Of a stretch of DNA of 64,000 nt, positions 1 to 64,000 are shown one piece after another; within the stretch, counting starts at the first letter, position 1, and the number at the start of each line of letters is the position of its first letter. The notes under the pieces were generated by a model. That model made no database searches. It was not told the DNA's origin and was given only the letters and a program-made list of their open reading frames with translations. Location of the stretch: contig JAKSKX010000004.1 of the NCBI GenBank assembly GCA_024401535.1, positions 111,490-175,489 of the forward strand, read 5' to 3'. This DNA is from Paludibacteraceae bacterium (GTDB lineage: Bacteria; Bacteroidota; Bacteroidia; Bacteroidales; Paludibacteraceae). The position numbers and the translations under genes were made by a program.

Positions 1-414
1 ATTGTTACAATGACAGGAGAGAAACTTCATGAGCGTCAATTCATTACTGCAGTAGAGGAGGTTTCAAAGCAGACAGGAAAGAAACTAAAGTTCTATATCG
101 GTTTCGCTGATATGGAGATTTCTGCTTATAGATTCTACTACGAGTTCGAAGATCAGAACATGACTCAGGCGGAGGCAGACGAATTCAACAAGCTTGTCGA
201 TACTAAGTTGAAGGAGATCAATATCGAGTATGATGCAAAGAGAGCTTCGTTCCGTGTTAAAGATCCTATAGCACACTTGCTTGTAGAGAATTCATTCGAG
301 AAGTTCAAGGCTCGCTGTATCGAGGAGGGAGCAAGAGACGGTCAGTTCAAACTTAATATCCTTCTTCAGGACGAGAAGAGACACGCAAAGTTCAAGGATT
401 TGGTAAAGGCTTAA
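1..414 (+). CDS. GH3-like acyl-adenylating enzyme, C-terminal part (partial)
   Basis: The frame is open from base 1 (reads IVTMTGEKLHERQF), so the gene begins before the window and only about 137 C-terminal residues are seen. The segment TGEKLHERQ followed by a mixed alpha/beta region, the stretch EYDAKRAS and the ending LLQDEKRHAKFKDLV resemble the C-terminal lobe of the 'GH3 auxin-responsive promoter' family common in Bacteroidales, which belongs to the acyl-adenylate-forming enzymes. The catalytic N-terminal lobe is outside the window, so substrate and activity cannot be judged. The internal ATG at 10 is not a credible start. A strong terminator follows at 444-471. The family call comes from recalled similarity only. 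Confidence 0.6.
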   Translation: MVTMTGEKLHERQFITAVEEVSKQTGKKLKFYIGFADMEISAYRFYYEFEDQNMTQAEADEFNKLVDTKLKEINIEYDAKRASFRVKDPIAHLLVENSFEKFKARCIEEGARDGQFKLNILLQDEKRHAKFKDLVKA

Positions 415-443
415 TTTGAGCCTTCCTCAATTCTATTATTCAT

Positions 444-471
444 AGAGACGCTGTAAAAGGCGTCTCTTTTT
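444..471 (+). terminator. Rho-independent terminator
   Basis: An 8-base perfect stem AGAGACGC/GCGTCTCT (444-451 with 460-467) is followed by a T run. It ends the transcript of the GH3-like gene just before the HAD hydrolase gene. Confidence 0.85.
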
Positions 472-484
472 CACTTTATTAGCT

Positions 485-1189
485 ATGACTATAAAGCAAG
501 ATTTAAGTAATATCAAAGCTGTAGTTTTTGATGTTGATGGAACCCTTTATTCCGGTGGCATTGCATTTTGGATTATTGTTGGTGATATCTTCAAGTCGTT
601 ATTGTCCTTTAACGAGCGTAAAGTGCGCAACGAAATGAAGACTGAAGATTACGGCAGTGCTGAAACTTTTTATAAAGAGTTTTTTAGGAGATTGGCCAAG
701 AAAACAGGCAAGTCTGAAAACTACCTAGAAACGTGGTATAAGGGCGTTTATATGCCATATATGGCTAATATTATAGCCAAGCATAAGAAACCTCGTGAAA
801 ACGCCTCAAAATTGATAAATTCTTTTCATAGTAGGGGAATAGGAGTTCATATCTTTTCCGATTACTCTATGGGAAAAGAAAAGATAGAGGGATTGGGCAT
901 CGATACAACACATATAGGCAAGTACTATTGTGCAGAGGATATGGGTGCATTGAAGCCAGTTACAAGACTCTTCAAGGATATATGCGCTGATTTGAAGCTT
1001 CATCCCAATGAAGTTCTTATGATAGGTGACACTCCCGGTTCAGACGGGGGTGCTGTAAGTGCCGGCATGCCTTTTGTCTGTATCGAATCAAAAAAGACCA
1101 AGAAAATTGACAAAAATAGTGTGTCCTATGATATTTTATCGTGGGAAGAGGTTTGCGCCCTTTTTGATATTTTACCAGCATCTATATAA
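485..1189 (+). CDS. HAD-superfamily hydrolase
   Basis: This 234-residue protein has the HAD nucleophile motif FDVDGTLY, with Asp16 and Asp18 as nucleophile and acid/base, and the C-terminal motif IGDTPGSDGGAVSAGM, which supplies the Mg-binding acids. Between them lies a helical cap of about 100 residues, as in type-I-capped phosphatases such as phosphoglycolate phosphatase and other small-molecule phosphatases. The substrate cannot be told from sequence. It stands alone between a terminator at 444-471 and a gene-free stretch. The start ATG at 485 gives the family's usual N-terminus, with motif I near residue 16. Confidence 0.85.
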   Translation: MTIKQDLSNIKAVVFDVDGTLYSGGIAFWIIVGDIFKSLLSFNERKVRNEMKTEDYGSAETFYKEFFRRLAKKTGKSENYLETWYKGVYMPYMANIIAKHKKPRENASKLINSFHSRGIGVHIFSDYSMGKEKIEGLGIDTTHIGKYYCAEDMGALKPVTRLFKDICADLKLHPNEVLMIGDTPGSDGGAVSAGMPFVCIESKKTKKIDKNSVSYDILSWEEVCALFDILPASI

Positions 1190-1300
1190 ACAATTGTGCT
1201 AATTTACTGCACAATATGGTGCTTTTTGTAGGAATATAAGGCATTTGCACAATTATTCACATTCAAAGTGGCAATTTTTGCTCATTATGGGAAAAAAAAT

Positions 1301-1331
1301 TTGTGAAATTGCAGTTTATACTTTATCTTTG
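1301..1331 (+). promoter_or_regulatory. Bacteroidota-type promoter without a downstream gene
   Basis: TTG at 1301-1303 and TATCTTTG at 1324-1331 are 20 bases apart, matching the -33/-7 consensus of Bacteroidota sigma-ABfr. No open reading frame follows; a hairpin at 1390-1413 does. Confidence 0.6.
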
Positions 1332-1337
1332 CATCGA

Positions 1338-1420
1338 AAACAAAAACAGGTAGATTTTTTCATAATTAAGGTTTAGGTTAAATTAAAACGGAGGGGGCTG
1401 TGAAGTTCCCTCCATTTTAG
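1338..1420 (+). ncRNA. Candidate small RNA (promoter-to-terminator unit)
   Basis: Transcription from the promoter at 1301-1331 would start near 1338. It would meet a GC-rich hairpin, GGAGGG/CCCTCC (1390-1395 with 1408-1413) followed by ATTTTAG, about 75 bases later. No start codon with a reasonable frame lies between. The next gene, at 1496-1882, is on the other strand and has its own terminator at 1456-1485. The unit could be a trans-acting small RNA, the relic of a lost gene, or a chance promoter. The rest of the 1190-1495 gap holds only a weak hairpin (TTGTGC/GCACAA near 1194-1214) and A+T-rich sequence. Confidence 0.35.
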
Positions 1421-1455
1421 TTTATATGGATTTAAGTATCCCCTATTAAATAAAA

Positions 1456-1485
1456 AATCGTAGCTGTTTTATAACAACTACGATT
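1456..1485 (-). terminator. Terminator of the small secreted-protein gene
   Basis: The stem AATCGTAG/CTACGATT (1456-1463 with 1478-1485) is extended by TGTT/AACA. On the minus strand it is followed by a T-rich run, which suits the leftward gene ending at 1496. Confidence 0.8.
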
Positions 1486-1495
1486 GCTTAAGGTT

Positions 1496-1882
1496 TTATT
1501 TTATTTTTACTTCTATATAACTTGCATCCTGTTCTATACCGTTAGAATCCTTATACTTAATCTTGTTAAAGAATATAGTCTTTTTGGGAGTCAGATTCTT
1601 TTCCCAGTAACTTTTTATTATCTTCGGAATAGTGTCTCCTATAATTGGGTCGAGCGATTTATTGCCCATAGTGTCAAAATACCCAATGTTATATAAAATA
1701 ACTTCCCCTATTCCCGCATCCATCACTATTCTTTCAGTATTTAGGAGTTCCTCTATAGTCAATTCCCCTTGCGAAAACATGTTATATGTTCCATCATTGT
1801 CCTTTATTAGAAGGTATGCCTGCTCTTGTGCTGAAGTACAAAGAGACATCACTGTAAAAAAGAATAATACAAGTTTTTTCAT
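1496..1882 (-). CDS. Small secreted protein of unknown function
   Basis: This 128-residue protein begins with a clear signal peptide (MKKLVLFFFTVMSLCTSAQ, cleavage probably after residue 18-19), so it is exported across the inner membrane. There is no lipobox cysteine at the cleavage site and no C-terminal sorting domain. The mature part is about 110 residues of mixed charge with no family I recognise; the ending EVKIK and alternating hydrophobic pattern suggest a small beta-rich fold. It is a single-gene unit facing left, with a terminator at 1456-1485. Confidence 0.65.
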   Translation of the reverse strand: MKKLVLFFFTVMSLCTSAQEQAYLLIKDNDGTYNMFSQGELTIEELLNTERIVMDAGIGEVILYNIGYFDTMGNKSLDPIIGDTIPKIIKSYWEKNLTPKKTIFFNKIKYKDSNGIEQDASYIEVKIK

Positions 1883-1905
1883 AGCATACTAAGTATATTT
1901 ATAGA

Positions 1906-2727
1906 CTAATAACTTTCGCTTTCATCAGGGAAATTACAACTCTTGACATCTGAGCAATAGTTACTAACTGCATTAGTTATCACTTCATCAAGGTTGGCAT
2001 ATTTTCTGACAAATTTAGGAAGTTTCATCTGTGTCATTCCAAGCATGTCTTGTAATACAAGAACTTGTCCGTCAGCTTCGACACCTGCACCGATTCCAAT
2101 GATTGGCATAGAGATTTCCTTTCTTACTCTTGCAGTAAGAGCTGCAGGAATTTTCTCGAGAACAATAGCATAGCAACCAGCCTCGTCAAGAAGTTTTGCA
2201 TCAGAGATTAGTTTTGACGCTTCAGCCTCCTCCTTGGCTCTAACTCCGTAGCCACCGAATTTGTTAACTGACTGTGGTGTTAGTCCAAGGTGAGCCATAA
2301 CAGGAATGCCCGCGTTTATGATAGCCTTGATAGTGTCTATAAATTCAAGTCCTCCTTCTATCTTTACAGAGTCGGCGCCAGTTTCCTTCATTATTCTTGC
2401 GGCATTGCGTACTCCTTCCTCCTTGCTTGTCTGATAGCTGCCAAATGGCATATCTATTACCACATGTGCGCGTTTCGTTGCATTAACCACACTCTTACCA
2501 AAAACTATCATTTCATCAACCGTGATTGGAAGTGTTGTCTTGTTTCCAATCATCACATTCGACGCAGAGTCCCCTACAAGAATAATATCAACACCAGCTT
2601 TGTCAACAAGTTGGGCCATAGTGAAATCGTACGAAGTGAGCATAGAGATTTTTTCTCCGCTTTCCTTCATAGACTTGATTGTAGTGGCTGTAACTTTCTT
2701 AACCACATTGTTTGTAACTTCTGCCAT
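1906..2727 (-). CDS. panB: 3-methyl-2-oxobutanoate hydroxymethyltransferase (PanB)
   Basis: PanB makes ketopantoate from 2-ketoisovalerate and methylene-tetrahydrofolate, the first committed step of pantothenate and CoA synthesis. The 273-residue protein is of normal length. It shows the family signatures MLTSYDFTMAQLVDKAGVD, VGDSASNVMIG (metal-binding Asp), VVIDMPFGSYQ, VKIEGG, VLEKIPA and IGIGAGVEADGQVLV in the expected order along the TIM barrel. It is the only pantothenate gene in the window. It is transcribed leftward from a promoter at 2768-2775 that sits back to back with the promoter of mtgA. Confidence 0.95.
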   Translation of the reverse strand: MAEVTNNVVKKVTATTIKSMKESGEKISMLTSYDFTMAQLVDKAGVDIILVGDSASNVMIGNKTTLPITVDEMIVFGKSVVNATKRAHVVIDMPFGSYQTSKEEGVRNAARIMKETGADSVKIEGGLEFIDTIKAIINAGIPVMAHLGLTPQSVNKFGGYGVRAKEEAEASKLISDAKLLDEAGCYAIVLEKIPAALTARVRKEISMPIIGIGAGVEADGQVLVLQDMLGMTQMKLPKFVRKYANLDEVITNAVSNYCSDVKSCNFPDESESY

Positions 2728-2767
2728 AAGCCTAATCGTTTTTGTTATTTTGGTAATAATACCACTA

Positions 2768-2795
2768 CAAAGTTAGATAAAGTTTTATAAATTTG
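2768..2795. promoter_or_regulatory. Divergent promoter pair, panB (-) and mtgA/polysaccharide locus (+)
   Basis: On the minus strand TAACTTTG (complement of 2768-2775) faces panB. On the plus strand TAAATTTG (2788-2795) faces mtgA. Only 12 bases separate the two -7 elements. No clear -33 element is visible for either. Confidence 0.6.
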
Positions 2796-2834
2796 CGTCT
2801 GCAATACTATAAAAAAGACAAAAACGTAGGCATA

Positions 2835-3563
2835 ATGAAGCTAGACTCGAGATATATGAAATTGATAGGTGTACGAATTTTAAAATTTGTACGTAATTTT
2901 ATCATCTTTTTCTTTGTCTCTTCAATACTATTTGTTTTGTTATATAGGTGGGTGCCTGTACCGATAACTCCTCTTATGGTTATTCGTACAACAGAGCAGT
3001 TTTTTTCCGATGGAGACGTCAGAATTTTAAAGGACTGGACTCCGATTAATAGCATTTCTCCGAATATGGTCAGGGCAGTGATAGCTTCCGAAGACAACAA
3101 GTTCCTTTCCCATTCCGGTTTCGATTGGGAAGCAATAGAGAAAGCTAGAGAGATGAATAAAAAAGGTAAAAAACTCGTTGGTGCCAGCACTATTTCCCAA
3201 CAGGTCGCCAAGAATGTTTTCCTATACCCTAAAAGGTCTTATTTTAGAAAAGGTCTTGAAGCCTATTTCACTTTCCTTATAGAGAAGATGTGGAGCAAAG
3301 AGAGAATCATGGAAGTATATTTGAATGTGCTAGAGACCGGTCATGGAATATATGGTGTTGAAAAGGCGTCGAGAATATATTTTCACAAGTCGGCTAAAGA
3401 TTTGACTCAGTCGGAAGCTGCCTTGATAGCAGCGTCTCTGCCTAATCCCTTGAAAATGAATCCTCAGAAGCCGTCAAACTATATGACTCGCAGGCAGAGT
3501 ACCATTATGAGGGTTATGCGCCAGTTGGGTAAAATTGATTTATCTGAGGAATCAAAGAAATGA
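2835..3563 (+). CDS. mtgA: Monofunctional peptidoglycan glycosyltransferase (MtgA, GT51)
   Basis: This enzyme polymerises lipid II into glycan strands on the outer face of the inner membrane. One membrane anchor lies at residues 21-38. The GT51 domain follows with VIASEDNKF, carrying the catalytic Glu86, and then GASTISQQVAKNVFL, the second conserved motif. There is no transpeptidase domain, and 242 residues is the usual size for monofunctional enzymes. The start at ATG 2835 is preferred: the frame is open further up to a TTG at 2793, but that TTG lies inside the -7 element at 2788-2795 and would not be transcribed. The stop overlaps the start of the next flippase gene by four bases, so the two are translationally coupled. 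Confidence 0.9.
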   Translation: MKLDSRYMKLIGVRILKFVRNFIIFFFVSSILFVLLYRWVPVPITPLMVIRTTEQFFSDGDVRILKDWTPINSISPNMVRAVIASEDNKFLSHSGFDWEAIEKAREMNKKGKKLVGASTISQQVAKNVFLYPKRSYFRKGLEAYFTFLIEKMWSKERIMEVYLNVLETGHGIYGVEKASRIYFHKSAKDLTQSEAALIAASLPNPLKMNPQKPSNYMTRRQSTIMRVMRQLGKIDLSEESKK

Positions 3564-4801
3564 GCAATCTGAAGAATATATCAAAGCTGTTTTCTGCTAA
3601 TGTTGTTGCTCAGGCATTGGGTGTGATGGTGTATCCTCTGCTTACCCGATTGTACCAGCCGGAAGATTTCGGAGTAATGAACCTTTTCCTTACAGTTGGT
3701 TCCATTCTTACACTGGTTGCGGTACTAGATTTGCACAATGCGTTGCCTTTGCCTGAAGAGAGCAAGGGAGCACTTTCTCTTTTCAAGGCAGGTTTGTATT
3801 CTTTGGTGGTTGTGGTTATAGGAGTTGTTATTTCTATTCCTTTCATCGGTTTTTTTTCTGTTGAACTTGTCAATGTTTGGTGGATGATGCCGATCTATGT
3901 CGCTGTGGTTGGAATGTGGCAGTTGGTGAGCTTCTACATGAACAGAGACAAGCAGTTCGGTAAGATAGCGAGCTATCAAGTTCTGCAAAGTTCCTCCAAC
4001 TCTTTGCTCAAGATTGTTTTCGGTTACTTGTCACCATCGGGTTTTTACCTTGTAGTGGCGTCTTTACTCGGTCAAATGATTGCCTTTATCTCGGTTTCAA
4101 CTAAAAAAATGAGGAATATTTTAGTTGAGCTTAAAGCAATCACATCTACCGACATACACTTCTACTTGGACAAATACAGGCAGTTCCCTTTGTATGCATT
4201 CCCCAAGAATCTCTTGGTGCAGTTAAGCAACGGGCTTCCCGTAATGATTCTTTCTTCTGCTTTTGATATGAAGGAGATAGGATATTTCTCTTTGGCATTA
4301 ACAATAGGTTTTCTTCCTATTCAGATGATAGCCAATTCCATCTATCAGGTTTTGCTTCAGACGGTTTCTGAAAAAGTAAACCGAAAAGAGAAAATCAGCG
4401 GTTACATCATGAAATTTATCAAATATTCTTGCGTTGGACTGGTACCGGCGTTTGTAGTATTGTACTTTTGCCTTCCTCTGGTTACTGAATGGATGTTCGG
4501 AGATGGATGGGGTAGAACAGGAGAGGTGTTGAGGCTTCTTCTTCCCTGGTGTTTTGCAACCTATATGCTTTCCTCATTGGTTTTCATTCCAGAGGTATTG
4601 ATTAAACTCAAGGGAAACCTTATTATAGAGATAATAAACATTTCAGTCAGGGTATTGGTTATCGAAATAGCAATATACTTCAATAATTTCATGTTAGCTA
4701 TGCTTTTGATCGGAGTTTTCACGTTTATAATTCGAACGGCTCAGCTAATATGGTTTGTTAGTTTGTCAAAAGCTTATGACGATAGTTTAGTTGTTCGATA
4801 G
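3560..4801 (+). CDS. Wzx-type polysaccharide flippase (first copy)
   Basis: This 413-residue protein has about 12 hydrophobic segments and the N-terminal signature of MATE-like polysaccharide transporters (VYPLLTRLYQPEDFGVMNLF). The family flips undecaprenyl-linked repeat units to the periplasm. It overlaps mtgA by four bases (ATGA) and is followed by a separate promoter at 4834, so it belongs to the mtgA transcript rather than to the main polysaccharide operon. It is clearly more distant from the two other flippases in this locus (4865 and 13819) than those are from each other. Confidence 0.85.
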   Translation: MSNLKNISKLFSANVVAQALGVMVYPLLTRLYQPEDFGVMNLFLTVGSILTLVAVLDLHNALPLPEESKGALSLFKAGLYSLVVVVIGVVISIPFIGFFSVELVNVWWMMPIYVAVVGMWQLVSFYMNRDKQFGKIASYQVLQSSSNSLLKIVFGYLSPSGFYLVVASLLGQMIAFISVSTKKMRNILVELKAITSTDIHFYLDKYRQFPLYAFPKNLLVQLSNGLPVMILSSAFDMKEIGYFSLALTIGFLPIQMIANSIYQVLLQTVSEKVNRKEKISGYIMKFIKYSCVGLVPAFVVLYFCLPLVTEWMFGDGWGRTGEVLRLLLPWCFATYMLSSLVFIPEVLIKLKGNLIIEIINISVRVLVIEIAIYFNNFMLAMLLIGVFTFIIRTAQLIWFVSLSKAYDDSLVVR

Positions 4802-4833
4802 CTCTATTGATGCATAGTTATTGTAAAAAGTAG

Positions 4834-4841
4834 TACCTTTG
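4834..4841 (+). promoter_or_regulatory. -7 element of the main polysaccharide operon
   Basis: TACCTTTG at 4834-4841 fits TAnnTTTG and lies 24 bases before the GTG start of the next gene. No good -33 element is visible at the right distance. Confidence 0.5.
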
Positions 4842-4864
4842 CGGTCTAATAAAGCAGATATCAA

Positions 4865-6328
4865 GTGCAGGAGAATAGCAGTCATACAAAAAAGGTTTTC
4901 CTTTCAGGAGTATTCTATTCAGCATTGGCGAAGTATTCGTCTTTGTTGGTGAATATTGTTATTACTGCCATTTTGTCCAGATTGTTTGAGCCTAAGGATT
5001 TCGGAGTAGTTGCTATAGCTACGATGTTTCTGACTTTCTTTTCGAATTTGGTGACTGTAGGAATTTCTCCCGCAATAATCCAAAATAAAGAATTGGAAGA
5101 AGAAGATTACCGAGGCATAAATTCCGTTGTATGGATATTGGCTTTGGTATTGAGTTTTTTGTTCTATTTGTTTGTTCCTGTCATAGAGTCATACTTTGAG
5201 TATGGAGAAGATTTCAGGAATATTCTCTATTTGTTGTGTTTTTGTATATTCTTCTCGGTTGCCACTATTGTTCCAAATGCCTTGCTTATGAAGGACAAAA
5301 AGTTTAAGGTAGTGACAGTCAGAACAATAATAGTTAATGTATCAACCGGAATATTGGCAGTTTTCTATGCCCTAAATGGTGGAGGAGTTTATGCACTGCT
5401 TGTTAATCCTATTTTGGGAAACTTCTTGATTTTGATAATAAACTATATTTGTCGCCCGGTTTCTTTTTCTTTGAAGTTCTCATTTTTCAACAAGATATTG
5501 TCCTTTGCTACCCTACAGATGGTGTTCAATCTGATTTACCTGCTTTACAGAGAGATTGACAAGTTCTGTATTGGAAATATTCTTGGTCCCGACAAATTGG
5601 GTTACTATGAGAAGTCGTACAATGTTATGCTAATGCCATTGACAAATGTTTCTGCAGTCTTGTCTCCGGTGCTTCACCCTGTTTTGAGTGACTACCAGAA
5701 CAACAGGGAATATATTTGCAATGCATATTTAAGGATGTTGAGGCTGCTTTCCGAAGTAGGTTTCGTTATATCCTTTTTATTTTATGCCTTTTCAGATGTG
5801 TTGATACTCACCCTGTACGGGGACCAGTGGGTGCCGTCTATTCCGGTGTTCCAAATGCTGAGTTTAAGTATAGCCTTTCAGTTGATGCAGTCGCCTATCG
5901 GAGCGGTAATGCAGTCAATAAACAGACTAGAGGCGTTAATCTATGGCAGTTTGATAGTTCTTTTGTCCTTGGTTGTGTGTATTGGAATAGGTTTGTCAAC
6001 AAAGAGTCTTGAGATTACAGCATTGATGATAACTGTTTCATATGTCATAGGGTATTGGGGGTACAATTACTTTGTCTGCAAGTACCTTGAGATTTCTGTA
6101 TCCGAGATACTAAGAATCATCGTGAAACCTTTGTCGATATTTGTGGCTGTGATTGTGCAGTTAAGCATTGCCAAGTATTTCCTTGAATGCGGTTCATTGG
6201 AACTTTTTGCATGTAATATTGTTATTGTAGTGATAAACTCACTATTTTTGTATTTCACTCACAGTTTGCCCGAAGCAGAGAAACTATGCCGTAAGGGACT
6301 GTCCAAATTAAACAAAAACAAGAATTAA
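4865..6328 (+). CDS. Wzx-type polysaccharide flippase (second copy)
   Basis: This 487-residue membrane protein of the polysaccharide transporter family has about 12-14 hydrophobic segments and starts with LSRLFEPKDFGVVAIATMF near residue 38. The start is a GTG at 4865. No ATG occurs for about 50 codons, and the homologous protein at 13819 aligns from its own first residues, which supports GTG. The two share VxAILxRLxEPxDFGVVAxAT, AIIQNKE, and the run LGYYEKSY plus LSPVLHPVLSDYQN / ITPVLHPIFSNFQN, so they are paralogues of the WzxC/AmsL kind. It probably moves lipid-linked oligosaccharides outward. Confidence 0.85.
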   Translation: MQENSSHTKKVFLSGVFYSALAKYSSLLVNIVITAILSRLFEPKDFGVVAIATMFLTFFSNLVTVGISPAIIQNKELEEEDYRGINSVVWILALVLSFLFYLFVPVIESYFEYGEDFRNILYLLCFCIFFSVATIVPNALLMKDKKFKVVTVRTIIVNVSTGILAVFYALNGGGVYALLVNPILGNFLILIINYICRPVSFSLKFSFFNKILSFATLQMVFNLIYLLYREIDKFCIGNILGPDKLGYYEKSYNVMLMPLTNVSAVLSPVLHPVLSDYQNNREYICNAYLRMLRLLSEVGFVISFLFYAFSDVLILTLYGDQWVPSIPVFQMLSLSIAFQLMQSPIGAVMQSINRLEALIYGSLIVLLSLVVCIGIGLSTKSLEITALMITVSYVIGYWGYNYFVCKYLEISVSEILRIIVKPLSIFVAVIVQLSIAKYFLECGSLELFACNIVIVVINSLFLYFTHSLPEAEKLCRKGLSKLNKNKN

Positions 6329-6331
6329 GAT

Positions 6332-7408
6332 ATGCTGTCTGCAATTACAAGAATATTCAAGCTCGATTTAGCCGACAAGTTAGGAATAAGGAGAAGGCCT
6401 TTGGTCATACAGCTGCCTATTACCGGTAAATGTAACTCAAGGTGCGTAACCTGTAATGTGTGGAAGCAAGATACTCATAATGACATAGATCCAGAGAAAC
6501 TGGGTAAAGTCTTGTCGCATCCATATTTTTCCAAAGTCAGGTCGGTTGGTGTCAATGGTGGAGAAACGGTTTTGCACCGCCAGTTTGAAAAAGTTGTAGA
6601 CACACTTTTTGTTCTGCCTAATCTTAGGGACATAACTTTGATTTCAAATGGTTTGCTGACGAATATCCTGCTAGAAATACTTGAAGTGGTACATTCCAAG
6701 TGCAGGGAACATGGTGTTCATCTGGCTTTAGTCTTTTCTGTCGATTCCATCGGAGAAACTCATGATATTGTTCGTGGTGTTCCGAATGCCTTTAGCAAGA
6801 CTTCATCTACAGTTCTTGAGGTACTGAAAGACAAGTCAAAGTATTGTGACAGCTTCAGACTTGGCTGTACGATATCCCGTTATAATGTCTATGAGCTTTT
6901 CAAGGTGGAAAGTTTTGCTGACGAGAACAATGTTGACGTGGAATATCATCTGGCTGTGCCAAACAAAAGAATACATACGTTCAACGATGCTGAAAGATAT
7001 TCCGTCCTTTCCGATGAAAAAGCAAAGCTCATGGCAATAGAGTTCTTTCAAAGCAGAATGTCAAAAGCAAAGAATATCGGTGACAAGATGCGCTACTATA
7101 TGCAGATACTATATCTGCAGAACGGAGGTAAAGGCAGGCTTTCAACATGTAATTTCAGATACAGGGATATTACTATAGACGAGAATATGGAGTTCTACCT
7201 TTGTGCTACGGCAAGTGATTCGTTGGGCAATATCTATGATGAAGGCGTAGAAAATGTAACTTCAAAGAAGAGATTCAAGAAAGCCGAGATGCAGGTGTTC
7301 TCTAATTGTGACACTTGTATTCACTATTGTTGGTCACCTACAATCAAGGGTGTGTTCATCATCGCCATCGAAAAGCTGAGACTAATATGGCGCAGTAAAA
7401 TGTTTTAA
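6332..7408 (+). CDS. Radical SAM protein with SPASM-like C-terminus
   Basis: The 358-residue protein has the radical SAM cluster motif C34-NSR-C38-VT-C41 inside PITGKCNSRCVTCNVW, and a GGE-type motif (VGVNGGETV) that contacts SAM. C-terminal cysteines in STCNF, FYLCATAS and NCDTCIHYC resemble a SPASM/twitch domain binding extra Fe-S clusters. It starts three bases after the flippase stop, and its stop abuts the start of the pyruvyl transferase, so all three are co-transcribed. The context suggests radical chemistry on a sugar nucleotide or lipid-linked glycan, such as epimerisation or dehydration. That is inference: SPASM enzymes more often act on peptides. Confidence 0.8.
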   Translation: MLSAITRIFKLDLADKLGIRRRPLVIQLPITGKCNSRCVTCNVWKQDTHNDIDPEKLGKVLSHPYFSKVRSVGVNGGETVLHRQFEKVVDTLFVLPNLRDITLISNGLLTNILLEILEVVHSKCREHGVHLALVFSVDSIGETHDIVRGVPNAFSKTSSTVLEVLKDKSKYCDSFRLGCTISRYNVYELFKVESFADENNVDVEYHLAVPNKRIHTFNDAERYSVLSDEKAKLMAIEFFQSRMSKAKNIGDKMRYYMQILYLQNGGKGRLSTCNFRYRDITIDENMEFYLCATASDSLGNIYDEGVENVTSKKRFKKAEMQVFSNCDTCIHYCWSPTIKGVFIIAIEKLRLIWRSKMF

Positions 7409-8551
7409 ATGAAACGTGAAAGAATGAAGAGAATAAATATAGTTGGATGGTATGGCACTGAGACTATAGGGGATAGAGCTATTCTTGCCGGATTGGTCAG
7501 TTTGTTTTCGCTTGTCGTTGACGAGTTTGAAATAATCTTAGGTTCATTATGCCCGTCATTTTCACAGCGTACAGTTCTTGAGGATGGAGAATTCCTTAAT
7601 CAAATTTCCGGTGGGAAGATGAAGAACATATCTCTCTATGACACCACTATAAAGTCAGAGATAAAAAAATACGTTCAAAAGAGCGATTTTTTATTTTTTG
7701 GCGGAGGTCCCTTTATGGATATACCTGCAACAAAGATGCTGGAGTTCGCTTTCGAGTATGCCAAGAAATGTGGTGTTCGTACCGGAGTTCTTGGCTGCGG
7801 ATATGGTCCAATCAAGGAAACGAAATACAAGGAGATGGTCAAGTCTTTGGTTTCCGCTTCCGATATTGTCATTTTTCGAGATGCCATTTCAAAGCAGGAA
7901 TATGAGAAGGAATCAGGGGATGACAGATGTTGTTCTTCAATAGATCCCGCTGTATTCTGTGCAGCCTATGCAAAGCAGATTCTGTCTGTAAGTCAGCCAG
8001 AATGCGCTGACGTGGTATTCAACTTCCGTGATGTGACGCTTGATTCCTATGACAGTGTAAAGGCTACCGAATATAAGAACTATTTTTGCTCACTCATCAA
8101 AAAGGAAGCCGATGAAAAGGGGGAAAAAGTTCACCTTGTGCCTATGCACACGTACTATGTAGGCGGGGATGACAGGAAGTATCTCTATGAACTGCAAAAA
8201 TCGTGTGAAAGTAATAAAATACAGTTGCAATCCGTTCCGCTTTCTTTGTTTGACACCATGAAGACGTACTATAACGCAAAGTATTGTTACGGTATGCGTT
8301 TCCATTCGGTTGTGCTTCAAACTATTTTGAACGGAAGAAACATAGTTCTGGATTACACCGATTCAAAAAAAGGAAAAACAATCGGTTTTTTGAAACAGCT
8401 CGAATTGGAAGATTTCTATAGCAAGTCCTATGTCTCTTTGACTCAGGGTAATTATGTAGATTTGGTACCCGCCGATAATGTGTTGTTTCCGAAAGAAAAA
8501 ATAGACATGTATCGCAATGTATATATAAATGAATTGTCAAAACTGCTGTAA
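7409..8551 (+). CDS. Polysaccharide pyruvyl transferase family protein
   Basis: This 380-residue protein starts directly after the previous stop codon. It has the family's Rossmann-like N-terminus NIVGWYGTETIGDRAILAG, the glycine motif FFGGGPFMD, the segment GVLGCGYGP, and RDAISKQEY, with the C-terminal MRFHSVVLQTILNG that is typical of the family (CsaB, WcaK, AmsJ). Members transfer pyruvate from PEP to make ketals on sugars, although some homologues are suspected to act as glycosyltransferases. Pairing with the radical SAM gene upstream suggests that both modify the same sugar. Confidence 0.85.
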   Translation: MKRERMKRINIVGWYGTETIGDRAILAGLVSLFSLVVDEFEIILGSLCPSFSQRTVLEDGEFLNQISGGKMKNISLYDTTIKSEIKKYVQKSDFLFFGGGPFMDIPATKMLEFAFEYAKKCGVRTGVLGCGYGPIKETKYKEMVKSLVSASDIVIFRDAISKQEYEKESGDDRCCSSIDPAVFCAAYAKQILSVSQPECADVVFNFRDVTLDSYDSVKATEYKNYFCSLIKKEADEKGEKVHLVPMHTYYVGGDDRKYLYELQKSCESNKIQLQSVPLSLFDTMKTYYNAKYCYGMRFHSVVLQTILNGRNIVLDYTDSKKGKTIGFLKQLELEDFYSKSYVSLTQGNYVDLVPADNVLFPKEKIDMYRNVYINELSKLL

Positions 8552-8562
8552 AGGCCGATGAA

Positions 8563-9246
8563 ATGGAAGTAGATGTTAAAAACTTTATGGAGATATTCAA
8601 GGTGAATTGGTTAAAGACCATTTACTTTAACTTCAAGTATCTGCCTTTTAAAAAGGCCATAAAATTGCCGTGTTTCGTTTACCGACATGTGTGGCTGAAG
8701 AAGATGGGTGGAGTTCTTGACATTCCAGGCAAAGCAAGTACAGGCATGTTCAAGCTCGGTCCTGTCGGCCTTGGTACTATCGACTGTAAGCGTGAGAGGC
8801 TGATTTGGGAAGTCGGGGGAAAAGTGATAGTCAGGGGAAGAACAAATTTTGGACTTGGCAGCAGAATAACAATAGGTCGTGATTCAACTTTGGATATTGG
8901 CGCAGACTTCTGTATTTCCGGCAATTCAACAATAATAAGCCAAAAGGGAATAACTTTCGGAGAAAAATGTCTGCTTTCATGGGATATTTTGGTTATGGAT
9001 ACAGACTTTCATGATATAGTCGGACTTGACGGTAATGTGCTTAATGACCCGAGACCAATAACTTTCGGCAAGCATGTGTGGTTAGGTTGCAGAAGTACAA
9101 TCCTAAAGGGTGTTTCAATAGCAGACGATACCGTAGTTGCTGCCGGTTCCATCATTTCGAAATCTTTTGACGACAACAATGTTATAGTCGGAGGTTCCGG
9201 CAAAGACCAAAATGTTATAAAAAGAAATATAAACTGGGTAAAGTAG
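8563..9246 (+). CDS. Hexapeptide-repeat acyltransferase (paralogue of 22605-23276)
   Basis: This 227-residue protein has an N-terminal region of about 75 residues and then a left-handed beta-helix of hexapeptide repeats (IGRDSTLDIGADFCISG ... VWLGCRSTILKGVSI) as in O-acetyltransferases. The N-terminus FKVNWLKTIYFNFKYLPFKKA is matched nearly residue for residue by the protein at 22605 (FKINWLKTIYLNFRYFSLAEA), and both share SWDILxMDTDxH. They are the products of a duplication within this locus. The protein probably acetylates a hydroxyl or amino group on a glycan residue. It is the fifth gene of the operon that starts near 4848. Confidence 0.85.
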   Translation: MEVDVKNFMEIFKVNWLKTIYFNFKYLPFKKAIKLPCFVYRHVWLKKMGGVLDIPGKASTGMFKLGPVGLGTIDCKRERLIWEVGGKVIVRGRTNFGLGSRITIGRDSTLDIGADFCISGNSTIISQKGITFGEKCLLSWDILVMDTDFHDIVGLDGNVLNDPRPITFGKHVWLGCRSTILKGVSIADDTVVAAGSIISKSFDDNNVIVGGSGKDQNVIKRNINWVK

Positions 9247-9250
9247 TACT

Positions 9251-10429
9251 ATGAAAGTAGTTCAGATAAATAAACTTGATACAGACGGTGCAGGGTTGTG
9301 CTGTTACAGAATCCACAAGTCCTTGATTCGTCGGGGAGTGGAAAGCTCCATGCTTGTGGCAAAGAAAACGGTGAAGGACTCTACGGTCAGGGCCTATAAC
9401 AGGTTTCTATATTTCTGCATGCTTGTTTCCCAAACTTTATCCAGAAAGTTCGGCGCAGAAAAAAGAATGAACGAATCTGTAAAAAAGTCCGATGGAGTCA
9501 AAGGTTTTTATTCTCTGCCGACGTCGTTTTCTTTCCTTCATCTTGACAAGGCTGTAAGGAACGCTGACTTGGTTCACATTCATTGGGTGAACTGCTTTCT
9601 TGACTATCCAAGTTTTTTCGCTAAGGTAAAGAAACCGATTGTGATGACACTGCATGATGAAAACTTGTTCTACGGAATAGCTCATTATGAAAGAAATGTG
9701 CTGAAAGACAGCGAGGTTGAGAAGAAGTACTATGACTTGAAACAAAAAAGCATTTCGGGTGTAGAAAAACTTGGTATAGTATTTTTGTCAAAGATGATGT
9801 ATGACAAATACAAGAACCATGAAATAGTCAGAAAAGCAAAGACAACGATTATTCACAATTCGGTGGACTGTTCACTTTTCAACATCAAAGACAAAAACTC
9901 GGCAAGGAAAAAATACGGAATAAAATCCGATGAAACCATATTTATCATGGTTGCAAACGTAATTACCGAAGAGAGAAAGGGACTGCTAGTTGCAATAGAA
10001 GCGTTGGAGAAACTAGGTATTCCGAAAGCAAAGATTCTAGCTGTCGGCAACAATCCGACAAATTTCAGTCACGAGCGTGTAATAACTACTGGTCCGATCA
10101 GAGACGGTGAGGAGTTGTCGTACGCCTATTCCTCTGCCGATTATTTCATAATGCCGTCCATGCAGGAGGCCTTTGCGCAGACTCCAATAGAGGCGATGGC
10201 GTGCGGAGTTCCTGCTGTTGTCTTTCCGGTAAGTGGAACCGAGGAACTTATGAACGATACTTGTGGAGTGAGATGTTCCGGTTTCACTGTCGAAGATCTT
10301 GTCGAGGGCATTAAGAAGGCAATGACTACAAGCTATGAAAAAGACAATATTAGAGAATACGTGAGTCTAAACTTTTCCCCGGAGCATATAGCCGATATGT
10401 ATATTGATTTTTATAAAAATTTGTTGTAA
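9251..10429 (+). CDS. Glycosyltransferase family 4
   Basis: This 392-residue GT-B fold enzyme has a GT4 C-terminal domain: VANVITEERKG in the donor-binding strand, and the catalytic EX7E motif in PSMQEAFAQTPIEAMACGVP. The N-terminal acceptor domain carries DGAGLCCYRIHKSL and LHDENLFYG, as in the Bacteroidota enzymes annotated WcaC-like. Donor and acceptor are unknown. It is the last gene of the first half of the locus; a 424-base gap without a gene follows. Confidence 0.85.
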   Translation: MKVVQINKLDTDGAGLCCYRIHKSLIRRGVESSMLVAKKTVKDSTVRAYNRFLYFCMLVSQTLSRKFGAEKRMNESVKKSDGVKGFYSLPTSFSFLHLDKAVRNADLVHIHWVNCFLDYPSFFAKVKKPIVMTLHDENLFYGIAHYERNVLKDSEVEKKYYDLKQKSISGVEKLGIVFLSKMMYDKYKNHEIVRKAKTTIIHNSVDCSLFNIKDKNSARKKYGIKSDETIFIMVANVITEERKGLLVAIEALEKLGIPKAKILAVGNNPTNFSHERVITTGPIRDGEELSYAYSSADYFIMPSMQEAFAQTPIEAMACGVPAVVFPVSGTEELMNDTCGVRCSGFTVEDLVEGIKKAMTTSYEKDNIREYVSLNFSPEHIADMYIDFYKNLL

Positions 10430-10853
10430 AAATCACGAATGGTCACAACTTTCTGCAAAGTGTGGCTGTAAGTTCTCAAAACAAAGTTGCTATAGGGCAG
10501 AAATATAAGTGGTAAAGCTCTTTCAAACAAAGATTTTGGCTGTAATAATGCCAAATGTTCATTTATTTTGACTAATTTTGTACTGATTTTCGTCAAATGA
10601 TGAAGGAATCAGTACCTACATACCACTTAAATCCTATTATTTCAAATAGTTATACGAAATAGTAGGAGTCATACTATTGACTTTTCAATAAAAATTGTCA
10701 GAGGAAATTTCAAATAACAAGAGGATAGCAAAGAACACGATGTTCCTGTATATCCTATTTTGACTTTTTTTGTTGTATGTATTGAAAATCTAATTTAAGA
10801 GATAGATATTCGCCTCTATCCTGATCTCCAAAATATTAAATAAAAAAATTAAG
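10430..10853 (+). promoter_or_regulatory. 424-base structured gap inside the polysaccharide locus
   Basis: No gene is visible here. There is a TAATTTTG -7-like element (10573-10580). A 12-base inverted repeat with one mismatch (10632-10643 with 10656-10667, 12-base loop) follows. Next is a second hairpin, AGGATA/TATCCT (10722-10727 with 10751-10756), with GAAC/GTTC inside its loop and T-rich sequence behind it. If transcription starts near 10587, the leader before the epimerase gene would be about 265 bases long and would carry both hairpins. That layout fits a processive-antitermination or attenuation leader, but no such regulator gene is nearby. Confidence 0.4.
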
Positions 10854-11690
10854 ATGAAGGTATTAGTCACAGGTGCCAATGGGTATATTGGATGTCACGT
10901 TGTGAAAGAACTTCTAAACGAAGGAAATGAAGTTGTAGCTTGCGACATTAGAATTGACGATAGTATTGACTCTCGTGCAGAAAAAATAGAATACAATATC
11001 TTTAATTCATTTGACGGAAATCTTTTCGAAAAGTTTGGAAATCCAGATGTTTGTCTTCATCTTGCTTGGAGAAACGGTTTTGTGCATAATGCAGAAACCC
11101 AAATGGGAGATTTGTCAGGTCATTACAATTTTTTAACTGCCTTGATCAAGGGAGGATTAAAGCGTGTGGCTGTAATGGGCAGTATGCATGAGGTAGGTTA
11201 TTGGGAAGGAGCTATAGATGAAAATACACCTTGTAATCCTTCTTCGATGTATGGTATCGCAAAAAATGCCTTACGTCAGTCTTTGATGCTTTATTGCAAA
11301 CAGAATGAATGTGTTTTGCAGTGGTTACGATGCTATTATATTCTAGGGGACGATAGAAGAAATAATTCCATTTTTTGCAAGATTTTGGAAGCAGAAGAAC
11401 GAGGACAGGATTTATTCCCATTTACATCAGGAAAGAACAAATATGATTTCATAGAAGTTGATAAACTTGCTGTATTGCTTTCAAAAGCCGTGACTCAGGA
11501 TAAAGTTAATGGCATAATAAATTGCTGTACAGGTATCCCTGTTTCTTTGGCTGACAGAGTGGAGCAGTTTATCAAGGATAATAATCTGAAAATACGTTTG
11601 GATTATGGCAAGTTCCCGGATAGACCATATGATTCTCCTTGTGAGTATGGTGATGTGACTAAAATTACTCAAATTTTGAATCATAAATAG
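10854..11690 (+). CDS. NAD-dependent sugar epimerase/dehydratase (extended SDR)
   Basis: The 278-residue protein begins with the nucleotide-binding motif VTGANGYIG (GxxGxxG, residues 6-13). It has the catalytic Tyr133/Lys137 pair in SSMYGIAKNALRQS, preceded by the VMGSMHEVG strand that carries the Ser. Such proteins act on nucleotide sugars (epimerases, reductases, dehydratases). It is shorter than GalE (about 340), so a reductase or epimerase of the WcaG or RmlD class is also possible. It is the first gene after the structured gap and starts a markedly A+T-rich block. Confidence 0.85.
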   Translation: MKVLVTGANGYIGCHVVKELLNEGNEVVACDIRIDDSIDSRAEKIEYNIFNSFDGNLFEKFGNPDVCLHLAWRNGFVHNAETQMGDLSGHYNFLTALIKGGLKRVAVMGSMHEVGYWEGAIDENTPCNPSSMYGIAKNALRQSLMLYCKQNECVLQWLRCYYILGDDRRNNSIFCKILEAEERGQDLFPFTSGKNKYDFIEVDKLAVLLSKAVTQDKVNGIINCCTGIPVSLADRVEQFIKDNNLKIRLDYGKFPDRPYDSPCEYGDVTKITQILNHK

Positions 11691-11707
11691 GTGTAAGTGA
11701 TTTTGTC

Positions 11708-12253
11708 ATGAAAAAAAACATATCTGAAATATTAAATAGTATTTGCAGAAAGATAGTCAATAGGTCAAACTACAACTTCCCTTTCAAGAAGTGCGGAGCT
11801 AATCTTAAAGTGTTGGGTTTCCCTTATTATTGCTGGAACAAGAATGTATTTCTAGGAGATAATGTTCAGATATATCCAGGAGTAACTTTTTTTGGTGATG
11901 GAGATGTTGTTATCGAAGATAATGTAAAGATAGGTAACAATGTTATTATAAATGCTACTAATGATGGTGGTGGAATAAGGATAGGAAAGGGTACTATTAT
12001 AGCTGCAAATTCCTATATTATTGATAATAATCACGGTACAAAAATCGGAAGTAGTATTTGTGAGCAAAAAGTTGAAGCATTACCTTTGCAAATTGGTAAG
12101 TATTGTTGGATTGCTGCAAATTGTACTGTAGGAAAAGGAACAATTCTTGGGGATGGTTGTGTTGTGGCAGCAAACAGTTTCGTGAACAAGGAGTTTGAGG
12201 CTAATTCGATAGTTGGAGGTTCTCCTGCAAGATTTATCAAGTTAAGGTCATAG
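11708..12253 (+). CDS. Hexapeptide-repeat acyltransferase
   Basis: This 181-residue left-handed beta-helix protein has hexapeptide repeats from about residue 45 (VFLGDNVQIYPGVTFFGDGDVVIEDNV broken into IxxxxV turns), then the loop with NNHGTKIG, whose His is probably catalytic, and the end ANSFVNKEFEANSIVGGSPARFI, typical of WcaF/LacA/NodL-type O-acetyltransferases. It lies 17 bases after the epimerase gene and 9 bases before another acyltransferase, in the same operon. Confidence 0.85.
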   Translation: MKKNISEILNSICRKIVNRSNYNFPFKKCGANLKVLGFPYYCWNKNVFLGDNVQIYPGVTFFGDGDVVIEDNVKIGNNVIINATNDGGGIRIGKGTIIAANSYIIDNNHGTKIGSSICEQKVEALPLQIGKYCWIAANCTVGKGTILGDGCVVAANSFVNKEFEANSIVGGSPARFIKLRS

Positions 12254-12262
12254 CATATAACG

Positions 12263-12874
12263 ATGAGCATACTTTATTCTATACGTTTTTACTTTAACTG
12301 TGTAAGTGGCTGTGTTTCTCGTTATTTAGAAAGATTTAAACTGGAAAGAAAGTTTCGTAAAGAAGGTGGAATTCTTGGTCAGTCGTCGCAGTTACTAAAT
12401 TCCCAATATATTGTCATTGGAAAAAATGTTAGAATAAAGGAAGGTTATAGAATAGAATGCTATGATAATTTTCATGGTCAAAAACTGAACCCTAAGTTAA
12501 TATTGGAAGATGGTGTAATTATTGGACCAAGGTTTACGTGTTTTGTAGCGGATATGGTACGTATAAAGAAAGACACTATTTTTGCTGGGAATGTGACTTT
12601 AGTTTCAGAAAACCATGGTATGGATCCAGAATCGAGTCTTCCGTATCATGCGCAACCTTTGACTACTGGCTTTATAACTATAGGAGAGGGTTGCTGGTTA
12701 GGACAAAATGTAACAGTTTTATCTAATGTAACAATTGGAGATAAGTGTATCATTGGCTCCAATTCAGTTGTTGCCAAAGATATACCTCCGTATTCTATTG
12801 CGGTTGGATCTCCGGCTCGTGTGATTAAACGATATAATTTTGAAGAGCATAAATGGCAGAGTTTGACAAAATAA
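12263..12874 (+). CDS. Hexapeptide-repeat acyltransferase (WcaF-like)
   Basis: The 203-residue protein has hexapeptide turns, the catalytic-loop histidine in SENHGMDPES, and the end GDKCIIGSNSVVAKDIPPYSIAVGSPARVI broken into the standard O-acetyltransferase C-terminus (NSVVAKD, VGSPARVIK). It is probably a maltose/galactoside-type sugar O-acetyltransferase acting on a capsule or LPS sugar. Its end overlaps the start of the next gene by 22 bases, which implies coupled translation. Confidence 0.85.
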   Translation: MSILYSIRFYFNCVSGCVSRYLERFKLERKFRKEGGILGQSSQLLNSQYIVIGKNVRIKEGYRIECYDNFHGQKLNPKLILEDGVIIGPRFTCFVADMVRIKKDTIFAGNVTLVSENHGMDPESSLPYHAQPLTTGFITIGEGCWLGQNVTVLSNVTIGDKCIIGSNSVVAKDIPPYSIAVGSPARVIKRYNFEEHKWQSLTK

Positions 12875-13815
12875 TAGTTCTAAGTAACGGAACAGAATGG
12901 TGTCAGAGATGTTGGAAAGCTGCGTTGGATAAACATCCAATAAAATTTTTCAATAATCAGTTGCCGATAGAAAATAAGAAGATAGAGGGTTTTTGCAGAA
13001 ACTTATATTTAAGATATAGTTTTTTGCGTCCTATTTTGACTTTATTATTTTTCCTTATGCTTGGTATAAAGACAAAGGAAAACACACTTGTGATTATCTA
13101 TGATTGGAATATACTTACAATGAATTCTAGGCTGATGAGCAGAATTCGTAGAAAAACCAAGTTGGTGTATTTGTTTTCCAATATTGTCAAGATTACGGGT
13201 GCCACAAGTTATGGAATCCTTGATAATTTGAAAGATAATTATGATATGGTTTTTGCATTCGACAGTATGGATGCAAAAAAATATGGTTTTAATTATCATA
13301 GGCTTATTTATGAAAAGCCGAGTGATTTTGACTTTTCAGGACCAAAGTCTGATTTGTTTTACGTGGGTCAGGCAAAGGATCGTCTAGGCAAACTTATAGA
13401 GATATTTGAGAAGGCAGATTCTTTAGGTTTGAAATGTGATTTCCATATTGCAGGAGTACCAGAAGAACTTCAAAAGCATAAAGACAAAATCATCTATAAT
13501 GAAAATATGTCCTATGATGACGTAGTTAGGCATATTTGTTCTTCAAGGTGTCTTGTTGACGTAATTCAGGGGGAGTCAACTGGTCTTACGATTAAGACAT
13601 GCGAAGCGGTGATATACAATAAAAAGTTGATAACTACTAATACAAATGTTGTAAATGAACCATACTATAAATCTTCAAATATTATGGTTTATGATGAGCA
13701 TAATTGTGATATAGACACTTTTTTAGGTGTAGAAATGGAAAGCACTACAGAAAAGGATTGTTATTGTTTTTCCGTTGAATCCCTTTTAAATAGTATCATT
13801 AGTTGCAATAAATAG
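12853..13815 (+). CDS. Putative GT-B-like glycosyltransferase
   Basis: This 320-residue protein of the locus has no family I can name with certainty. The second half resembles the donor half of GT-B enzymes: LFYVGQAKDRLGKLIEIF, then CDFHIAGVPEE, and a closing region GESTGLTIKTCEAV that stands where GT4 enzymes have EX7E. A hydrophobic stretch lies near residues 55-72. Similar proteins in Bacteroides and Streptococcus capsule loci are annotated as hypothetical or as glycosyltransferases. The ATG at 12853 lies inside the previous gene; the overlapping arrangement and the VLSNGTEWC opening support it. Confidence 0.6.
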   Translation: MAEFDKIIVLSNGTEWCQRCWKAALDKHPIKFFNNQLPIENKKIEGFCRNLYLRYSFLRPILTLLFFLMLGIKTKENTLVIIYDWNILTMNSRLMSRIRRKTKLVYLFSNIVKITGATSYGILDNLKDNYDMVFAFDSMDAKKYGFNYHRLIYEKPSDFDFSGPKSDLFYVGQAKDRLGKLIEIFEKADSLGLKCDFHIAGVPEELQKHKDKIIYNENMSYDDVVRHICSSRCLVDVIQGESTGLTIKTCEAVIYNKKLITTNTNVVNEPYYKSSNIMVYDEHNCDIDTFLGVEMESTTEKDCYCFSVESLLNSIISCNK

Positions 13816-13818
13816 TTA

Positions 13819-15276
13819 ATGGAATCGCCGTCAGTAAAAAAAGAGTTCGTACTAGGTGTTTTTTTTGTAGCAGTTTCGAAGTACATAGGCCTGTTTCTTC
13901 AAATAGTGATAAGCGCTATACTTGCTAGATTGGTAGAGCCTTCTGATTTTGGTGTAGTAGCGGTTGCCACTATTATTATTCAGTTTTTTTCAACATTATA
14001 TGAGGCAGGTCTAGGAACAGCTATTATTCAGAATAAGGAGTTCCAAAATAAAGATTATGATTCTATATTCACACTTTCTACATTATTAGGAATCTTCTTT
14101 TTTTTGATCTTCTTTTTTTCTAGTGATTTTATAGCAAGGTATTATGAAAATGAAAGTCTTTCAGATATTTGTAAATGGTTAAGTTTAACGGTAATAATTG
14201 GAGCAATGAATGTTGCTCCCAATTCAATTTTGTTAAAAGATAAGAAGTTTAAACTACTGAGTATTCGTTCTCTTGTTGCCCAGATATTTGCAGGTGTTGT
14301 ATCTATATACATGGCTTTTAGTGGCTATGGTGTTTACGCTTTGGTAGCATCCGTTATTATAGCGAATGTATTGATTTTTGGTTTTAATTATGCTTTGTAT
14401 CCGTTAAAGCTGAATTTCAGATTCGATTGTATTAAGGAAGTATTGTCTTATTCTTTATTTCAGTTTTTGTCAAATTTGATAGCATATTTGAGTAGAAATA
14501 TGGACAAACTGATAATAGGAAAGTTATTGGGAATGTCTCCTTTGGGATATTATGAAAAATCATACAAGTTGATGATGATGCCATTGCAGAATATAACATT
14601 TGTCATAACTCCAGTACTTCATCCGATATTCTCTAATTTTCAGAATGATTTAAACTCTATAGTCCAAAAATATATGAAACTATTGAAGACTTTGGCCTAT
14701 ATAGGTTTTCCGTTGACTGTTTTCTTGTACTTTTGTGCTGCAGAGTTGATTCTTGTTTTTTTTGGTAGCCAATGGTATGATTCCATTCTTGCATTCAAGA
14801 TACTTTCATTAACTGCTGGTATTCAGGTTTTAAATTCTACATGTGGTTCTATATTTCAATCAATAGGTTCTACGAAAGAATTGTTTATCAGTTGTTTGTT
14901 GAGTTTTCTTTTTATGGCGTCAGGTTTATATATTGCCTGTGTGTGTTTTAAAACAGTAGAGTCTGTGGCTTACGCATTTGATATTACTTTAGTTATAGGT
15001 GTGGTAATAGTTTTCTCTATATTATTTCGTAAATTAAAAGTGTCAATAGTTGATTTCCTTAAGACAATGTCTAGTCCGGTGATACTTTTTGTGTTATTGT
15101 TCGGATTTATGTTTGTTTATTCTGAGTATGTTGTCGTAGAAAACTTGATATTGTCAGCGGTGCTGAAATTTGTTATAATATTTTCATTGGCAGTTTCTTA
15201 TATGTTATATGTTAAGGTTATCTCATTTTCTGATATTAAGAATGTCTGTAATAAGATTATCAAGAGAAACAATTAG
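13819..15276 (+). CDS. Wzx-type polysaccharide flippase (third copy)
   Basis: This 485-residue multi-spanning protein of the polysaccharide transporter family is a paralogue of the protein at 4865, with shared IxAILARLVEPSDFGVVAVAT, AIIQNKE and GMSPLGYYEKSYKLMMMP segments. It is expected to flip lipid-linked repeat units. It is strongly A+T-rich at the DNA level (the 60-base line at 14101 has 14 G or C), unlike the copy at 4865. It follows the previous stop by three bases. Confidence 0.85.
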   Translation: MESPSVKKEFVLGVFFVAVSKYIGLFLQIVISAILARLVEPSDFGVVAVATIIIQFFSTLYEAGLGTAIIQNKEFQNKDYDSIFTLSTLLGIFFFLIFFFSSDFIARYYENESLSDICKWLSLTVIIGAMNVAPNSILLKDKKFKLLSIRSLVAQIFAGVVSIYMAFSGYGVYALVASVIIANVLIFGFNYALYPLKLNFRFDCIKEVLSYSLFQFLSNLIAYLSRNMDKLIIGKLLGMSPLGYYEKSYKLMMMPLQNITFVITPVLHPIFSNFQNDLNSIVQKYMKLLKTLAYIGFPLTVFLYFCAAELILVFFGSQWYDSILAFKILSLTAGIQVLNSTCGSIFQSIGSTKELFISCLLSFLFMASGLYIACVCFKTVESVAYAFDITLVIGVVIVFSILFRKLKVSIVDFLKTMSSPVILFVLLFGFMFVYSEYVVVENLILSAVLKFVIIFSLAVSYMLYVKVISFSDIKNVCNKIIKRNN

Positions 15277-15282
15277 TATAGT

Positions 15283-16422
15283 ATGAAGGTTCTTTACTTA
15301 TTACATTCTACAATTCAAGGAGGAGCCACAATTTCATTTATGAATATGGTTTGTGGACTTGTAAAAGAAGGAGTTGTACCTGTAATAATACATCCTCATA
15401 ACGAGAATGATATTTTTCAATCCTTCATAAATAGATTTAATATCAAGAATTATGAGATAGATTTGCCTGTATGTATTTTCCAGAAACCAGAGAAAAGAGA
15501 CGGTAATATATTAAGAACTGTTAAAAGTCGTATTCTTTTTTGGAAGCAGAACATAATTGCAAATAGAAAGATTCAAAAGATTTGTGAAAAAGAATGTCCA
15601 GATATAATTCATACAAATACCGGAGTAGTTCATATTGGTTATAAAGTGGCAAAAGCTAATAAGATTCCTCATGTCTGGCATTTAAGAGAGTATCAAGATG
15701 CTGATTTCAATTGGATTATTTATCCAACCAAAGAGAAATTCGAGAAGTATTTAAGGGATGGTTATGTAATATCTATAACCGAAGATATTCTTGCGCATTT
15801 TAGTTTAAAAGATTATTCGAAGGCCCTATGTATATACAATGGATGTATGTCAAAGGATTCGATTCGGTTTATTTTGCCAAAAGAGAAGTACTTTTTGTGT
15901 GCAAACCGAATCAGCCCAGAAAAATCAATGGAAGATGTAATTTCTAGTTTTGGCTCTTTTTATAGAACTAACAAAGAATACAAACTTGTAATTTGTGGTT
16001 TTGGTGAGGATTCTTATATAGAAAAATTAAAACATTTGGCTGTTTCAGTATGTTGTTCTGATGCAATCGTGTGGAAAGGCTTTGTGAAAGATCCTTCGGA
16101 GTTAATGTCAAAAGCTTCTGCTTTGATTGTAGCTTCTAAATCAGAAGGCTTTGGAAGAATGACAGCTGAGGCCTGTTTGCAAGGTTGTTTGGTAATTGGA
16201 AGGAATACAGCAGGTACAAAGGAGATTTTGGACAAGACAGGAGGTTTTTTGTTTGATACGAATGCAGATTTGACAAATAACTTGCATTATATATCTACAT
16301 TAGATCAAGATGAATATTCGAAGAAAGCGTTAAGTGCCCAAGTTGTAGCAAAAGATTTATATTCTATAGAATCCAACATACAAAAGATAAGTCTTTTATA
16401 TAAAAGGATTTTGAATGATTGA
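15283..16422 (+). CDS. Glycosyltransferase family 4
   Basis: This 379-residue GT-B enzyme opens with [20 protein letters not shown], the glycine-rich acceptor-domain loop of GT4, and has the donor domain with [28 protein letters not shown] and the EX7E motif [17 protein letters not shown]. Its start lies six bases after the flippase stop, and its end overlaps the next acyltransferase gene by eight bases. Sugar specificity is unknown. Confidence 0.85.
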
Positions 16423-17017
16423 AAAATTGTTTTATAAAAATATTTTCTCAACAATTAGGGGAAAGTTTTATTGGCATTATTGGCAAATATATAATAAATT
16501 TGTGGCTCGTTCATTCAAAAAACTTGATGGTGTTATTATTTCCCCAAATCAGTTAGCTGGAGTTGACTGCATTTCTATTGGAAAGGGTACAACTGTCAAT
16601 AGCAATGCTATATTAACTGCTTGGACTGGATATAGGGATCAAAAATTTTCACCTTCGATCACTATTGGGGAAAATACTATTCTGGGTGAGAATATACATA
16701 TAACAGCTTGTCAGTCAATTACTATTGGAAGTAATGTTTTGACAGGAAGATATGTTTTTATAAGTGACAATTCTCATGGGGACTGCTCTTTTGAACAGTT
16801 GGATGTCCCTCCTGTAGAGCGTCCTTTATATATTAAAGGTCCAGTAGTTATAGAGGACAATGTGTGGATTGGAGAAAGAGTATGCATATTATCTGGTGTA
16901 CATATTGGAAAAGGCGCTGTAATTGCCGCAAATGCTGTTGTTACTAAAGACGTTCCTGCTAATACAGTTGTTGGAGGTGTACCAGCAAAGATAATCAAAG
17001 AAATCAAAAAGAATTAA
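16415..17017 (+). CDS. Hexapeptide-repeat acyltransferase
   Basis: This 200-residue beta-helix acyltransferase has hexapeptide turns from about residue 50, the active-site loop [10 protein letters not shown] (His), a proline-rich insertion [12 protein letters not shown] typical of the maltose acetyltransferase/WcaF group, and the end [22 protein letters not shown]. It is likely to put an acetyl group on a sugar of the repeat unit. Translation is probably coupled to the upstream glycosyltransferase by the eight-base overlap. Confidence 0.85.
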
Positions 17018-17050
17018 CTATCTGTATAGTTATAAATTATTGTTTGAATT

Positions 17051-18127
17051 ATGGATAAAGATATAAAAATAATAGCATATTATCTTCCCCAATTTCATCC
17101 GTTCCCTGAAAATGACGAGTGGTGGGGAAAAGGTTTTACAGAATGGATAAATGTAGGTAAGTCTAAACCATTGTATCCTGGACATAAGCAGCCTGTGGTT
17201 CCCGGGGAGTTGGGTTATTATGACTTAAGAATTCCGCAAGTAAGGGAGGAGCAAGTTCGTTTAGCTAAAGCAGCTGGAATCCATGGTTTTTGCTATTGGC
17301 ACTATTGGTTTAATGGTCATCAGTTGATGAATGATATCATCGACGATGTTTTGGCTTCAGGTACTCCAGATTTCCCGTTTTGTTTTGGATGGGCTAATGA
17401 GACTTGGAAAAAGAAAATGTGGAATGTGGACGGCACTGGAGACAAAATATTGATAGAACAGACCTATAATGGAGAGCAAGACTATAGAGCTCATTTTGAC
17501 TATGTAAAAAAGTTCTTTAAGGATCCGAGATATATTAGAGTTGATAATTGTCCATTCTTCTTCATTTACAGACCATTGGATTTCAAAGATGTTAAAACAT
17601 TTATGGCTTTGTGGAACAAGTGGGTAAAGGAAGAGGGTATAGCGGAAAAGGTTTATTTTGTTGCCAACGTAATTGATGAAAAGGACCTAGATTATACATT
17701 GTCATTAGGATTCAGCAAGGCAGTGATTCAGTTGAACTATAGATTTTCTGATTGGTCTTTATTTTCAAGGCTCTTGTTCAAAATCGAGAGAATGATTAAA
17801 ATTCCAATGCTTGTAACCTATAAAGACGCAGTCAAAAGACTGTTCTCTAAAGAAATAGATATGCGTGAGGATGTGATTCCTACAATTCTTCCTAGGTGGG
17901 ACCATTCCCCTCGTTCTGGCATAAAGAATATCGTATTGCATAATTCGACTTCCGAACTCTTTAGGGAGCATGTTAAGTCAGTTTTGAATGGGGTAAAGCA
18001 AAAACAAAACAAGTGCATTATGCTCAAGTCCTGGAATGAATGGGCAGAGGGAAACTTTATGGAGCCTGATTACTATAACGGTGATTCCTATGTAAGAGTT
18101 CTAGGTGAGGAGTGCAGAAAATTGTAG
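17051..18127 (+). CDS. WbsX-type protein (GH99-like domain)
   Basis: The 358-residue protein shows the WbsX signature: IAYYLPQFHPFPENDEWWG, GFTEWINVGKSKPLYPGHKQ, then GFCYWHYWFNG, and the C-terminal LKSWNEWAEGNFMEPD. WbsX proteins occur in O-antigen and capsule loci and share a fold with GH99 endo-mannosidases and related GH71-type barrels. They are suspected either to transfer sugars or to trim glycans, but the reaction is not settled. The conserved Glu in TEW and the WNEW motif are both present, so the protein looks active. Confidence 0.85.
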   Translation: MDKDIKIIAYYLPQFHPFPENDEWWGKGFTEWINVGKSKPLYPGHKQPVVPGELGYYDLRIPQVREEQVRLAKAAGIHGFCYWHYWFNGHQLMNDIIDDVLASGTPDFPFCFGWANETWKKKMWNVDGTGDKILIEQTYNGEQDYRAHFDYVKKFFKDPRYIRVDNCPFFFIYRPLDFKDVKTFMALWNKWVKEEGIAEKVYFVANVIDEKDLDYTLSLGFSKAVIQLNYRFSDWSLFSRLLFKIERMIKIPMLVTYKDAVKRLFSKEIDMREDVIPTILPRWDHSPRSGIKNIVLHNSTSELFREHVKSVLNGVKQKQNKCIMLKSWNEWAEGNFMEPDYYNGDSYVRVLGEECRKL

Positions 18128-18188
18128 TCTTTTCTACTATTAAGTTTGGTTGTACTGATTCCTTTTTATAAATGATGTTTATAGAAGT

Positions 18189-19406
18189 ATGAAACAGAAA
18201 CTGTTGATCCTTTCTCCATTTTTACCTTGGCCCTTGAACACGGGAGGAAATGCTGGAGTGTATAATATGCTTAAATCTGTTGTTGAAGATTATGAGGTTC
18301 ATTTTGTAACATCTATGAACAGCATAAATAAGCCAGAATATGTTAAGCTATTAACTAGTCAGATCAAGGGAATAACATTTCATTTATACGACTATAAGAA
18401 AGCAAATAATAAAAAATTTGAGTACTTCAGAAAGATAGTAAGAAGACTCCAGCTAAGAATGAATTTTGAAGGAAACATAAACGCTTTGTCCTTCAATTTA
18501 AATGATGAGATTACCCCTGATTATATAGAATTTGTAAAAGATATAATATACAAGAACAATATTGACTTAGTTCAAGTTGAGTTTTGTTCTTATTTGCCTT
18601 GGGTGTACGCATTACCAAAATCAGTAAGAAAGATATTTATTCATCACGAATTGAGATATGTACGCGATTCGCAGGAGTATGAAAAAAATACTTATGGCGC
18701 TTATTTGACTGATTTTGCAAAGGACAATGAAATATCAATGCTAAACAGGTTTGACAGAATTGTTTCGCTGACAAGTATTGATAAGGAGAAGTTGGAAAAA
18801 GAAGGTGTTAGAGTTCCTATTTACGTTTCAACTTTGGCAATCACTGACAACACACCTGACTTTACAGTATGGAAATCTTCCAATCGATTATCTTTTGTCG
18901 GGGGTAGCGGACATTCTCCAAATTATGAGGGAATAAAGTGGTTTGTCATGAACGTATTGCCTTTGGTTCAAAAACAAATAAGTGATGTAAAACTGGACAT
19001 TATAGGCAGTTGGAGTCCTGAAAGTCAGAAAGAAATCTTGAATCTGTCGTCGGCAGTAGAGTTTAAGGGTTTTGTTCCCTCTTTGATTGATGGCATAAAG
19101 AATACACTGATGATTGTTCCCATAAATATTGGAAGCGGTATAAGGATGAAGATACTTGAGTCATCAAGTAATTCTGTACCTTTCGTTTCAACTGTTGTTG
19201 GTGTTGAGGGACTAGATTTTGAAAGCGGAAAAGATTGCTATATAGCGAAAGACAAGGATGAAATGGCAAAACAAATCGTAACCGTTTTAGAAAATCCCGA
19301 TATCTATGCGTCTTTATCAAAGAATGCTTATGACACATTTGTCAGCAAGTATTCTTTTGATGCTATGAAGAAAATGAGACTCAATGTGTATGTATTTAAC
19401 GATTAA
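18189..19406 (+). CDS. Glycosyltransferase family 4 (variant EX7E)
   Basis: The 405-residue GT-B protein opens with LILSPFLPWPLNTGGNAGVYN and has the donor-domain motifs LSFVGGSGHSPNYEGIKWF and IVPINIGSGIRMKILES, the form used by the GT4 group with GGGTRLKILEA instead of the classical EX7E. These enzymes are often retaining mannosyl- or glucosyl-type transferases, but specificity is not readable here. A 61-base gap separates it from the WbsX gene; no terminator is seen in it. Confidence 0.8.
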   Translation: MKQKLLILSPFLPWPLNTGGNAGVYNMLKSVVEDYEVHFVTSMNSINKPEYVKLLTSQIKGITFHLYDYKKANNKKFEYFRKIVRRLQLRMNFEGNINALSFNLNDEITPDYIEFVKDIIYKNNIDLVQVEFCSYLPWVYALPKSVRKIFIHHELRYVRDSQEYEKNTYGAYLTDFAKDNEISMLNRFDRIVSLTSIDKEKLEKEGVRVPIYVSTLAITDNTPDFTVWKSSNRLSFVGGSGHSPNYEGIKWFVMNVLPLVQKQISDVKLDIIGSWSPESQKEILNLSSAVEFKGFVPSLIDGIKNTLMIVPINIGSGIRMKILESSSNSVPFVSTVVGVEGLDFESGKDCYIAKDKDEMAKQIVTVLENPDIYASLSKNAYDTFVSKYSFDAMKKMRLNVYVFND

Positions 19407-19465
19407 AACAGTTAAATAAAATAGGAACTTATTGATTTGGACCTTATTAACAGTTCCATTTACTC

Positions 19466-20437
19466 ATGAAGGAAAGAATAGTATTCATAGATGCTTTACG
19501 TGGTTTAGCAATACTGCTTGTTGTATTGGGACACGTCCCTGGTTATATTTTCGAGAATTTTGACGTAAATGCCAGGGCTTCAGAAAACATCTTATGGTGT
19601 GTTATTTATTCTTTTCACATGCCATTATTCTTTTTCTTGTCTGGATATGTAGGCTTAAAAAAAGGCATAGATGTTGGAAAAACTATATTGAACAGAACCT
19701 TATCGTATTTACTGCCTTACATTGTTCTTTTCGTTTTTGTTGGTGAGTATTGGTTTCTATTGTCTTTATGGGAATTCAGTATGGTGGGAATACTTGTCAT
19801 GTATATTTCTGAAAAGGTGAACATGTCATCGAGAGCAGAGATAGCTTTGATATTGTTCTTTTGTCTTTTATCTGTACTTATTCCGAAACTGAGTTTCACA
19901 AATGAGTTTATAAAGCTGCTTACTCATAATATGGAGCAGATGCCTTCGTTCTTTTTAGGTTATATTGTAAATAAAAGAGAAAAAGTAAAAGACCTAGTTA
20001 GGAGCAGGTTGTCATATACTTTATTCGGAGTTTTATGGTTAGTTTTAGTTTATGCCTTTTTCAGAGCTATTGACATTCCTTTACCGGCTTCCGGTACTAT
20101 AATGTACCATTCTACGTGGTTGTGTGGAGTGCTGTTTTTTTATAACATGTTTAGCAACTATTTCAATACAAGTAGTTATGTTACTGACAAATTATGTTAC
20201 TTCGGGAAAATATCTCTGGTAATTTATATATTTCATTTCTTCTATATACCTCATCTACATGATTTGGGGAATTATCTATTGAAGTTTGACATGCAGTCAT
20301 TATTGGTGCTGGAATTATTTTGCATGTTGATCATTTCATTTTGTTCCATATTTCTCTGTCACCTGACATATATTGTATTATCAAAGAGTAGATTGTTTTC
20401 TTTGCTGTTATTAGGGAAAGGTTATAAATCGTGGTAA
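19466..20437 (+). CDS. Membrane acyltransferase, family 3 (OafA/NodX-like)
   Basis: This 323-residue integral membrane protein has about ten hydrophobic segments. The family signature is at the N-terminus: FIDALRGLAILLVVLGH, with the catalytic His, then FHMPLFFFLSGY. These enzymes acetylate or succinylate exopolysaccharide and O-antigen sugars from the cytoplasmic acyl-CoA pool. There is no extra SGNH domain. The last seven bases overlap the polymerase gene. Confidence 0.85.
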   Translation: MKERIVFIDALRGLAILLVVLGHVPGYIFENFDVNARASENILWCVIYSFHMPLFFFLSGYVGLKKGIDVGKTILNRTLSYLLPYIVLFVFVGEYWFLLSLWEFSMVGILVMYISEKVNMSSRAEIALILFFCLLSVLIPKLSFTNEFIKLLTHNMEQMPSFFLGYIVNKREKVKDLVRSRLSYTLFGVLWLVLVYAFFRAIDIPLPASGTIMYHSTWLCGVLFFYNMFSNYFNTSSYVTDKLCYFGKISLVIYIFHFFYIPHLHDLGNYLLKFDMQSLLVLELFCMLIISFCSIFLCHLTYIVLSKSRLFSLLLLGKGYKSW

Positions 20438-21657
20438 GATCGATAGTAATATATTATTTGCCGTTATATGTTGCTATTGCAGCAATATCCATGTTCAAGC
20501 CATGTTCCTGGTTTTTGGATTTACCTATTGTAGCTGGAATAGGATATTTGTTTATTACAAAGCAATTTAAGTTATATACTTTTGATATACTTATATTTGC
20601 ATATATGTTGTATTGCCTTATATCCTTTGTCTTTTCTAGTTATCCGTTTGAAGTTTTCCTCAATACAGCAAGGTGGTCATTATTACCCATAGGTTTTTAT
20701 TTTTTTGCTAGGTTTATAGGTTATGTAAGGGGGTATTCCTTTTATGAATCCTTAAAGAAGCCACTGTTCGTTGCAATAGCAGTGGGTTTTTTGCTGTATT
20801 TGACCATGCCTTCCTTCTATTATAACTTTAAACTCTCGGCTGTATCAAATACAGGTTTTGACCTAGATTCACTTTCTGATTATTATATACAGGAAATGAT
20901 GCGTTTTTCGTCCTTTTGGTCACATTCCTATGCAATATCTTCTTTATGTTTGTATATGCTTATATATCTGCTTACGAAGATTGTAAGGAATATGGCGAAC
21001 ATTAAGGAGATGGTATTTGTCTTGTTATGTTATTTTGTCATTTTTTTTGCTCAGCAGAGGGTTAACATTGCATATTCTGCCATTATTTTGATCATCTTTT
21101 CAGTATATTCGTTAATAGTGAATAGGGGTAAATATTATTTAGGTATTATTTGGCTCTTTATTTTCTTTAGCATTATATTGGTTTTGATGTTTTTAAATTT
21201 TTTCAATCCTGATTTTGTTGACTATGTACTTGAACGCACTATAAACAGCGAGTCTGGGGGTAAGGGAATGATAGTTGAAAGAGTAGAAATGTTTTCGGAA
21301 TTTATAGAAAAATTCTCTCTTATCGGAGATGGCTTCGGGAAGTATGGATTAGCAGCATACGGATATAGCCCTTATGTATGTAGTGATTGCGACTATATAA
21401 GGATTATTGCTGAAATTGGCTATTTAGGCTTTTCTATTTTGGTTCTCATACTATTGTCAGCTATTGTATTAGGCTTTTGTAATTTTAAGCTCCTTGCTTG
21501 TGAAACATCTATAGTGTTGTTTTTTCCGTTTCTAATGGTTGGAGCGGCAGCATTTGAGAATGTATATTTTTGTTTGCCAGTATTCTGGTATAGTTTGGGC
21601 AGAATATATTATTATACGAGTGTAAATCTGCAAAAGAAGGAAGTTAATAATGGCTGA
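20431..21657 (+). CDS. O-antigen/capsule polymerase (Wzy-like)
   Basis: This 408-residue hydrophobic protein has about 11 membrane segments and a large polar loop near residues 265-325 (SESGGKGMIVERVEMFSEF, then GDGFGKYG), the layout of Wzy/O-antigen ligase family proteins. Sequence similarity in this family is low, so the call rests on topology, the GxGxxxYG-like loop and context with three Wzx-type flippases. A Wzy links flipped repeat units in the periplasm. The start is a GTG at 20431 overlapping the upstream gene; the first ATG would remove the first 19 residues. Confidence 0.7.
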   Translation: MVRSIVIYYLPLYVAIAAISMFKPCSWFLDLPIVAGIGYLFITKQFKLYTFDILIFAYMLYCLISFVFSSYPFEVFLNTARWSLLPIGFYFFARFIGYVRGYSFYESLKKPLFVAIAVGFLLYLTMPSFYYNFKLSAVSNTGFDLDSLSDYYIQEMMRFSSFWSHSYAISSLCLYMLIYLLTKIVRNMANIKEMVFVLLCYFVIFFAQQRVNIAYSAIILIIFSVYSLIVNRGKYYLGIIWLFIFFSIILVLMFLNFFNPDFVDYVLERTINSESGGKGMIVERVEMFSEFIEKFSLIGDGFGKYGLAAYGYSPYVCSDCDYIRIIAEIGYLGFSILVLILLSAIVLGFCNFKLLACETSIVLFFPFLMVGAAAFENVYFCLPVFWYSLGRIYYYTSVNLQKKEVNNG

Positions 21658-22603
21658 TATTGATGTCTCTATCGTTATAGTTTGCATGAACAAGCTGGAT
21701 AATCTTTATCCATGTCTTAATAGCATCAAGCAATACACAAATGTATCCTATGAAGTTTTTGTGGTTGCCTACTTGTTTTCAAAAGAAAATTTAGAGAAGG
21801 TAAGACTTGATTTCCCATGGGTGAACTTTATAGAGAGCAATGAAATTCGTGGTTTTGCCGAGAATAACAACTTGGCTTTAAGGCTTGCTCAAGGAAAGTA
21901 TTGTTTTGTGCAGAATGATGATACTGAGCTAAAGATGCCTGTAATAGACACGCTTTGTTCAGATTTCGAGCGAAGTGACGAAAAAGTTGCCTTGTTTTGT
22001 CCGAAACTGTTGTATGCGGACGGGTCTGTGCAGTATTGTGGTGTGGGAGAGTATTCCTTCGGCACAATCATTTCAAGGGAGTACAGTTTTAATCCAAAGC
22101 GAAAACTGAAATCGGATTACATAGACAAACCCGGAATTTTCGAGACTCTAAATGCCTGTGGTGCTGCATTTTTAATACGCACAGATGTTTTTCGTGAAAT
22201 GGGCTTTTTTGACGAGAAGTATTTCTTCTGTCCTGAAGACTTGGCGTTGACTGTTAAGTTGAGAGAGAATGGATATAGGATTTTCGTTGATTCCGACGCA
22301 TATATCTATCATAAAGAAGGAGGAACATGGGGTAAGCTGAGAACTGCGACAATGCCCACACAGTTGAAGGGTGAGCAGATTTTTTCTGCAGATTCCGGTA
22401 AAATTTACTACTGGTTGTTTGCCTTGCTTGTCTTTCCTATAAGATTCTTCAAAACTATATGCTGGAAGCTGAAGACATTTTTGGGTGGCGATGAGAAGTC
22501 CAAGATAATGGCTAAGGCTAATTGGAACGTATGTAAGTCTTTGTTCTCATCAAAAACACCTAAGGAAATTTTTGTTTCATATTATCTGGAATTGAAGAAA
22601 TAA
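21650..22603 (+). CDS. Glycosyltransferase family 2
   Basis: The 317-residue GT-A enzyme has the N-terminal strand VSIVIVCMNKLDNLYPCL and the metal-binding acidic motif QNDDTEL near residue 88. ACGAAFLIRTDVF and FFDEKYFFCPEDLALTVKLRENGY follow, the acceptor-base region of rhamnosyltransferase-like GT2 proteins. A C-terminal hydrophobic stretch around residues 255-270 suggests membrane attachment. The start overlaps the polymerase gene by eight bases. Confidence 0.85.
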   Translation: MADIDVSIVIVCMNKLDNLYPCLNSIKQYTNVSYEVFVVAYLFSKENLEKVRLDFPWVNFIESNEIRGFAENNNLALRLAQGKYCFVQNDDTELKMPVIDTLCSDFERSDEKVALFCPKLLYADGSVQYCGVGEYSFGTIISREYSFNPKRKLKSDYIDKPGIFETLNACGAAFLIRTDVFREMGFFDEKYFFCPEDLALTVKLRENGYRIFVDSDAYIYHKEGGTWGKLRTATMPTQLKGEQIFSADSGKIYYWLFALLVFPIRFFKTICWKLKTFLGGDEKSKIMAKANWNVCKSLFSSKTPKEIFVSYYLELKK

Positions 22604-22604
22604 T

Positions 22605-23276
22605 ATGGCCGGATTTGCTACTGTTTTTAAAATCAATTGGTTAAAGACAATATATCTGAACTTTAGATATTTTTCTTTGGCGGAAGCTTTAAAACTGCCT
22701 ATTTTTGTATATCGAGGAGTAAAGATAAGGTCAAGTAGAGGGAATATAGTAGTAAAAGGTGATTTGAGTATCGGAATGTTGAAAATTGGACCAAATGGAG
22801 TTGGAACTATAGACACCATGACAGAACCGACTATTTGGCAGTCCGACGGTACTTTAGTTTTGCACGGGAAGGCTATGTTTGGGGTTGGATCCCGTTTGTG
22901 TATAGGAAAAGGTGCAGAACTTTCCTTGGGAAAAGACTTTATGATTACCGGAAGGTCCACGATTATTTGCGGCAAGAGAATTGCTTTCGGAAATGATTGT
23001 CTGCTTTCCTGGGATATACTTATGATGGATACAGATTTGCATAAGGTTACAATTCCATTGGAAGGAGAGAAAAAAGTGATAAACAATGCTGAGCAGATTA
23101 CTGTAGGTAATCATGTTTGGATCGGATGCAGAAATACAATTCTAAAAGGTGTCTCTATCCCCGATAATACTGTTGTAGCTGCAAATTCTACCATAACAAA
23201 GTCTTTTTTTGAAGAAAACACAATTATTGGTGCAAGTAATAAAGTTTTGAAAACGGGAATTTCTTGGGAGCAATAA
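22605..23276 (+). CDS. Hexapeptide-repeat acyltransferase (paralogue of 8563-9246)
   Basis: The 223-residue protein repeats the architecture of the 8563 gene: an N-terminal segment FKINWLKTIYLNFRYFSL, a glycine-rich region KIGPNGVGTID, and a beta-helix with SWDILMMDTDLH and HVWIGCRNTILKGVSI. A glycosyltransferase gene follows in each case. One probable function is O-acetylation of the repeat unit. It starts one base after the GT2 stop codon. Confidence 0.85.
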   Translation: MAGFATVFKINWLKTIYLNFRYFSLAEALKLPIFVYRGVKIRSSRGNIVVKGDLSIGMLKIGPNGVGTIDTMTEPTIWQSDGTLVLHGKAMFGVGSRLCIGKGAELSLGKDFMITGRSTIICGKRIAFGNDCLLSWDILMMDTDLHKVTIPLEGEKKVINNAEQITVGNHVWIGCRNTILKGVSIPDNTVVAANSTITKSFFEENTIIGASNKVLKTGISWEQ

Positions 23277-23302
23277 CGAATTTCTGATAGTATTAGAAAG
23301 AG

Positions 23303-24487
23303 ATGCGAATTTTATTAGTTCATAAATATTATTACAGGCGAGGAGGAGATTGCGTCTATGTTTTGAACCTCGAAGAGGGACTTAAAAAGATGGGGCATGA
23401 AGTCGCGATCTTTTCCATGTCGCATCCTTCCAACTTCGAGACTCAGTGGTCTTCCTATTTCCCTTCTGAGGTTGATTTTTCAAAGAAACAGAATATTTTT
23501 ACTGCACTGAGAAGGCCGTTTGGTACAAGAGAAGTTGCCAGCAAATTCTCTGCAATGATTGACGAGTTTCGTCCTGACGTTGTCCATTTCAATAATATTC
23601 ATAGCCAGCTGTCTCCTATTGTTGTCGAGATTGCCAAAAGAAAAGGCATTCGGGTGGTTTGGACAATTCATGACTATAAGCTGCTATGTCCCAGATATGA
23701 CTGTTTAAAGTCAGGCGTTGAACCCTGTGAACTATGCTTTGACGACAAATCTTTTGTTTTGAAGGGAAAGTGTATGAAGAACTCCTTGATTGCCAGTATT
23801 TTGGCATACGGTGAGGCAAAAAAGTGGAGCAGAGAGCGTTTAGAGAAATCAACTGACGTGTTTGTTGCTCCTTCAGAGTTCATGAGAAGCAAATTGATAA
23901 AGGGAGGTTTTAGTCCGAATAAGGTAGTGACTTTATTGAATTCAATAAATACAGATCTTTGCAAAAATGTCTCTTTTGAAAAGTCTGACTACTATTGCTT
24001 CATTGGAAGACTTTCGCATGAAAAAGGTATAAACACTTTGCTTGAGGCTGCCTCAAAGTTGCCTTATAAACTGATTCTTATAGGCACTGGCCCATTATAT
24101 TCGGATTTGAAGAAGCATGAGTCAGAAAATATTGAATTCGTTGGGTTTAAAAACTGGGAAGAGATAAAGGCTATAGTTTCCAAAGCAAGATTTTCTGTTG
24201 TGCCATCAGAATGGTATGAAACATTTGGTTTGGTTAATGCCGAATCCATGTGCCTTGGAACTCCGGTCTTAGGTGCAAACGTGGGTGGAATACCGGAATT
24301 GATTATTGATGGTGATAATGGCATGATTTTTGAGAGTCGTAATGTTGATGATTTGAAAAATAAGATAGAGTTGATGTGGAATGCAGATTTTAATTATCAA
24401 AAAATATCAAATGACGCATTGATTAAGTTTGATTCAGATTCTTATTGTAACGAAATATTGAAAATATATCAAGGGGATAGAATATGA
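23303..24487 (+). CDS. Glycosyltransferase family 4
   Basis: The 394-residue GT-B enzyme has the acceptor domain motif KYYYRRGGDCVYVLNLEEGL, a cysteine-rich loop near residues 133-155 (LLCPRYDCLKSGVEPCELC) typical of one Bacteroidota GT4 subgroup, and the donor motifs FIGRLSHEKGINTLLEAA and EX7E in PSEWYETFGLVNAESMCLG. It is probably a hexosyltransferase of the repeat unit. Its last four bases overlap the next gene. Confidence 0.85.
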   Translation: MRILLVHKYYYRRGGDCVYVLNLEEGLKKMGHEVAIFSMSHPSNFETQWSSYFPSEVDFSKKQNIFTALRRPFGTREVASKFSAMIDEFRPDVVHFNNIHSQLSPIVVEIAKRKGIRVVWTIHDYKLLCPRYDCLKSGVEPCELCFDDKSFVLKGKCMKNSLIASILAYGEAKKWSRERLEKSTDVFVAPSEFMRSKLIKGGFSPNKVVTLLNSINTDLCKNVSFEKSDYYCFIGRLSHEKGINTLLEAASKLPYKLILIGTGPLYSDLKKHESENIEFVGFKNWEEIKAIVSKARFSVVPSEWYETFGLVNAESMCLGTPVLGANVGGIPELIIDGDNGMIFESRNVDDLKNKIELMWNADFNYQKISNDALIKFDSDSYCNEILKIYQGDRI

Positions 24488-25635
24488 AAATAGCATTCAT
24501 TTCAGTAAGAGGTATTCCTAACAACTATGGAGGTTTTGAGCAGTTTGCTGAGTACATTTCCATAGGGTTGGTTAATAGGGGACATGAAGTCACAATATAT
24601 TCTCCTTCTTATCATCCATACCAAAAAGATGAGTACAAAGGAGTAAAGATTGTGCATATTCCTAGCCCGGAAAAATGGATGGGAGCTTCGATAGGAAGCT
24701 TTTTCTATGATTTCCTTTCGTTAAGGCATGCTTTGAAAAAGGGCAATTACGATATCATATACGAGGCCGGTTATACAAGTATTATTCCCGCATATATTTG
24801 TTTTGACGTAAAGAATATAAAAAATCCAATCTTTGTCACCAATATGGACGGATTGGAATACAAACGAACAAAGTTCAATCCCCTTGTTCAAAAGTTCATT
24901 TTCTGGGAGGAAAAAATGGCAGTAAAACATTCTCATTATCTAGTGGCAGATAATATGGGAATAAGTGATTACTACAAGGAAAAATACGGAAAGCCATCAA
25001 AATATCTGGCTTATGGAGCTGACATCTATAATGATTACGACTCAAGTCTGTTGGATGAATTTGGCTTGATAAAGGACAATTACTATCTGATAGTTGCAAG
25101 AATAGAGCCGGAAAACAATATAGAGATGGCTATACAGGGTTATTTGAGTTCAAACGAGAACGGTCGCCGTCCTTTGATAATTGTAGGAAAGACAAATACA
25201 TCCTTTGCCAAGAAATTGATTTCAAAGTATGCTAAAGAGAAATCTGTAAAATTCCTTGGCGGCATATATGACTTCAAGAAGATAAATTCAATAAGGAAGT
25301 ATTCCTTTGCATATTTCCACGGTCATTCGGTCGGTGGAACAAACCCATCTTTGCTAGAGGCAATGGCAAGCGAGGTTATGATGCTTGCACACGACAATAT
25401 ATTCAACAGAGCTGTGTTAAAGGAGGGTGCCTGTTTCTATGACTCAGCAAAATCTGTCACTGACTTGTTGAACGGCATTGACAAGATTGTCGAAGACAAT
25501 AAGACTCGTCTAGTTGAATACAATTTGGAGAACATCAAAACAAATTATTCGTGGAGCCATTTAGTTGACCAGTACGAGGAATACTTCAACTGGTTAATTG
25601 AAGACAAAGGTCAACACAGACTGCAGAACTTATAA
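24484..25635 (+). CDS. Rhamnosyltransferase-like glycosyltransferase (DUF1972 plus GT4)
   Basis: The 383-residue protein has the DUF1972 opening FISVRGIPNNYGGFEQFAEY and the closing HGHSVGGTNPSLLEAMASE. Together these mark the Cps2T/WchF group, which transfers a rhamnose (beta-1,4 in Streptococcus pneumoniae) as the second sugar of a repeat unit. By family knowledge this would be an early sugar in the unit. No dTDP-rhamnose synthesis genes lie in this window, so the donor is inferred. The overlap of four bases with the gene before shows operon membership. Confidence 0.8.
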   Translation: MKIAFISVRGIPNNYGGFEQFAEYISIGLVNRGHEVTIYSPSYHPYQKDEYKGVKIVHIPSPEKWMGASIGSFFYDFLSLRHALKKGNYDIIYEAGYTSIIPAYICFDVKNIKNPIFVTNMDGLEYKRTKFNPLVQKFIFWEEKMAVKHSHYLVADNMGISDYYKEKYGKPSKYLAYGADIYNDYDSSLLDEFGLIKDNYYLIVARIEPENNIEMAIQGYLSSNENGRRPLIIVGKTNTSFAKKLISKYAKEKSVKFLGGIYDFKKINSIRKYSFAYFHGHSVGGTNPSLLEAMASEVMMLAHDNIFNRAVLKEGACFYDSAKSVTDLLNGIDKIVEDNKTRLVEYNLENIKTNYSWSHLVDQYEEYFNWLIEDKGQHRLQNL

Positions 25636-25665
25636 TCACTAGAATAAACTATAATTGATATATTC

Positions 25666-26739
25666 ATGCCGAAAAAGAAACTTCTTCATATAGTAGAAGC
25701 ATTTGCTGGTGGCGTTCTTTATTATTTCAAAGATTTGACTCGTAATCAGATAGAGGATTACGACATTACGATTCTATGGGGGAAGCGCCCCTTGACGCCC
25801 GATAATGTGGAGGAACTTTTTGATCCGCGCATCAAAATGATTTGCATTGAGGATTTTGACGGTCCATATAAAACGGTCTTTAATTTAAAAAACTATTATA
25901 CAGTACGTAAGTATTTTAACGAGATAAAGCCTGATATTGTTCATCTGCATTCTTCTGCGGCTGGCTTTGTTTGCAGGTGGGCTTTGCCTTGCGGCAAGGT
26001 GCCTACATTCTATACGCCACATGGTTTCTCCTTCCTTCCCGGCAGTGGAAGCAAACTTAAGCGTTCCTTTTATCATGCCGTAGAGTGGATTTCTGCAAAG
26101 CGTCCGGCTAAGATTATCGCCTGCAGCAAGGGCGAGTACGAAGAGGCTTTGAAACTTACAGACAACTGCACCTATGTGAGCAACGGCGTTCCTTTTGACA
26201 GCCTTGCACCTTACAGAAAGACAGAGGTCAAGCTTAGCGAACCTATCATCGTCTGTACAGTAGGCCGAATAATGACGCAGAAGCATCCGGCTTTGTTCAA
26301 CCGAATCGCTGAGCTTTTGCCAGAAATTAAGTTTATTTGGATTGGAGATGGAGAGTTGAGGCCTCTATTGACATCTCCGAACATCGACATTATGGGTTGG
26401 GTGAACAGAGAGCAGTCTCTGGAACTTACTCAAAAGGCGGATTTTTTCATCCTTCCTTCGCTTTGGGAGGGACTTCCTATTTCTCTTCTTGAGTCTATGG
26501 CTCTTGGCAAGGTTTGTTTTGTCAGTGACATTATCGGCAATAGGGATGTAATCAGAGACAGGGAGAACGGACGTATTTGCACAACTGCAGAACAATTCGC
26601 AGACGCTATCAAGGAAGCCATCGCAAACCCTTCAGCCTGCCAGAAAATGGTGGATTGCGCAATGAAGGACGTCAAAGAGCAGTACAATGCTTCGTGCATG
26701 GCTGACAAATATTCAAAAATATATAACGGTGAAATTTAA
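25666..26739 (+). CDS. Glycosyltransferase family 4
   Basis: The 357-residue GT-B enzyme has IVEAFAGGVLYYFKDL (acceptor loop), VHLHSSAAGFVCRWA, TPHGFSFL, the donor strand CTVGRIMTQKHPALF and the EX7E motif PSLWEGLPISLLESMALGK. It belongs to the EpsF/Cps-type group common in Bacteroides loci. The base composition here is already back to the more G+C-rich level of the flanking genome. Its stop codon overlaps the start of the peroxiredoxin gene by one base. Confidence 0.85.
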   Translation: MPKKKLLHIVEAFAGGVLYYFKDLTRNQIEDYDITILWGKRPLTPDNVEELFDPRIKMICIEDFDGPYKTVFNLKNYYTVRKYFNEIKPDIVHLHSSAAGFVCRWALPCGKVPTFYTPHGFSFLPGSGSKLKRSFYHAVEWISAKRPAKIIACSKGEYEEALKLTDNCTYVSNGVPFDSLAPYRKTEVKLSEPIIVCTVGRIMTQKHPALFNRIAELLPEIKFIWIGDGELRPLLTSPNIDIMGWVNREQSLELTQKADFFILPSLWEGLPISLLESMALGKVCFVSDIIGNRDVIRDRENGRICTTAEQFADAIKEAIANPSACQKMVDCAMKDVKEQYNASCMADKYSKIYNGEI

Positions 26740-27197
26740 TGAACGTAGGAGATAAACTTCCAGATATTCTCGGCAAAGACCAAAATGGAAACGAAATAAC
26801 ATTAGCTTCCTTGAAGGGGAGAAAGTGGGTTATCTATGCTTACCCCAAAGACAATACAGCCGGTTGCACAGCCGAAGCTTGTTCTTTGAGGGATCATAAG
26901 GCGGCTCTTGAAGCTAAGGGTTATGGGATTATCGGTATCAGCAAGGATTCTGTCTCTTCCCATAATAAGTTTATTGAGAAGCAGGCTTTGAATTTCTCCT
27001 TGATTTCCGACACTGACACAACTTTGCTTCAGGCACTTGGGGCTTGGGGAGAAAAGAAAATGTGTGGAAAAACATCTATAGGAACTTTGCGTACAACATT
27101 TCTTGTCAACGAAGATGGTGTGGTTGAACACATCTTTACCCCTAAGCAGATTAAGACTAAGGAACACGCTGAGCAAATTCTTGAAGTACTGAAATAA
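26739..27197 (+). CDS. bcp: Thioredoxin-dependent peroxiredoxin (Bcp/PrxQ type)
   Basis: This 152-residue thiol peroxidase reduces hydrogen and organic peroxides at the expense of thioredoxin. The active site [14 protein letters not shown] contains the peroxidatic Cys43 and, five residues later, the resolving Cys48, the E. coli Bcp pattern; the usual P(G/T)xxT is replaced by an alanine-glycine form. It starts on the last base of the glycosyltransferase stop and runs into hddA, so it is co-transcribed with polysaccharide genes, an unusual position for a housekeeping antioxidant enzyme. Confidence 0.92.
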
Positions 27198-27199
27198 CT

Positions 27200-28261
27200 A
27201 TGTCCCAGATAATTCGTAGCAAAGCGCCGTTGAGGCTAGGCTTGGCTGGAGGTGGAAGCGATCTTTCCCCATACAGCGACACATATGGTGGCTATGTGCT
27301 TAACGCTACAATAAATCTCTACGCATATTGCACAGTAGAGGTTACTGACAGCGGCAAGATTGAAATCAACGCCTATGACGCTGACTGCTTTAAATCTTAT
27401 GTGTCTGCAAGTTCGTTAGAGATTGATGGCGAGGCAAGTCTTATCAAAGGTGTTTATAATAGAGTAGTAAAAGACTTTAATCTTCAACCATTATCTTTTA
27501 AGATTACAACTTACAACGATGCGCCTGCCGGTTCTGGATTGGGAACTTCCTCGACAATGGTAGTTGCCATATTGAAGTGTTTTGTCGAGTGGCTAGGTCT
27601 TCCTTTGGGAGATTATGAGGTTTCCAGATTGGCTTACGAGATAGAAAGAAAAGATCTCGGTTTGAGCGGAGGCAAGCAGGACCAGTATGCCGCTGCATTC
27701 GGTGGATTCAATTTCATGGAGTTCCTTACAAACGATATGGTTATCGTAAACCCGTTGAAGATCAAGCGCTGGATAGTTGATGAGCTTGAAGCCTCTATGC
27801 TTCTATATTTCACAGGTCGGAGCCGTTCGTCTGCACAGATTATTGACGAGCAGAAGAAGAACACTTCTTCAGGGAATCAGAACGCTATCGAGGCTATGCA
27901 CAGAATCAAGCAGTCGGCTGTTGACATGAAGCTTGCCGTTTTGAAAGGCGATACAAGGGAATTTGCAAGAATTCTTGGCCAAGCTTGGGAAGACAAGAAG
28001 AAGATGGCATCAGCCATCACTAACCCTATGATTCAGGAAGCTTTCGATGTAGCTATCAATGCCGGAGCTGTTGCCGGAAAAGTCAGCGGTGCTGGTGGTG
28101 GTGGCTTCATAATGTTTATGGTTGAGCCTACACGCAAGAAGGAAGTACAGAATGCACTTTCAAAGCTTGATGGTTTCGTTATGCCTTTTCAGTTTACTGA
28201 CGGCGGCGTTCATGGATGGAAGATTTACTCAAGCGATGATGTCGCTACATTCAAGAAATAG
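27200..28261 (+). CDS. hddA: GHMP kinase, probably D-glycero-alpha-D-manno-heptose 7-phosphate kinase
   Basis: The 353-residue GHMP kinase has the substrate motif [20 protein letters not shown], the ATP loop [13 protein letters not shown] near residue 110 and the C-terminal [13 protein letters not shown]. The first motif and the neighbouring guanylyltransferase-like gene point to HddA, which phosphorylates C1 of heptose 7-phosphate on the way to GDP-heptose for S-layer or capsule glycans. A fucose kinase-like function cannot be excluded. GmhA and GmhB, needed for the same path, are not in this window. Confidence 0.8.
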
Positions 28262-28264
28262 GGT

Positions 28265-28957
28265 ATGGAAGTAATCATTTTAGCCGGTGGCCTCGGCACG
28301 CGTCTTCGTTCTGCAATCGGAAACGAGATTCCGAAATGCATGGCACCAGTGGCGGGAAGGCCGTTTTTGTGGCATTTGCTGAGCTATCTGACTCGTTTTG
28401 ATGTTTCCAGTGTCGTGATTTCAGTCGGCCATTTGAGAGAGGTTATTTTCGATTGGATTGAACAGGTCAAGGACGAATTCCCATTCGAGTTCGATTATGC
28501 TGTAGAGGAAACGCCGCTTGGTACGGGCGGTGGCATAAAGCTTGCAATGACGCATGTCATGGGCGATGACGCAATAGTTTTGAATGGAGATACCTTCTTT
28601 GACGTCAGCCTTGACGAGTTTTTGGCTATGCACAGGTCAAAGTCTTCGGCAATATCGCTCGCACTGAAGCCTATGCAGAAGTTCGAGAGGTACGGCACTG
28701 TGACAAAGGATGCTAATGGTGTTATCACTGCGTTCAAGGAGAAGCAGTACTGCGAAAGCGGTAACATCAACGGCGGTGTCTATTGCATCAACAAACAGCG
28801 CATCGAGTGGCCGACAGAAGACAAGTTCTCTATGGAAAAAGATGTGTTTGAGCCAAGCGTTTCAAAAAAGAATATGTACGCATTTGATTTCGGTGGCTAT
28901 TTCATCGATATAGGAATTCCAGAAGACTACGCCAAGGCAAACAAAGATTTCGCATAA
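28265..28957 (+). CDS. hddC: Sugar-1-phosphate nucleotidyltransferase, probably HddC
   Basis: This 230-residue enzyme has the nucleotidyltransferase signature ILAGGLGTRLRSAIGNEIPK at the N-terminus and VLNGDTFFDV as the metal-binding acidic site. Size and partner hddA suit D-glycero-alpha-D-manno-heptose 1-phosphate guanylyltransferase, which makes GDP-heptose. Other nucleotide-sugar products are possible. Its last 110 bases reappear as a damaged copy at 30062-30172. Confidence 0.8.
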   Translation: MEVIILAGGLGTRLRSAIGNEIPKCMAPVAGRPFLWHLLSYLTRFDVSSVVISVGHLREVIFDWIEQVKDEFPFEFDYAVEETPLGTGGGIKLAMTHVMGDDAIVLNGDTFFDVSLDEFLAMHRSKSSAISLALKPMQKFERYGTVTKDANGVITAFKEKQYCESGNINGGVYCINKQRIEWPTEDKFSMEKDVFEPSVSKKNMYAFDFGGYFIDIGIPEDYAKANKDFA

Positions 28958-28981
28958 CAAACAAAAAATTCATTTACTTTT

Positions 28982-29485
28982 ATGGGAACAGGAAAAGAAA
29001 TTCTAATGTATTCTGTACTGCTCAAGAAACTTGTAAGCAAGATTGCGCTTTTGGCTATAGGTGGCGTTTTCGCGTGGGCCTTTCTAAGCCAGTACTTCTC
29101 TTTCAGTGCAAGTGACTACCAGCAGATGCTTGATGACGACAGCAAGGTGATGGCAGTTCTTGACGAAAAGTACACTTTCAACCACAGCAAGTACTCGTCC
29201 TACTACGAATTCACTTTCAAGTACGAGGTTGACGGCACAAAGTACGATGGCAAATACACTTCCGGTTCAGTTCCTGAAATTCCCGTAGTTTCCGTATATT
29301 ACTTGAAGTCAAATCCAAAGGTTTATTCGCTTGACCCGCAGAAAAGCCTAGAGGACGAGCCAGGTTGGGGAACGCTTCTAGTCGGAATCATTTCCTTGCT
29401 AGTCTTCGTTTACGAGTTGTTTACTATTTCGCCTACAGCAAAACTGTTCAGTCAGGTGAGCAAAATGAAAGACAACAAACAATAA
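28982..29485 (+). CDS. DUF3592-like membrane protein
   Basis: The 167-residue protein has two membrane segments (about residues 19-35 and 129-146) enclosing a soluble part of about 90 residues rich in Tyr, Ser and Asp. The layout, including YYEFTFKYEVDGTKYDGKYTS and the VYYLKSNPKVYSL ending, is that of DUF3592 proteins, whose role is not known. It closes the polysaccharide transcript; the perfect hairpin at 29507-29534 ends it. Its 3' end, like that of hddC, has a decayed copy further right (30209-30311). Confidence 0.7.
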   Translation: MGTGKEILMYSVLLKKLVSKIALLAIGGVFAWAFLSQYFSFSASDYQQMLDDDSKVMAVLDEKYTFNHSKYSSYYEFTFKYEVDGTKYDGKYTSGSVPEIPVVSVYYLKSNPKVYSLDPQKSLEDEPGWGTLLVGIISLLVFVYELFTISPTAKLFSQVSKMKDNKQ

Positions 29486-29506
29486 ATAATTGTTAGATAG
29501 TTAAAT

Positions 29507-29543
29507 GGGGGTGCTACAATATTGTAGCACCCCCATTTTTTTT
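29507..29543. terminator. Bidirectional terminator with 14-base arms
   Basis: A perfect palindrome of two 14-base arms (29507-29520 and 29521-29534) is followed by eight T on the plus strand. It ends the polysaccharide transcript and probably also the leftward transcript of the gene at 29564-29869. Confidence 0.9.
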
Positions 29544-29563
29544 CGTATGGGAAAGGAGTATCC

Positions 29564-29869
29564 TTACTCCTTACCTGCTGCTGAAAGAGAAATCTTGTTG
29601 TCTGACAACTTAGTATCTGCTCCGTTAGCAATCTGAATCTTGATTCCGTAGTTTTCAAGAATTGATTTCTCGAAATTACCAACCAAAGTGTGGCCGTTTA
29701 CAGAAACCTCTCCACCCTTGGCGTCGCCCTTGCGGATAGATGCCAGTGTTGCGTCGTCATCTGCGAACTTTACTCCGTTGTAAACTCTCACTGTAACACC
29801 GTAAGCATCCTTCAACTGCTTCTTCAATGTCTTAACGGCCATGCGGCCTGAAATCTTAATGTCTGCCAT
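29564..29869 (-). CDS. Conserved small protein of unknown function
   Basis: This 101-residue soluble protein has the pattern IKISGRMAVKTLKKQLKDAY ... LRVYNG-like TVRVYNGVKFADDDATLAS, which I recognise from many bacterial genomes as a conserved hypothetical protein with no assigned function. There is no signal peptide. It is a single-gene unit with its own promoter (29959-29966) and a leader hairpin at 29930-29948. It sits between the intact hddC/DUF3592 genes and their damaged copies, so it may have arrived with the rearrangement. Confidence 0.75.
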   Translation of the reverse strand: MADIKISGRMAVKTLKKQLKDAYGVTVRVYNGVKFADDDATLASIRKGDAKGGEVSVNGHTLVGNFEKSILENYGIKIQIANGADTKLSDNKISLSAAGKE

Positions 29870-29929
29870 AATATTAAACTTTTTATGATTAATCGTTAGC
29901 TACAATATTTGTGTTCTAATATTAACCTC

Positions 29930-29966
29930 TTGATAGGTTCTCTATCAATAATCACTTGCAAATCTA
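29930..29966 (-). promoter_or_regulatory. Promoter and leader hairpin of the 29564-29869 gene
   Basis: TAGATTTG (complement of 29959-29966) is a good -7 element. Between it and the start codon a 7-base perfect hairpin, TTGATAG/CTATCAA (29930-29936 with 29942-29948), lies in the leader and could act on mRNA stability or translation. Confidence 0.45.
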
Positions 29967-30061
29967 AAGTAAGATGCTAATATTGATGTGGTCCATTTTG
30001 GTCCTTAATTGCAAACATGTTCAAAAACATTAGTTTTTTCATTCAATTTGTAATTTCTAAC

Positions 30062-30172
30062 GGAAAAAGATGTGTTTGAGCCAAGAATATGTATGCCTTT
30101 GTCTTCGGCGGTTATTTCATTGATATAGGCACTCCGAAAGACTATGCAAAGGCAAACAAGTACTTTGCATAG
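30062..30172 (+). pseudogene. Decayed copy of the hddC 3' end
   Basis: The bases match the last part of hddC (28837-28957) closely: GAAAAAGATGTGTTTGAGCC, then a 13-base deletion that shifts the frame, then most of the coding end to a TAG stop. In the restored frame it reads NMYAFVFGGYFIDIGTPKDYAKAN. There is no start codon or upstream part. Confidence 0.85.
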
Positions 30173-30208
30173 GTTAGATTACTAAAGGTAGTAAATATAA
30201 CGGTACAA

Positions 30209-30311
30209 AATCAGAATCATTTCTTTGTTTTTCATTTATGAGTTGCTTACTATTTCGCCTACAGCCAAGTTGTTTAGCCAAGTGAGTAAGCAGAAGAAGG
30301 CAATGGAGTAA
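30209..30311 (+). pseudogene. Decayed copy of the DUF3592 gene 3' end
   Basis: About 100 bases resemble 29385-29485, including the identical run TTTCGCCTACAGC and the stop, with scattered differences. Together with the hddC remnant it shows that a two-gene segment was once duplicated here. Only 139 bases now separate the two stops, against 528 in the intact copy, so about 390 bases were lost. The rest of the 29870-30388 gap is A+T-rich and without a gene. Confidence 0.8.
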
Positions 30312-30338
30312 GCCAAACAAACATAACAAGAGTTATAA

Positions 30339-30376
30339 AACAAGGGAACAAATTCAATTTGCTCCCTTGTTTTTTT
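30339..30376. terminator. Strong bidirectional hairpin terminator
   Basis: Arms of 16 bases (30339-30354 and 30356-30371) have one mismatch and a one-base gap, followed by T. It ends the leftward BspA-like gene and separates it from the remnants. Confidence 0.85.
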
Positions 30377-30388
30377 GTTGTATGTTGA

Positions 30389-31552
30389 CTAGTACCTTTC
30401 CACTTCGCAAGTTGATGGAAAAGCGTCCTTGCCAATCTCGCAGCCTTTCGGCACTCGTGCTGATTTGAGGCTCTTGCATAAATTGAACGCATTCTCACCG
30501 ATTGACTTTACCGAACTGGGAATTTCCACGCTTTTGAGGCTTGTGCAGTCATTGAACGCAAACTCTCCGATTTCAGTCACCTAGTTTGGAATATTGACGC
30601 TCTTGAGGCTTGTGCAGTAGCGGAACGCACCATTGCCTATTTTAGTCACCGAGTTAGGAATTTCAACGCTTTCCATGTTTGTGCAGCCCTCGAACGCACC
30701 GCTTCCGATTTCAGTCACCGAACTTGGAATATTGACGCTCTTGAGATTTGTGCATCTGGTGAACGCGCAAGTTTTGATTGACTTCACCGAGTTTGGAATT
30801 ACGACGCTTTTCAGGCTGTCGCAGCCAAAGAACGCACCATTCCCGATTTCAGTGACCGAGTTTGGAATCTCTATGCTCTCTAGGCTTGTGCAGCCCTCGA
30901 ACGCTCTTATTCCGATTGCAGTGACCGAGTTTGGAATCTCTATGCTCTCTAGGCTTGTGCAGCCCTCGAACGCTCTTATTCCGATTGCAGTGACCGAGTT
31001 TGGAATCTCTATGCTCTCTAGGCTTGTGCAGCCCTCGAACGCACCGCTTCCGATTTCAGTCACCGAGCTTGGAATATTGACGCTCTTGAGATTTGTGCAT
31101 CGGTTGAACGCGTTAGTTTTGATTGACTTCACCGAGTTTGGAATCACGACGCTTTTGAGGCTTGTGCAGCCAAAGAACGCCGCATTCCCGATTTCAGTGA
31201 CCGAGTTTGGAATCTCTATGCTCTCTAGGCTTGTGCAGCCCTCGAACGCACCGCTTCCGATTTCAGTCACCGAGCTTGGAATATTGACGCTCTTGAGATT
31301 TGTGCATCGGGTGAACGCAACTATGCCCACGCTTGTCACCTTGTATGTTTTGCCCTCGACTATAACCTCGTCTGGTATTTCAACGCTCTTGACAGTTTTC
31401 TTCATGGCAGAGTTTTTCAAGCCGGCTACCGTAGCCTCTTTTCCCGAGACTGTGTCGAACTTCAGTGGCGAATCTTCAGCCTTGACCGGCTTGGCGAAGG
31501 CAGTCAGCGCAATGCCGAACACTGACAGCAATATTAGAATCAGCTTTCTCAT
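30389..31552 (-). pseudogene. BspA-like leucine-rich-repeat surface protein with an in-frame stop
   Basis: The gene has a signal peptide (MRKLILILLSVFGIALTAFA) and then about 13 repeats of 23 residues (LRR_5/BspA type, form VTEIGxxAFxGCTSLExIEIPNS). It ends in a C-terminal module, LKSARVPKGCEIGKDAFPST, closely matched by the gene at the right edge of the window. A TAG at 30581-30583, where other repeats have TCG, splits it into 323 and 63 residues, so it is either a pseudogene or tolerates early termination (a sequencing error is also possible). The 69-base units are nearly identical; two adjacent ones around 30910-31050 seem to be exact copies. BspA-type proteins are cell-surface or secreted adhesins. 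The promoter is at 31578-31585. Confidence 0.8.
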
Positions 31553-31577
31553 GGCAGTTAATAGTTATATATGCGTG

Positions 31578-31585
31578 CAAAGATA
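31578..31585 (-). promoter_or_regulatory. -7 element of the BspA-like gene
   Basis: TATCTTTG on the minus strand (complement of 31578-31585) lies about 25 bases before the start codon and matches TAnnTTTG. Confidence 0.5.
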
Positions 31586-31677
31586 TAAACAATTTTCAAT
31601 GCGCAGAGGGAACATGAACAGCAAATTAAAAACAAATGCACAACCCATGAAACATGAATTGTGCATTATGCATTGAC

Positions 31678-32850
31678 TTAGAGTGCAAGCTTGTAGATGT
31701 TCTCTATATCTTTGCTTGAAAGCTTGACGAAGCCGCCTGTTCTGCCTTCCTCGCCAAGACCGAAAGTCTTTACTAGGTAAGGAATGTCGCTCTCCTTTGC
31801 GCCAAGTTCAGCGAAAGTTGTAGGCATGCCAATAGATTTAAGGAAAGTGCGGAAAGTTGCGATGCCTTCAAGTGCTGTTTTCTTAGGGTCTGCAAAGTCC
31901 ATTTTGCAGTTCCATACTCTGCATGCTACTTGGGCAAAACGCATAACATTGTGATCAACTACATATGTCATCCAGGCAGGCATGATTACTGCAAGGCCGG
32001 CACCGTGAGCGCAGTCGTAAAGTGCGGAAAGCTCGTGCTCTATGCCGTGGCTGTTCCAGTCCTGCTCTCTGCCAACGCCTACGATGTTGTTGTGCGCAAC
32101 CATTCCAGCCCACATTATGTTTGCTCTTGCCTGGTAGTCATTAGGATCTTTAATTACCTTCGGAGTTTCCTCAATCATTGCAAGAAGCACAGCCTCGCAA
32201 AGTCGGTCGGTAGTCTGCACATCTGTTGTGTTTGTGAAATATCTCTCGAAGACATGAGCCATGATGTCGGTAGCACCGCAAGCAGTCTGGTATGCAGGAA
32301 GAGTTTGAGTAAGTGCCGGGTTAAGAATAGAGAACTTAGGTCTGATGCACTCACCGCTTGCGCCACGCTTGAGCATTCCGTTCTCGTGAGTTATTACCGA
32401 GTCGCCCGAGCCTTCGCTACCTGCAGCGGCGATTGTCAATACTGTTGCAACTGGAACTGCTTTCTTAGGGCGTGCTTTGCCAGCATAGAAGTCCCAGAAG
32501 TCTCCGTCGTAGCATACACCCATAGCAATCGCCTTTGCAGAGTCAATCGAAGAACCGCCGCCAACAGCAACGATAAAATCTACGCCTTCCTTTCTGCATA
32601 GGTCGATTCCCTCGTAAACCTTTCCTGAACGTGGGTTAGGCATAACACCTCCAAGCTCACAATATGAAATACCTGCTTCGCTTAGTGATTTCTTAACTCT
32701 GTCAAGAAGTCCAGAACGGACAACCGAACCTCCACCATAGTGAAGAAGTACCTTTGAACCACCGAATTCCTTTACAAGTGCGCCACACTTTGACTCTGTA
32801 TCCTTACCAAAAACGAATTTGGTAGGGCTGTAAAATGAGAAATTATCCAT
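31678..32850 (-). CDS. Iron-containing alcohol dehydrogenase (butanol dehydrogenase/YqhD-like)
   Basis: This 390-residue cytoplasmic NAD(P)H-dependent enzyme has the family cofactor motif VAVGGGSSIDSAKAIAMG, a GGGSVVRSG loop near residue 40, and the metal-binding segment GATDIMAHVFERYF, followed by HGIEHELSALYDCAHGAGLAVI with the other His ligands. It reduces aldehydes (often butyraldehyde or methylglyoxal-type) to alcohols during fermentation. It is a single gene with a promoter at 32881-32888. Confidence 0.9.
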   Translation of the reverse strand: MDNFSFYSPTKFVFGKDTESKCGALVKEFGGSKVLLHYGGGSVVRSGLLDRVKKSLSEAGISYCELGGVMPNPRSGKVYEGIDLCRKEGVDFIVAVGGGSSIDSAKAIAMGVCYDGDFWDFYAGKARPKKAVPVATVLTIAAAGSEGSGDSVITHENGMLKRGASGECIRPKFSILNPALTQTLPAYQTACGATDIMAHVFERYFTNTTDVQTTDRLCEAVLLAMIEETPKVIKDPNDYQARANIMWAGMVAHNNIVGVGREQDWNSHGIEHELSALYDCAHGAGLAVIMPAWMTYVVDHNVMRFAQVACRVWNCKMDFADPKKTALEGIATFRTFLKSIGMPTTFAELGAKESDIPYLVKTFGLGEEGRTGGFVKLSSKDIENIYKLAL

Positions 32851-32880
32851 AATCCTTAATTATAGTTTTATTTGTACGTG

Positions 32881-32888
32881 CAAATATA
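32881..32888 (-). promoter_or_regulatory. -7 element of the alcohol dehydrogenase gene
   Basis: The minus strand reads TATATTTG (complement of 32881-32888), about 30 bases upstream of the ATG. Confidence 0.5.
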
Positions 32889-33166
32889 TAAAAAATCGTG
32901 TTTATAGCAAAGTCAATTATAAAATCATTGGTTTGTCTCCTGTATGTTGCTTTTTTTGTTTTTCAAAATTCATTCCCGGAATATCTCTGCGTAAAAATAA
33001 ATATATTACCATATTTCCGCCCAGTTCATATTCCATATTTTTCCTTGTATTCGTTAGAAATGAAAATTATTAGGAGGTTTTTGTTTGTTTTTTCCCTTTA
33101 GATTTGTTTTTGATTGGAAAAGATAAAAAATGTCATTCCTTGAAAATCCGCTTATCACAAAAGCTC

Positions 33167-33211
33167 ATTCTATAGAATCGGCATATATGCTAGTTTTGTA
33201 GAATATTCTAC
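33167..33211. promoter_or_regulatory. Three consecutive palindromes upstream of metY
   Basis: In 45 bases there are three perfect palindromes: ATTCTATAGAAT (33167-33178), GCATATATGC (33181-33190) and GTAGAATATTCTAC (33198-33211), the last continued outward by TTTT and ACAAAA. The first and third share the half-site TAGAAT/ATTCTA. They lie about 50-95 bases upstream of the metY promoter and could be an operator for a dimeric or tetrameric regulator. The rest of the 32851-33336 gap is A+T-rich and shows no supportable gene. Confidence 0.4.
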
Positions 33212-33260
33212 TACAAAATACATATAACAAATAAATATAATTCTTTATTTTAAATTCTTC

Positions 33261-33291
33261 TTGGTAGATAATTATATGCGCTCTAATTTTG
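33261..33291 (+). promoter_or_regulatory. Promoter of the metY-GNAT-cysK operon
   Basis: TTG at 33261-33263 and TAATTTTG at 33284-33291, with a 20-base spacer, match the -33/-7 consensus. The leader to the ATG of metY is about 40 bases. Confidence 0.75.
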
Positions 33292-33336
33292 CATTGTCAA
33301 ACGAAAACAAATATTAACAATTAAACATTAAGAATT

Positions 33337-34626
33337 ATGACACAGAAAAAACTTCATTTCGAGACTCTTCAACTACATGTAGGACAGGAGCAACCAGATT
33401 CAGCAACAGGCGCACGTGCAGTGCCTATTTATCAGACAGCTTCATACGTATTCAACAATTCTCAGCACGCCGCAGACAGATTCGGACTTCGTGATGCTGG
33501 AAACATCTACGGCCGACTAACAAACTCAACTCAGGGTGTTTTCGAGGAGAGAGTCGCAGCGCTGGAGGGTGGAGTAGCAGGCTTGGCAGTTGCTTCGGGT
33601 GCAGCCGCAATCACATACGCACTTCAGAACATCGTGCAGAACGGCGACCATATCGTTGCAGCAGACAACCTTTACGGTGGATCATACAACCTAATCACTC
33701 ACACGCTTTCAACTCAGGGAATAGAAAATTCAATCGTTGATTTCTCTGACTTCGACGCAATAGAGAAGGCAATCAAGCCAAATACAAAGGTTTTGTTCGC
33801 CGAAACACTTGGAAATCCAAACAGTGATGTGCTTGACATTGAAAAGGTTGCAGAGATTGCTCACCGCCACAACATTCCGCTAATAATCGATAACACTTTT
33901 GGAACTCCATATTTGATTCGCCCTATCGAGCACGGTGCAGACATCGTTGTTCACTCGGCAACAAAGTTCATTGGCGGTCATGGTTCTTCGCTAGGTGGAG
34001 TAATTGTTGACGGCGGAAAGTTCGACTGGAAGAAGGATGCAGACAAGTTCCCAACTCTTGCCAAGCCAGATCCAAGCTACCATGGAGCAGTGTTCGCAGA
34101 CGTAGCCGGTGCAGCCGCTTTTGTTACTCGTATCCGTGCGGTGATTCTTCGCGATACAGGTGCAACAATTTCACCTTTCAATGCTTTCATTCTACTTCAG
34201 GGATTGGAGACTTTGTCACTGAGAGTGGAGCGCCACGCCTATAATGCTCAGAAGGTAGTTGAGTACCTTGCCAACAATCCTAAGGTTGCAAAAGTAAACC
34301 ATCCTTCTCTTGCTTCACACAGAGACAATGCTCTTTTCAAGAGATATTTCCCTAATGGTGGAGCTTCAATCTTCACATTCGAGATCAAGGGAGGTCAGGA
34401 AGCGGCTTGGAAGTTCATCGACTCTCTAAAGATATTCTCTCTTCTTGCAAACGTGGCTGATGTAAAGAGTCTTGTGATTCATCCGTTCACAACAACACAC
34501 TCGCAGTTGTCACCAGAGGAGGCCGCACAGCAGCACATCACACCTTCGACAATTCGTCTAAGCATTGGAACTGAGCATATTGACGACATACTTGACGATT
34601 TGGCTCAGGCATTTGACAAAATCTAA
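33337..34626 (+). CDS. metY: O-acetylhomoserine sulfhydrylase (MetY)
   Basis: The PLP-dependent Cys/Met metabolism enzyme makes homocysteine from O-acetylhomoserine and sulfide. At 429 residues it has the MetY size, longer than MetB or MetC. Features are LQLHVGQEQPDSATGARAVP, YGRLTNSTQGVFEERVAALE, the PLP-lysine motif VVHSATKFIGGHGSSLGG near residue 210, and the C-terminal LVIHPFTTTHSQLSPEE. It heads an operon with a GNAT acetyltransferase and cysK, a sulfide-assimilation unit. Confidence 0.93.
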   Translation: MTQKKLHFETLQLHVGQEQPDSATGARAVPIYQTASYVFNNSQHAADRFGLRDAGNIYGRLTNSTQGVFEERVAALEGGVAGLAVASGAAAITYALQNIVQNGDHIVAADNLYGGSYNLITHTLSTQGIENSIVDFSDFDAIEKAIKPNTKVLFAETLGNPNSDVLDIEKVAEIAHRHNIPLIIDNTFGTPYLIRPIEHGADIVVHSATKFIGGHGSSLGGVIVDGGKFDWKKDADKFPTLAKPDPSYHGAVFADVAGAAAFVTRIRAVILRDTGATISPFNAFILLQGLETLSLRVERHAYNAQKVVEYLANNPKVAKVNHPSLASHRDNALFKRYFPNGGASIFTFEIKGGQEAAWKFIDSLKIFSLLANVADVKSLVIHPFTTTHSQLSPEEAAQQHITPSTIRLSIGTEHIDDILDDLAQAFDKI

Positions 34627-34640
34627 ATAACAAATGATTT

Positions 34641-35111
34641 ATGGCACAGATTGAGACATGGAAAGAAACATACACCGTCGATTTCGAACGCCTGTCACGT
34701 GAATGGATTACGAGATTCTTCGGTAAGGATGCAGTCGAGCCCTTCGAGGTTGACATCCTCTCAAATCCCAAGCAGCATATTATTGACAAGGGCGGCCAGC
34801 TGTTCTTTGCAGTGGAGGGCGGTAAGGTGCTAGGCTGTGTTGCGGTAATCAAGCACAACGACACAGACTATGAACTGTCAAAGCTTGCAGTCTCGCCAGA
34901 GGCACAGGGCAAAGGCTTGGCTTCAGCCTTGTTCGAGTCAGCTTTTGACTACGCAAAGTCTTTGTCGGCAAAGAAACTCATAATCGAGTCTAACACAATA
35001 CTTGCTCCGGCTTTGGGTTTGTACAAGAAATACGGGTTCGTAGAAGTTAAAGATTTCGTTCCTCACTACAAGAGAGTGAACATCAAATTTGAAAAGGAAT
35101 TAAACAATTAA
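34641..35111 (+). CDS. GNAT-family N-acetyltransferase
   Basis: This 156-residue protein has the GNAT acetyl-CoA motif LAVSPEAQGKGLASALFESA (Q/R-x-x-G-x-G/A form) and the C-terminal GLYKKYGFVEV. The acceptor is unknown. It lies 15 bases after metY and 13 before cysK, within the operon. An effect on sulfur amino acid supply is thus suggested but not shown. Confidence 0.85.
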   Translation: MAQIETWKETYTVDFERLSREWITRFFGKDAVEPFEVDILSNPKQHIIDKGGQLFFAVEGGKVLGCVAVIKHNDTDYELSKLAVSPEAQGKGLASALFESAFDYAKSLSAKKLIIESNTILAPALGLYKKYGFVEVKDFVPHYKRVNIKFEKELNN

Positions 35112-35123
35112 ATACAAGAAACT

Positions 35124-36050
35124 ATGGCAAATATTTATAATAGCGTGACTGAGCTTATCGGTCGTACACCTTTGTTGCGTCTTAACAATATCGAGAAGGA
35201 GGAGAACTTGCAGGCACGTCTGCTTGTGAAGTTAGAGGCTTTCAACCCCGGTGGCAGTGTCAAGGACCGTATCGCCCTTGCAATGATAGAGAAGGCTGAG
35301 CAGGACGGACTGCTAAAGCAGGGAGGACTTATCGTTGAACCTACAAGCGGTAATACAGGTGTAGGACTTGCTTGGGTTGGAGCTGTAAAGGGATACCGTG
35401 TTATTCTAACTATGCCCGAGACAATGAGCATCGAGAGACGCAAGCTTGCTGCAGCTTACGGTGCAGAGATTGTCCTTACTCCAGGTTCAGAGGGAATGAA
35501 GGGTGCAATAGCTAAGGCCAAGGAAATCATCGAGCAGAATCCAGGTTCATTCCTTCCGCTTCAGTTCGAGAACCCTGCAAACATACTTGTTCATGAGAGA
35601 ACAACTGCAGAGGAAATCTGGAAGGACACAGACGGAGAGGTTGACATCTTCGTTGCCGGTGTCGGTACAGGCGGTACTGTTTCTGGCGTTGCAAAGAGAC
35701 TAAAGGAACACAAGACTTCCGTTGAGGCTGTTGCCGTTGAGCCTGCAACTTCAGCTGTACTTTCAGGAAACAATCCAGGCCCTCACAAGATTCAGGGTAT
35801 AGGTGCCGGATTCGTTCCAAAGAACTTCAAGCGTGACTACATAGACGAAATAGTTCCCGTGTCTAACGAGGATGCGATAGCCACAGCCCGTCGCTTGGGT
35901 AGAAACGGTTTCCTAACTGGCTTCTCTTCTGGTGCCGCATTGTTCTCTGCAATAGAGTTGGCAAAGCGTCCGGAAAACAAGGGCAAGACAATCGTCGCAT
36001 TGCTTCCTGATACCGGAGAGCGCTACCTTTCAACTGTACTATACGAATAG
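35124..36050 (+). CDS. cysK: Cysteine synthase A (O-acetylserine sulfhydrylase)
   Basis: This 308-residue PLP enzyme replaces the acetyl group of O-acetylserine with sulfide. The PLP lysine is Lys47 in [12 protein letters not shown]. Substrate and phosphate loops [12 protein letters not shown] and [11 protein letters not shown] are intact, with the C-terminal SSGAALFSA. It fits the sulfide-assimilation role of its operon partner metY. No cysE is present nearby. Confidence 0.95.
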
Positions 36051-36104
36051 TGTCATAATAACATATAATGTTTGTTCAGCCCTTGTTCGTTTGGGCTTAA
36101 AAGA

Positions 36105-36139
36105 CAAAGGCATTCCCGAGTGATTCAGGAATGCCTTTG
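36105..36139. terminator. Hairpin after cysK, probably for the leftward relic gene
   Basis: The 12-base arms CAAAGGCATTCC and GGAATGCCTTTG (36105-36116 with 36128-36139) are followed on the minus strand by a T-rich run, and on the plus strand by no U tract. A smaller AGCCC/GGGCT hairpin near 36078-36097 lies closer to cysK. The large one may belong to the decayed gene at 36160-36320. Confidence 0.6.
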
Positions 36140-36159
36140 CATCATGTATAGCTGTCTAA

Positions 36160-36320
36160 TTATTTCTTGATGATAAGCTGTGTGAGTATGTGCTTGCCCG
36201 CCACATCTACGTCCTGGCTCCAGTTGGGAGTACCCACGATTATTACAGTTTTGTGCCTGTAGTCCCATCGCGCATGAAAATGCCACGAACAGAGACGCAA
36301 TGAACTTTTTTGAATCGCAT
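36160..36320 (-). pseudogene. Collapsed secreted-protein gene (signal peptide joined to C-terminus)
   Basis: On the minus strand the ATG at 36318-36320 opens MRFKK. After one inserted base the frame continues as FIASLFVAFSCAMGLQAQN, a clear signal peptide. In another frame the sequence then reads VGTPNWSQDVDVAGKHILTQ to LIIKK and a stop at 36160-36162. So the start and the end of a secreted-protein gene survive while the centre is gone and the frame is broken. A -7 element TACCTTTG (complement of 36414-36421) and a TTTG at 36437-36440 remain upstream. Confidence 0.65.
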
Positions 36321-36543
36321 TAGATTAGAATTATTGTTAAAGTTTGCTGTGATTAAGCTATTAGTGTGTTTTTCTTTTTCCATTGCCAAAGTAAACTTTG
36401 CGCAAGGACAATGCAAAGGTATTAAAATCGTAATTTCAAACTTAACAAAACAATTATAATACTGATTAAAAGGGCTTTTGTTAATTCTTATCCCCTTTTT
36501 TGTTCATTGAAAAGAGTCTGCCGTTCCGAATATATTGTTCGTA

Positions 36544-36925
36544 GATGCACATTTCAACCTTTCCATCTTTCAAAAGCCTTTTGTAAAACAACAAGAGGGC
36601 ATTGACGCGAGGAAAAGCCGATTTGTACATGTACAAAAGGCTTTTTCCAAAAAGAAAAGTCGATTTGTATATGTACAAAAGGGCTTCGACACGAGGAAAA
36701 GTCGATTTGTATATGTACAAAAGGACTTTGACGCGAGGAAAACACGATTTGTTTATGTACAAAAGGACTTTGACGCGAGGAAAACACGATTTGTTTATGT
36801 ACAAAAGGACTTCGACGCGAGGAAAACACGATTTGTACATGTGCAAAAGGCTTTTTCCAAAAAGAAAACACGATTTGTAAAACAACAAAAGGACTTTTCA
36901 CGAGGAAAAGCCCTAAATGTGCATC
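36544..36925. repeat. Array of eight 42-base repeats bounded by an 11-base inverted repeat
   Basis: Cores of the form TTGT-N6-ACAA (variants below) start at 36581, 36623, 36665, 36707, 36749, 36791, 36833 and 36875, so the period is exactly 42 bases. Core centres in order are AAAACA, ACATGT, ATATGT, ATATGT, TTATGT, TTATGT, ACATGT and AAAACA; the seventh core ends GCAA. The 28-base spacers are of two kinds: one with GACGCGAGGAAAA, the other with CTTTTTCCAAAAAGAAAA after cores 2 and 7. Unit types thus run A-B-C-C-D-D-B-A. GATGCACATTT (36544-36554) and AAATGTGCATC (36915-36925) are exact inverted copies at the ends. Because 42 is a multiple of three, frames stay open on both strands, but all begin at TTG and none has a ribosome site. 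Iterons, protein-binding arrays or a degenerate coding repeat are possible. Confidence 0.85.
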
Positions 36926-36970
36926 CCAAAATCATTCTGCGAGAGAATGCAGAAGTTTTGGGCAAAAAAT

Positions 36971-37004
36971 AAGGGAGTGTGCCTGAATTGACACACTCCC
37001 TTTT
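36971..37004. terminator. Terminator of the secreted-protein operon, bidirectional
   Basis: The stem AAGGGAGTGTG/CACACTCCCTT (36971-36981 with 36992-37002) is followed on the minus strand by TATTTTTTG and on the plus strand by TT. It ends the leftward operon 38833-37025 and seals off the repeat array. Confidence 0.85.
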
Positions 37005-37024
37005 GCAATATCTAAATAACTATG

Positions 37025-38392
37025 TTACTTTATAAGGATTGGGCGCACATAATGTCCCTTATATACAGGCGAACCCCAGTTCTCTTCTTGATTGTTACTG
37101 ATTTCATCTCTCCATCCGTAATGGTTTTCCCAATAGTAGCCGTAAGGAAAGAACAAAGTTTTCTTGTTTGGTCCGGTGAAAAGCCAACCTGTCACGCCGT
37201 CCCTCTCTACGGTCTCGTGCTTGCAATTTTCGTAAAGCTCAATGAAATCCGCCTGGCTAGGAATTTTCCATGATGCACCCCAGTTTACATATGCAGCATC
37301 GAAATCAAGGTTCAATATGTAATTGTTGTCCATTACACCGGCCTTGACCAACTCGTCTTTTTCAAGTCCGTACCATTTTGAGTTCTCTTCTGTGAATGAG
37401 TCTTTAGGTGCAGTCTCTCCCCAAGCGAAAAGGTTACCGCGGTCGCTGTTCTTGCTTGCACCGACGTTAGTCTCTGCCCACAAAGTCTTGCTTGGGAGTC
37501 CAAGGTCAACGAAAACGTGGCCGTTGACTTCAGGGAATCTTGTGTCGATGTAAGGCTTGTGGCTCTCTTTTCTGCGAACAGGTCTGATTACTCGGCCATA
37601 GCTGCGGTTAAGAGTTCCCACGCTTACGCTTTCCTGGCTCAAGTAGATTTGAGCGGCAGTGTAAGTGTCCTCGCCCGAAGAAGCTGACATGTAGTATCCT
37701 CTTGTGCCTTCAAGTACGGTTCCCTCTGTGCCTCTCTTGAAGCCGGCGCATGGAAGGAATATGCTGTTGCCGTTCGAGCCGGTGAACTCGATTCCGTTGA
37801 CACCGTTCTGCTCAACCCACTTGTGCGAGCAAAGGTTTACAAGCTCCCACATTTCCTGCTTGGAAGGCATGCACCAGTCGTCGCCCCAATAAACACTAGC
37901 AGCGTCATACTCCGGAGTCAAACAAAGGTATGAGTCGATGACACCCTTGCTTCTTAGTTCGCTAACAGATGTGCTGTACCACTTTCCTCCCTGCTGAGGG
38001 AAGTTTAGTCCTGCTTCCGTTACACCCCACTGGAAGTAAAGTCCGAAGTTCTCCGGCTTTTTAGCTCCCACGTTGCAAGTAGCCCAAAGAGTTCCCGAAG
38101 GAAGCCCCAAGTTAACGTACTCGTGCATGAATTCGCTTGAATCGATGGACGAGATGGTTGACATGACTTTCTTTAGCGAATCAACCTCTCTTCTTAGCTG
38201 TGCGATGCTGTTGGCCAAGTCCTTGAAACCGTATATTTTTGCACCGTTGATGTCGTTGAAAGTCAAGCTGTCAACAACGCTTTCAGGGAAGCTTGTGCCG
38301 CTTCCGTCTTTCATGATTACGTAGAACTGGCTTTGTGCCATAGCTACAATGTTTGCAATCAGCATTGCAAACGCCAATAGAAATTTCTTCAT
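37025..38392 (-). CDS. Secreted protein with two FISUMP-type domains
   Basis: The 455-residue protein has a signal peptide (MKKFLLAFAMLIANIVAMAQ) and a short coiled segment (about residues 60-80, LANSIAQLRREVDSLKK). Two related domains of about 170 residues follow, each starting with the sequence VxLGLPSxTLWAxxNVGA (residues about 92 and 288) and containing FxWG and the closing RVIRPV / YVRPI. This is the Fibrobacter succinogenes major paralogous domain fold, found in many surface proteins of Bacteroidota. A function in adhesion or glycan binding is inferred only. It is the second gene of the operon with 38408-38833. Confidence 0.8.
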   Translation of the reverse strand: MKKFLLAFAMLIANIVAMAQSQFYVIMKDGSGTSFPESVVDSLTFNDINGAKIYGFKDLANSIAQLRREVDSLKKVMSTISSIDSSEFMHEYVNLGLPSGTLWATCNVGAKKPENFGLYFQWGVTEAGLNFPQQGGKWYSTSVSELRSKGVIDSYLCLTPEYDAASVYWGDDWCMPSKQEMWELVNLCSHKWVEQNGVNGIEFTGSNGNSIFLPCAGFKRGTEGTVLEGTRGYYMSASSGEDTYTAAQIYLSQESVSVGTLNRSYGRVIRPVRRKESHKPYIDTRFPEVNGHVFVDLGLPSKTLWAETNVGASKNSDRGNLFAWGETAPKDSFTEENSKWYGLEKDELVKAGVMDNNYILNLDFDAAYVNWGASWKIPSQADFIELYENCKHETVERDGVTGWLFTGPNKKTLFFPYGYYWENHYGWRDEISNNQEENWGSPVYKGHYVRPILIK

Positions 38393-38407
38393 ATGTATGT
38401 TTTGTAT

Positions 38408-38833
38408 TTATTTTTTGATGAATTTCACCTTATGTCCATTGACAATAAGGATGTACGAACCTTGAGAGAGGCTGCTTACCTCGACTCTTGTTCCCTTTGT
38501 TCTCAAGACTTCAATTCCCTGCATGTTAAGTACGGAAATCTGTGCGTTATCGTCAACGCCTGTAACCGTCATAAAGTTGTCAACAGGGTTTGGGAAAGTC
38601 TGGATGAAATACGAGTCACCCGACTCGTTGACTCCAGTCACTGAGCCACCGAACTTAATAGTCTCGTATGACTTGAAACCGTTCTTTTGGGGAGCTATCT
38701 TGATGCTGCGAACCTCATCGACTTGAAAAGTCTGGCTGCTTCCGTCGGCAGAGATTCCAATGAAAGACGATGCAAAAGCCTGGCCCAAAGTGCAGAGGCA
38801 CATGGCAATCAGTCCGAAAACTTTCTTTCTCAT
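38408..38833 (-). CDS. Small secreted protein with type IX sorting domain
   Basis: The 141-residue precursor has a signal peptide (MRKKVFGLIAMCLCTLGQAFA) and ends in a type A sorting domain: FPNPVDNFMTV, then ISVLNMQGIEVLRT, LSQGSYILIVNGHKVKFIKK-like ending in sheets. Such C-terminal domains send proteins through the type IX secretion system to the cell surface. The mature part between is only about 50 residues, so the protein is little more than the sorting module. It is the first gene of the two-gene operon, 15 bases from the next, with a promoter at 38888-38918. Confidence 0.8.
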   Translation of the reverse strand: MRKKVFGLIAMCLCTLGQAFASSFIGISADGSSQTFQVDEVRSIKIAPQKNGFKSYETIKFGGSVTGVNESGDSYFIQTFPNPVDNFMTVTGVDDNAQISVLNMQGIEVLRTKGTRVEVSSLSQGSYILIVNGHKVKFIKK

Positions 38834-38887
38834 TTGGTAATTGGTTTTTATAAACTAATGATGTATCTGATATTATTGAAAGCGGTG

Positions 38888-38918
38888 CAAAATTAGTCCT
38901 TTATTTCCTAAATGCAAA
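38888..38918 (-). promoter_or_regulatory. Promoter of the secreted-protein operon
   Basis: The minus strand has TTTG (38915-38918), a 19-base spacer and TAATTTTG (38888-38895), a near-perfect Bacteroidota promoter. Confidence 0.8.
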
Positions 38919-39031
38919 GACAAATAAATACATAATTATATGAATCATCCACAAAAAGAAGCATTTTATATGAAAAATTCGGTAAACGCATCAGTCTATC
39001 GGTACCAGTTTATACTGCCAATACATAAAAA

Positions 39032-39066
39032 ATGAGAGGCTGAACATTTTGAGTTCAACCTCTCAT
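39032..39066 (-). terminator. Terminator of asd
   Basis: The 14-base arms ATGAGAGGCTGAAC and GTTCAACCTCTCAT (39032-39045 with 39053-39066) have one mismatched pair, and T follows on the minus strand. The space 38919-39031 holds no visible gene. Confidence 0.85.
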
Positions 39067-39088
39067 TATATTTGAACAAGTAATCAGA

Positions 39089-40099
39089 TTACTTTACGTT
39101 GCCAACCTTGATAAGGTACTCGGCAATCTGAACAGCGTTCAAAGCAGCACCCTTCTTGATCTGGTCACCTACCAACCAGAATGTCAAACCATTCTCGTTA
39201 GCAAGGTCCTTACGAACACGACCTACGTAAACATCGTCCTTTCCTGCAAGGAACAAAGGCATTGGATATACCTTGTTTGCAGGATCGTCCATAAGCTGAA
39301 CGCCTTCTGCAGAAGCGATAGCCTTCTTAGCTGCCTCTAGGTCGATAGGCTTCTCAGTCTCAATCCAAACAGCCTCAGAGTGAGAACGAAGCGAAGGAAC
39401 GCGAACACACATAGCTGAACAAGCTGCGTCAGTGTGCATAATCTTGCGAGTCTCGTTGAACATCTTCATCTCCTCCTTAGTGTATCCGTTGTCTGTGAAC
39501 ACGTCAATCTGAGGGATTACGTTGTAAGCAAGCTGGTAAGCGAACTTGTTTACTGTTGCTGGCTTACCGTCTAGAACCTCTCTGTACTGCTGCTCAAGCT
39601 CAGCCATAGCTGCTGCACCGGCACCCGAAGCAGCCTGGTAAGAAGCGATGTGGATTCTCTTGATGTGGCTCAACTTCTCAAGTGGCTTAAGAACAACAAC
39701 CATCATGATAGTTGTACAGTTAGGGTTAGCGATGATGCCTCTTGGACGAACAAGTGCGTCCTCTGCGTTGCACTCAGGAACTACCAATGGAACGTCGTTG
39801 TCCATACGGAAAGCACTAGAGTTATCAATCATGACAGCACCGAACTTAGTGATGTCTGCTGCATACTCCTTTGAAACACCTGCACCTGCTGATGTGAAAG
39901 CAATATCTACACCCTTGAAGTCGTCTCCGTGCTTAAGAAGCTGAACGGTGTACTCCTTGCCTTTGTAAGTGTACTTCTGTCCGGCGCTACGCTCTGAACC
40001 AAATAGCACCAACTCATCCATTGGGAAATTTCTCTCTGCCAACACGCGAAGGAACTCCTGTCCTACGGCTCCACTGGCTCCGACAATTGCTACTTTCAT
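39089..40099 (-). CDS. asd: Aspartate-semialdehyde dehydrogenase
   Basis: This enzyme reduces aspartyl phosphate to aspartate semialdehyde, feeding lysine/diaminopimelate, methionine and threonine synthesis. The 336-residue protein has [15 protein letters not shown] for NADPH binding, the catalytic Cys128 in NPNCTT, and the substrate segment SYQAASGAG. It is in the expected size range. Its homoserine branch would feed the metY substrate elsewhere in this window. It is transcribed leftward from a promoter overlapping that of the next gene. Confidence 0.95.
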
Positions 40100-40133
40100 T
40101 TTAATAGTATATTATTCTTTAAATTATTTTTCG

Positions 40134-40151
40134 TAATTTTGTGCAAAGTTA
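40134..40151. promoter_or_regulatory. Overlapping divergent promoters of asd and the lamin-tail gene
   Basis: On the plus strand TAATTTTG lies at 40134-40141; on the minus strand TAACTTTG is the complement of 40144-40151. The two -7 elements are only two bases apart and the start points lie inside each other's territory, so only one polymerase can sit there at a time. Confidence 0.55.
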
Positions 40152-40161
40152 TGAATAAAGA

Positions 40162-41877
40162 ATGAAAAATTTATTTTTTATATACATTTTATTGTTCCCT
40201 ATCTGCATTTATGCAAGATTTTCCGACAATTTTTCCGATTCTTCTCTTTCTGAGGAGTGGGACGGCGACCGTTCTTTGTTTGTAATTGACAACAATACAT
40301 TAAGGCTCGATGCTTCCGGAGACAGTGCTGGAACGGCAACATTGTCATGCGTTTCTGCGGTTTCGGGCAATGCAGTTTGGACAATCAGGGGAAAGATGTC
40401 GTTCAAGCCTTCAGCCAACAATTTCTGTCAAATCTTCCTGATGTCAGATGCGCCCGAAGTTGGAAGAGTTTCAAACGGAATTTTTCTGCAGTTGGGAGGC
40501 TCCGCAAAAATCATTTCTCTTCATAGGGTTGTAGATGGCAAAATGCAAACTGTTGGAAAGTCTGTTGAAAACCGCATCTCGCAGGATACAGTTGCCTTTG
40601 AGGTTGTGGTCGTAAGAACCGATGAAAGTACATTTGAAGTTTTTTCTAGGATAAACAGCGAAACGGAGCTGACTAAGGACTTTTCGGCTGACGCAGGATT
40701 TTGGTTAGGTTCCCAGTTTTTTCATTTGAACTGTGTCTATACGAAAACCAGATCGAAATCCTTCTCGTTCGACTATGTTGGCATAGAAGGGGAAAATAAC
40801 GCTTTGCCGCCTTTGAAACTCAAGTCCAAGGAAATGGACGAGCGTTCGCTCAACTTGTTGTTCAACCGTTCCATTGACCCCGAAAAAATCTCCGTTTCCA
40901 TCAACAATACAAGTGACATAGACTATGTTGCCGAGTATAACAAACTCGTAATTTTCTCTGATTTCATCGCGGAAAAAGAGCCAGCATTGTTCAAATGTTC
41001 GGTGTGCGACTTTTCAGGCAACTGCGTGGTTAGCCAGGTTAAGCTGGATTATTATCCTCTGCCGCAAAAGGGAGATGTGCAGATAAACGAAATAATGTAC
41101 GACCCTCAAATTGGAGGGGCAGAGTTTCTCGAAATATACAATAACTCGGGCAAGACATTTTCTCTTGGAGATTTGATGTTGGCAAAGCCTTCGAATTCGG
41201 TGTCAAGCAAATACACATTCTATGTCTGTGGTGAAAACGAGGAGCTTTTGAAACCGTATGGTTACGCTCTGCTGTCAAAGGATACATTGTCGGTTTGCGA
41301 GATGAATGACTGTGGAGAAGGAATCAAGGTATCCCCGTCCAAATTCCCTGCGATAAGTAACGATGGCGGAACACTGTACTTGTTCAACAAAGATACCGTA
41401 CTGGTTGATTCGGTCTATTATGACAAGAGCATGCACACTATTCCATCAAGCACTACAAAGGGCGTGAGTCTGGAGCGCAGTTGCGAAAGCGGTCAGTTCT
41501 TTTCATCTTCGGGTGCGACACCATGTGCATTGAACAGCATTTGCGGAATAACGGGTGAATCTGGCGAAAAGTCGGAATACGTCAAAATGAGCAATTCCGT
41601 GATAACCTTTGGCAGTGACAATGTGGAAATAGATTATGCTCTGCCGTTCGAGAACGCATTTCTGCTCGCAGTGGTATATGACAAGGATGGCCGTGAAATC
41701 AAGAAGCTGAGTAGTGAGAAAAAGGTTGATTCCATCGGAGAAATTCTGTGGGATGGAACTGATGAAGACGGTAATTTCCTTCCTGCATCTCCCTATGTAA
41801 TCTTCCTGCATTTCTATACAACCGAAAGAAAGGGAGGAATAAAGAAAAGATTTCTTTGCACTATCGGTGCAAGGTAG
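40162..41877 (+). CDS. Secreted protein with lamin-tail domain and FlgD-like C-terminus
   Basis: The 571-residue protein has a signal peptide (about residues 1-18, IYILLFPICIYA), an N-terminal sandwich-like region of about 200 residues (DNFSDSSLSEEWDG), and then a lamin-tail domain from about residue 300 (QINEIMYDPQIGGAEFLEIYN to the VDSVYYD strand). It ends in a FlgD-like Ig module (about 490-571, DYALPFENAFLLAVVYDKDG, ILWDGTDEDG). This layout is common in Bacteroidota extracellular proteins, some of unknown function and some structural. The leader is only about 14 bases. Confidence 0.75.
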   Translation: MKNLFFIYILLFPICIYARFSDNFSDSSLSEEWDGDRSLFVIDNNTLRLDASGDSAGTATLSCVSAVSGNAVWTIRGKMSFKPSANNFCQIFLMSDAPEVGRVSNGIFLQLGGSAKIISLHRVVDGKMQTVGKSVENRISQDTVAFEVVVVRTDESTFEVFSRINSETELTKDFSADAGFWLGSQFFHLNCVYTKTRSKSFSFDYVGIEGENNALPPLKLKSKEMDERSLNLLFNRSIDPEKISVSINNTSDIDYVAEYNKLVIFSDFIAEKEPALFKCSVCDFSGNCVVSQVKLDYYPLPQKGDVQINEIMYDPQIGGAEFLEIYNNSGKTFSLGDLMLAKPSNSVSSKYTFYVCGENEELLKPYGYALLSKDTLSVCEMNDCGEGIKVSPSKFPAISNDGGTLYLFNKDTVLVDSVYYDKSMHTIPSSTTKGVSLERSCESGQFFSSSGATPCALNSICGITGESGEKSEYVKMSNSVITFGSDNVEIDYALPFENAFLLAVVYDKDGREIKKLSSEKKVDSIGEILWDGTDEDGNFLPASPYVIFLHFYTTERKGGIKKRFLCTIGAR

Positions 41878-41889
41878 TCGCATTTTTAT

Positions 41890-41897
41890 TACTTTTG
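41890..41897 (+). promoter_or_regulatory. -7 element before the antiporter gene
   Basis: TACTTTTG at 41890-41897 fits TAnnTTTG and leaves a leader of about 90 bases. No clear -33 is visible. Confidence 0.45.
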
Positions 41898-41990
41898 CAG
41901 TAGATTAGAGGTCTTCTAATCAAGACCGGTAGATTTTAAGTTTTAATTAGGCATAATTTCCTTCAGGAATACAGAATAAAGTAGAAGGCT

Positions 41991-44279
41991 ATGAATTTCG
42001 TATTGGTCCAAGATCTTGCGCTTATACTGGTATTGGCGGGAATAGCGACTGTCATTTTCAAATGGTTAAGACAGCCGGTTATTCTTGGTTACATCGTTGC
42101 AGGCTTCTTGGCTGGTGAGGGTACTGACATACTCCCAACGGTCGAGGACGTTACCGATGTTGAGATATGGGCTAAGATTGGCGTCATCTTCCTGCTTTTC
42201 GGATTGGGACTTGAGTTCAGCTTCAAAAAACTGTTGGGTGTGGGAAGGAACGCCCTCATAGCGGCGGCTGTGATAATACCAGCCATGATATTGCTCGGAT
42301 TCGTTGCGGGGCAGCTTTTGGGATGGAGCCCGGCTGACAGTTTTATGACGGGATGCATGATATGTATGAGCAGTACAATCATCATTATCAAGGCTCTTTC
42401 GGATTTGGGGCTAAGGCAAAGAAAGTTCACGCAGATTATACTCGGTGTCCTGATTTTCGAAGACCTTGCCGGAGTGGTGATGATGGTGCTTATGTCGTCG
42501 TTCTCGGAAGTTTCCGGAGCGCAGACAGGAGTTCTGCTGTCGATACTCAAGCTTGTGTTCTATCTGGTGCTATGGCTTGTGTGCGGAATTTTCTTTATTC
42601 CTGCCATACTCAAGAAATTCAGGGGAATGATGAACGACGAGACGATGCTTATCGTAAGCGTAGGCCTTTGCTTTGGAATGGTGTCTTTTGCAATCAAGGT
42701 TGGCTTCTCTGCAGAGTTCGGTGCTTTTGTGATGGGTAGCGTGCTTGCCGAAACTGTTGAGGCTGAGAGAATTGAAAAGCTGATGTCTCCGCTAAAAGAC
42801 TTGTTTGGAGCAATCTTCTTTATCTCGGTAGGTATGATGATTCGTCCCGAAGTGCTTGCCACATATTGGCTGCCAATCGTTGTGATAAGCGTTACTGTCG
42901 TTGTAGGCCAGATGATATTCGGTACAATAGGTACTTTGTTGAGCGGCGAGAAGCTAGAGGATGCTGTGCAGGGAGGTTTCTGTCTGGTACAGGTCGGAGA
43001 GTTCGCATTCATTGTTGCTAACGCAGGTACTGAGTCTGGACTTTGTAGTTCTTTCCTTTACCCCGTAGTTGTAGCTGTCAGCGTTATAACCATATTTGTC
43101 ACTCCGTTCATGATGAAGGTTGCACCTTTGGCTTTCGGCGTGATACAGAAAAAGATTCCAGAGAAATGGCTTCATACTCTTGACAACAGAACGACGAATG
43201 AAAAGAACGATGAAACAAAGAGCGTATGGAAGAGTCTGCTTCTGTCGTTGACAGAGATTCTTGGAGTTTATGGAGTAGTCAGCACAGCCATAGTGGTAAT
43301 TGCAAGCGGATATCTGTTCCCTGCACTTATGGAATTGGAAAACACTACGTTGAGTGTTTGCTTGAGGGTGTTGCTCCTTATAGCCATAGTTCTTCTTCTT
43401 TCTCCGTTGCTCCGTGCTATAATGGTAAAGAAGAACCACTCCAAGGAATACAGATTCCTGATGGCAGAAGGTAGGTTGAGTTTGTTTGCAGTCATGGCAC
43501 TTACTATTTCACGATTCGTAGCCTCTGCTGCTTTTGTTTACTTTACCATTCATTCAGCGTTTCCAAGTTTGAATTCGATAATATCTCTGATCATTTCTTT
43601 AGGTTTGTGTTATCTGTTCATCAAGGTACGTGCCGTGAAATACTATTCAATACTCATCGAGCGCAGATTCTTCCATAACTTGAATATGAGGGAGTACGAG
43701 AAGCAGAAGGAGATAGAACAGAAGAACATCTTCAAGAACTCATCCTTGTCAAAGAGTTTGTCCATTCACGATTTGCACTTGTCCGAATTCACTGTAGAGG
43801 CTAACGCTTCATGTATTGGTAAGACTTTGATTGAACTTAACTATCGAAATGTCTATAACATTCAAATTGTTTCCATAATTCGCGGCAAGAAAAGAATAAA
43901 CATACCTGAGGGCAGGGAAATGCTTTTCCCGGAGGACAGACTGTTGGTGTTGGGTACTGACTCTGACATCAAGAGACTGACCGACGAATTTGCCGACAAG
44001 ACCGAAGGATTCCAGGAAAACAAGTCGGTGAGTCTGGAGCAGATAGTAATCAAGGAGGGAAGCTCGCTCGTCGGAGTGACAATTCTTGATTCCGGAATAA
44101 AGGTTAAGGCCAAGTGCCTTGTCGTAGGTCTTGAAAAACATGGGGTTTCGCTAATAAGTCCTAGCATCAAGACCAAGTTCGAGGTAGGCGATATCTTGTG
44201 GGTTGTAGGAGAGAAAGACGGAATAGATATGATTAAGCAGGATAACATAAGGGAGGAAGTATTTGATGAAAAGGAATAA
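41991..44279 (+). CDS. Cation:proton antiporter (CPA2/Kef type) with two RCK_C domains
   Basis: The 762-residue protein has about 12 membrane helices (residues 1-385, with RQPVILGYIVAGFLAGEGTD and FLLFGLGLEFSFKKLLGVG), and four further hydrophobic stretches around 415-550. Two TrkA_C (RCK_C) domains follow: about 595-665 (IGKTLIELNYRNVYNIQIV) and 675-750 (LVGVTILDSGIKVKAKCLV). It probably exchanges Na+ or K+ for H+ at the inner membrane, with ligand control by the C-terminal domains. No TrkA_N (nucleotide) domain is present, which separates it from KefB/KefC. Its end overlaps the next gene by 14 bases. Confidence 0.85.
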   Translation: MNFVLVQDLALILVLAGIATVIFKWLRQPVILGYIVAGFLAGEGTDILPTVEDVTDVEIWAKIGVIFLLFGLGLEFSFKKLLGVGRNALIAAAVIIPAMILLGFVAGQLLGWSPADSFMTGCMICMSSTIIIIKALSDLGLRQRKFTQIILGVLIFEDLAGVVMMVLMSSFSEVSGAQTGVLLSILKLVFYLVLWLVCGIFFIPAILKKFRGMMNDETMLIVSVGLCFGMVSFAIKVGFSAEFGAFVMGSVLAETVEAERIEKLMSPLKDLFGAIFFISVGMMIRPEVLATYWLPIVVISVTVVVGQMIFGTIGTLLSGEKLEDAVQGGFCLVQVGEFAFIVANAGTESGLCSSFLYPVVVAVSVITIFVTPFMMKVAPLAFGVIQKKIPEKWLHTLDNRTTNEKNDETKSVWKSLLLSLTEILGVYGVVSTAIVVIASGYLFPALMELENTTLSVCLRVLLLIAIVLLLSPLLRAIMVKKNHSKEYRFLMAEGRLSLFAVMALTISRFVASAAFVYFTIHSAFPSLNSIISLIISLGLCYLFIKVRAVKYYSILIERRFFHNLNMREYEKQKEIEQKNIFKNSSLSKSLSIHDLHLSEFTVEANASCIGKTLIELNYRNVYNIQIVSIIRGKKRINIPEGREMLFPEDRLLVLGTDSDIKRLTDEFADKTEGFQENKSVSLEQIVIKEGSSLVGVTILDSGIKVKAKCLVVGLEKHGVSLISPSIKTKFEVGDILWVVGEKDGIDMIKQDNIREEVFDEKE

Positions 44280-45960
44280 AGTGTATGTTTCGTCTTATGG
44301 TGCCTTGTGTGGTCTAGGTGCGAATCTGAATGCGTGTGTGGAATCTATTATAGCTGAGAAGTCTGCTATAGTTCCAGATGCAGAATACAGATTGTCTTCG
44401 GGAGTTGGAATGCTTTCATCACGAATAAAGGAAGACTGGATTAGGCCGCTTTCATCGGGCTTTTCACGACTTGAAAGAATGATGATAACAGTTCTGGAGG
44501 AGGCGAATGTCGGTAGGGTAGATTTCTCTTCTCAAGACACGTTGTTCATATTCTCTACGACGAAGGGCAATATTTCCAAGCTCGGAGAAGTAGTTAACAA
44601 TGATTTGATCTATAATCTTGCATGCAAGGTTGTTTCCTATTATGGAAATCCCAACAAGCCCTTTATAATATCGAATGCTTGCATTTCCGGAGTCATGGCT
44701 TCGCAACATGCATATCTGCAGCTTTCATCGGGGAAATTCAGGAATGCCGTTGTGGTTGGAGGTGATGAGTTTTCAAAATTCGTTTCTTCAGGTTTTGACA
44801 GTTTCCACTCGATGAGTGAATTGCCATGCAGACCTTATGATAAGAACAGAGACGGACTTTCTTTAGGAGAAGCCGTAGCCGTAGCCGTCTATACAGTCGA
44901 TGAATCAAAGTCGGACGGTAGCGGAATTATGGTTTTGGGAGGTGCTTCAAGCAACGATGCCAACCACATTTCCGGACCGTCAAGAACTGGCGATGGACTT
45001 GCTGCCACTATGATTAAGGCGATGGAGAGTGCCGGATTGACCGCAGCTGACATACCTTTGGTTTTGGCGCATGGAACAGCAACTATGTACAATGACGAGA
45101 TGGAATGCAAGGCATTGGCCCTTTCCGGCCTGCAGAACGCACAGCTGGTTAGCTTGAAAGGTTATTTCGGACACACTCTCGGTGCTTCGGGCTTGCTGGA
45201 GACAGTTTTGATGCTCGACATGATGAAGAAGGGGTTTGTGCCGCGTACTCTTGGCTATACTGAGAACGGACTTTCACAAGAGATGAAGGTTACAAAGTCA
45301 GCCGAACATAAAAAAATAGACACTTTTTTGAAGAGCGCTTCCGGTTTTGGAGGCTGCAACTGTTCGGTAGTGTTTGGCAGGAAACTTGATGAATGTGTTT
45401 CTGATCAAGACTGTACTCCAAAAGTTTCAGTTAGAGTTGATATTAAAAATAATGAAGTGTCATTGAACGGGAACAAGGTGTTCCTGTCAGAAAATGCCGA
45501 TGAATACGCAGATTTTATTCGTGCCGCATTCAAGAATGTTTCCCCCGAACCATATATGAAGTTTGCCAAGATGGACGATTTCTGCAAGCTGGCTTTGACA
45601 TCGGTGGAATACTTGGGATTTAGGGGCGTTGAGAATACAGCTTTGCTTTTGCAAACAAATTCTGGATGCCTTGCTTCGGACTTGAAGCATTTGGAGAATA
45701 TTTCGCAAGGGGCTGAGAACGCATCTCCTGCTGTTTTCGTCTATACTCTGCCGAATATTGCGCTCGGAGAGATTGCCATTAGGCATAAGTTCAAGGGTGA
45801 GAACCTGACAAGAATTGTGGAATCCTATGACGAGAATGCTCTTGTCGAAGATTCAAGGACACTTTTGAATAATGGTGCGGATGTAGTTATTGCAATGTAT
45901 ATAGACTATTTCGGTCCAGCGTGCTATTCCGCTGTTTCTTGCATTGTTTCAAGGGAGTAG
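44266..45960 (+). CDS. Double beta-ketoacyl-ACP synthase-like protein
   Basis: The first part is a complete ketosynthase (residues about 1-375): nucleophile Cys in NACISGVMASQHAY, then GLSLGEAVAVA, the catalytic His of LAHGTATMYNDE and the second His of GYFGHTLGASGLLE. A C-terminal domain of about 170 residues then repeats the start of a ketosynthase fold (YTLPNIALGEIAIRHKF), as in the KS-like PF13723 proteins of aryl-polyene loci, without catalytic residues. The start is ATG 44266: a TTG in front of it is not likely, and a GGGAGGAAG ribosome site lies 6 bases upstream, unusual in this genome. It overlaps the antiporter gene. No aryl-polyene partners are nearby, so its lipid is unknown. Confidence 0.75.
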   Translation: MKRNKVYVSSYGALCGLGANLNACVESIIAEKSAIVPDAEYRLSSGVGMLSSRIKEDWIRPLSSGFSRLERMMITVLEEANVGRVDFSSQDTLFIFSTTKGNISKLGEVVNNDLIYNLACKVVSYYGNPNKPFIISNACISGVMASQHAYLQLSSGKFRNAVVVGGDEFSKFVSSGFDSFHSMSELPCRPYDKNRDGLSLGEAVAVAVYTVDESKSDGSGIMVLGGASSNDANHISGPSRTGDGLAATMIKAMESAGLTAADIPLVLAHGTATMYNDEMECKALALSGLQNAQLVSLKGYFGHTLGASGLLETVLMLDMMKKGFVPRTLGYTENGLSQEMKVTKSAEHKKIDTFLKSASGFGGCNCSVVFGRKLDECVSDQDCTPKVSVRVDIKNNEVSLNGNKVFLSENADEYADFIRAAFKNVSPEPYMKFAKMDDFCKLALTSVEYLGFRGVENTALLLQTNSGCLASDLKHLENISQGAENASPAVFVYTLPNIALGEIAIRHKFKGENLTRIVESYDENALVEDSRTLLNNGADVVIAMYIDYFGPACYSAVSCIVSRE

Positions 45961-46025
45961 TGCGGGATTTTCAAAGGTGGAATTATTAAAATTCGCTCAT
46001 TCATTTGTAAAATAGAGACAAAATT

Positions 46026-46055
46026 AAAGCTCAAAGTAAATTTGGGCTTTTTTTA
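46026..46055 (+). terminator. Terminator of the ketosynthase gene
   Basis: The stem AAAGCTCAAA/TTTGGGCTTT (46026-46035 with 46041-46050, one G-T pair) is followed by T. Confidence 0.8.
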
Positions 46056-46079
46056 TTCATCCGCTTGTGGGCTTATTAT

Positions 46080-46087
46080 TACTTTTG
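46080..46087 (+). promoter_or_regulatory. -7 element of the GH5 cellulase gene
   Basis: TACTTTTG at 46080-46087 fits TAnnTTTG, 45 bases before the ATG. Confidence 0.45.
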
Positions 46088-46131
46088 CTTTCGTGCTTAA
46101 TCAATACTATGTATTTTAACTTATTTAACTG

Positions 46132-47577
46132 ATGAAAACATTTTACAAACTAATGACAATGGCCGCACTTTCGCTTTCGTCTGTTGTGTCTTTTGCTCAG
46201 CTCAAGGGTAAAACTGCTGTCGAACTTCGCGATATGATGGGAGCCGGTTGGAATGTAGGCAACTCGTTGGACGCTTTCGGTAAACCAGGTATGGAGGCAG
46301 AGACTTCATGGGGAAATCCCAAAGTGTCGGAATGTATCGTTGACAAGGCATATCAGGCTGGTTTCCGTACTCTTCGTGTTCCTGTTTCATGGGGTGGACA
46401 CATTTCAAGCCAGAACGGTTACCAGAGCTACATCGACCGTCAGTGGTTAGGCCGTGTCAAGGAAGTTGTGGACTATGGCTACAACCGAGGAATGTTCGTC
46501 ATACTTAACATTCATCACGATAATGGCGCAGACAACACAAATACATGCTTCTTTCCTACGAATGCACAGAAGGACAAGTCTGTGAAGTATGTTACTGAAA
46601 TATGGACTCAGCTTGCTGACTATTTCGCCGACTATGACCAGCATTTGATTTTCGAGACTTTGAACGAGCCTCGCCTTGTTGGAGATCTGAACGAGTGGTG
46701 GTTCTATCCAGTGGATTATCCTCAGCAGTCTCAGGTTCGTGAGGCTATTTCCGTTATCAACGACATGAACCAGGCAGGAGTTAATGCCATCCGTAACGGA
46801 AAGGGAAATAACAATGACCGTATGATTCTTGTTCCAGGTTATGCTGCTTGTCCAGATGGAGTTGTTACTTCTTTGTTCAAGGTCCCTAATGATCCGACTC
46901 CGAACAGAATTGGTCTCGAAGTTCACGCATATCGCCCAACTGAGCTTTGTTTGACTGGTGATCGCAAGACTTTCCAGGATTCTGACCGCCAGACTATCAT
47001 TAACGAGGTTTTCGCTCCGCTTTCACAGAAGTATGGAAACACTAACATTCCAATCATCATTGACGAGACTTCCATTGCCGACAAGGGACAGGGAACTCAG
47101 GAGCGTTTGAAGTGGATCAACTGCTACTATTCGCTTGCCAAAGAGTACAAGATGCCTTGTGTTCTTTGGGACAACGGAACAACTTGGCAGACATACCAGC
47201 TTGGATTGACTCAGGGTTGGTCAGATCCAAATGTGAACGGTGAGTGCCACGGATTCATGAACCGTAATAGCTGCCAATGGACAGACCCAACTTTGATAAG
47301 CAGAATCATTGAAATTATAGGTGTGCCTGTAACAACAGTTTTGAATGTTGTTGCTAATGATGTTAAGGTCTATTCTGCAAACGGAATGCTTTATGTCTCT
47401 GCAGAAAATGAGATTGACAGAGTCAGAGTCATTGACATGAACGGACACGTTCTGCTTGACAAGATTGCCGAGTCAAATTCTGTTGAATATAGCGTTTCCA
47501 ACATCAATCCTGGCGTATATGCTGTTTATGTGGAGACTCAGGGTGGAAACAAGGCAGAAATGGTTGTTGTGAAGTAA
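46132..47577 (+). CDS. Secreted GH5 endoglucanase with C-terminal sorting domain
   Basis: This secreted cellulase splits beta-1,4-glucan. The 481-residue protein has a signal peptide (residues 1-22, ending SVVSFA), a GH5 barrel with GWNVGNSLDAFG (about 40), RVPVSWGGH (82), acid/base Glu179 in FETLNEPR and nucleophile Glu312 in IIIDETSI. It ends in a C-terminal type IX sorting-like domain (about 405-481, VKVYSANGMLYVSAE to NPGVYAVYVETQ). The barrel signature resembles GH5 subfamilies 2/4 found in gut and rumen Bacteroidota. It has its own promoter and terminator, and lies beside a GH9 gene. Confidence 0.9.
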   Translation: MKTFYKLMTMAALSLSSVVSFAQLKGKTAVELRDMMGAGWNVGNSLDAFGKPGMEAETSWGNPKVSECIVDKAYQAGFRTLRVPVSWGGHISSQNGYQSYIDRQWLGRVKEVVDYGYNRGMFVILNIHHDNGADNTNTCFFPTNAQKDKSVKYVTEIWTQLADYFADYDQHLIFETLNEPRLVGDLNEWWFYPVDYPQQSQVREAISVINDMNQAGVNAIRNGKGNNNDRMILVPGYAACPDGVVTSLFKVPNDPTPNRIGLEVHAYRPTELCLTGDRKTFQDSDRQTIINEVFAPLSQKYGNTNIPIIIDETSIADKGQGTQERLKWINCYYSLAKEYKMPCVLWDNGTTWQTYQLGLTQGWSDPNVNGECHGFMNRNSCQWTDPTLISRIIEIIGVPVTTVLNVVANDVKVYSANGMLYVSAENEIDRVRVIDMNGHVLLDKIAESNSVEYSVSNINPGVYAVYVETQGGNKAEMVVVK

Positions 47578-47604
47578 AACAGGCATCCAATCATAAGTCA
47601 TAAT

Positions 47605-47640
47605 GGGAAAGGACGGTTGAATACTGTTCTTTCCCTTTAT
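47605..47640 (+). terminator. Terminator of the GH5 gene
   Basis: Arms GGGAAAGGACGGT and ACTGTTCTTTCCC (47605-47617 with 47623-47635) pair with only two weak positions, and a T-rich tail follows. The remaining 47641-47911 gap has no visible gene. Confidence 0.8.
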
Positions 47641-47911
47641 TTTCCTGATGAATTTGCCTCATTCCTGCTACAAGGCTTCATATTAAAGAAAAAATCGCGA
47701 TGAAATGGCTTGTTTTTTCTTTTTGAACTTTTTTGCAGCGCAAATCAATCTTGCACAGTTTCCAAATAATTGTTTTTTATAGGAAACCAATGTCTTCAAA
47801 ATTTTGAAAATGAAGTAGGTACTGAGATATTCTTTTTATTGAAATATACAAAAGAATTGGACGAGCATAACAGTCATGTTTCTCTTTTATAGCAACTTTG
47901 GGTGTTTTCTA

Positions 47912-47942
47912 TTGTAAAAAATCAATAAAACAATTATATTTG
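47912..47942 (+). promoter_or_regulatory. Promoter of the GH9 cellulase gene
   Basis: TTG at 47912-47914, a 20-base spacer and TATATTTG at 47935-47942 match the Bacteroidota consensus. Transcription near 47949 leaves a short leader. Confidence 0.75.
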
Positions 47943-47965
47943 CCAAATAATTAAAAATGTACTGT

Positions 47966-49732
47966 ATGAAGAATTTTAAACATCTTGCATTGGCTATGTC
48001 GCTTGCCGCATCGGTGTCGGCATCTGCCTATGATTTTTCTACATATTCAAGTCCTTACGAGCCTTCGGACTATAGAGAGGCACTAAACATGAGCTTGAAG
48101 TTCTTCGGTGGACAGCGTTGTGGAGATACTCACAACTGGATGTTGTACGATAACAAATCTGTCAGCAAGAAGTCTTGCCATACAAAGGACGGACAAGGCT
48201 CTGTAAATGGAGGAGCTAACGGCAATTACGATTTGACAGGTGGATGGCATGACTGTGGCGACCATATCAAGGTCGGAACTACAATGGGTTATGCAGCAGT
48301 TTCTTTGCTTGTAGCGTACGACTTGTGGCCAAAGGCATTCCAGGACAACTATGACGAGAACTATGGCGCAAAGAACGGCATTCCGGACGTGCTTGACGAG
48401 GCAAAGATTGCGACTGACTACTTTATGAAGTGTTTCTTGCCAGAAGGGTTCTGTTATTATGTAGGCTCGCCGGGCGACCATAATGTGTGGATGACTTCTT
48501 CAAGACAAAGTATGCAGTCAGTAGAGAATGGTGGAGACCCTCGTCCTGTATGGATTTCTTCGAGCATGGGAGGACCACAGGCTGCCAACTATATTTCTGC
48601 TCTATGTTTGATGGCTATGCATTACCCTGACAATGAGTACAAATTGAAATGTAGAGAGGCCGCTATTTCAGCCTATCCTTTTGCTAAGGCTAACAAGAGC
48701 CAGCATGCGCCTATTCCACAATTTTATAGCAACCCTAATCCAGAATGGACTGACGAGCTTTCGCTTGCTGCGGTTTTGCTACATAAGTTAACAGGCGAGG
48801 ACAGATATTTGAATGATGCAACTCAGTTCATGGCTGGTAAGTGGGAAAGTAACTATCCACTTGCGTGGGATACTATGACAGACTTTGTTTATTACTACCT
48901 TGCTTCGATCGATCCTTCACTTGACAATGGCTCGGGCAAGAAATTTTCAGAGATGCATTATAACAACATCTTTAATACTGACGCTGCGCATATCAAGACT
49001 GCAGAGAAGTCCTCGAATGGCTTCCCATATTACTCAAGTCGTTGGGGAACCAACAAACTTGCACTTGGTGGAGCGGTGTCTTGTGCTCTATACAAAAAAC
49101 TTGTTGATGATGAAAATGTGACTGTTACAGAATCAGACTTGGCAAAGATAAACAATTACGTTACTCGTATTGTTGATTACGTTATGGGTAACAATGAATT
49201 CAACCACACATTCCTGCACGGTTTCAAAGGGGACATGACTTTCCGTATTCATCATCGTAATGCCATGGGAAGGAACGACAATCCGCCAACTTATGTAAAG
49301 AACTCTTGCGATTATATGTTTGCGAGCGGTGGTGTTATCGGAGGCCCTAGCGGAGTAGGTCAATTTGAGAATGTCATTGAGGGTGGAGCAAGCTACACAG
49401 AAACAGAGGGAGGTTGCGACTATAACGCTCCTTTCGTGGCAGCTATTGCAAGCATCGCGGCCTCTGTTTGCCCTGATGTGACATCTATTGATGATGTTGA
49501 GGCAGTCTCTATGAATGTTTATCCTTCAGTTTTTTCTGATTACATTATCGTTGATCCGGTGGTTTACAGCGGAACTGAGGATTTGAATATCAATGTAATC
49601 AATTCATTCGGTCAGACAGTGATGATGGAGAAGATGACTTCATACCAGCCGGTTGTGTTGAACACTTCGTCTTTGCCTAAGGGTGTTTACATCGTAAAAA
49701 TAGGCAACCAGACTCACAAGGTAATCAAGTAA
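47966..49732 (+). CDS. Secreted GH9 cellulase with type IX sorting domain
   Basis: The 588-residue protein opens with a signal peptide (MKNFKHLALAMSLAASVSASA). It has the GH9 motif GGWHDCGDHIK (catalytic Asp96/Asp99, base) and, near residue 460, the acid glutamate in the segment SYTETEGGCDYNAPFV. CDTHNW-like sequence precedes the barrel. The C-terminus (about 510-588, NVYPSVFSDYIIVDP ... LPKGVYIVKIGNQTHKVIK) is a type IX sorting domain, so it is an extracellular or surface enzyme. No CBM is seen. The start at ATG 47966 is favoured over the ATG at 47957 because of the signal peptide form. It complements the neighbouring GH5. Confidence 0.92.
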   Translation: MKNFKHLALAMSLAASVSASAYDFSTYSSPYEPSDYREALNMSLKFFGGQRCGDTHNWMLYDNKSVSKKSCHTKDGQGSVNGGANGNYDLTGGWHDCGDHIKVGTTMGYAAVSLLVAYDLWPKAFQDNYDENYGAKNGIPDVLDEAKIATDYFMKCFLPEGFCYYVGSPGDHNVWMTSSRQSMQSVENGGDPRPVWISSSMGGPQAANYISALCLMAMHYPDNEYKLKCREAAISAYPFAKANKSQHAPIPQFYSNPNPEWTDELSLAAVLLHKLTGEDRYLNDATQFMAGKWESNYPLAWDTMTDFVYYYLASIDPSLDNGSGKKFSEMHYNNIFNTDAAHIKTAEKSSNGFPYYSSRWGTNKLALGGAVSCALYKKLVDDENVTVTESDLAKINNYVTRIVDYVMGNNEFNHTFLHGFKGDMTFRIHHRNAMGRNDNPPTYVKNSCDYMFASGGVIGGPSGVGQFENVIEGGASYTETEGGCDYNAPFVAAIASIAASVCPDVTSIDDVEAVSMNVYPSVFSDYIIVDPVVYSGTEDLNINVINSFGQTVMMEKMTSYQPVVLNTSSLPKGVYIVKIGNQTHKVIK

Positions 49733-49753
49733 CAAACATTTTAGTAAATATCA

Positions 49754-49790
49754 AATCACACGGGTAATAATCCTACTCGTGTGATTTTTA
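49754..49790 (+). terminator. Terminator of the GH9 gene
   Basis: The 13-base arms AATCACACGGGTA and TACTCGTGTGATT (49754-49766 with 49774-49786) have one mismatch and end in T. Confidence 0.85.
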
Positions 49791-49805
49791 TTAGTTCTTA
49801 ATGCT

Positions 49806-50540
49806 ATGGAATACAAATCGTTAGTCGATCTTCACACTCATACTGTTGCAAGCGGTCATGCGTACAGCACTTTGCAGGAAATGGTTGTCGCCGCAAGAGA
49901 GAAAGGTTTGAAAATATTGGGAATAACTGAACACGGCCCTCGTATGTATGGCTCGTGTACAGAGATTTATTTCCAGAATCTCGCAATAATTCCTCGTCAG
50001 TATGGAGACTTGAAGTTGATGATGGGCTCCGAGATGAACATCATGGACGAAAGGGGTAGTGTTGACTTGACAGATGGACTTATTTCTCTGCTCGACATAA
50101 GAATTGCAGGTATTCATAGCCGTTGCTTTAATTACGGTAGCGAAGATGTTGCTACCAAGGCAATATGCAAGACTATGGAAAGGGGTGATATCGACATCAT
50201 CTCTCATCCGGTGGATAGAAGATACCAACCTGATGTCAAAAGCCTCGTAGAAGCCTCAAAAAGCACAGGAACGCTTCTTGAACTGAACAACAGCAGCTTG
50301 AGACCTGAACGTGGCAAGCCTTATGCTCGTGACAATTTCAAGTCTCTGATAGAGGAGTGTGCCAAAGAGAACGTACAAATTATAATAGGAAGTGATGCCC
50401 ACATAAGTTACGACGTGGCAGGTCATAGTTATGCCTATGGACTTATTGAAGAGGTCGGTTTCCCGAAGGAGTTAATCTTGAACTTGCGTCCCAATGATTT
50501 TCTTTCTTTTATAGATAATAGAAGAAGAAACCAGCAATAG
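49806..50540 (+). CDS. PHP-domain phosphoesterase (YcdX-like)
   Basis: The 244-residue metal-dependent enzyme has the PHP motifs LVDLHTHTVASGHAYS (metal-binding His), GITEHGPRM, GSEMNI, DIISHPVDRRY and GSDAHISYDVAGHSYA. YcdX-type proteins hydrolyse phosphate monoesters with a trinuclear metal centre; the physiological substrate is unclear. Spacing to the next gene is 15 bases, so the two form one unit. The start is just after the GH9 terminator. Confidence 0.85.
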   Translation: MEYKSLVDLHTHTVASGHAYSTLQEMVVAAREKGLKILGITEHGPRMYGSCTEIYFQNLAIIPRQYGDLKLMMGSEMNIMDERGSVDLTDGLISLLDIRIAGIHSRCFNYGSEDVATKAICKTMERGDIDIISHPVDRRYQPDVKSLVEASKSTGTLLELNNSSLRPERGKPYARDNFKSLIEECAKENVQIIIGSDAHISYDVAGHSYAYGLIEEVGFPKELILNLRPNDFLSFIDNRRRNQQ

Positions 50541-50555
50541 TGTATTTCAATTATT

Positions 50556-51122
50556 ATGAATGTAAGTTCGTTAAACAAGGCATTACTTGTCTTGTCAATT
50601 CCTATTTTACTGCTATGTATATATTTTCAGTTCTTCGTATATATTCCAGGTAATGATATATACCTTTCACAATCAGGCAAGATAGCAGAAAAAGTAGTCC
50701 TGATTTTGGAGTTCCTGATTTTTATGCTTTATTATTACTTTATCGAAGTGAAGTATATAAGTAAGGTATTTTTTCTATTGAATATAGTAATATTATGTGG
50801 AAGTATATTTCTTTCAGATAAATATACAAGGGATTTAAAAAACGAATTGATAGACGAAGAACCTTATGTGACTATTGGAATAGTTACTAAATTTGAATAT
50901 ACAAAAAGAATGGATCGTTTTCGTGTCTATTATAATATCAAAGATTTAGAAGGTACGACTGTTAGTTCAGCATTCACTATAGATAGAAAATGCGTGAAGT
51001 CCGATACAATTTTAGTTGTTTTTTGTGGGCAACATCCTAATCTTAGCAAAATTTTTAATAGCCGACCTAGTCATAAAGAAATCAACCTTTATAAAGATGG
51101 TGCCAAGATGCTGATGAAGTAA
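50556..51122 (+). CDS. Membrane protein of unknown function
   Basis: The 188-residue protein has three hydrophobic segments (about residues 9-30, 46-63 and 68-88), then a soluble C-terminal part of about 100 residues (YVTIGIVTKFEYTKRMDRF, YYNIKDLEGTTV) that recalls DUF3592-like domains in overall pattern, only weakly. The A+T content is higher than in neighbouring genes. Downstream of the PHP gene in the same unit. Confidence 0.5.
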   Translation: MNVSSLNKALLVLSIPILLLCIYFQFFVYIPGNDIYLSQSGKIAEKVVLILEFLIFMLYYYFIEVKYISKVFFLLNIVILCGSIFLSDKYTRDLKNELIDEEPYVTIGIVTKFEYTKRMDRFRVYYNIKDLEGTTVSSAFTIDRKCVKSDTILVVFCGQHPNLSKIFNSRPSHKEINLYKDGAKMLMK

Positions 51123-51156
51123 TCTTGAGATTTAAATACTTGACTATAAAAATATA

Positions 51157-51187
51157 GAGGCCACGCGAATCAACTTCGTGTGACCTC
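51157..51187. terminator. Bidirectional terminator
   Basis: The 13-base arms GAGGCCACGCGAA and TTCGTGTGACCTC (51157-51169 with 51175-51187) have two wobble or mismatched pairs. It separates the convergent PHP/membrane-protein unit and the sulP gene. Confidence 0.75.
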
Positions 51188-51212
51188 CCCTCTAATAGTT
51201 ATGGAGAAAAAA

Positions 51213-52928
51213 TTATTCTTTGATTAGATTGTTCGCTTTTTCAAGAGCCTCGTTAATGTTAGAACAGATGAACTCCTCACCAACCACTTTGTGCATTCCT
51301 GCACGATATAGAGTTTCGCGAACATGCTTGTTAACTCCAGAAAGGATTACCTTGATTCCAGCCTTGTTTGACTGAGCGCAAAGTTCCTGAAGGTTGTGCA
51401 TACCTGTTGAATCAATGAACGGAACTTTTCTCATTCGTATGATTCTTACCTTTGGAGTTTCTGCAACAGAACTCATTACATCTTCGAACTTGTTTGCTAC
51501 ACCAAAGAAGTATGGACCGTCAATCTCGTAAACGCCAACACCTTCTGGAACTGTTAGCTTCTCCTCGTGAAGCTGGAACTCTGAATTGTCGTTAGGGTCA
51601 AGCTCTTTTCCGAACACGCGGATTACAGAAGCCTCGTTTGTACGGCGAATGAACAAGATTAGAGCTAGAAGAAGACCAATCTCGATAGCTACTGTAAGGT
51701 TGAAGATTACAGTAATAATGAATGTTGTAATAAGAACAGAGAAGTCTGACTTAGGGCTCTTTGAAAGAGATACGAATGCTCTCCAACCACTCATGTTATA
51801 TGATACCATTACAAGTACAGCAGCAAGACATGGCATTGGAATAAGTGCTATGTACTGACCTAGGAACAAAAGAACTCCAAGAAGAACAATACAGTGAATG
51901 ACACCAGCTACTGGAGTCTTTCCTCCATTGTTGATGTTAGTCATTGTTCTTGCGATAGCTCCTGTTGCAGGAATACCACCGAAGAAAGGAACAACGATGT
52001 TTGCTACACCTTGACCGATAAGCTCTGTGTTTGAGTTGTGCTTGTCTCCGATAACACCATCAGCAACCATTGCACTTAGCAAACTTTCTATAGCTCCCAA
52101 CATTGCGATTGTAAATGCTGCTGGGAAGATGTTTGCAAGATAATCCATGAATGTCTGGTTCTTTGCCAAAACAATAGAAGGTAGGCGAGGTGCAGGAATG
52201 CTATCTGGAATCTCGTAAAGGTCTCCGATAGTTTGAATGTTTCCGCACATGCCATTGTTCTTAAGCAATACGACAGCGATAGTTGCAACGATTATAGCAA
52301 CAAGAGAACCAGGAATCTTCTTGGAAATCTTTGGTGTAAAGATGATGATTAGCAAGCTGACAACAGCAATTGTTGTTGCAGTAATGTCTATGTTCTTGAA
52401 ATTCTCAAAATAAAAAATCCACTTATCAATAAAGTTTGAAGGAAGATCCTCAGAGTTTATTCCTAAACCAAAGAAATTATTCATTTGTGTAGAGAAAATA
52501 GTTACTGCGATACCTCCTGTGAAGCCTATGATGACTGGATAGGGAACAAATTTTATAATACTACCAAGTTTGAAAAGACCAAGAACAACAAGTATGACAC
52601 CTGCAATGATTGTTGCAACCATTAGTCCAGGCAAACCGTAAGTCTTAATAATTCCTGCAATGATTACGATGAATGCACCAGTAGGTCCACCAATCTGAAC
52701 CTTTGAGCCACCAAGTACTGCAATAAAGAAACCAGCAATGATTGCTGTGATAAGTCCCTCTGCAGGTCCAACACCAGAATCGATACCAAACGCAATAGCC
52801 AATGGAATAGCCACAATACCAACTACGATACCAGCGAGTACATCGGCTGTTAATGTGCCTTTGTCGTATCCTTTCAGGCAAGAAAGAATTTTAGGAGCAA
52901 ATACTGCTTCCTTTGATTTTGTTCCCAT
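51213..52928 (-). CDS. SulP-family anion transporter with STAS domain
   Basis: This 571-residue inner-membrane protein has 11-14 transmembrane segments. The SulP signature region is VAIPLAIAFGIDSGVGPAEG (residues about 36-55) with GGSKVQIGGPTGAFIVIIAG, and the cytoplasmic STAS domain is at about 450-560 (VPFIDSTGMHNLQELCAQ, with its DST phosphorylation-type serine). Such transporters move bicarbonate, sulfate or other anions, often by Na+ or H+ symport. The substrate is not readable; bicarbonate or sulfate both fit an anaerobe. It is a single gene with a promoter at 52967-52974. Confidence 0.9.
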   Translation of the reverse strand: MGTKSKEAVFAPKILSCLKGYDKGTLTADVLAGIVVGIVAIPLAIAFGIDSGVGPAEGLITAIIAGFFIAVLGGSKVQIGGPTGAFIVIIAGIIKTYGLPGLMVATIIAGVILVVLGLFKLGSIIKFVPYPVIIGFTGGIAVTIFSTQMNNFFGLGINSEDLPSNFIDKWIFYFENFKNIDITATTIAVVSLLIIIFTPKISKKIPGSLVAIIVATIAVVLLKNNGMCGNIQTIGDLYEIPDSIPAPRLPSIVLAKNQTFMDYLANIFPAAFTIAMLGAIESLLSAMVADGVIGDKHNSNTELIGQGVANIVVPFFGGIPATGAIARTMTNINNGGKTPVAGVIHCIVLLGVLLFLGQYIALIPMPCLAAVLVMVSYNMSGWRAFVSLSKSPKSDFSVLITTFIITVIFNLTVAIEIGLLLALILFIRRTNEASVIRVFGKELDPNDNSEFQLHEEKLTVPEGVGVYEIDGPYFFGVANKFEDVMSSVAETPKVRIIRMRKVPFIDSTGMHNLQELCAQSNKAGIKVILSGVNKHVRETLYRAGMHKVVGEEFICSNINEALEKANNLIKE

Positions 52929-52966
52929 TAAATTTGAATGTAAAGACTTTGTTTTTATAATTTGCG

Positions 52967-52974
52967 CAAAATTA
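52967..52974 (-). promoter_or_regulatory. -7 element of the sulP gene
   Basis: TAATTTTG on the minus strand (complement of 52967-52974), about 38 bases upstream of the ATG. Confidence 0.5.
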
Positions 52975-53081
52975 GTATATTTTTATGTTATACAACAACT
53001 TTTTTCTCCTTTTTTAAGCGATTAGGAAAAAAACATAATCAAATTGACGATTTTTTCTATGTCCGTCATGAACTTAATAAG

Positions 53082-53089
53082 TATCTTTG
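53082..53089 (+). promoter_or_regulatory. -7 element of the GH5 lipoprotein gene
   Basis: TATCTTTG at 53082-53089 fits TAnnTTTG; no clear -33 is seen. Confidence 0.5.
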
Positions 53090-53119
53090 CATATAAAATA
53101 ACAAATAATACTACAAAAA

Positions 53120-54265
53120 ATGAATAATAGGTTTTATAGTGCATTTCTAGGAGTAGGTGTGGCTTTCCTTTCTTCCTGTGGAGGAAATACTGCCACAACT
53201 GATGCTTCTGCTGTTAATTCTGCAGACGAACAAACTTCAGAGTTCAAGATCAATCGTGGAGTAAACCTTGACCACTGGTTGAGCCAGCGTGGAGTAGGCG
53301 TTGACATCGACACCAACTACATCACAAAGAAGGATTTTGAGAAGATCAAGGAGATTGGTTTCGACTTCGTTCGTGTTCCTATCGAGGAGCAGCTTATGTA
53401 TAACGAGGATTTGACTCGTCGCGACTTTGCTTTTGCTTTGCTTGACAGTGCGGTTAAGTGGTCTGCAGAGCTTGATCTTCGTATGATTTGTGACCTTCAC
53501 ATTATCCGTTCTTTCCACTTTAATAGCGAGAACGGAGAGAAGAACAGCTTGTTTGAGAGCGAGGTTTCTCAGGACAACTATGTAAAGGTTTGGTTGGACC
53601 TTCAGAAGTTCTTGAAAGAGACTCCAGAGGATATGGTTGCATACGAGCTGCTTAACGAGGTTACTACACCTGACCCAGATAACTGGAACAAGCTAATTGC
53701 AAAGGTTCACGCCGCTCTTCGTGCTAATGAGCCTACAAGAAAGATTATCATTGGTTCTAACCACTGGCAGATTCCTTCAACTTTCCCAGATTTGAAGGTT
53801 CCAGAGGGTGACAAGAACTTGATTTTGAGCTTCCATTACTACAATCCTAACGTAATCACTCACTACCAGGCTTCTTGGGCTGAATTCAAGGACTACAAGG
53901 GTGCAATCCAGTACCCAGGCGATGTCCTTGTTGACAAGGATTATTTCAAGTCTATTTCTAACGAAACTGTTAGAGCTATAAGAGAAGGTATGTGCGGTGA
54001 ATGGAACGCTGACAGAATGGAGAGCGAAATCATTATTGCCAAGCACGTGGCTGATTCACTTGGTTTGCCTCTATTCTGCGGTGAGTTTGGTGTTTATCCT
54101 TACCACATTGACAAGGACATGAGAGTTCGCTGGTACGAGGACTGTATGTCTGTATTCAGAAAGAATGATATTGCTGCTTGTCACTGGGGTTGGAAGAATG
54201 ACTTCCCAGCAGTTGATTCTGCATCTCTTCAGCCAAACGAGATTGCTCCAATCATTGTGAAATAA
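53120..54265 (+). CDS. GH5-type glycoside hydrolase lipoprotein
   Basis: The 381-residue protein has a lipoprotein signal (AFLSSC, lipidated Cys20), a Ser/Thr/Ala-rich linker (about 21-42), and a GH5 cellulase-type barrel. It shows RGVNLDHWLSQRG near residue 46, DFVRVPIE near 82, acid/base Glu180 in YELLNEVT and nucleophile Glu322 in LFCGEFGVY. It is probably a beta-glucanase, mannanase or similar at the outer membrane. It stands alone, with a terminator at 54290-54316, and lies about 3.5 kb from the GH9 gene. Confidence 0.88.
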   Translation: MNNRFYSAFLGVGVAFLSSCGGNTATTDASAVNSADEQTSEFKINRGVNLDHWLSQRGVGVDIDTNYITKKDFEKIKEIGFDFVRVPIEEQLMYNEDLTRRDFAFALLDSAVKWSAELDLRMICDLHIIRSFHFNSENGEKNSLFESEVSQDNYVKVWLDLQKFLKETPEDMVAYELLNEVTTPDPDNWNKLIAKVHAALRANEPTRKIIIGSNHWQIPSTFPDLKVPEGDKNLILSFHYYNPNVITHYQASWAEFKDYKGAIQYPGDVLVDKDYFKSISNETVRAIREGMCGEWNADRMESEIIIAKHVADSLGLPLFCGEFGVYPYHIDKDMRVRWYEDCMSVFRKNDIAACHWGWKNDFPAVDSASLQPNEIAPIIVK

Positions 54266-54289
54266 GTAATTCTTAGAATTCAATATCCT

Positions 54290-54316
54290 AAAAGCGAGTC
54301 ATTTTGGCTCGCTTTT
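54290..54316 (+). terminator. Terminator of the GH5 lipoprotein gene
   Basis: The 9-base arms AAAAGCGAG and CTCGCTTTT (54290-54298 with 54308-54316) are followed by T. Confidence 0.85.
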
Positions 54317-54370
54317 TTGTTTGCTAAGGCTTTTATATTGCGAAATTTTGCAAAAAATAATTGAAAAAGT

Positions 54371-54400
54371 TTGTAGGTAACAAAATTAGTATTACTTTTG
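54371..54400 (+). promoter_or_regulatory. Promoter of tRNA-Ser
   Basis: TTG at 54371-54373, 19 bases, then TACTTTTG at 54393-54400. Confidence 0.75.
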
Positions 54401-54432
54401 CACTCGCAATCGGGACACGTCCTATCGCAAAA

Positions 54433-54519
54433 GGTGAGATGGGTGAGTGGCTGAAACCACCAGTTTGCTAAACTGACGTACTCGCAAGGGTACCACGAGT
54501 TCGAATCTCGTTCTCACCG
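54433..54519 (+). tRNA. tRNA-Ser (anticodon GCU)
   Basis: The acceptor stem GGTGAGA (54433-54439) pairs with TCTCACC (54512-54518). The anticodon loop TTGCTAA places GCU at 54467-54469, which reads AGC and AGU. A long variable arm (TACTCGCAAGGGTA region) marks a serine tRNA, and the T arm reads CGAGTTCGAATCTCG. Length is 87 bases and CCA is not encoded. The first anticodon-stem pair is C-A, as read here. Confidence 0.9.
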
Positions 54520-54526
54520 CAAAGTT

Positions 54527-54557
54527 AGAGAGACTAAGAAATTAGCCTCTCTTTTTG
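54527..54557 (+). terminator. Terminator of tRNA-Ser
   Basis: Arms AGAGAGACTAA and TTAGCCTCTCT (54527-54537 with 54542-54552), with one mismatch, are followed by TTTTT. Confidence 0.8.
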
Positions 54558-54599
54558 TTTTGTCCTGTTTCTTGTTAAGAGAGGTTCCCAATAAAAATA

Positions 54600-54629
54600 G
54601 GGTGTATTGAAAACCAATACACCCTTTTT
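54600..54629 (-). terminator. Terminator of the histidine phosphatase gene, bidirectional
   Basis: The perfect 10-base stem GGGTGTATTG/CAATACACCC (54600-54609 with 54615-54624) has A's before and T's after, so it works on both strands. Confidence 0.85.
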
Positions 54630-54644
54630 CTTTTATGCTCGATA

Positions 54645-55904
54645 CTACTTGCAGTCCTCTACTATTTTGTTAAGGTATTCCTTGACTTTATCCCATTCAT
54701 AGAACACACCTGAGTACTCCTTGATTGGAAGTGTTACTTCACGTTCGTTCAGAAGGAATTTAACAAGTGTCGGATTCTTTACATCTCTTGCTTTGGACTT
54801 GAAGAATATAATCTGCAGGTTTCCTGCCATGGGTATGATTCTGTAGTCCTGCCATTTTTCGTGCAGAGTCTCTGTGTCGTCATAGGCATTTCCTGCTCCG
54901 TCAAGGTTCATAAGGCTAACAAGCGGCAGAAGTCCCGTGTCATGGCCGAACATAAGGTTTGCGCTCAATCCCTTGTCCTCGGCGCTTTCGCAGTCCTCAA
55001 GCATCTTTTTTATAAGTTTTGACGCCTGTTTGTTTCCCCACGCTACATCTTTGTACCAGTATATGTTTTGTTTCTGCCATTGCTGGGCCATTTCTTCTTC
55101 GGTGAACAGCTGCATTAGCGAGCAGTGTCTTTCGTCCATGTCTTCAACATCTACGCCTTGCAGCGAAATAACCATGTAGTAGATGACGCGGACAAATTCG
55201 CTTTCGTTCTCTACCTTCCCGTTTTTGAATATCCGTTTGAACATGTCCCCTTTATATTCCCTCTTGGCGTAGAAGCTTTCAAGGTTCTTGACTTTTTCAC
55301 CGTTTCCTACAGTACCTCCGAAGCATACATAGTCCATGTATTTCTTGCTTGCATCGACATTGATTTTTAGGTTAGGGTTGTTGGCGAGCAGCTCTGTTAC
55401 AAAGGCGTTCATGCTAAGGATACACCTGACCGAAGTCGAACTTTTGACCTCGATTTTTGCGTCGTTAAGAAGTACGTTCTGGTAGTTCGCGTACATGCGC
55501 TTTGCAATGCCTTTGTGTTGGGCTACACCCCTAGGAGTTAGGTCTCCGGCCCTCATCTCTGCATTCCTGCAGATTTTCTTTATGTCTTCGTAAACTTCCT
55601 TTCCAAATGAAGTCAGGTTCTTTGTACTGTCTGCATGGGCAAACTGTTCCAGTATGTATTGGTAGTCCTTCTGGCTATAGTGGTAGCGTGAACCATGCCT
55701 GCCATAGTGCCAGATGTAGTATGGCTCGTATGTGTCTGGAGCTTCGCTCTGGTTGGGTATGGCAAACTTCCCTGTTTTGTCGTGGTTCATTGTCTTTACA
55801 GCTGCCACATAGTCCACATAGTTTGAGTTGTAATAGACGTTGTTCGCTAATGCCGATGTTAAAGTGAATAATGTTGAGGCTAATAATATACTAAATCGTT
55901 TCAT
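54645..55904 (-). CDS. Secreted histidine-type acid phosphatase (phytase/MINPP-like)
   Basis: The 419-residue protein has a signal peptide (MKRFSILLASTLFTLTSALA), the phosphohistidine motif YGRHGSR at residues 68-73, and the C-terminal GHDTGLLPLVSLM with the second catalytic His and Asp. It is a periplasmic or secreted phosphomonoesterase of histidine phosphatase branch 2, close in outline to inositol-phosphate phosphatases (MINPP) common in gut Bacteroidota. The start at 55904 is chosen because the frame's upstream Met at 55961 lies inside the promoter (-33 at 55959-55962, -7 at 55931-55938), while the chosen ATG opens a normal signal peptide. Confidence 0.85.
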   Translation of the reverse strand: MKRFSILLASTLFTLTSALANNVYYNSNYVDYVAAVKTMNHDKTGKFAIPNQSEAPDTYEPYYIWHYGRHGSRYHYSQKDYQYILEQFAHADSTKNLTSFGKEVYEDIKKICRNAEMRAGDLTPRGVAQHKGIAKRMYANYQNVLLNDAKIEVKSSTSVRCILSMNAFVTELLANNPNLKINVDASKKYMDYVCFGGTVGNGEKVKNLESFYAKREYKGDMFKRIFKNGKVENESEFVRVIYYMVISLQGVDVEDMDERHCSLMQLFTEEEMAQQWQKQNIYWYKDVAWGNKQASKLIKKMLEDCESAEDKGLSANLMFGHDTGLLPLVSLMNLDGAGNAYDDTETLHEKWQDYRIIPMAGNLQIIFFKSKARDVKNPTLVKFLLNEREVTLPIKEYSGVFYEWDKVKEYLNKIVEDCK

Positions 55905-55930
55905 TTGCCATGGAATTTTGAAATTATTGT

Positions 55931-55962
55931 CAAAATTATGCAAATACGATGAAACAAGCAAA
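55931..55962 (-). promoter_or_regulatory. Promoter of the histidine phosphatase gene
   Basis: The minus strand has TTTG (55959-55962), a 20-base spacer and TAATTTTG (55931-55938). It fixes the start of the gene downstream of 55931. Confidence 0.75.
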
Positions 55963-56238
55963 TCTAATTGTCTAAAACATCTCCAAGTGTTCCGTGAGGC
56001 TTATCTGATTGTTGTAGTTTGGTCGCTAAAAGTAATGTAAGCCTTTTTTATCGTTATTTTTCTTATCGGCCTTCCTCTAAGTCGAAAGTGATCTTGTATT
56101 TTGTCATCTCCCTTTTAACAGATACATTATCTTTTTTTGTTTTATTGGTTTAGATTGTTTGAGAGATGGAATAGTCAAGATAATTATCTGTGCATGGCTG
56201 TCTATGATTAGATTTGTGTGAAATTATCTAAAAATAAA
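55963..56238. other. Gene-free stretch between phosphatase promoter and ackA terminator
   Basis: No full gene is seen. On the minus strand a 14-codon frame (MTKYKITFDLEEGR, 56063-56107) follows a GGGAG ribosome-like site; it could be a tiny peptide or the relic of a gene start. No promoter fits it convincingly. Confidence 0.3.
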
Positions 56239-56264
56239 AAAGAGGTGCAAAGATGCACCTCTTT
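56239..56264 (-). terminator. Terminator of the pta-ackA operon
   Basis: The 11-base perfect stem AAAGAGGTGCA/TGCACCTCTTT (56239-56249 with 56254-56264) has a T run on the minus strand. Confidence 0.88.
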
Positions 56265-56286
56265 GATTATCTGATGTCTTATTAGA

Positions 56287-57483
56287 TTACTTAACAAGCT
56301 CTAGAGTGTCCTTTGCAATCATGTACTCCTCGTCAGTAGGAACGATCATTACAGTAACCTTAGAAGAAGGCTTAGAAATGATCTTCTCCTCACCGTGAAC
56401 ACCTGCGTTTGCAGCAGAGTCGAACTCTACTCCTAGGTACTCGAAATCCTTGCAGATCAACTCGCGGATAGTTGACTGGTTTTCACCGATACCGCCTGTA
56501 AATACCAATGTGTCAAGACCGCCAAGAACAGCTGCGTATGAACCGATGAACTTGCGTACACGGTAAACAAACATATCACGGGCAAGGGTAGCGCGCTCGT
56601 TACCTGACTGGATGCCTGCCTCTACGTCACGCATGTCCTGAGAGATTCCTGAAACACCCTTCAAACCACTTTCCTTGTTAAGGATGTTGTTGATAGAAGG
56701 GATGTCAAGCTTCTTGCGGTCCATTAGGTAAGTGATGGCACCTGTATCAATATCTCCGCAACGAGTACCCATTACAAGACCCTCAAGTGGAGTAAGTCCC
56801 ATTGATGTGTCAACGCTCTTACCGTCCTTGATAGCAGTGATTGAACCACCGTTACCGATGTGGCAAGTAATCATCTTTGTTCCCTCTGCCTTCTTTCCAA
56901 GAATCTCAAGAGTACGAGCAGAAACGTATCTGTGGCTTGTTCCGTGGAAACCGTAGCGGCGAACGCCATCCTCCTCGTAGTACTTGTAAGGAAGGGCATA
57001 CATATAAGCCTTTGAAGGCATTGTCTGGTGGAATGCAGTATCAAATACAGCGACCTGAGGAACACCAGGCATCTCCTTTGTTACAGCCTCGATACCCTTT
57101 AGGTTAGCTGGGTTATGAAGTGGGGCAAGAGGAGCGCAAGCCTTGATGTTGGCGATAACGTCGCTGTCGATAAGTACAGACTTGTTGAACTTCTCACCTC
57201 CATGAACGACGCGATGACCTACAGCCTCGATTTCAGCAAGAGACTTAACGGCACCGTTTTCCTTTGAAGTAAGTACCTCGATAATAAGCTCGATACCGGC
57301 TGTATGCTCTGGCATATTCTTCTCAATGACTTTCTTGCTACCATCCTTAGCAACGAACTTCAAGAATGAGTCAGGCAAGCCAATCTTCTCTACTACACCC
57401 GAAGCAAGAGTGTTGTTGGCTGGCATGTCGATAAGCTTGTACTTGATAGATGAACTACCGCAGTTTAGTACTAAAATCTTCAT
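56287..57483 (-). CDS. ackA: Acetate kinase
   Basis: The enzyme turns acetyl phosphate and ADP into acetate and ATP, the main energy-yielding end step of fermentation. The 398-residue protein has VLNCGSSSIKYKLI at the N-terminus, VGHRVVHGGEKF, FDTAFHQTMP, YGFHGTSHRYVS and the ATP-binding GNGGSITAIKDGKSVDTSMG, all in the right order. It is downstream of pta, with a hairpin between the genes that could set their ratio. Confidence 0.96.
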   Translation of the reverse strand: MKILVLNCGSSSIKYKLIDMPANNTLASGVVEKIGLPDSFLKFVAKDGSKKVIEKNMPEHTAGIELIIEVLTSKENGAVKSLAEIEAVGHRVVHGGEKFNKSVLIDSDVIANIKACAPLAPLHNPANLKGIEAVTKEMPGVPQVAVFDTAFHQTMPSKAYMYALPYKYYEEDGVRRYGFHGTSHRYVSARTLEILGKKAEGTKMITCHIGNGGSITAIKDGKSVDTSMGLTPLEGLVMGTRCGDIDTGAITYLMDRKKLDIPSINNILNKESGLKGVSGISQDMRDVEAGIQSGNERATLARDMFVYRVRKFIGSYAAVLGGLDTLVFTGGIGENQSTIRELICKDFEYLGVEFDSAANAGVHGEEKIISKPSSKVTVMIVPTDEEYMIAKDTLELVK

Positions 57484-57540
57484 AAAAAATATAATGTTTT
57501 ATTAAAATTCTAAAATGTTATGAGGTATATATGAAAAAGA

Positions 57541-57567
57541 AGGGCGAAGCTTATGAAGTTTCGTCCT
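57541..57567 (-). terminator. Intergenic hairpin between pta and ackA
   Basis: 12 pairs (two G-T) around a 3-base loop (57541-57552 with 57556-57567). On the minus strand TTCTTTTTC follows. It may terminate part of the pta transcripts before ackA or stabilise the upstream message. Confidence 0.65.
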
Positions 57568-57584
57568 CCTTTGTTTTCTCTATA

Positions 57585-58607
57585 TTAAATCTTTGCAGCA
57601 ATAGCCTGATTTGCAGTGATTGCAATCATCTTTACAACATCCTCTACGCTACATCCACGAGAAAGGTCATTAACTGGAGCGGCAAGTCCCTGAAGGATTG
57701 GACCAAGAGCCTCAGCACCAGCAAGACGCTGAACCAACTTGTATCCGATGTTACCTGCGTCAAGAGTAGGGAATACTAGAACATTAGCCTGTCCTGCTAC
57801 CTCGCTGCCTGGAGCCTTGCTCTTAGCAACACTTGGAACAAGTGCAGCATCAGCCTGAAGCTCTGCATCAATCTTGAACTTGTAGCCAAGCTCCTCTGCA
57901 TACTGGTTAGCCAAGCTACCTGCAGAGATAACCTTGTCAACAACCTCGTGTTTTGCACTTCCCTTAGTAGAGAAGCTCATGATAGCAACCTTTGGATCGT
58001 CGAAACCGAAGATGTCCTTTGCTGTGCAAGCACTTGTTACAGCGATGCTACCAAGCTCCTCGTCTGTTGGAACTGGAGTTGCTGCACAGTCAGCGAACAA
58101 CAGCATACCGTCGTGACCGTAAGTCTTCTCCTTTAGAATCATAAGGAAGGCACCGCTCACGCATCTGCATCCCTTCTTTGTCTTGATAATCTGGAAAGCA
58201 GGACGAAGTACGTTACCTGTGTAGTTCTTTGCACCGGCAACCTCACCGTCTGCATCACCAGCCTTAACAAGAAGACAAGCAAGATACAAAGGATCTTTAA
58301 CCAACTCAACTGCAGCCTCTGGAGTCAAGCCCTTGCGCTGACGAAGCTGAAGAAGTAGGTCGATATATTTCTGACTGTTTGGGTTGTTCAATGGGTCAAT
58401 GATAGTTGCCTTAGAGATATTGTTCAATCCGTACTCTTTAGCCAACTTGTTTATTTCGTCTGCATTTCCAAGAAGGATGATGTCGGCAACGCCCTCAGCA
58501 AGAATCTGGTCTGCTGCCTTGATTGTTCTCTCCTCAGTTCCCTCTGGAAGCACGATGCGCTGCTTGTTCTGCTTAGCGCGTGCTATGATACTATCTAGTA
58601 CTGCCAT
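57585..58607 (-). CDS. pta: Phosphate acetyltransferase
   Basis: The 340-residue protein of the short (EutD-like) Pta class converts acetyl-CoA and phosphate to acetyl phosphate. Conserved segments include RIVLPEGTEERTIKAADQIL, VAGAKNYTGNVLRPAFQII, MSFSTKGSAKHEVVDKV and VLVFPTLDAGNIGYKLVQRL. It forms the acetate-producing pair with ackA, 101 bases downstream. No consensus promoter is visible in the 31 bases before it, so it may be read from further upstream. Confidence 0.95.
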   Translation of the reverse strand: MAVLDSIIARAKQNKQRIVLPEGTEERTIKAADQILAEGVADIILLGNADEINKLAKEYGLNNISKATIIDPLNNPNSQKYIDLLLQLRQRKGLTPEAAVELVKDPLYLACLLVKAGDADGEVAGAKNYTGNVLRPAFQIIKTKKGCRCVSGAFLMILKEKTYGHDGMLLFADCAATPVPTDEELGSIAVTSACTAKDIFGFDDPKVAIMSFSTKGSAKHEVVDKVISAGSLANQYAEELGYKFKIDAELQADAALVPSVAKSKAPGSEVAGQANVLVFPTLDAGNIGYKLVQRLAGAEALGPILQGLAAPVNDLSRGCSVEDVVKMIAITANQAIAAKI

Positions 58608-58638
58608 AATCTTATCTTTTATTTTTATATCCTTTTTA

Positions 58639-59025
58639 TCAATTCATGTCAACTTTTGCAAATGAGATTGAAATCACACCGCTGCTTGTTGAAACTTCGT
58701 AGTCTATTCCTGATGAAGTTTTTGAGTAAATATATTCGTTTTCCCTTTTGAATCCGTTATCTTCAAGTTTTCTTGTATAGCGTACCCATTCGTTGTCGCC
58801 ATCCTCAACACCATCGATAAATATTACCAACGCATCTCCGGTACTTGTAACTTGTGCTGAAGAGTAGTTTCCTGAGAATGTAGGGAATTCGTAAAGCCAA
58901 CTGTTTTCCCTGCATAGGGCGCTCCAACTTGAATCCTCGTCTTCATCCTCTTCCCAAATTTCACAGCTGGAGAAAGAAAACGTCACAAACAAAGTAAAGA
59001 CAGCAAACAAAAGTTTTCTAAACAT
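58639..59025 (-). CDS. Small lipoprotein of unknown function
   Basis: The 128-residue protein has a signal peptide with a lipobox (FSFSSC, Cys20), followed by an acidic stretch (EEDEDEDSS) typical of Bacteroidota surface lipoproteins (a lipoprotein export signal of the K/D/E kind after Cys). The mature part is beta-rich and of no known family. It lies 11 bases downstream of purE and 31 bases upstream of pta in the same direction; co-transcription is plausible. Confidence 0.7.
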   Translation of the reverse strand: MFRKLLFAVFTLFVTFSFSSCEIWEEDEDEDSSWSALCRENSWLYEFPTFSGNYSSAQVTSTGDALVIFIDGVEDGDNEWVRYTRKLEDNGFKRENEYIYSKTSSGIDYEVSTSSGVISISFAKVDMN

Positions 59026-59036
59026 ATCCAGTATTT

Positions 59037-59543
59037 TTAGTTTACCTTAAATTTAAACTGAACTTTAGAAAGATCCTCGTTAGCCTTGACTATCTTTTCC
59101 TTCAAGCTTGACTTGTACTCTGCGAACTTCTTAGCCAATTCGTCGTCAGAAAGAGAAAGCATCTGAACAGCCAAAAGTCCTGCGTTCATGGCTCCATTGA
59201 TTCCGACTGTTGCCACTGGAATTCCAGGAGGCATCTGGACGATGGAAAGAAGCGCATCCATACCATCAAGGGTTGAATTGATGGGAACACCAATTACAGG
59301 AAGGGTTGTCTGTGCTGCAATAACACCCGGCAAGGCTGCTGCCATTCCAGCCGCTGCAATAACTACCTTAACGCCGCGCCCTGCTGCATTCTTTGCGAAA
59401 TCCTCCACCTCACTTGGTGTACGATGTGCAGAAAGAGCATTCATCTCGAAAGGAATTTCAAACTGGTCAAGCACTTTCGCCGCCTTCTCCATGATAGGAA
59501 GGTCGGAAGTACTACCCATGATGATACTTACTTTTGGATTCAT
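59037..59543 (-). CDS. purE: N5-carboxyaminoimidazole ribonucleotide mutase
   Basis: The 168-residue PurE protein converts N5-CAIR to CAIR in purine synthesis. It has the family signature IIMGSTSDLPIMEKAAKVL, SAHRTPSEVEDFAKNA, VIAAAGMAAALPGVIAA, PVIGVPI and PPGIPVATVGINGAMNAG. Length is as usual for class I. It is a minus-strand gene before the small lipoprotein. Confidence 0.95.
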   Translation of the reverse strand: MNPKVSIIMGSTSDLPIMEKAAKVLDQFEIPFEMNALSAHRTPSEVEDFAKNAAGRGVKVVIAAAGMAAALPGVIAAQTTLPVIGVPINSTLDGMDALLSIVQMPPGIPVATVGINGAMNAGLLAVQMLSLSDDELAKKFAEYKSSLKEKIVKANEDLSKVQFKFKVN

Positions 59544-59609
59544 TATCTATTTCTTTTGAACTTTTGCAAAATTATTGTTTTTTCTGAAAAACACCAACAA
59601 AATTTGTAA

Positions 59610-60536
59610 TTATGCGCCATGCAATATTTGTTTGACTTCTTCAGAGTCCTTCTTCAGTTGTGATTGAAGTTCCGAGACATCAGCGAATTTCATGCTTCCC
59701 CTTGTGCGGTCAACAAACTCTATCATCACTTTTTCTCCATAGATATCTTCCTCGAAATCAAAGAGGTTCACTTCTATGGACTTCAGTCCGGTATTTACTG
59801 TCGGACGATTTCCTATATAGAGCATGCCTCTCTCCCACTTCCCCTTCACTAACATTTTTACGGCATATACTCCGTCCTCTGGAACCAGCTTTCCTTCTTC
59901 GTATATCTTGACGTTCGCAGTTGGAAATCCTATTGTTCTTCCCAGCTTGTAACCCTCAGTAATTGTTCCGAACAGAAAATATGGATGGCCAAGATATTTG
60001 TTGGCTTCCTTTATGTTGCCTTGTTCCAGTTCTTTGCGGATAATTGTTGAGCTTATATTCAGGTTGTCGTCGTTAGGGGAAACGCCGAGCTGCCTGACCT
60101 CTATCCCAAGTTCATTTCCGTACCTCGCATAGTCTTCGAAAGTTTCTGTGCGGTTGTGTCCGAAGCGGTGGTCGTAGCCGACAACCATTCCTACTACGTT
60201 ATACCTTTTTTTCAGATACTTCATGAACTCGTAGGCCGAATAGCCTGCTATTTCAGCGAAGTTTTCTATTATGCAATAGTCCGATTCGCAGTTGTGTTCA
60301 AACAGCCACACCTTCTCCTCCAAAGTCGTTATCAATGAAGGTTTGTAGTCCTGTTTGAGTACTGCGCGCGGATGTCTGTCGAAAGTCAGAATAGCGCTTT
60401 TGACTCCGGCCTTTTCTCTTGCCCAACTGTTTACGGCATTTATCAAGAAGAAGTGTCCCAAATGAAGCCCGTCAAAGAAACCGATAGTCAATACTACAGG
60501 TTCGTTAATGGTACTATTTAGGACAATCTTGGACAT
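59610..60536 (-). CDS. ribF: Bifunctional riboflavin kinase/FAD synthetase
   Basis: The 308-residue protein makes FMN then FAD. The N-terminal FAD synthetase part has the nucleotidyltransferase motif GFFDGLHLGHFFLIN and VVGYDHRFGHNRTETFEDYA. The C-terminal flavokinase domain carries GRTIGFPTANVKIYEEGKLVP and ENGVYAV-like (EDGVYAVKML). Lengths of both halves are normal. It is transcribed leftward with eight bases between the pyk stop and its start, so it shares the pyk transcript. Confidence 0.93.
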   Translation of the reverse strand: MSKIVLNSTINEPVVLTIGFFDGLHLGHFFLINAVNSWAREKAGVKSAILTFDRHPRAVLKQDYKPSLITTLEEKVWLFEHNCESDYCIIENFAEIAGYSAYEFMKYLKKRYNVVGMVVGYDHRFGHNRTETFEDYARYGNELGIEVRQLGVSPNDDNLNISSTIIRKELEQGNIKEANKYLGHPYFLFGTITEGYKLGRTIGFPTANVKIYEEGKLVPEDGVYAVKMLVKGKWERGMLYIGNRPTVNTGLKSIEVNLFDFEEDIYGEKVMIEFVDRTRGSMKFADVSELQSQLKKDSEEVKQILHGA

Positions 60537-60544
60537 CTATTGTT

Positions 60545-62017
60545 TTAGAAATTTGGGAGCATGTACTCGTTCTGGTTAGCAAAGATATTGTCAATGCTGT
60601 TGATTTCAAGGAATGTGTTTCCTGTTCCGACCTTCTGGCTTCCGCTCAAGTAAACCACTCTGTCAGAGAACTTTAGGAATCCCTTCTCTATAAGCATCTT
60701 TAGGGCTGCGAAGAAGTAATGTCTGTTGTCCTCCTTTGCCTCCTGATAGATTGGCATGACTCCGTATGACAATGCAAGCTGGCGGATAAGCGGCTCTTTG
60801 TAGCATATTGCAAGCACAGGAATGTCTCCACGATAAGCGGCGATGAATCTTGCTGTGCGTCCTGTAAAGCTGTCTGTTAGGATTGCCTTTGTGTGAAGAA
60901 GCTCGGCCGAACGTGCCGCCTGCTCAGAAAGGTACGAAGGAATGTCGTTCTCGCCATCCATCAAAGGAACCTTGATGTCATTATCCTTTAGCTTTGTCTT
61001 TTCTGCCTCCTCGGCGATTTTGCTCATTGTTGTGATTGCCTCTACAGGATATTTTCCGTATGCAGTTTCACCGCTAAGCATTAGCGCGTCAGTGCGATAG
61101 AAGATTGCATTTGCAATGTCGGTAACCTCGGCACGTGTTGGGCGAGGGTTCTTGATCATTGAGTGAAGCATCTGAGTTGCCACGATTACAGGCTTGCGCG
61201 CAACTACGCACTTGCGGATTAGGATACGCTGGATTCCAGGAATCTTCTCCTGAGGAACCTCGATTCCAAGGTCTCCGCGGGCAATCATTACTCCGTATGC
61301 TGCTTCTAGGATTTCGTCTATGTTGTCAACGCCCTCCTGATTCTCAATCTTAGCGATAATCTTGATTGGGCTGTTGTGTTCGTCAAGTATCTTTTGGATG
61401 TCAAGGACGTCCTGTTTGCTGCGAACAAAAGAGTGTGCGATAAAGTCAACTCCGTGTTCGATTGCAAACAATATGTTGTGCTTGTCTTTCTCTGTCAGTG
61501 AAGGCAGGTTGATGCGCACGCCAGGCACGTTCACGCTCTTGCGGCTTCCAAGCGAGCCGTCGTTCTGCGCCTCGCAAAGCAAGAACTCGTCGTTCTTGCT
61601 CAATACCTTCACGTCAATCTCTCCGTCGTCGAAAAGTATATGGTCATCCACCTTTACGTCTGCAACGAAGTTAGGGTAGTTTACATATATGGTGTCTTTG
61701 TTTGAAAACTTTGAGGAGTCACCGTATATCTTTACGACGTCACCGCTTTTGAGCTCGATTTTTGGCTCATAGTGTTCGGCAAGGTTTTCGCCCTCGACTA
61801 CTGTTGTGCGAACTTCCGGACCTTTGGTGTCCATAAGTATTGCTATTTCAGGGGAAACAGCGCGCACGTTGTTGATGATTCTTAGGAAACCCTCGTCCGT
61901 GATGTGAGCGGAGTTCATACGTGCTACGTTCATTCCACCATGCCATAGCTGACGGATAAAGTCCACCTCGCAGCGAATGTCGGAAATGGTGGCAATGATT
62001 TTCGTTTTCTTAGCCAT
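60545..62017 (-). CDS. pyk: Pyruvate kinase
   Basis: This glycolytic enzyme makes pyruvate and ATP from phosphoenolpyruvate. The 490-residue protein has KIIATISDIRCEVDFIRQL near the N-terminus, where many have GPAS, then DTKGPEVRT, IIAKIENQEGVDNIDEIL (active-site Lys and Mg-binding Glu), MIARGDLGIEVPQEKIP and MLSGETAYGKYPVEAI. The C-terminal allosteric domain is present. It lies 26 bases downstream of aroQ, in one transcript with ribF. Confidence 0.95.
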   Translation of the reverse strand: MAKKTKIIATISDIRCEVDFIRQLWHGGMNVARMNSAHITDEGFLRIINNVRAVSPEIAILMDTKGPEVRTTVVEGENLAEHYEPKIELKSGDVVKIYGDSSKFSNKDTIYVNYPNFVADVKVDDHILFDDGEIDVKVLSKNDEFLLCEAQNDGSLGSRKSVNVPGVRINLPSLTEKDKHNILFAIEHGVDFIAHSFVRSKQDVLDIQKILDEHNSPIKIIAKIENQEGVDNIDEILEAAYGVMIARGDLGIEVPQEKIPGIQRILIRKCVVARKPVIVATQMLHSMIKNPRPTRAEVTDIANAIFYRTDALMLSGETAYGKYPVEAITTMSKIAEEAEKTKLKDNDIKVPLMDGENDIPSYLSEQAARSAELLHTKAILTDSFTGRTARFIAAYRGDIPVLAICYKEPLIRQLALSYGVMPIYQEAKEDNRHYFFAALKMLIEKGFLKFSDRVVYLSGSQKVGTGNTFLEINSIDNIFANQNEYMLPNF

Positions 62018-62043
62018 ATATTCAGGTCGTTATTATGTATTAT

Positions 62044-62487
62044 TTAATCTTCCTTTGTCTTTTCCTTGTCAAGTTCGATAAGTGCCTCCACAGCAAGTCT
62101 GTACGAGTCCATGCCGAATCCAAGAATTGTGCCGAGGCATGCTGCTGTCAGGTATGACTTGTGTCTGAACTCCTCCCTCTTGTGAGTGTTAGAGATATGA
62201 ACCTCTATCACAGGGCACTTGATGGCGCGGATTGCATCGGCTATTGCCACAGAAGTGTGTGTGTAAGCTCCTGCATTCAATACTATGCCATCGGAAATGA
62301 AACCAGTTTCCTGGATTGTGTCTATCAGTTCGCCTTCAACATTCGACTGGTAGTATTCTATGTTCACCTCTGGGTAACGAGCCCTTAATGTTTCTAGGTA
62401 GTCTTCGAATGACTGGCTGCCATAAATACCTGGCTCTCTCTTTCCCAATAGGTTAAGATTTGGTCCGTTGATGATAATGATGTTCAT
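62044..62487 (-). CDS. aroQ: 3-dehydroquinate dehydratase, type II
   Basis: This shikimate-pathway enzyme dehydrates 3-dehydroquinate. The 147-residue protein begins with IIIINGPNLNLLGKREPGIYG (catalytic Tyr near residue 22), then NAGAYTHTSVAIADAI and IEVHISNTHKREEFRHKS (catalytic His). A long leader carries two similar copies of a 22-base element (see the repeat entry at 62504-62553). Promoter at 62577-62584. Confidence 0.95.
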   Translation of the reverse strand: MNIIIINGPNLNLLGKREPGIYGSQSFEDYLETLRARYPEVNIEYYQSNVEGELIDTIQETGFISDGIVLNAGAYTHTSVAIADAIRAIKCPVIEVHISNTHKREEFRHKSYLTAACLGTILGFGMDSYRLAVEALIELDKEKTKED

Positions 62488-62503
62488 AATACTAATCGAA
62501 TTA

Positions 62504-62553
62504 ACTCACTTTGTTTCGTTGATGTTTTACAGACTCGCTTTGCTTCGTCGATG
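62504..62553 (-). repeat. Two imperfect 22-base direct repeats in the aroQ leader
   Basis: ACTCACTTTGTTTCGTTGATGT (about 62504-62525) and, 27 bases on, ACTCGCTTTGCTTCGTCGATGT differ at only a few positions. They lie between the aroQ promoter and start codon and would be transcribed as ACATCNACGAANCAAAG units. Function is unknown. Confidence 0.5.
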
Positions 62554-62576
62554 TAAGACATTGTAATTTTAGAGTG

Positions 62577-62584
62577 CAAAATTA
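62577..62584 (-). promoter_or_regulatory. -7 element of the aroQ-pyk-ribF transcript
   Basis: TAATTTTG on the minus strand (complement of 62577-62584) lies about 90 bases upstream of the aroQ ATG. Confidence 0.5.
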
Positions 62585-62643
62585 CTCTTAATTATTAAAA
62601 TTATTGCTAATTTCACGTCGTTTTTTAATAATTGAAGCAAAGA

Positions 62644-63552
62644 ATGAACATTGACCAATACATTTCCGATCCCTATGTACGTGATTACCAGCTGTATTTA
62701 GAGACCGAACGTAATTTCAGCGATGCGACAAAGGAGGCTTATCTCGAGGACCTTTCCAAGCTTCTCGGCTATTTCAGGGACGAGCATATCAAGGTTGAGG
62801 AGGCTACACTTCAGGATTTCGAGTGTTTCGTCACCCTGTTGGTGGAGCTTGGAATCAGCGAGCGTTCTCAGGCGCGCATCCTGTCCGGAGTGAAGCAGTT
62901 CTACCGTTTCCTGCTCCTCGAGGATGTCATAGAGATTGACCCTACAGAGTTGTTGGAAGGCCCGCGTGTGGAAAGACACATTCCCGAAGTCCTTTCCATC
63001 GAGGAAATTGACGCCCTCGAGGCGCAGATTGACGAAAGCACACCTCTGGGCAAAAGAAACTATGCGATTATAGAGACTTTGTACAGCTGCGGCCTGCGTG
63101 TCTCGGAGCTTGTTGACCTCAAGATTTCAAACATATATATGAAGGACGAATTCGTGTCAGTCATAGGAAAGGGAAACAAGCAGAGGCTTGTGCCTATCAG
63201 TCCCGTTGCGATAGAGAAAATAAATGCGTGGCTGGACGAAAGAGCCGGATACAAGATTAAAAAAGGCGAAGAAGACTACATTTTCATAACGAACAGAGGC
63301 TCGCGAATGACACGCGTGATGGTTTTCTATGTCATCAAGGATTTGGCAGAGAAGGCCGGCATAACAAAGAGCATCAGCCCGCACACTTTCCGCCACTCCT
63401 TTGCAACGCATCTGCTAGAGGGTGGTGCAGACTTGCGAAACATTCAGGACATGCTCGGCCACGAGACAATCATAACCACAGAAATCTATACGCATATTGA
63501 TGTGGGCAAGCTGAGGGAACAAATAGAGAAGTATCACCCTCATGGAAAGTAG
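62644..63552 (+). CDS. xerD: Site-specific tyrosine recombinase XerD
   Basis: The 302-residue recombinase resolves chromosome dimers at dif with XerC. The N-terminal SAM-like domain (residues 1-95) is followed by the catalytic domain with Arg152 (CGLRVSEL), Lys176 (GKGNKQR), His247 and Arg250 (HTFRHSFATH), His273 (LGHETIITT) and Tyr282. All are intact. The start at ATG 62644 is preferred over the TTG at 62632. It is the only integrase-type gene in the window. No attachment sites or mobile-element genes surround it, so it is the chromosomal enzyme. Confidence 0.92.
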   Translation: MNIDQYISDPYVRDYQLYLETERNFSDATKEAYLEDLSKLLGYFRDEHIKVEEATLQDFECFVTLLVELGISERSQARILSGVKQFYRFLLLEDVIEIDPTELLEGPRVERHIPEVLSIEEIDALEAQIDESTPLGKRNYAIIETLYSCGLRVSELVDLKISNIYMKDEFVSVIGKGNKQRLVPISPVAIEKINAWLDERAGYKIKKGEEDYIFITNRGSRMTRVMVFYVIKDLAEKAGITKSISPHTFRHSFATHLLEGGADLRNIQDMLGHETIITTEIYTHIDVGKLREQIEKYHPHGK

Positions 63553-63578
63553 AAAGGGCGACCGAAGCCGCCCTTTTA
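63553..63578 (+). terminator. Terminator of xerD, bidirectional
   Basis: AAAGGGCG/CGCCCTTT (63553-63560 with 63569-63576) is a perfect 8-base stem followed by T. It also faces the leftward BspA-like gene. Confidence 0.8.
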
Positions 63579-63618
63579 GTTAATAATTAATGATTAATAG
63601 TTAATAGTTGCAAGTTGA

Positions 63619-64000
63619 TTAGTAGTATTCAATTTCGCAAGTGTATGGGAATGCATCCTTAACCTTTCCTTTCAAACTTACTGGCACACGTGCTGTCTTT
63701 AGTCTTGAGCAATTCCAGAATGCACCCTTTCCGATTGAAGTTACCGAGTTAGGTATTTCGATGCTTGTAAGGCTTGTGCACAAATAGAATGCATAGTCTC
63801 CGATTTCAGTTACCGAGTTAGGGATTACGATGCTTGTGAGGCTTCTGCATTCATAGAATGCATTCTCTTCGATTGAAGTTACCGAGTTAGGTATTTCGAT
63901 GCTTGTAAGGCTTGTGCACAAATAGAATGCATAGTCTCCGATTTCAGTTACCGAGTTAGGTATTTCGATGCTTGTAAGGTTTGTGCACTCATAGAATGCA
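63619..64000 (-). CDS. BspA-like leucine-rich-repeat protein, C-terminal part (partial)
   Basis: The frame is open from the window's right edge to the TAA at 63619-63621; the N-terminus lies beyond base 64000. About five 23-residue LRR_5 repeats are seen (VTSIEENAFYECRSLTSIVIPNS and similar), then the C-terminal module RLKTARVPVSLKGKVKDAFPY, matching that of the gene at 30389. The DNA repeats are almost identical units of 69 bases. It is probably a surface or secreted adhesin-like protein. Unlike the copy at 30389 it has no internal stop in the visible part. Confidence 0.8.
   Translation of the reverse strand, partial: AFYECTNLTSIEIPNSVTEIGDYAFYLCTSLTSIEIPNSVTSIEENAFYECRSLTSIVIPNSVTEIGDYAFYLCTSLTSIEIPNSVTSIGKGAFWNCSRLKTARVPVSLKGKVKDAFPYTCEIEYY

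Follow-up and report, generated by a model that had tools for sequence, protein, structure and literature searches.

Iteron arrays of replication origins consist of phased direct repeats that are bound by a protein. Tandem palindromes are a feature of sopC (parS-F) of the F plasmid, which comprises twelve 43-bp tandem repeats with ten 16-bp inverted repeats and is bound by ParB-F (PMC6238139). In Porphyromonas gingivalis, two kinds of intergenic tandem repeat have been described in which some copies have inverted ends, namely BrickBuilt, with 19 copies made of 23-nt repeats, and MITEPgRS (464), made of 41-nt repeats (PMC4596501). According to the same description, BrickBuilt is predicted to form long stem-loops, predicted terminators or polyadenylation sites lie near 10 of its 19 copies, and target duplications of differing length accompany three of four testable copies (PMC4596501). 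REP/BIME elements are intergenic palindromes that are clustered at times (PMC3733652).

Here we describe a tandem array of palindromes (array 1) at positions 36544–36925 of a 64-kb window, by which we mean the whole stretch of DNA that was analysed. Like sopC, array 1 is built of repeats of approximately four helical turns (8 units of 42 bp) with palindromic cores of 14–16 bp. However, its sequence differs from that of sopC, its genome has two arrays, and no par genes lie directly beside array 1 or the other one (array 2); moreover, the contig of array 1 carries cysK and two canonical parS motifs, and blastn gave no match for the array in 72,556 plasmid records. Because there is no adjacent par gene and canonical parS occurs twice on the contig, we do not claim that array 1 belongs with sopC. 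The two parS motifs (TGTTTCACGTGAAACA) are found outside the window at G000:C34:99740-99801, where their starts are 46 bp apart, and array 1 is ∼48 kb from both. Proximity to the origin was dropped as a candidate explanation: in another genome (G492, below), on the assumption that its one contig is circular, ∼0.8–1.6 Mb separates the arrays from the parS-like site. Array 1 has phased repeats in common with iteron arrays, but Pfam and NCBIfam revealed no replication-gene family among the proteins adjoining arrays 1 and 2.

Judged by published description, array 1 resembles BrickBuilt and MITEPgRS in being an intergenic tandem repeat with inverted ends, and it could be a cousin in kind of these elements. 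It departs from both in its period of 42, in the palindrome within every unit and in its divergent linker, and two of their defining features are lacking: its ends are not common to the other arrays tested, and no target duplication is seen. Unlike BrickBuilt, moreover, it is represented by two arrays rather than 19, and no leader and tail were recognized. With REP/BIME it shares intergenic palindromes, but its period is strict and single cores are not in excess outside array 1 in the 64-kb window (9 matches at two mismatches, against a mean of 9.3 in shuffles). The initial annotation of this DNA knew of no family with such an array, a statement that was not borne out, since the anatomy is close to that of sopC and P. 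gingivalis has intergenic minisatellites (PMC6238139, PMC4596501). Array 1 itself was not described in the literature searched, which included few subscription journals.

Anatomy of the array and a second copy in the genome

Array 1 is intergenic and flanked by convergent genes, cysteine synthase A (cysK; 35124–36050, + strand; TIGR01139, E 3.3e-132) and a 455-aa gene (37025–38392, − strand) whose best Pfam match, PF07603, falls under the cut-off and which has no NCBIfam match. A terminator-like hairpin is found directly 3′ of the latter gene (36971–37002, − strand). In two other genomes (G005 and G006), no array adjoins the cysK orthologues, whose product is 83% identical; the genes downstream of cysK differ there, so that neither offers a clean empty site for array 1. 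Elsewhere in the window, 69-bp tandem repeats occur at 30519–31306 and 63730–64000, which would suit coding repeats of 23 residues such as those of leucine-rich type.

The whole element, to which, as to its cores, no strand is assigned, comprises eight 42-bp units and inverted-repeat ends. Its eight palindromic cores start at 36581, 36623, 36665, 36707, 36749, 36791, 36833 and 36875. All seven steps between them measure exactly 42 bp, as first proposed, and TRF detected the array independently at 36591–36909 with a period of 42, 81% matches and 0% indels. The cores had been described as TTGT-N6-ACAA, a form that seven of the eight match exactly, the exception being core 7, which ends in GCAA. 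Core 1 is TTTGTAAAACAACAAG (36580–36595), core 2 is TTTGTACATGTACAAA (36622–36637) and indeed a perfect palindrome, cores 3 and 4 are TTTGTATATGTACAAA (36664–36679 and 36706–36721), cores 5 and 6 are TTTGTTTATGTACAAA (36748–36763 and 36790–36805), core 7 is TTTGTACATGTGCAAA (36832–36847) and core 8 is TTTGTAAAACAACAAA (36874–36889). Every unit has a palindromic core of 14–16 bp within a conserved quasi-palindromic footprint of ∼33 bp, the remaining 9 of its 42 bp forming a divergent linker; the footprint is exemplified by that round core 4 (36697–36729), its boundaries having been set post hoc. Linkers recur in several units rather than being unique, in agreement with the shared spacers noted earlier, and a CRISPR array was rejected on these grounds.

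Exact 11-base inverted copies at the two ends of array 1 were also confirmed, with GATGCACATTT at 36544–36554 (+ strand) and its partner at 36915–36925 (− strand; AAATGTGCATC on the + strand). The eight cores and the two ends share one midpoint to the base. None of 20,000 flank shuffles gave an in-register end match of at least 11, although these were single-base shuffles and the test was chosen after the match had been noticed. The end 11-mer occurs twice in the 64-kb window, at the ends of array 1 in both cases, and no target-site duplication is visible beside them (CGTA versus CCAA). At none of five further arrays (array 2 and the four of G492) were there inverted flanks of at least 9 bp, and the 11-bp ends are accordingly confined to array 1 among the six arrays tested. 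The palindromic unit order A-B-C-C-D-D-B-A of the initial annotation did not hold up: C-C-D-D is unmirrored, cores 2 and 7 differ by one base, and 36,096 of 40,320 permuted unit orders score at least as high as the actual order in self-complementarity of the whole array (P=0.90). Array 1 grew by tandem duplication of units, in the manner of a neutral minisatellite, units 5 and 6 being identical but for one base.

A profile built as a model of two units (R1) was searched against the array's own genome, which is 91.5% complete, with 150 of 1435 candidates scored, and at E≤0.1 it found arrays 1 and 2 only. Array 2 (L002; G000:C45:41544-41911) lies in the spacer between divergent ORFs and, at 42-bp steps, carries seven clear cores plus a degenerate eighth in register; the two proteins adjoining it have no family match in Pfam or NCBIfam. 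A common dispersed repeat with irregular spacing had been named beforehand as an outcome that would speak against protein-binding sites; a second copy does exist, but its spacing is exactly 42 bp. REP/BIME was rejected as an assignment because that class has many dispersed palindromes of 20–40 bp, as against two arrays genome-wide by R1, which, as a two-unit model, is poor at single sites.

Comparison of array 1 (units 2–7) with array 2 (units 1–7) showed 85% identity in the ∼33-bp footprint and 49% in the 9-bp linker, with diverged end units excluded and boundaries drawn post hoc. Dyads 21 bp apart, two per unit, are present in both arrays, array 2 having extra dyad peaks. The outer arms are complementary at 9 of 14 positions in array 1 (0 of 2000 shuffles, P=0.000, for a consensus of three units only) and at 7 of 14 in array 2 (P=0.015 versus shuffles). 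A-tract phasing at 10.5 bp was set aside as evidence, because the neighbouring 390 bp shows it too (R 0.41, against 0.46 and 0.70 in the two arrays).

Arrays and core spacing in other genomes

Across nine genomes of the genus, some of them incomplete, blastn found the array in its own genome and in none of the eight others. A strict two-core pattern applied to 300 genomes of the family matched array 1 of the own genome only; it missed array 2 and is therefore over-strict for establishing absence. R1 gave a match at E≤0.01 in 35 of 295 genomes of the order, the own genome included, and 29 of the 34 other matching genomes yielded a locus (L036–L064, one per genome). Self-comparison of the middle 600 bases of these loci revealed tandem 42-bp arrays only at L036 and L043. 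The genomes with confirmed arrays are G391 and G492, which represent one other genus and family, and there were no others among the 29 loci examined. Because R1 models two units, its search is biased towards 42-bp steps. A function, if there is one, is not widely conserved, since no array was found in the eight other genomes of the genus and confirmation in the order is limited to G391 and G492.

In G492 there are four arrays, whose steps measure 42 bp apart from a single one of 31 bp, shorter by one helical turn and not divisible by three. Judged from ORF lists, the spacers holding them lie between convergent, tandem (two) and divergent ORFs. The unit follows the plan of array 1 in other letters, with a TTGTA-N4-TACAA-type core and arms such as AAGTAC/GTACTT; one array has GTACAA in place of GTACTT as its right arm. 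The outer arms pair at 8–9 of 14 positions, against a shuffled mean of ∼3 (P 0.001–0.006), and identity among the four arrays is 84% in the footprint and 68% in the linker (boundaries post hoc). No extended palindrome was seen in 13 test rows on 12 further loci, the short-period rows offering 3–4 testable positions.

A scan of 395 genomes of the phylum for pairs of TTGTA-N4-TACAA found the own genome and G613 only, while the reversed-motif control matched G462, G699 and G958. No match was obtained by blastn against phages. Scanning of viral contigs gave four stretches, the same count as in the scrambled control, and a stricter pattern gave one. The viral contigs L143, L145 and L146, of which the last two are near-identical, have TGTACAA-type cores at 24-bp steps, a multiple of three that lies off the 10.5-bp ladder.

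We then asked how core spacings are distributed, using the genome_contigs scan for three TGTACA-type cores with steps of 21–51 bp allowed, which returned 41 stretches in 29 genomes. Each genome was given one vote, its commonest step within 15–52 bp; steps outside these limits were omitted (12 in two genomes, 13 and 74, as well as 11, 56 and 67 in GWF2_35_48). A period of 10.5 bp gave a mean cosine of 0.70 over the 29 genomes, and one of 10.75 bp gave 0.68; 0 of 50,000 simulated sets reached 0.70 under either a uniform or a decaying null, these nulls treating genomes as independent and concerning one motif type with no model of other tandem-repeat biases. Removing two near-duplicates left 27 genomes with a mean cosine of 0.69, and the ten Bacteroidota-titled records gave 0.90. 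At the codon period of 3 bp the mean cosine was 0.25 (P 0.02–0.03; 29 genomes). An earlier version of the test, with the same step limits, from which 12 genomes without a twice-seen step had been omitted before all 29 were used, gave 0.74 at 10.5 bp for the 17 genomes having a repeated step; seven of the 17 have steps of at least 28 bp, and for these P was 0.004 at 10.5 and 0.04 at 3. These data show that core spacings in the scanned set cluster round multiples of 10.5 bp, with exceptions, namely steps of 39 and 50/51 bp and those of GWF2_35_48, which fit a ladder of ∼11.2–11.5 bp. The nine arrays of GWF2_35_48 (L076, L078–L080, L089, L094, L095, L097 and L101) have core steps of 11, 22/23, 33/34, 44, 46, 56 and 67 bp.

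Explanations for the array

Our preferred explanation, to which we assign a probability of a little under one half (∼0.48), is that array 1 is a chromosomal array of putative binding sites for a homodimeric DNA-binding protein, phased on one face of the helix. Each 42-bp unit would be a single quasi-palindromic site of ∼33 bp, made up of the 14–16-bp core and A/T arms, and the 9-bp linker would be free to diverge. With four helical turns from site to site, dimers bound there would lie on one face of the DNA, where they might join into one large complex by analogy with the partition complex of ParB-F on the 43-bp repeats of the F plasmid; its role might be to anchor the chromosome between genes, or to loop or insulate it. 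The whole-turn spacing, the dyads, the contrast between footprint and linker and the occurrence between genes of all orientations together point to a protein that would act at the level of DNA, as a dimer, and multimerize on one face; a single face would then matter, and the array might play a part in chromosome structure or silencing. The initial annotation's view of the sites as non-coding, helically phased and palindromic is supported for array 1 by the spacing and by the absent coding signal. Against phased binding sites stand the tandem growth of array 1, which is that expected of a neutral minisatellite, the viral 24-bp arrays off the 10.5-bp ladder together with the exceptions at 39 and 50/51 bp and in GWF2_35_48, the weak codon-period signal that is present too, the failure to find the extended palindrome at the 12 further loci, and the patchy presence within genus and order.

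The main rival holds that array 1 is an intergenic minisatellite of MITE type, like BrickBuilt or MITEPgRS, a small element with inverted ends which was once mobile, acquired its inner repeats by slippage and affects its neighbours only incidentally. The inverted ends centred on array 1, the tandem growth of its units, its intergenic position and its absence next to cysK in G005 and G006 (which have other genes downstream) would all fit such an origin, and P. gingivalis offers a precedent in its intergenic arrays of 23- and 41-nt repeats, inverted ends being present in some (PMC4596501). We nevertheless judge it unlikely, since array 2 and the four G492 arrays are without inverted flanks of at least 9 bp, no target-site duplication is visible at the ends of array 1, their 11-mer recurs nowhere else in the window and the genome yielded no more than two arrays; slippage alone, moreover, would leave unexplained both the helical spacing and a conserved footprint beside a divergent linker. 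A neutral tandem repeat without function would account for the patchy presence across genus and order and for the duplication of units, and the viral arrays of TGTACAA-type core, with their 24-bp step, need no helical phasing; however, the spacing that stays exact and free of indels although units have diverged, dyad arms above the shuffle level and the helical clustering of steps across genomes make this explanation distinctly improbable.

Two further alternatives place the function in a transcript. Were array 1 an RNA element, its transcribed hairpins would serve as a terminator, attenuator or antisense structure, and it does fold far better than shuffles on the two strands (z −8.7 and −8.3) and contains one terminator-like site, but good folding is expected of any array of palindromes. 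A covariation test on 24 aligned units (23 distinct; 500 shuffles) gave a mixed result: it placed the share of paired cells (82.6% versus 79.4% shuffled, 2 of 500 as high) and the covariation score (0.141 versus 0.110, 17 of 500 as high) above most shuffles, whereas two stricter measures were not raised, pairs changed on both sides numbering 2 versus 3.1 (469 of 500 as high) and further pair types 7 versus 8.7 (473 of 500 as high); for cells with a change on both sides, 64 of 500 shuffles were as high. With all four Rfam matches in 36000–37500 far under their gathering scores, and helical spacing not needed by an RNA, we regard this explanation as highly improbable. A degenerate coding repeat, specifying 14-residue repeats, would agree with a period that is a multiple of three, with the codon-period signal in the 29 genomes, weak as it is, and with the several frames open on either strand, these being open because a stop-free repeat has no stop anywhere. 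It had been claimed that no ATG-started frame exists, and none of at least 50 aa covers array 1, although TTG- and GTG-started ORFs do; two ORFs over the array have no Pfam or NCBIfam match. In a codon-position test, neighbouring units of array 1 differed 17/20/22 at codon positions 1/2/3 in the stop-free + frame (9 synonymous and 10 other single changes) and 17/22/19 in the other stop-free frame (5 synonymous, 14 other), an excess neither of third-position nor of synonymous changes. Array 1 therefore shows no coding signal. In array 2, three frames are free of stops and uneven across codon positions, which would favour coding, but their third-position changes number 4, 5 or 10 of 30–31; a third-position excess (16/31) appears only where the frame has stops, and there are two stops in the frame corresponding to the stop-free + frame of array 1. 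As the 31-bp step in G492 would also break any frame, we consider a coding repeat extremely unlikely.

Palindrome rows in other bacteria

It is conceivable, if on the whole doubtful, that Bacteroidota and perhaps other bacteria share a type of nucleoprotein site on the chromosome, made of intergenic palindrome arrays of whole-turn spacing, with lineage-specific letters and a fixed geometry, on which a dimeric protein would build a filament or cluster with a single face, so as to anchor or partition the chromosome. If it is the geometry and not the letters that is conserved, such sites would escape ordinary sequence searches, and looking systematically for palindromes in helical phase could bring new chromosome-organizing proteins to light.

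Judged by sequence, similar palindrome rows, each with letters of its own, occur in other bacteria. In G462, a member of the order, a pattern permitting steps of 21–51 bp returned nine loci (L166–L174) of AACAT-N4-ATGTT palindromes at exact 23-bp steps with differing 9-nt spacers. Each locus holds four palindromes (L173 three), some units have one or two mismatches, and the loci sit between ORFs of mixed orientation. L166–L172 are all on contig C1, at most 321 kb from the parS-like sites G462:C1:990456 and 999830 and at mutual distances of 37–170 kb (P∼0.005 for uniform placement on C1, calculated post hoc); the remaining two loci are on contigs without known position. In G613, L153 and L155 contain a tandem array with a 21-bp period and units like TTGTAGCRATACAATGACCTC, with ∼11 copies counted by eye and a palindromic core in each.
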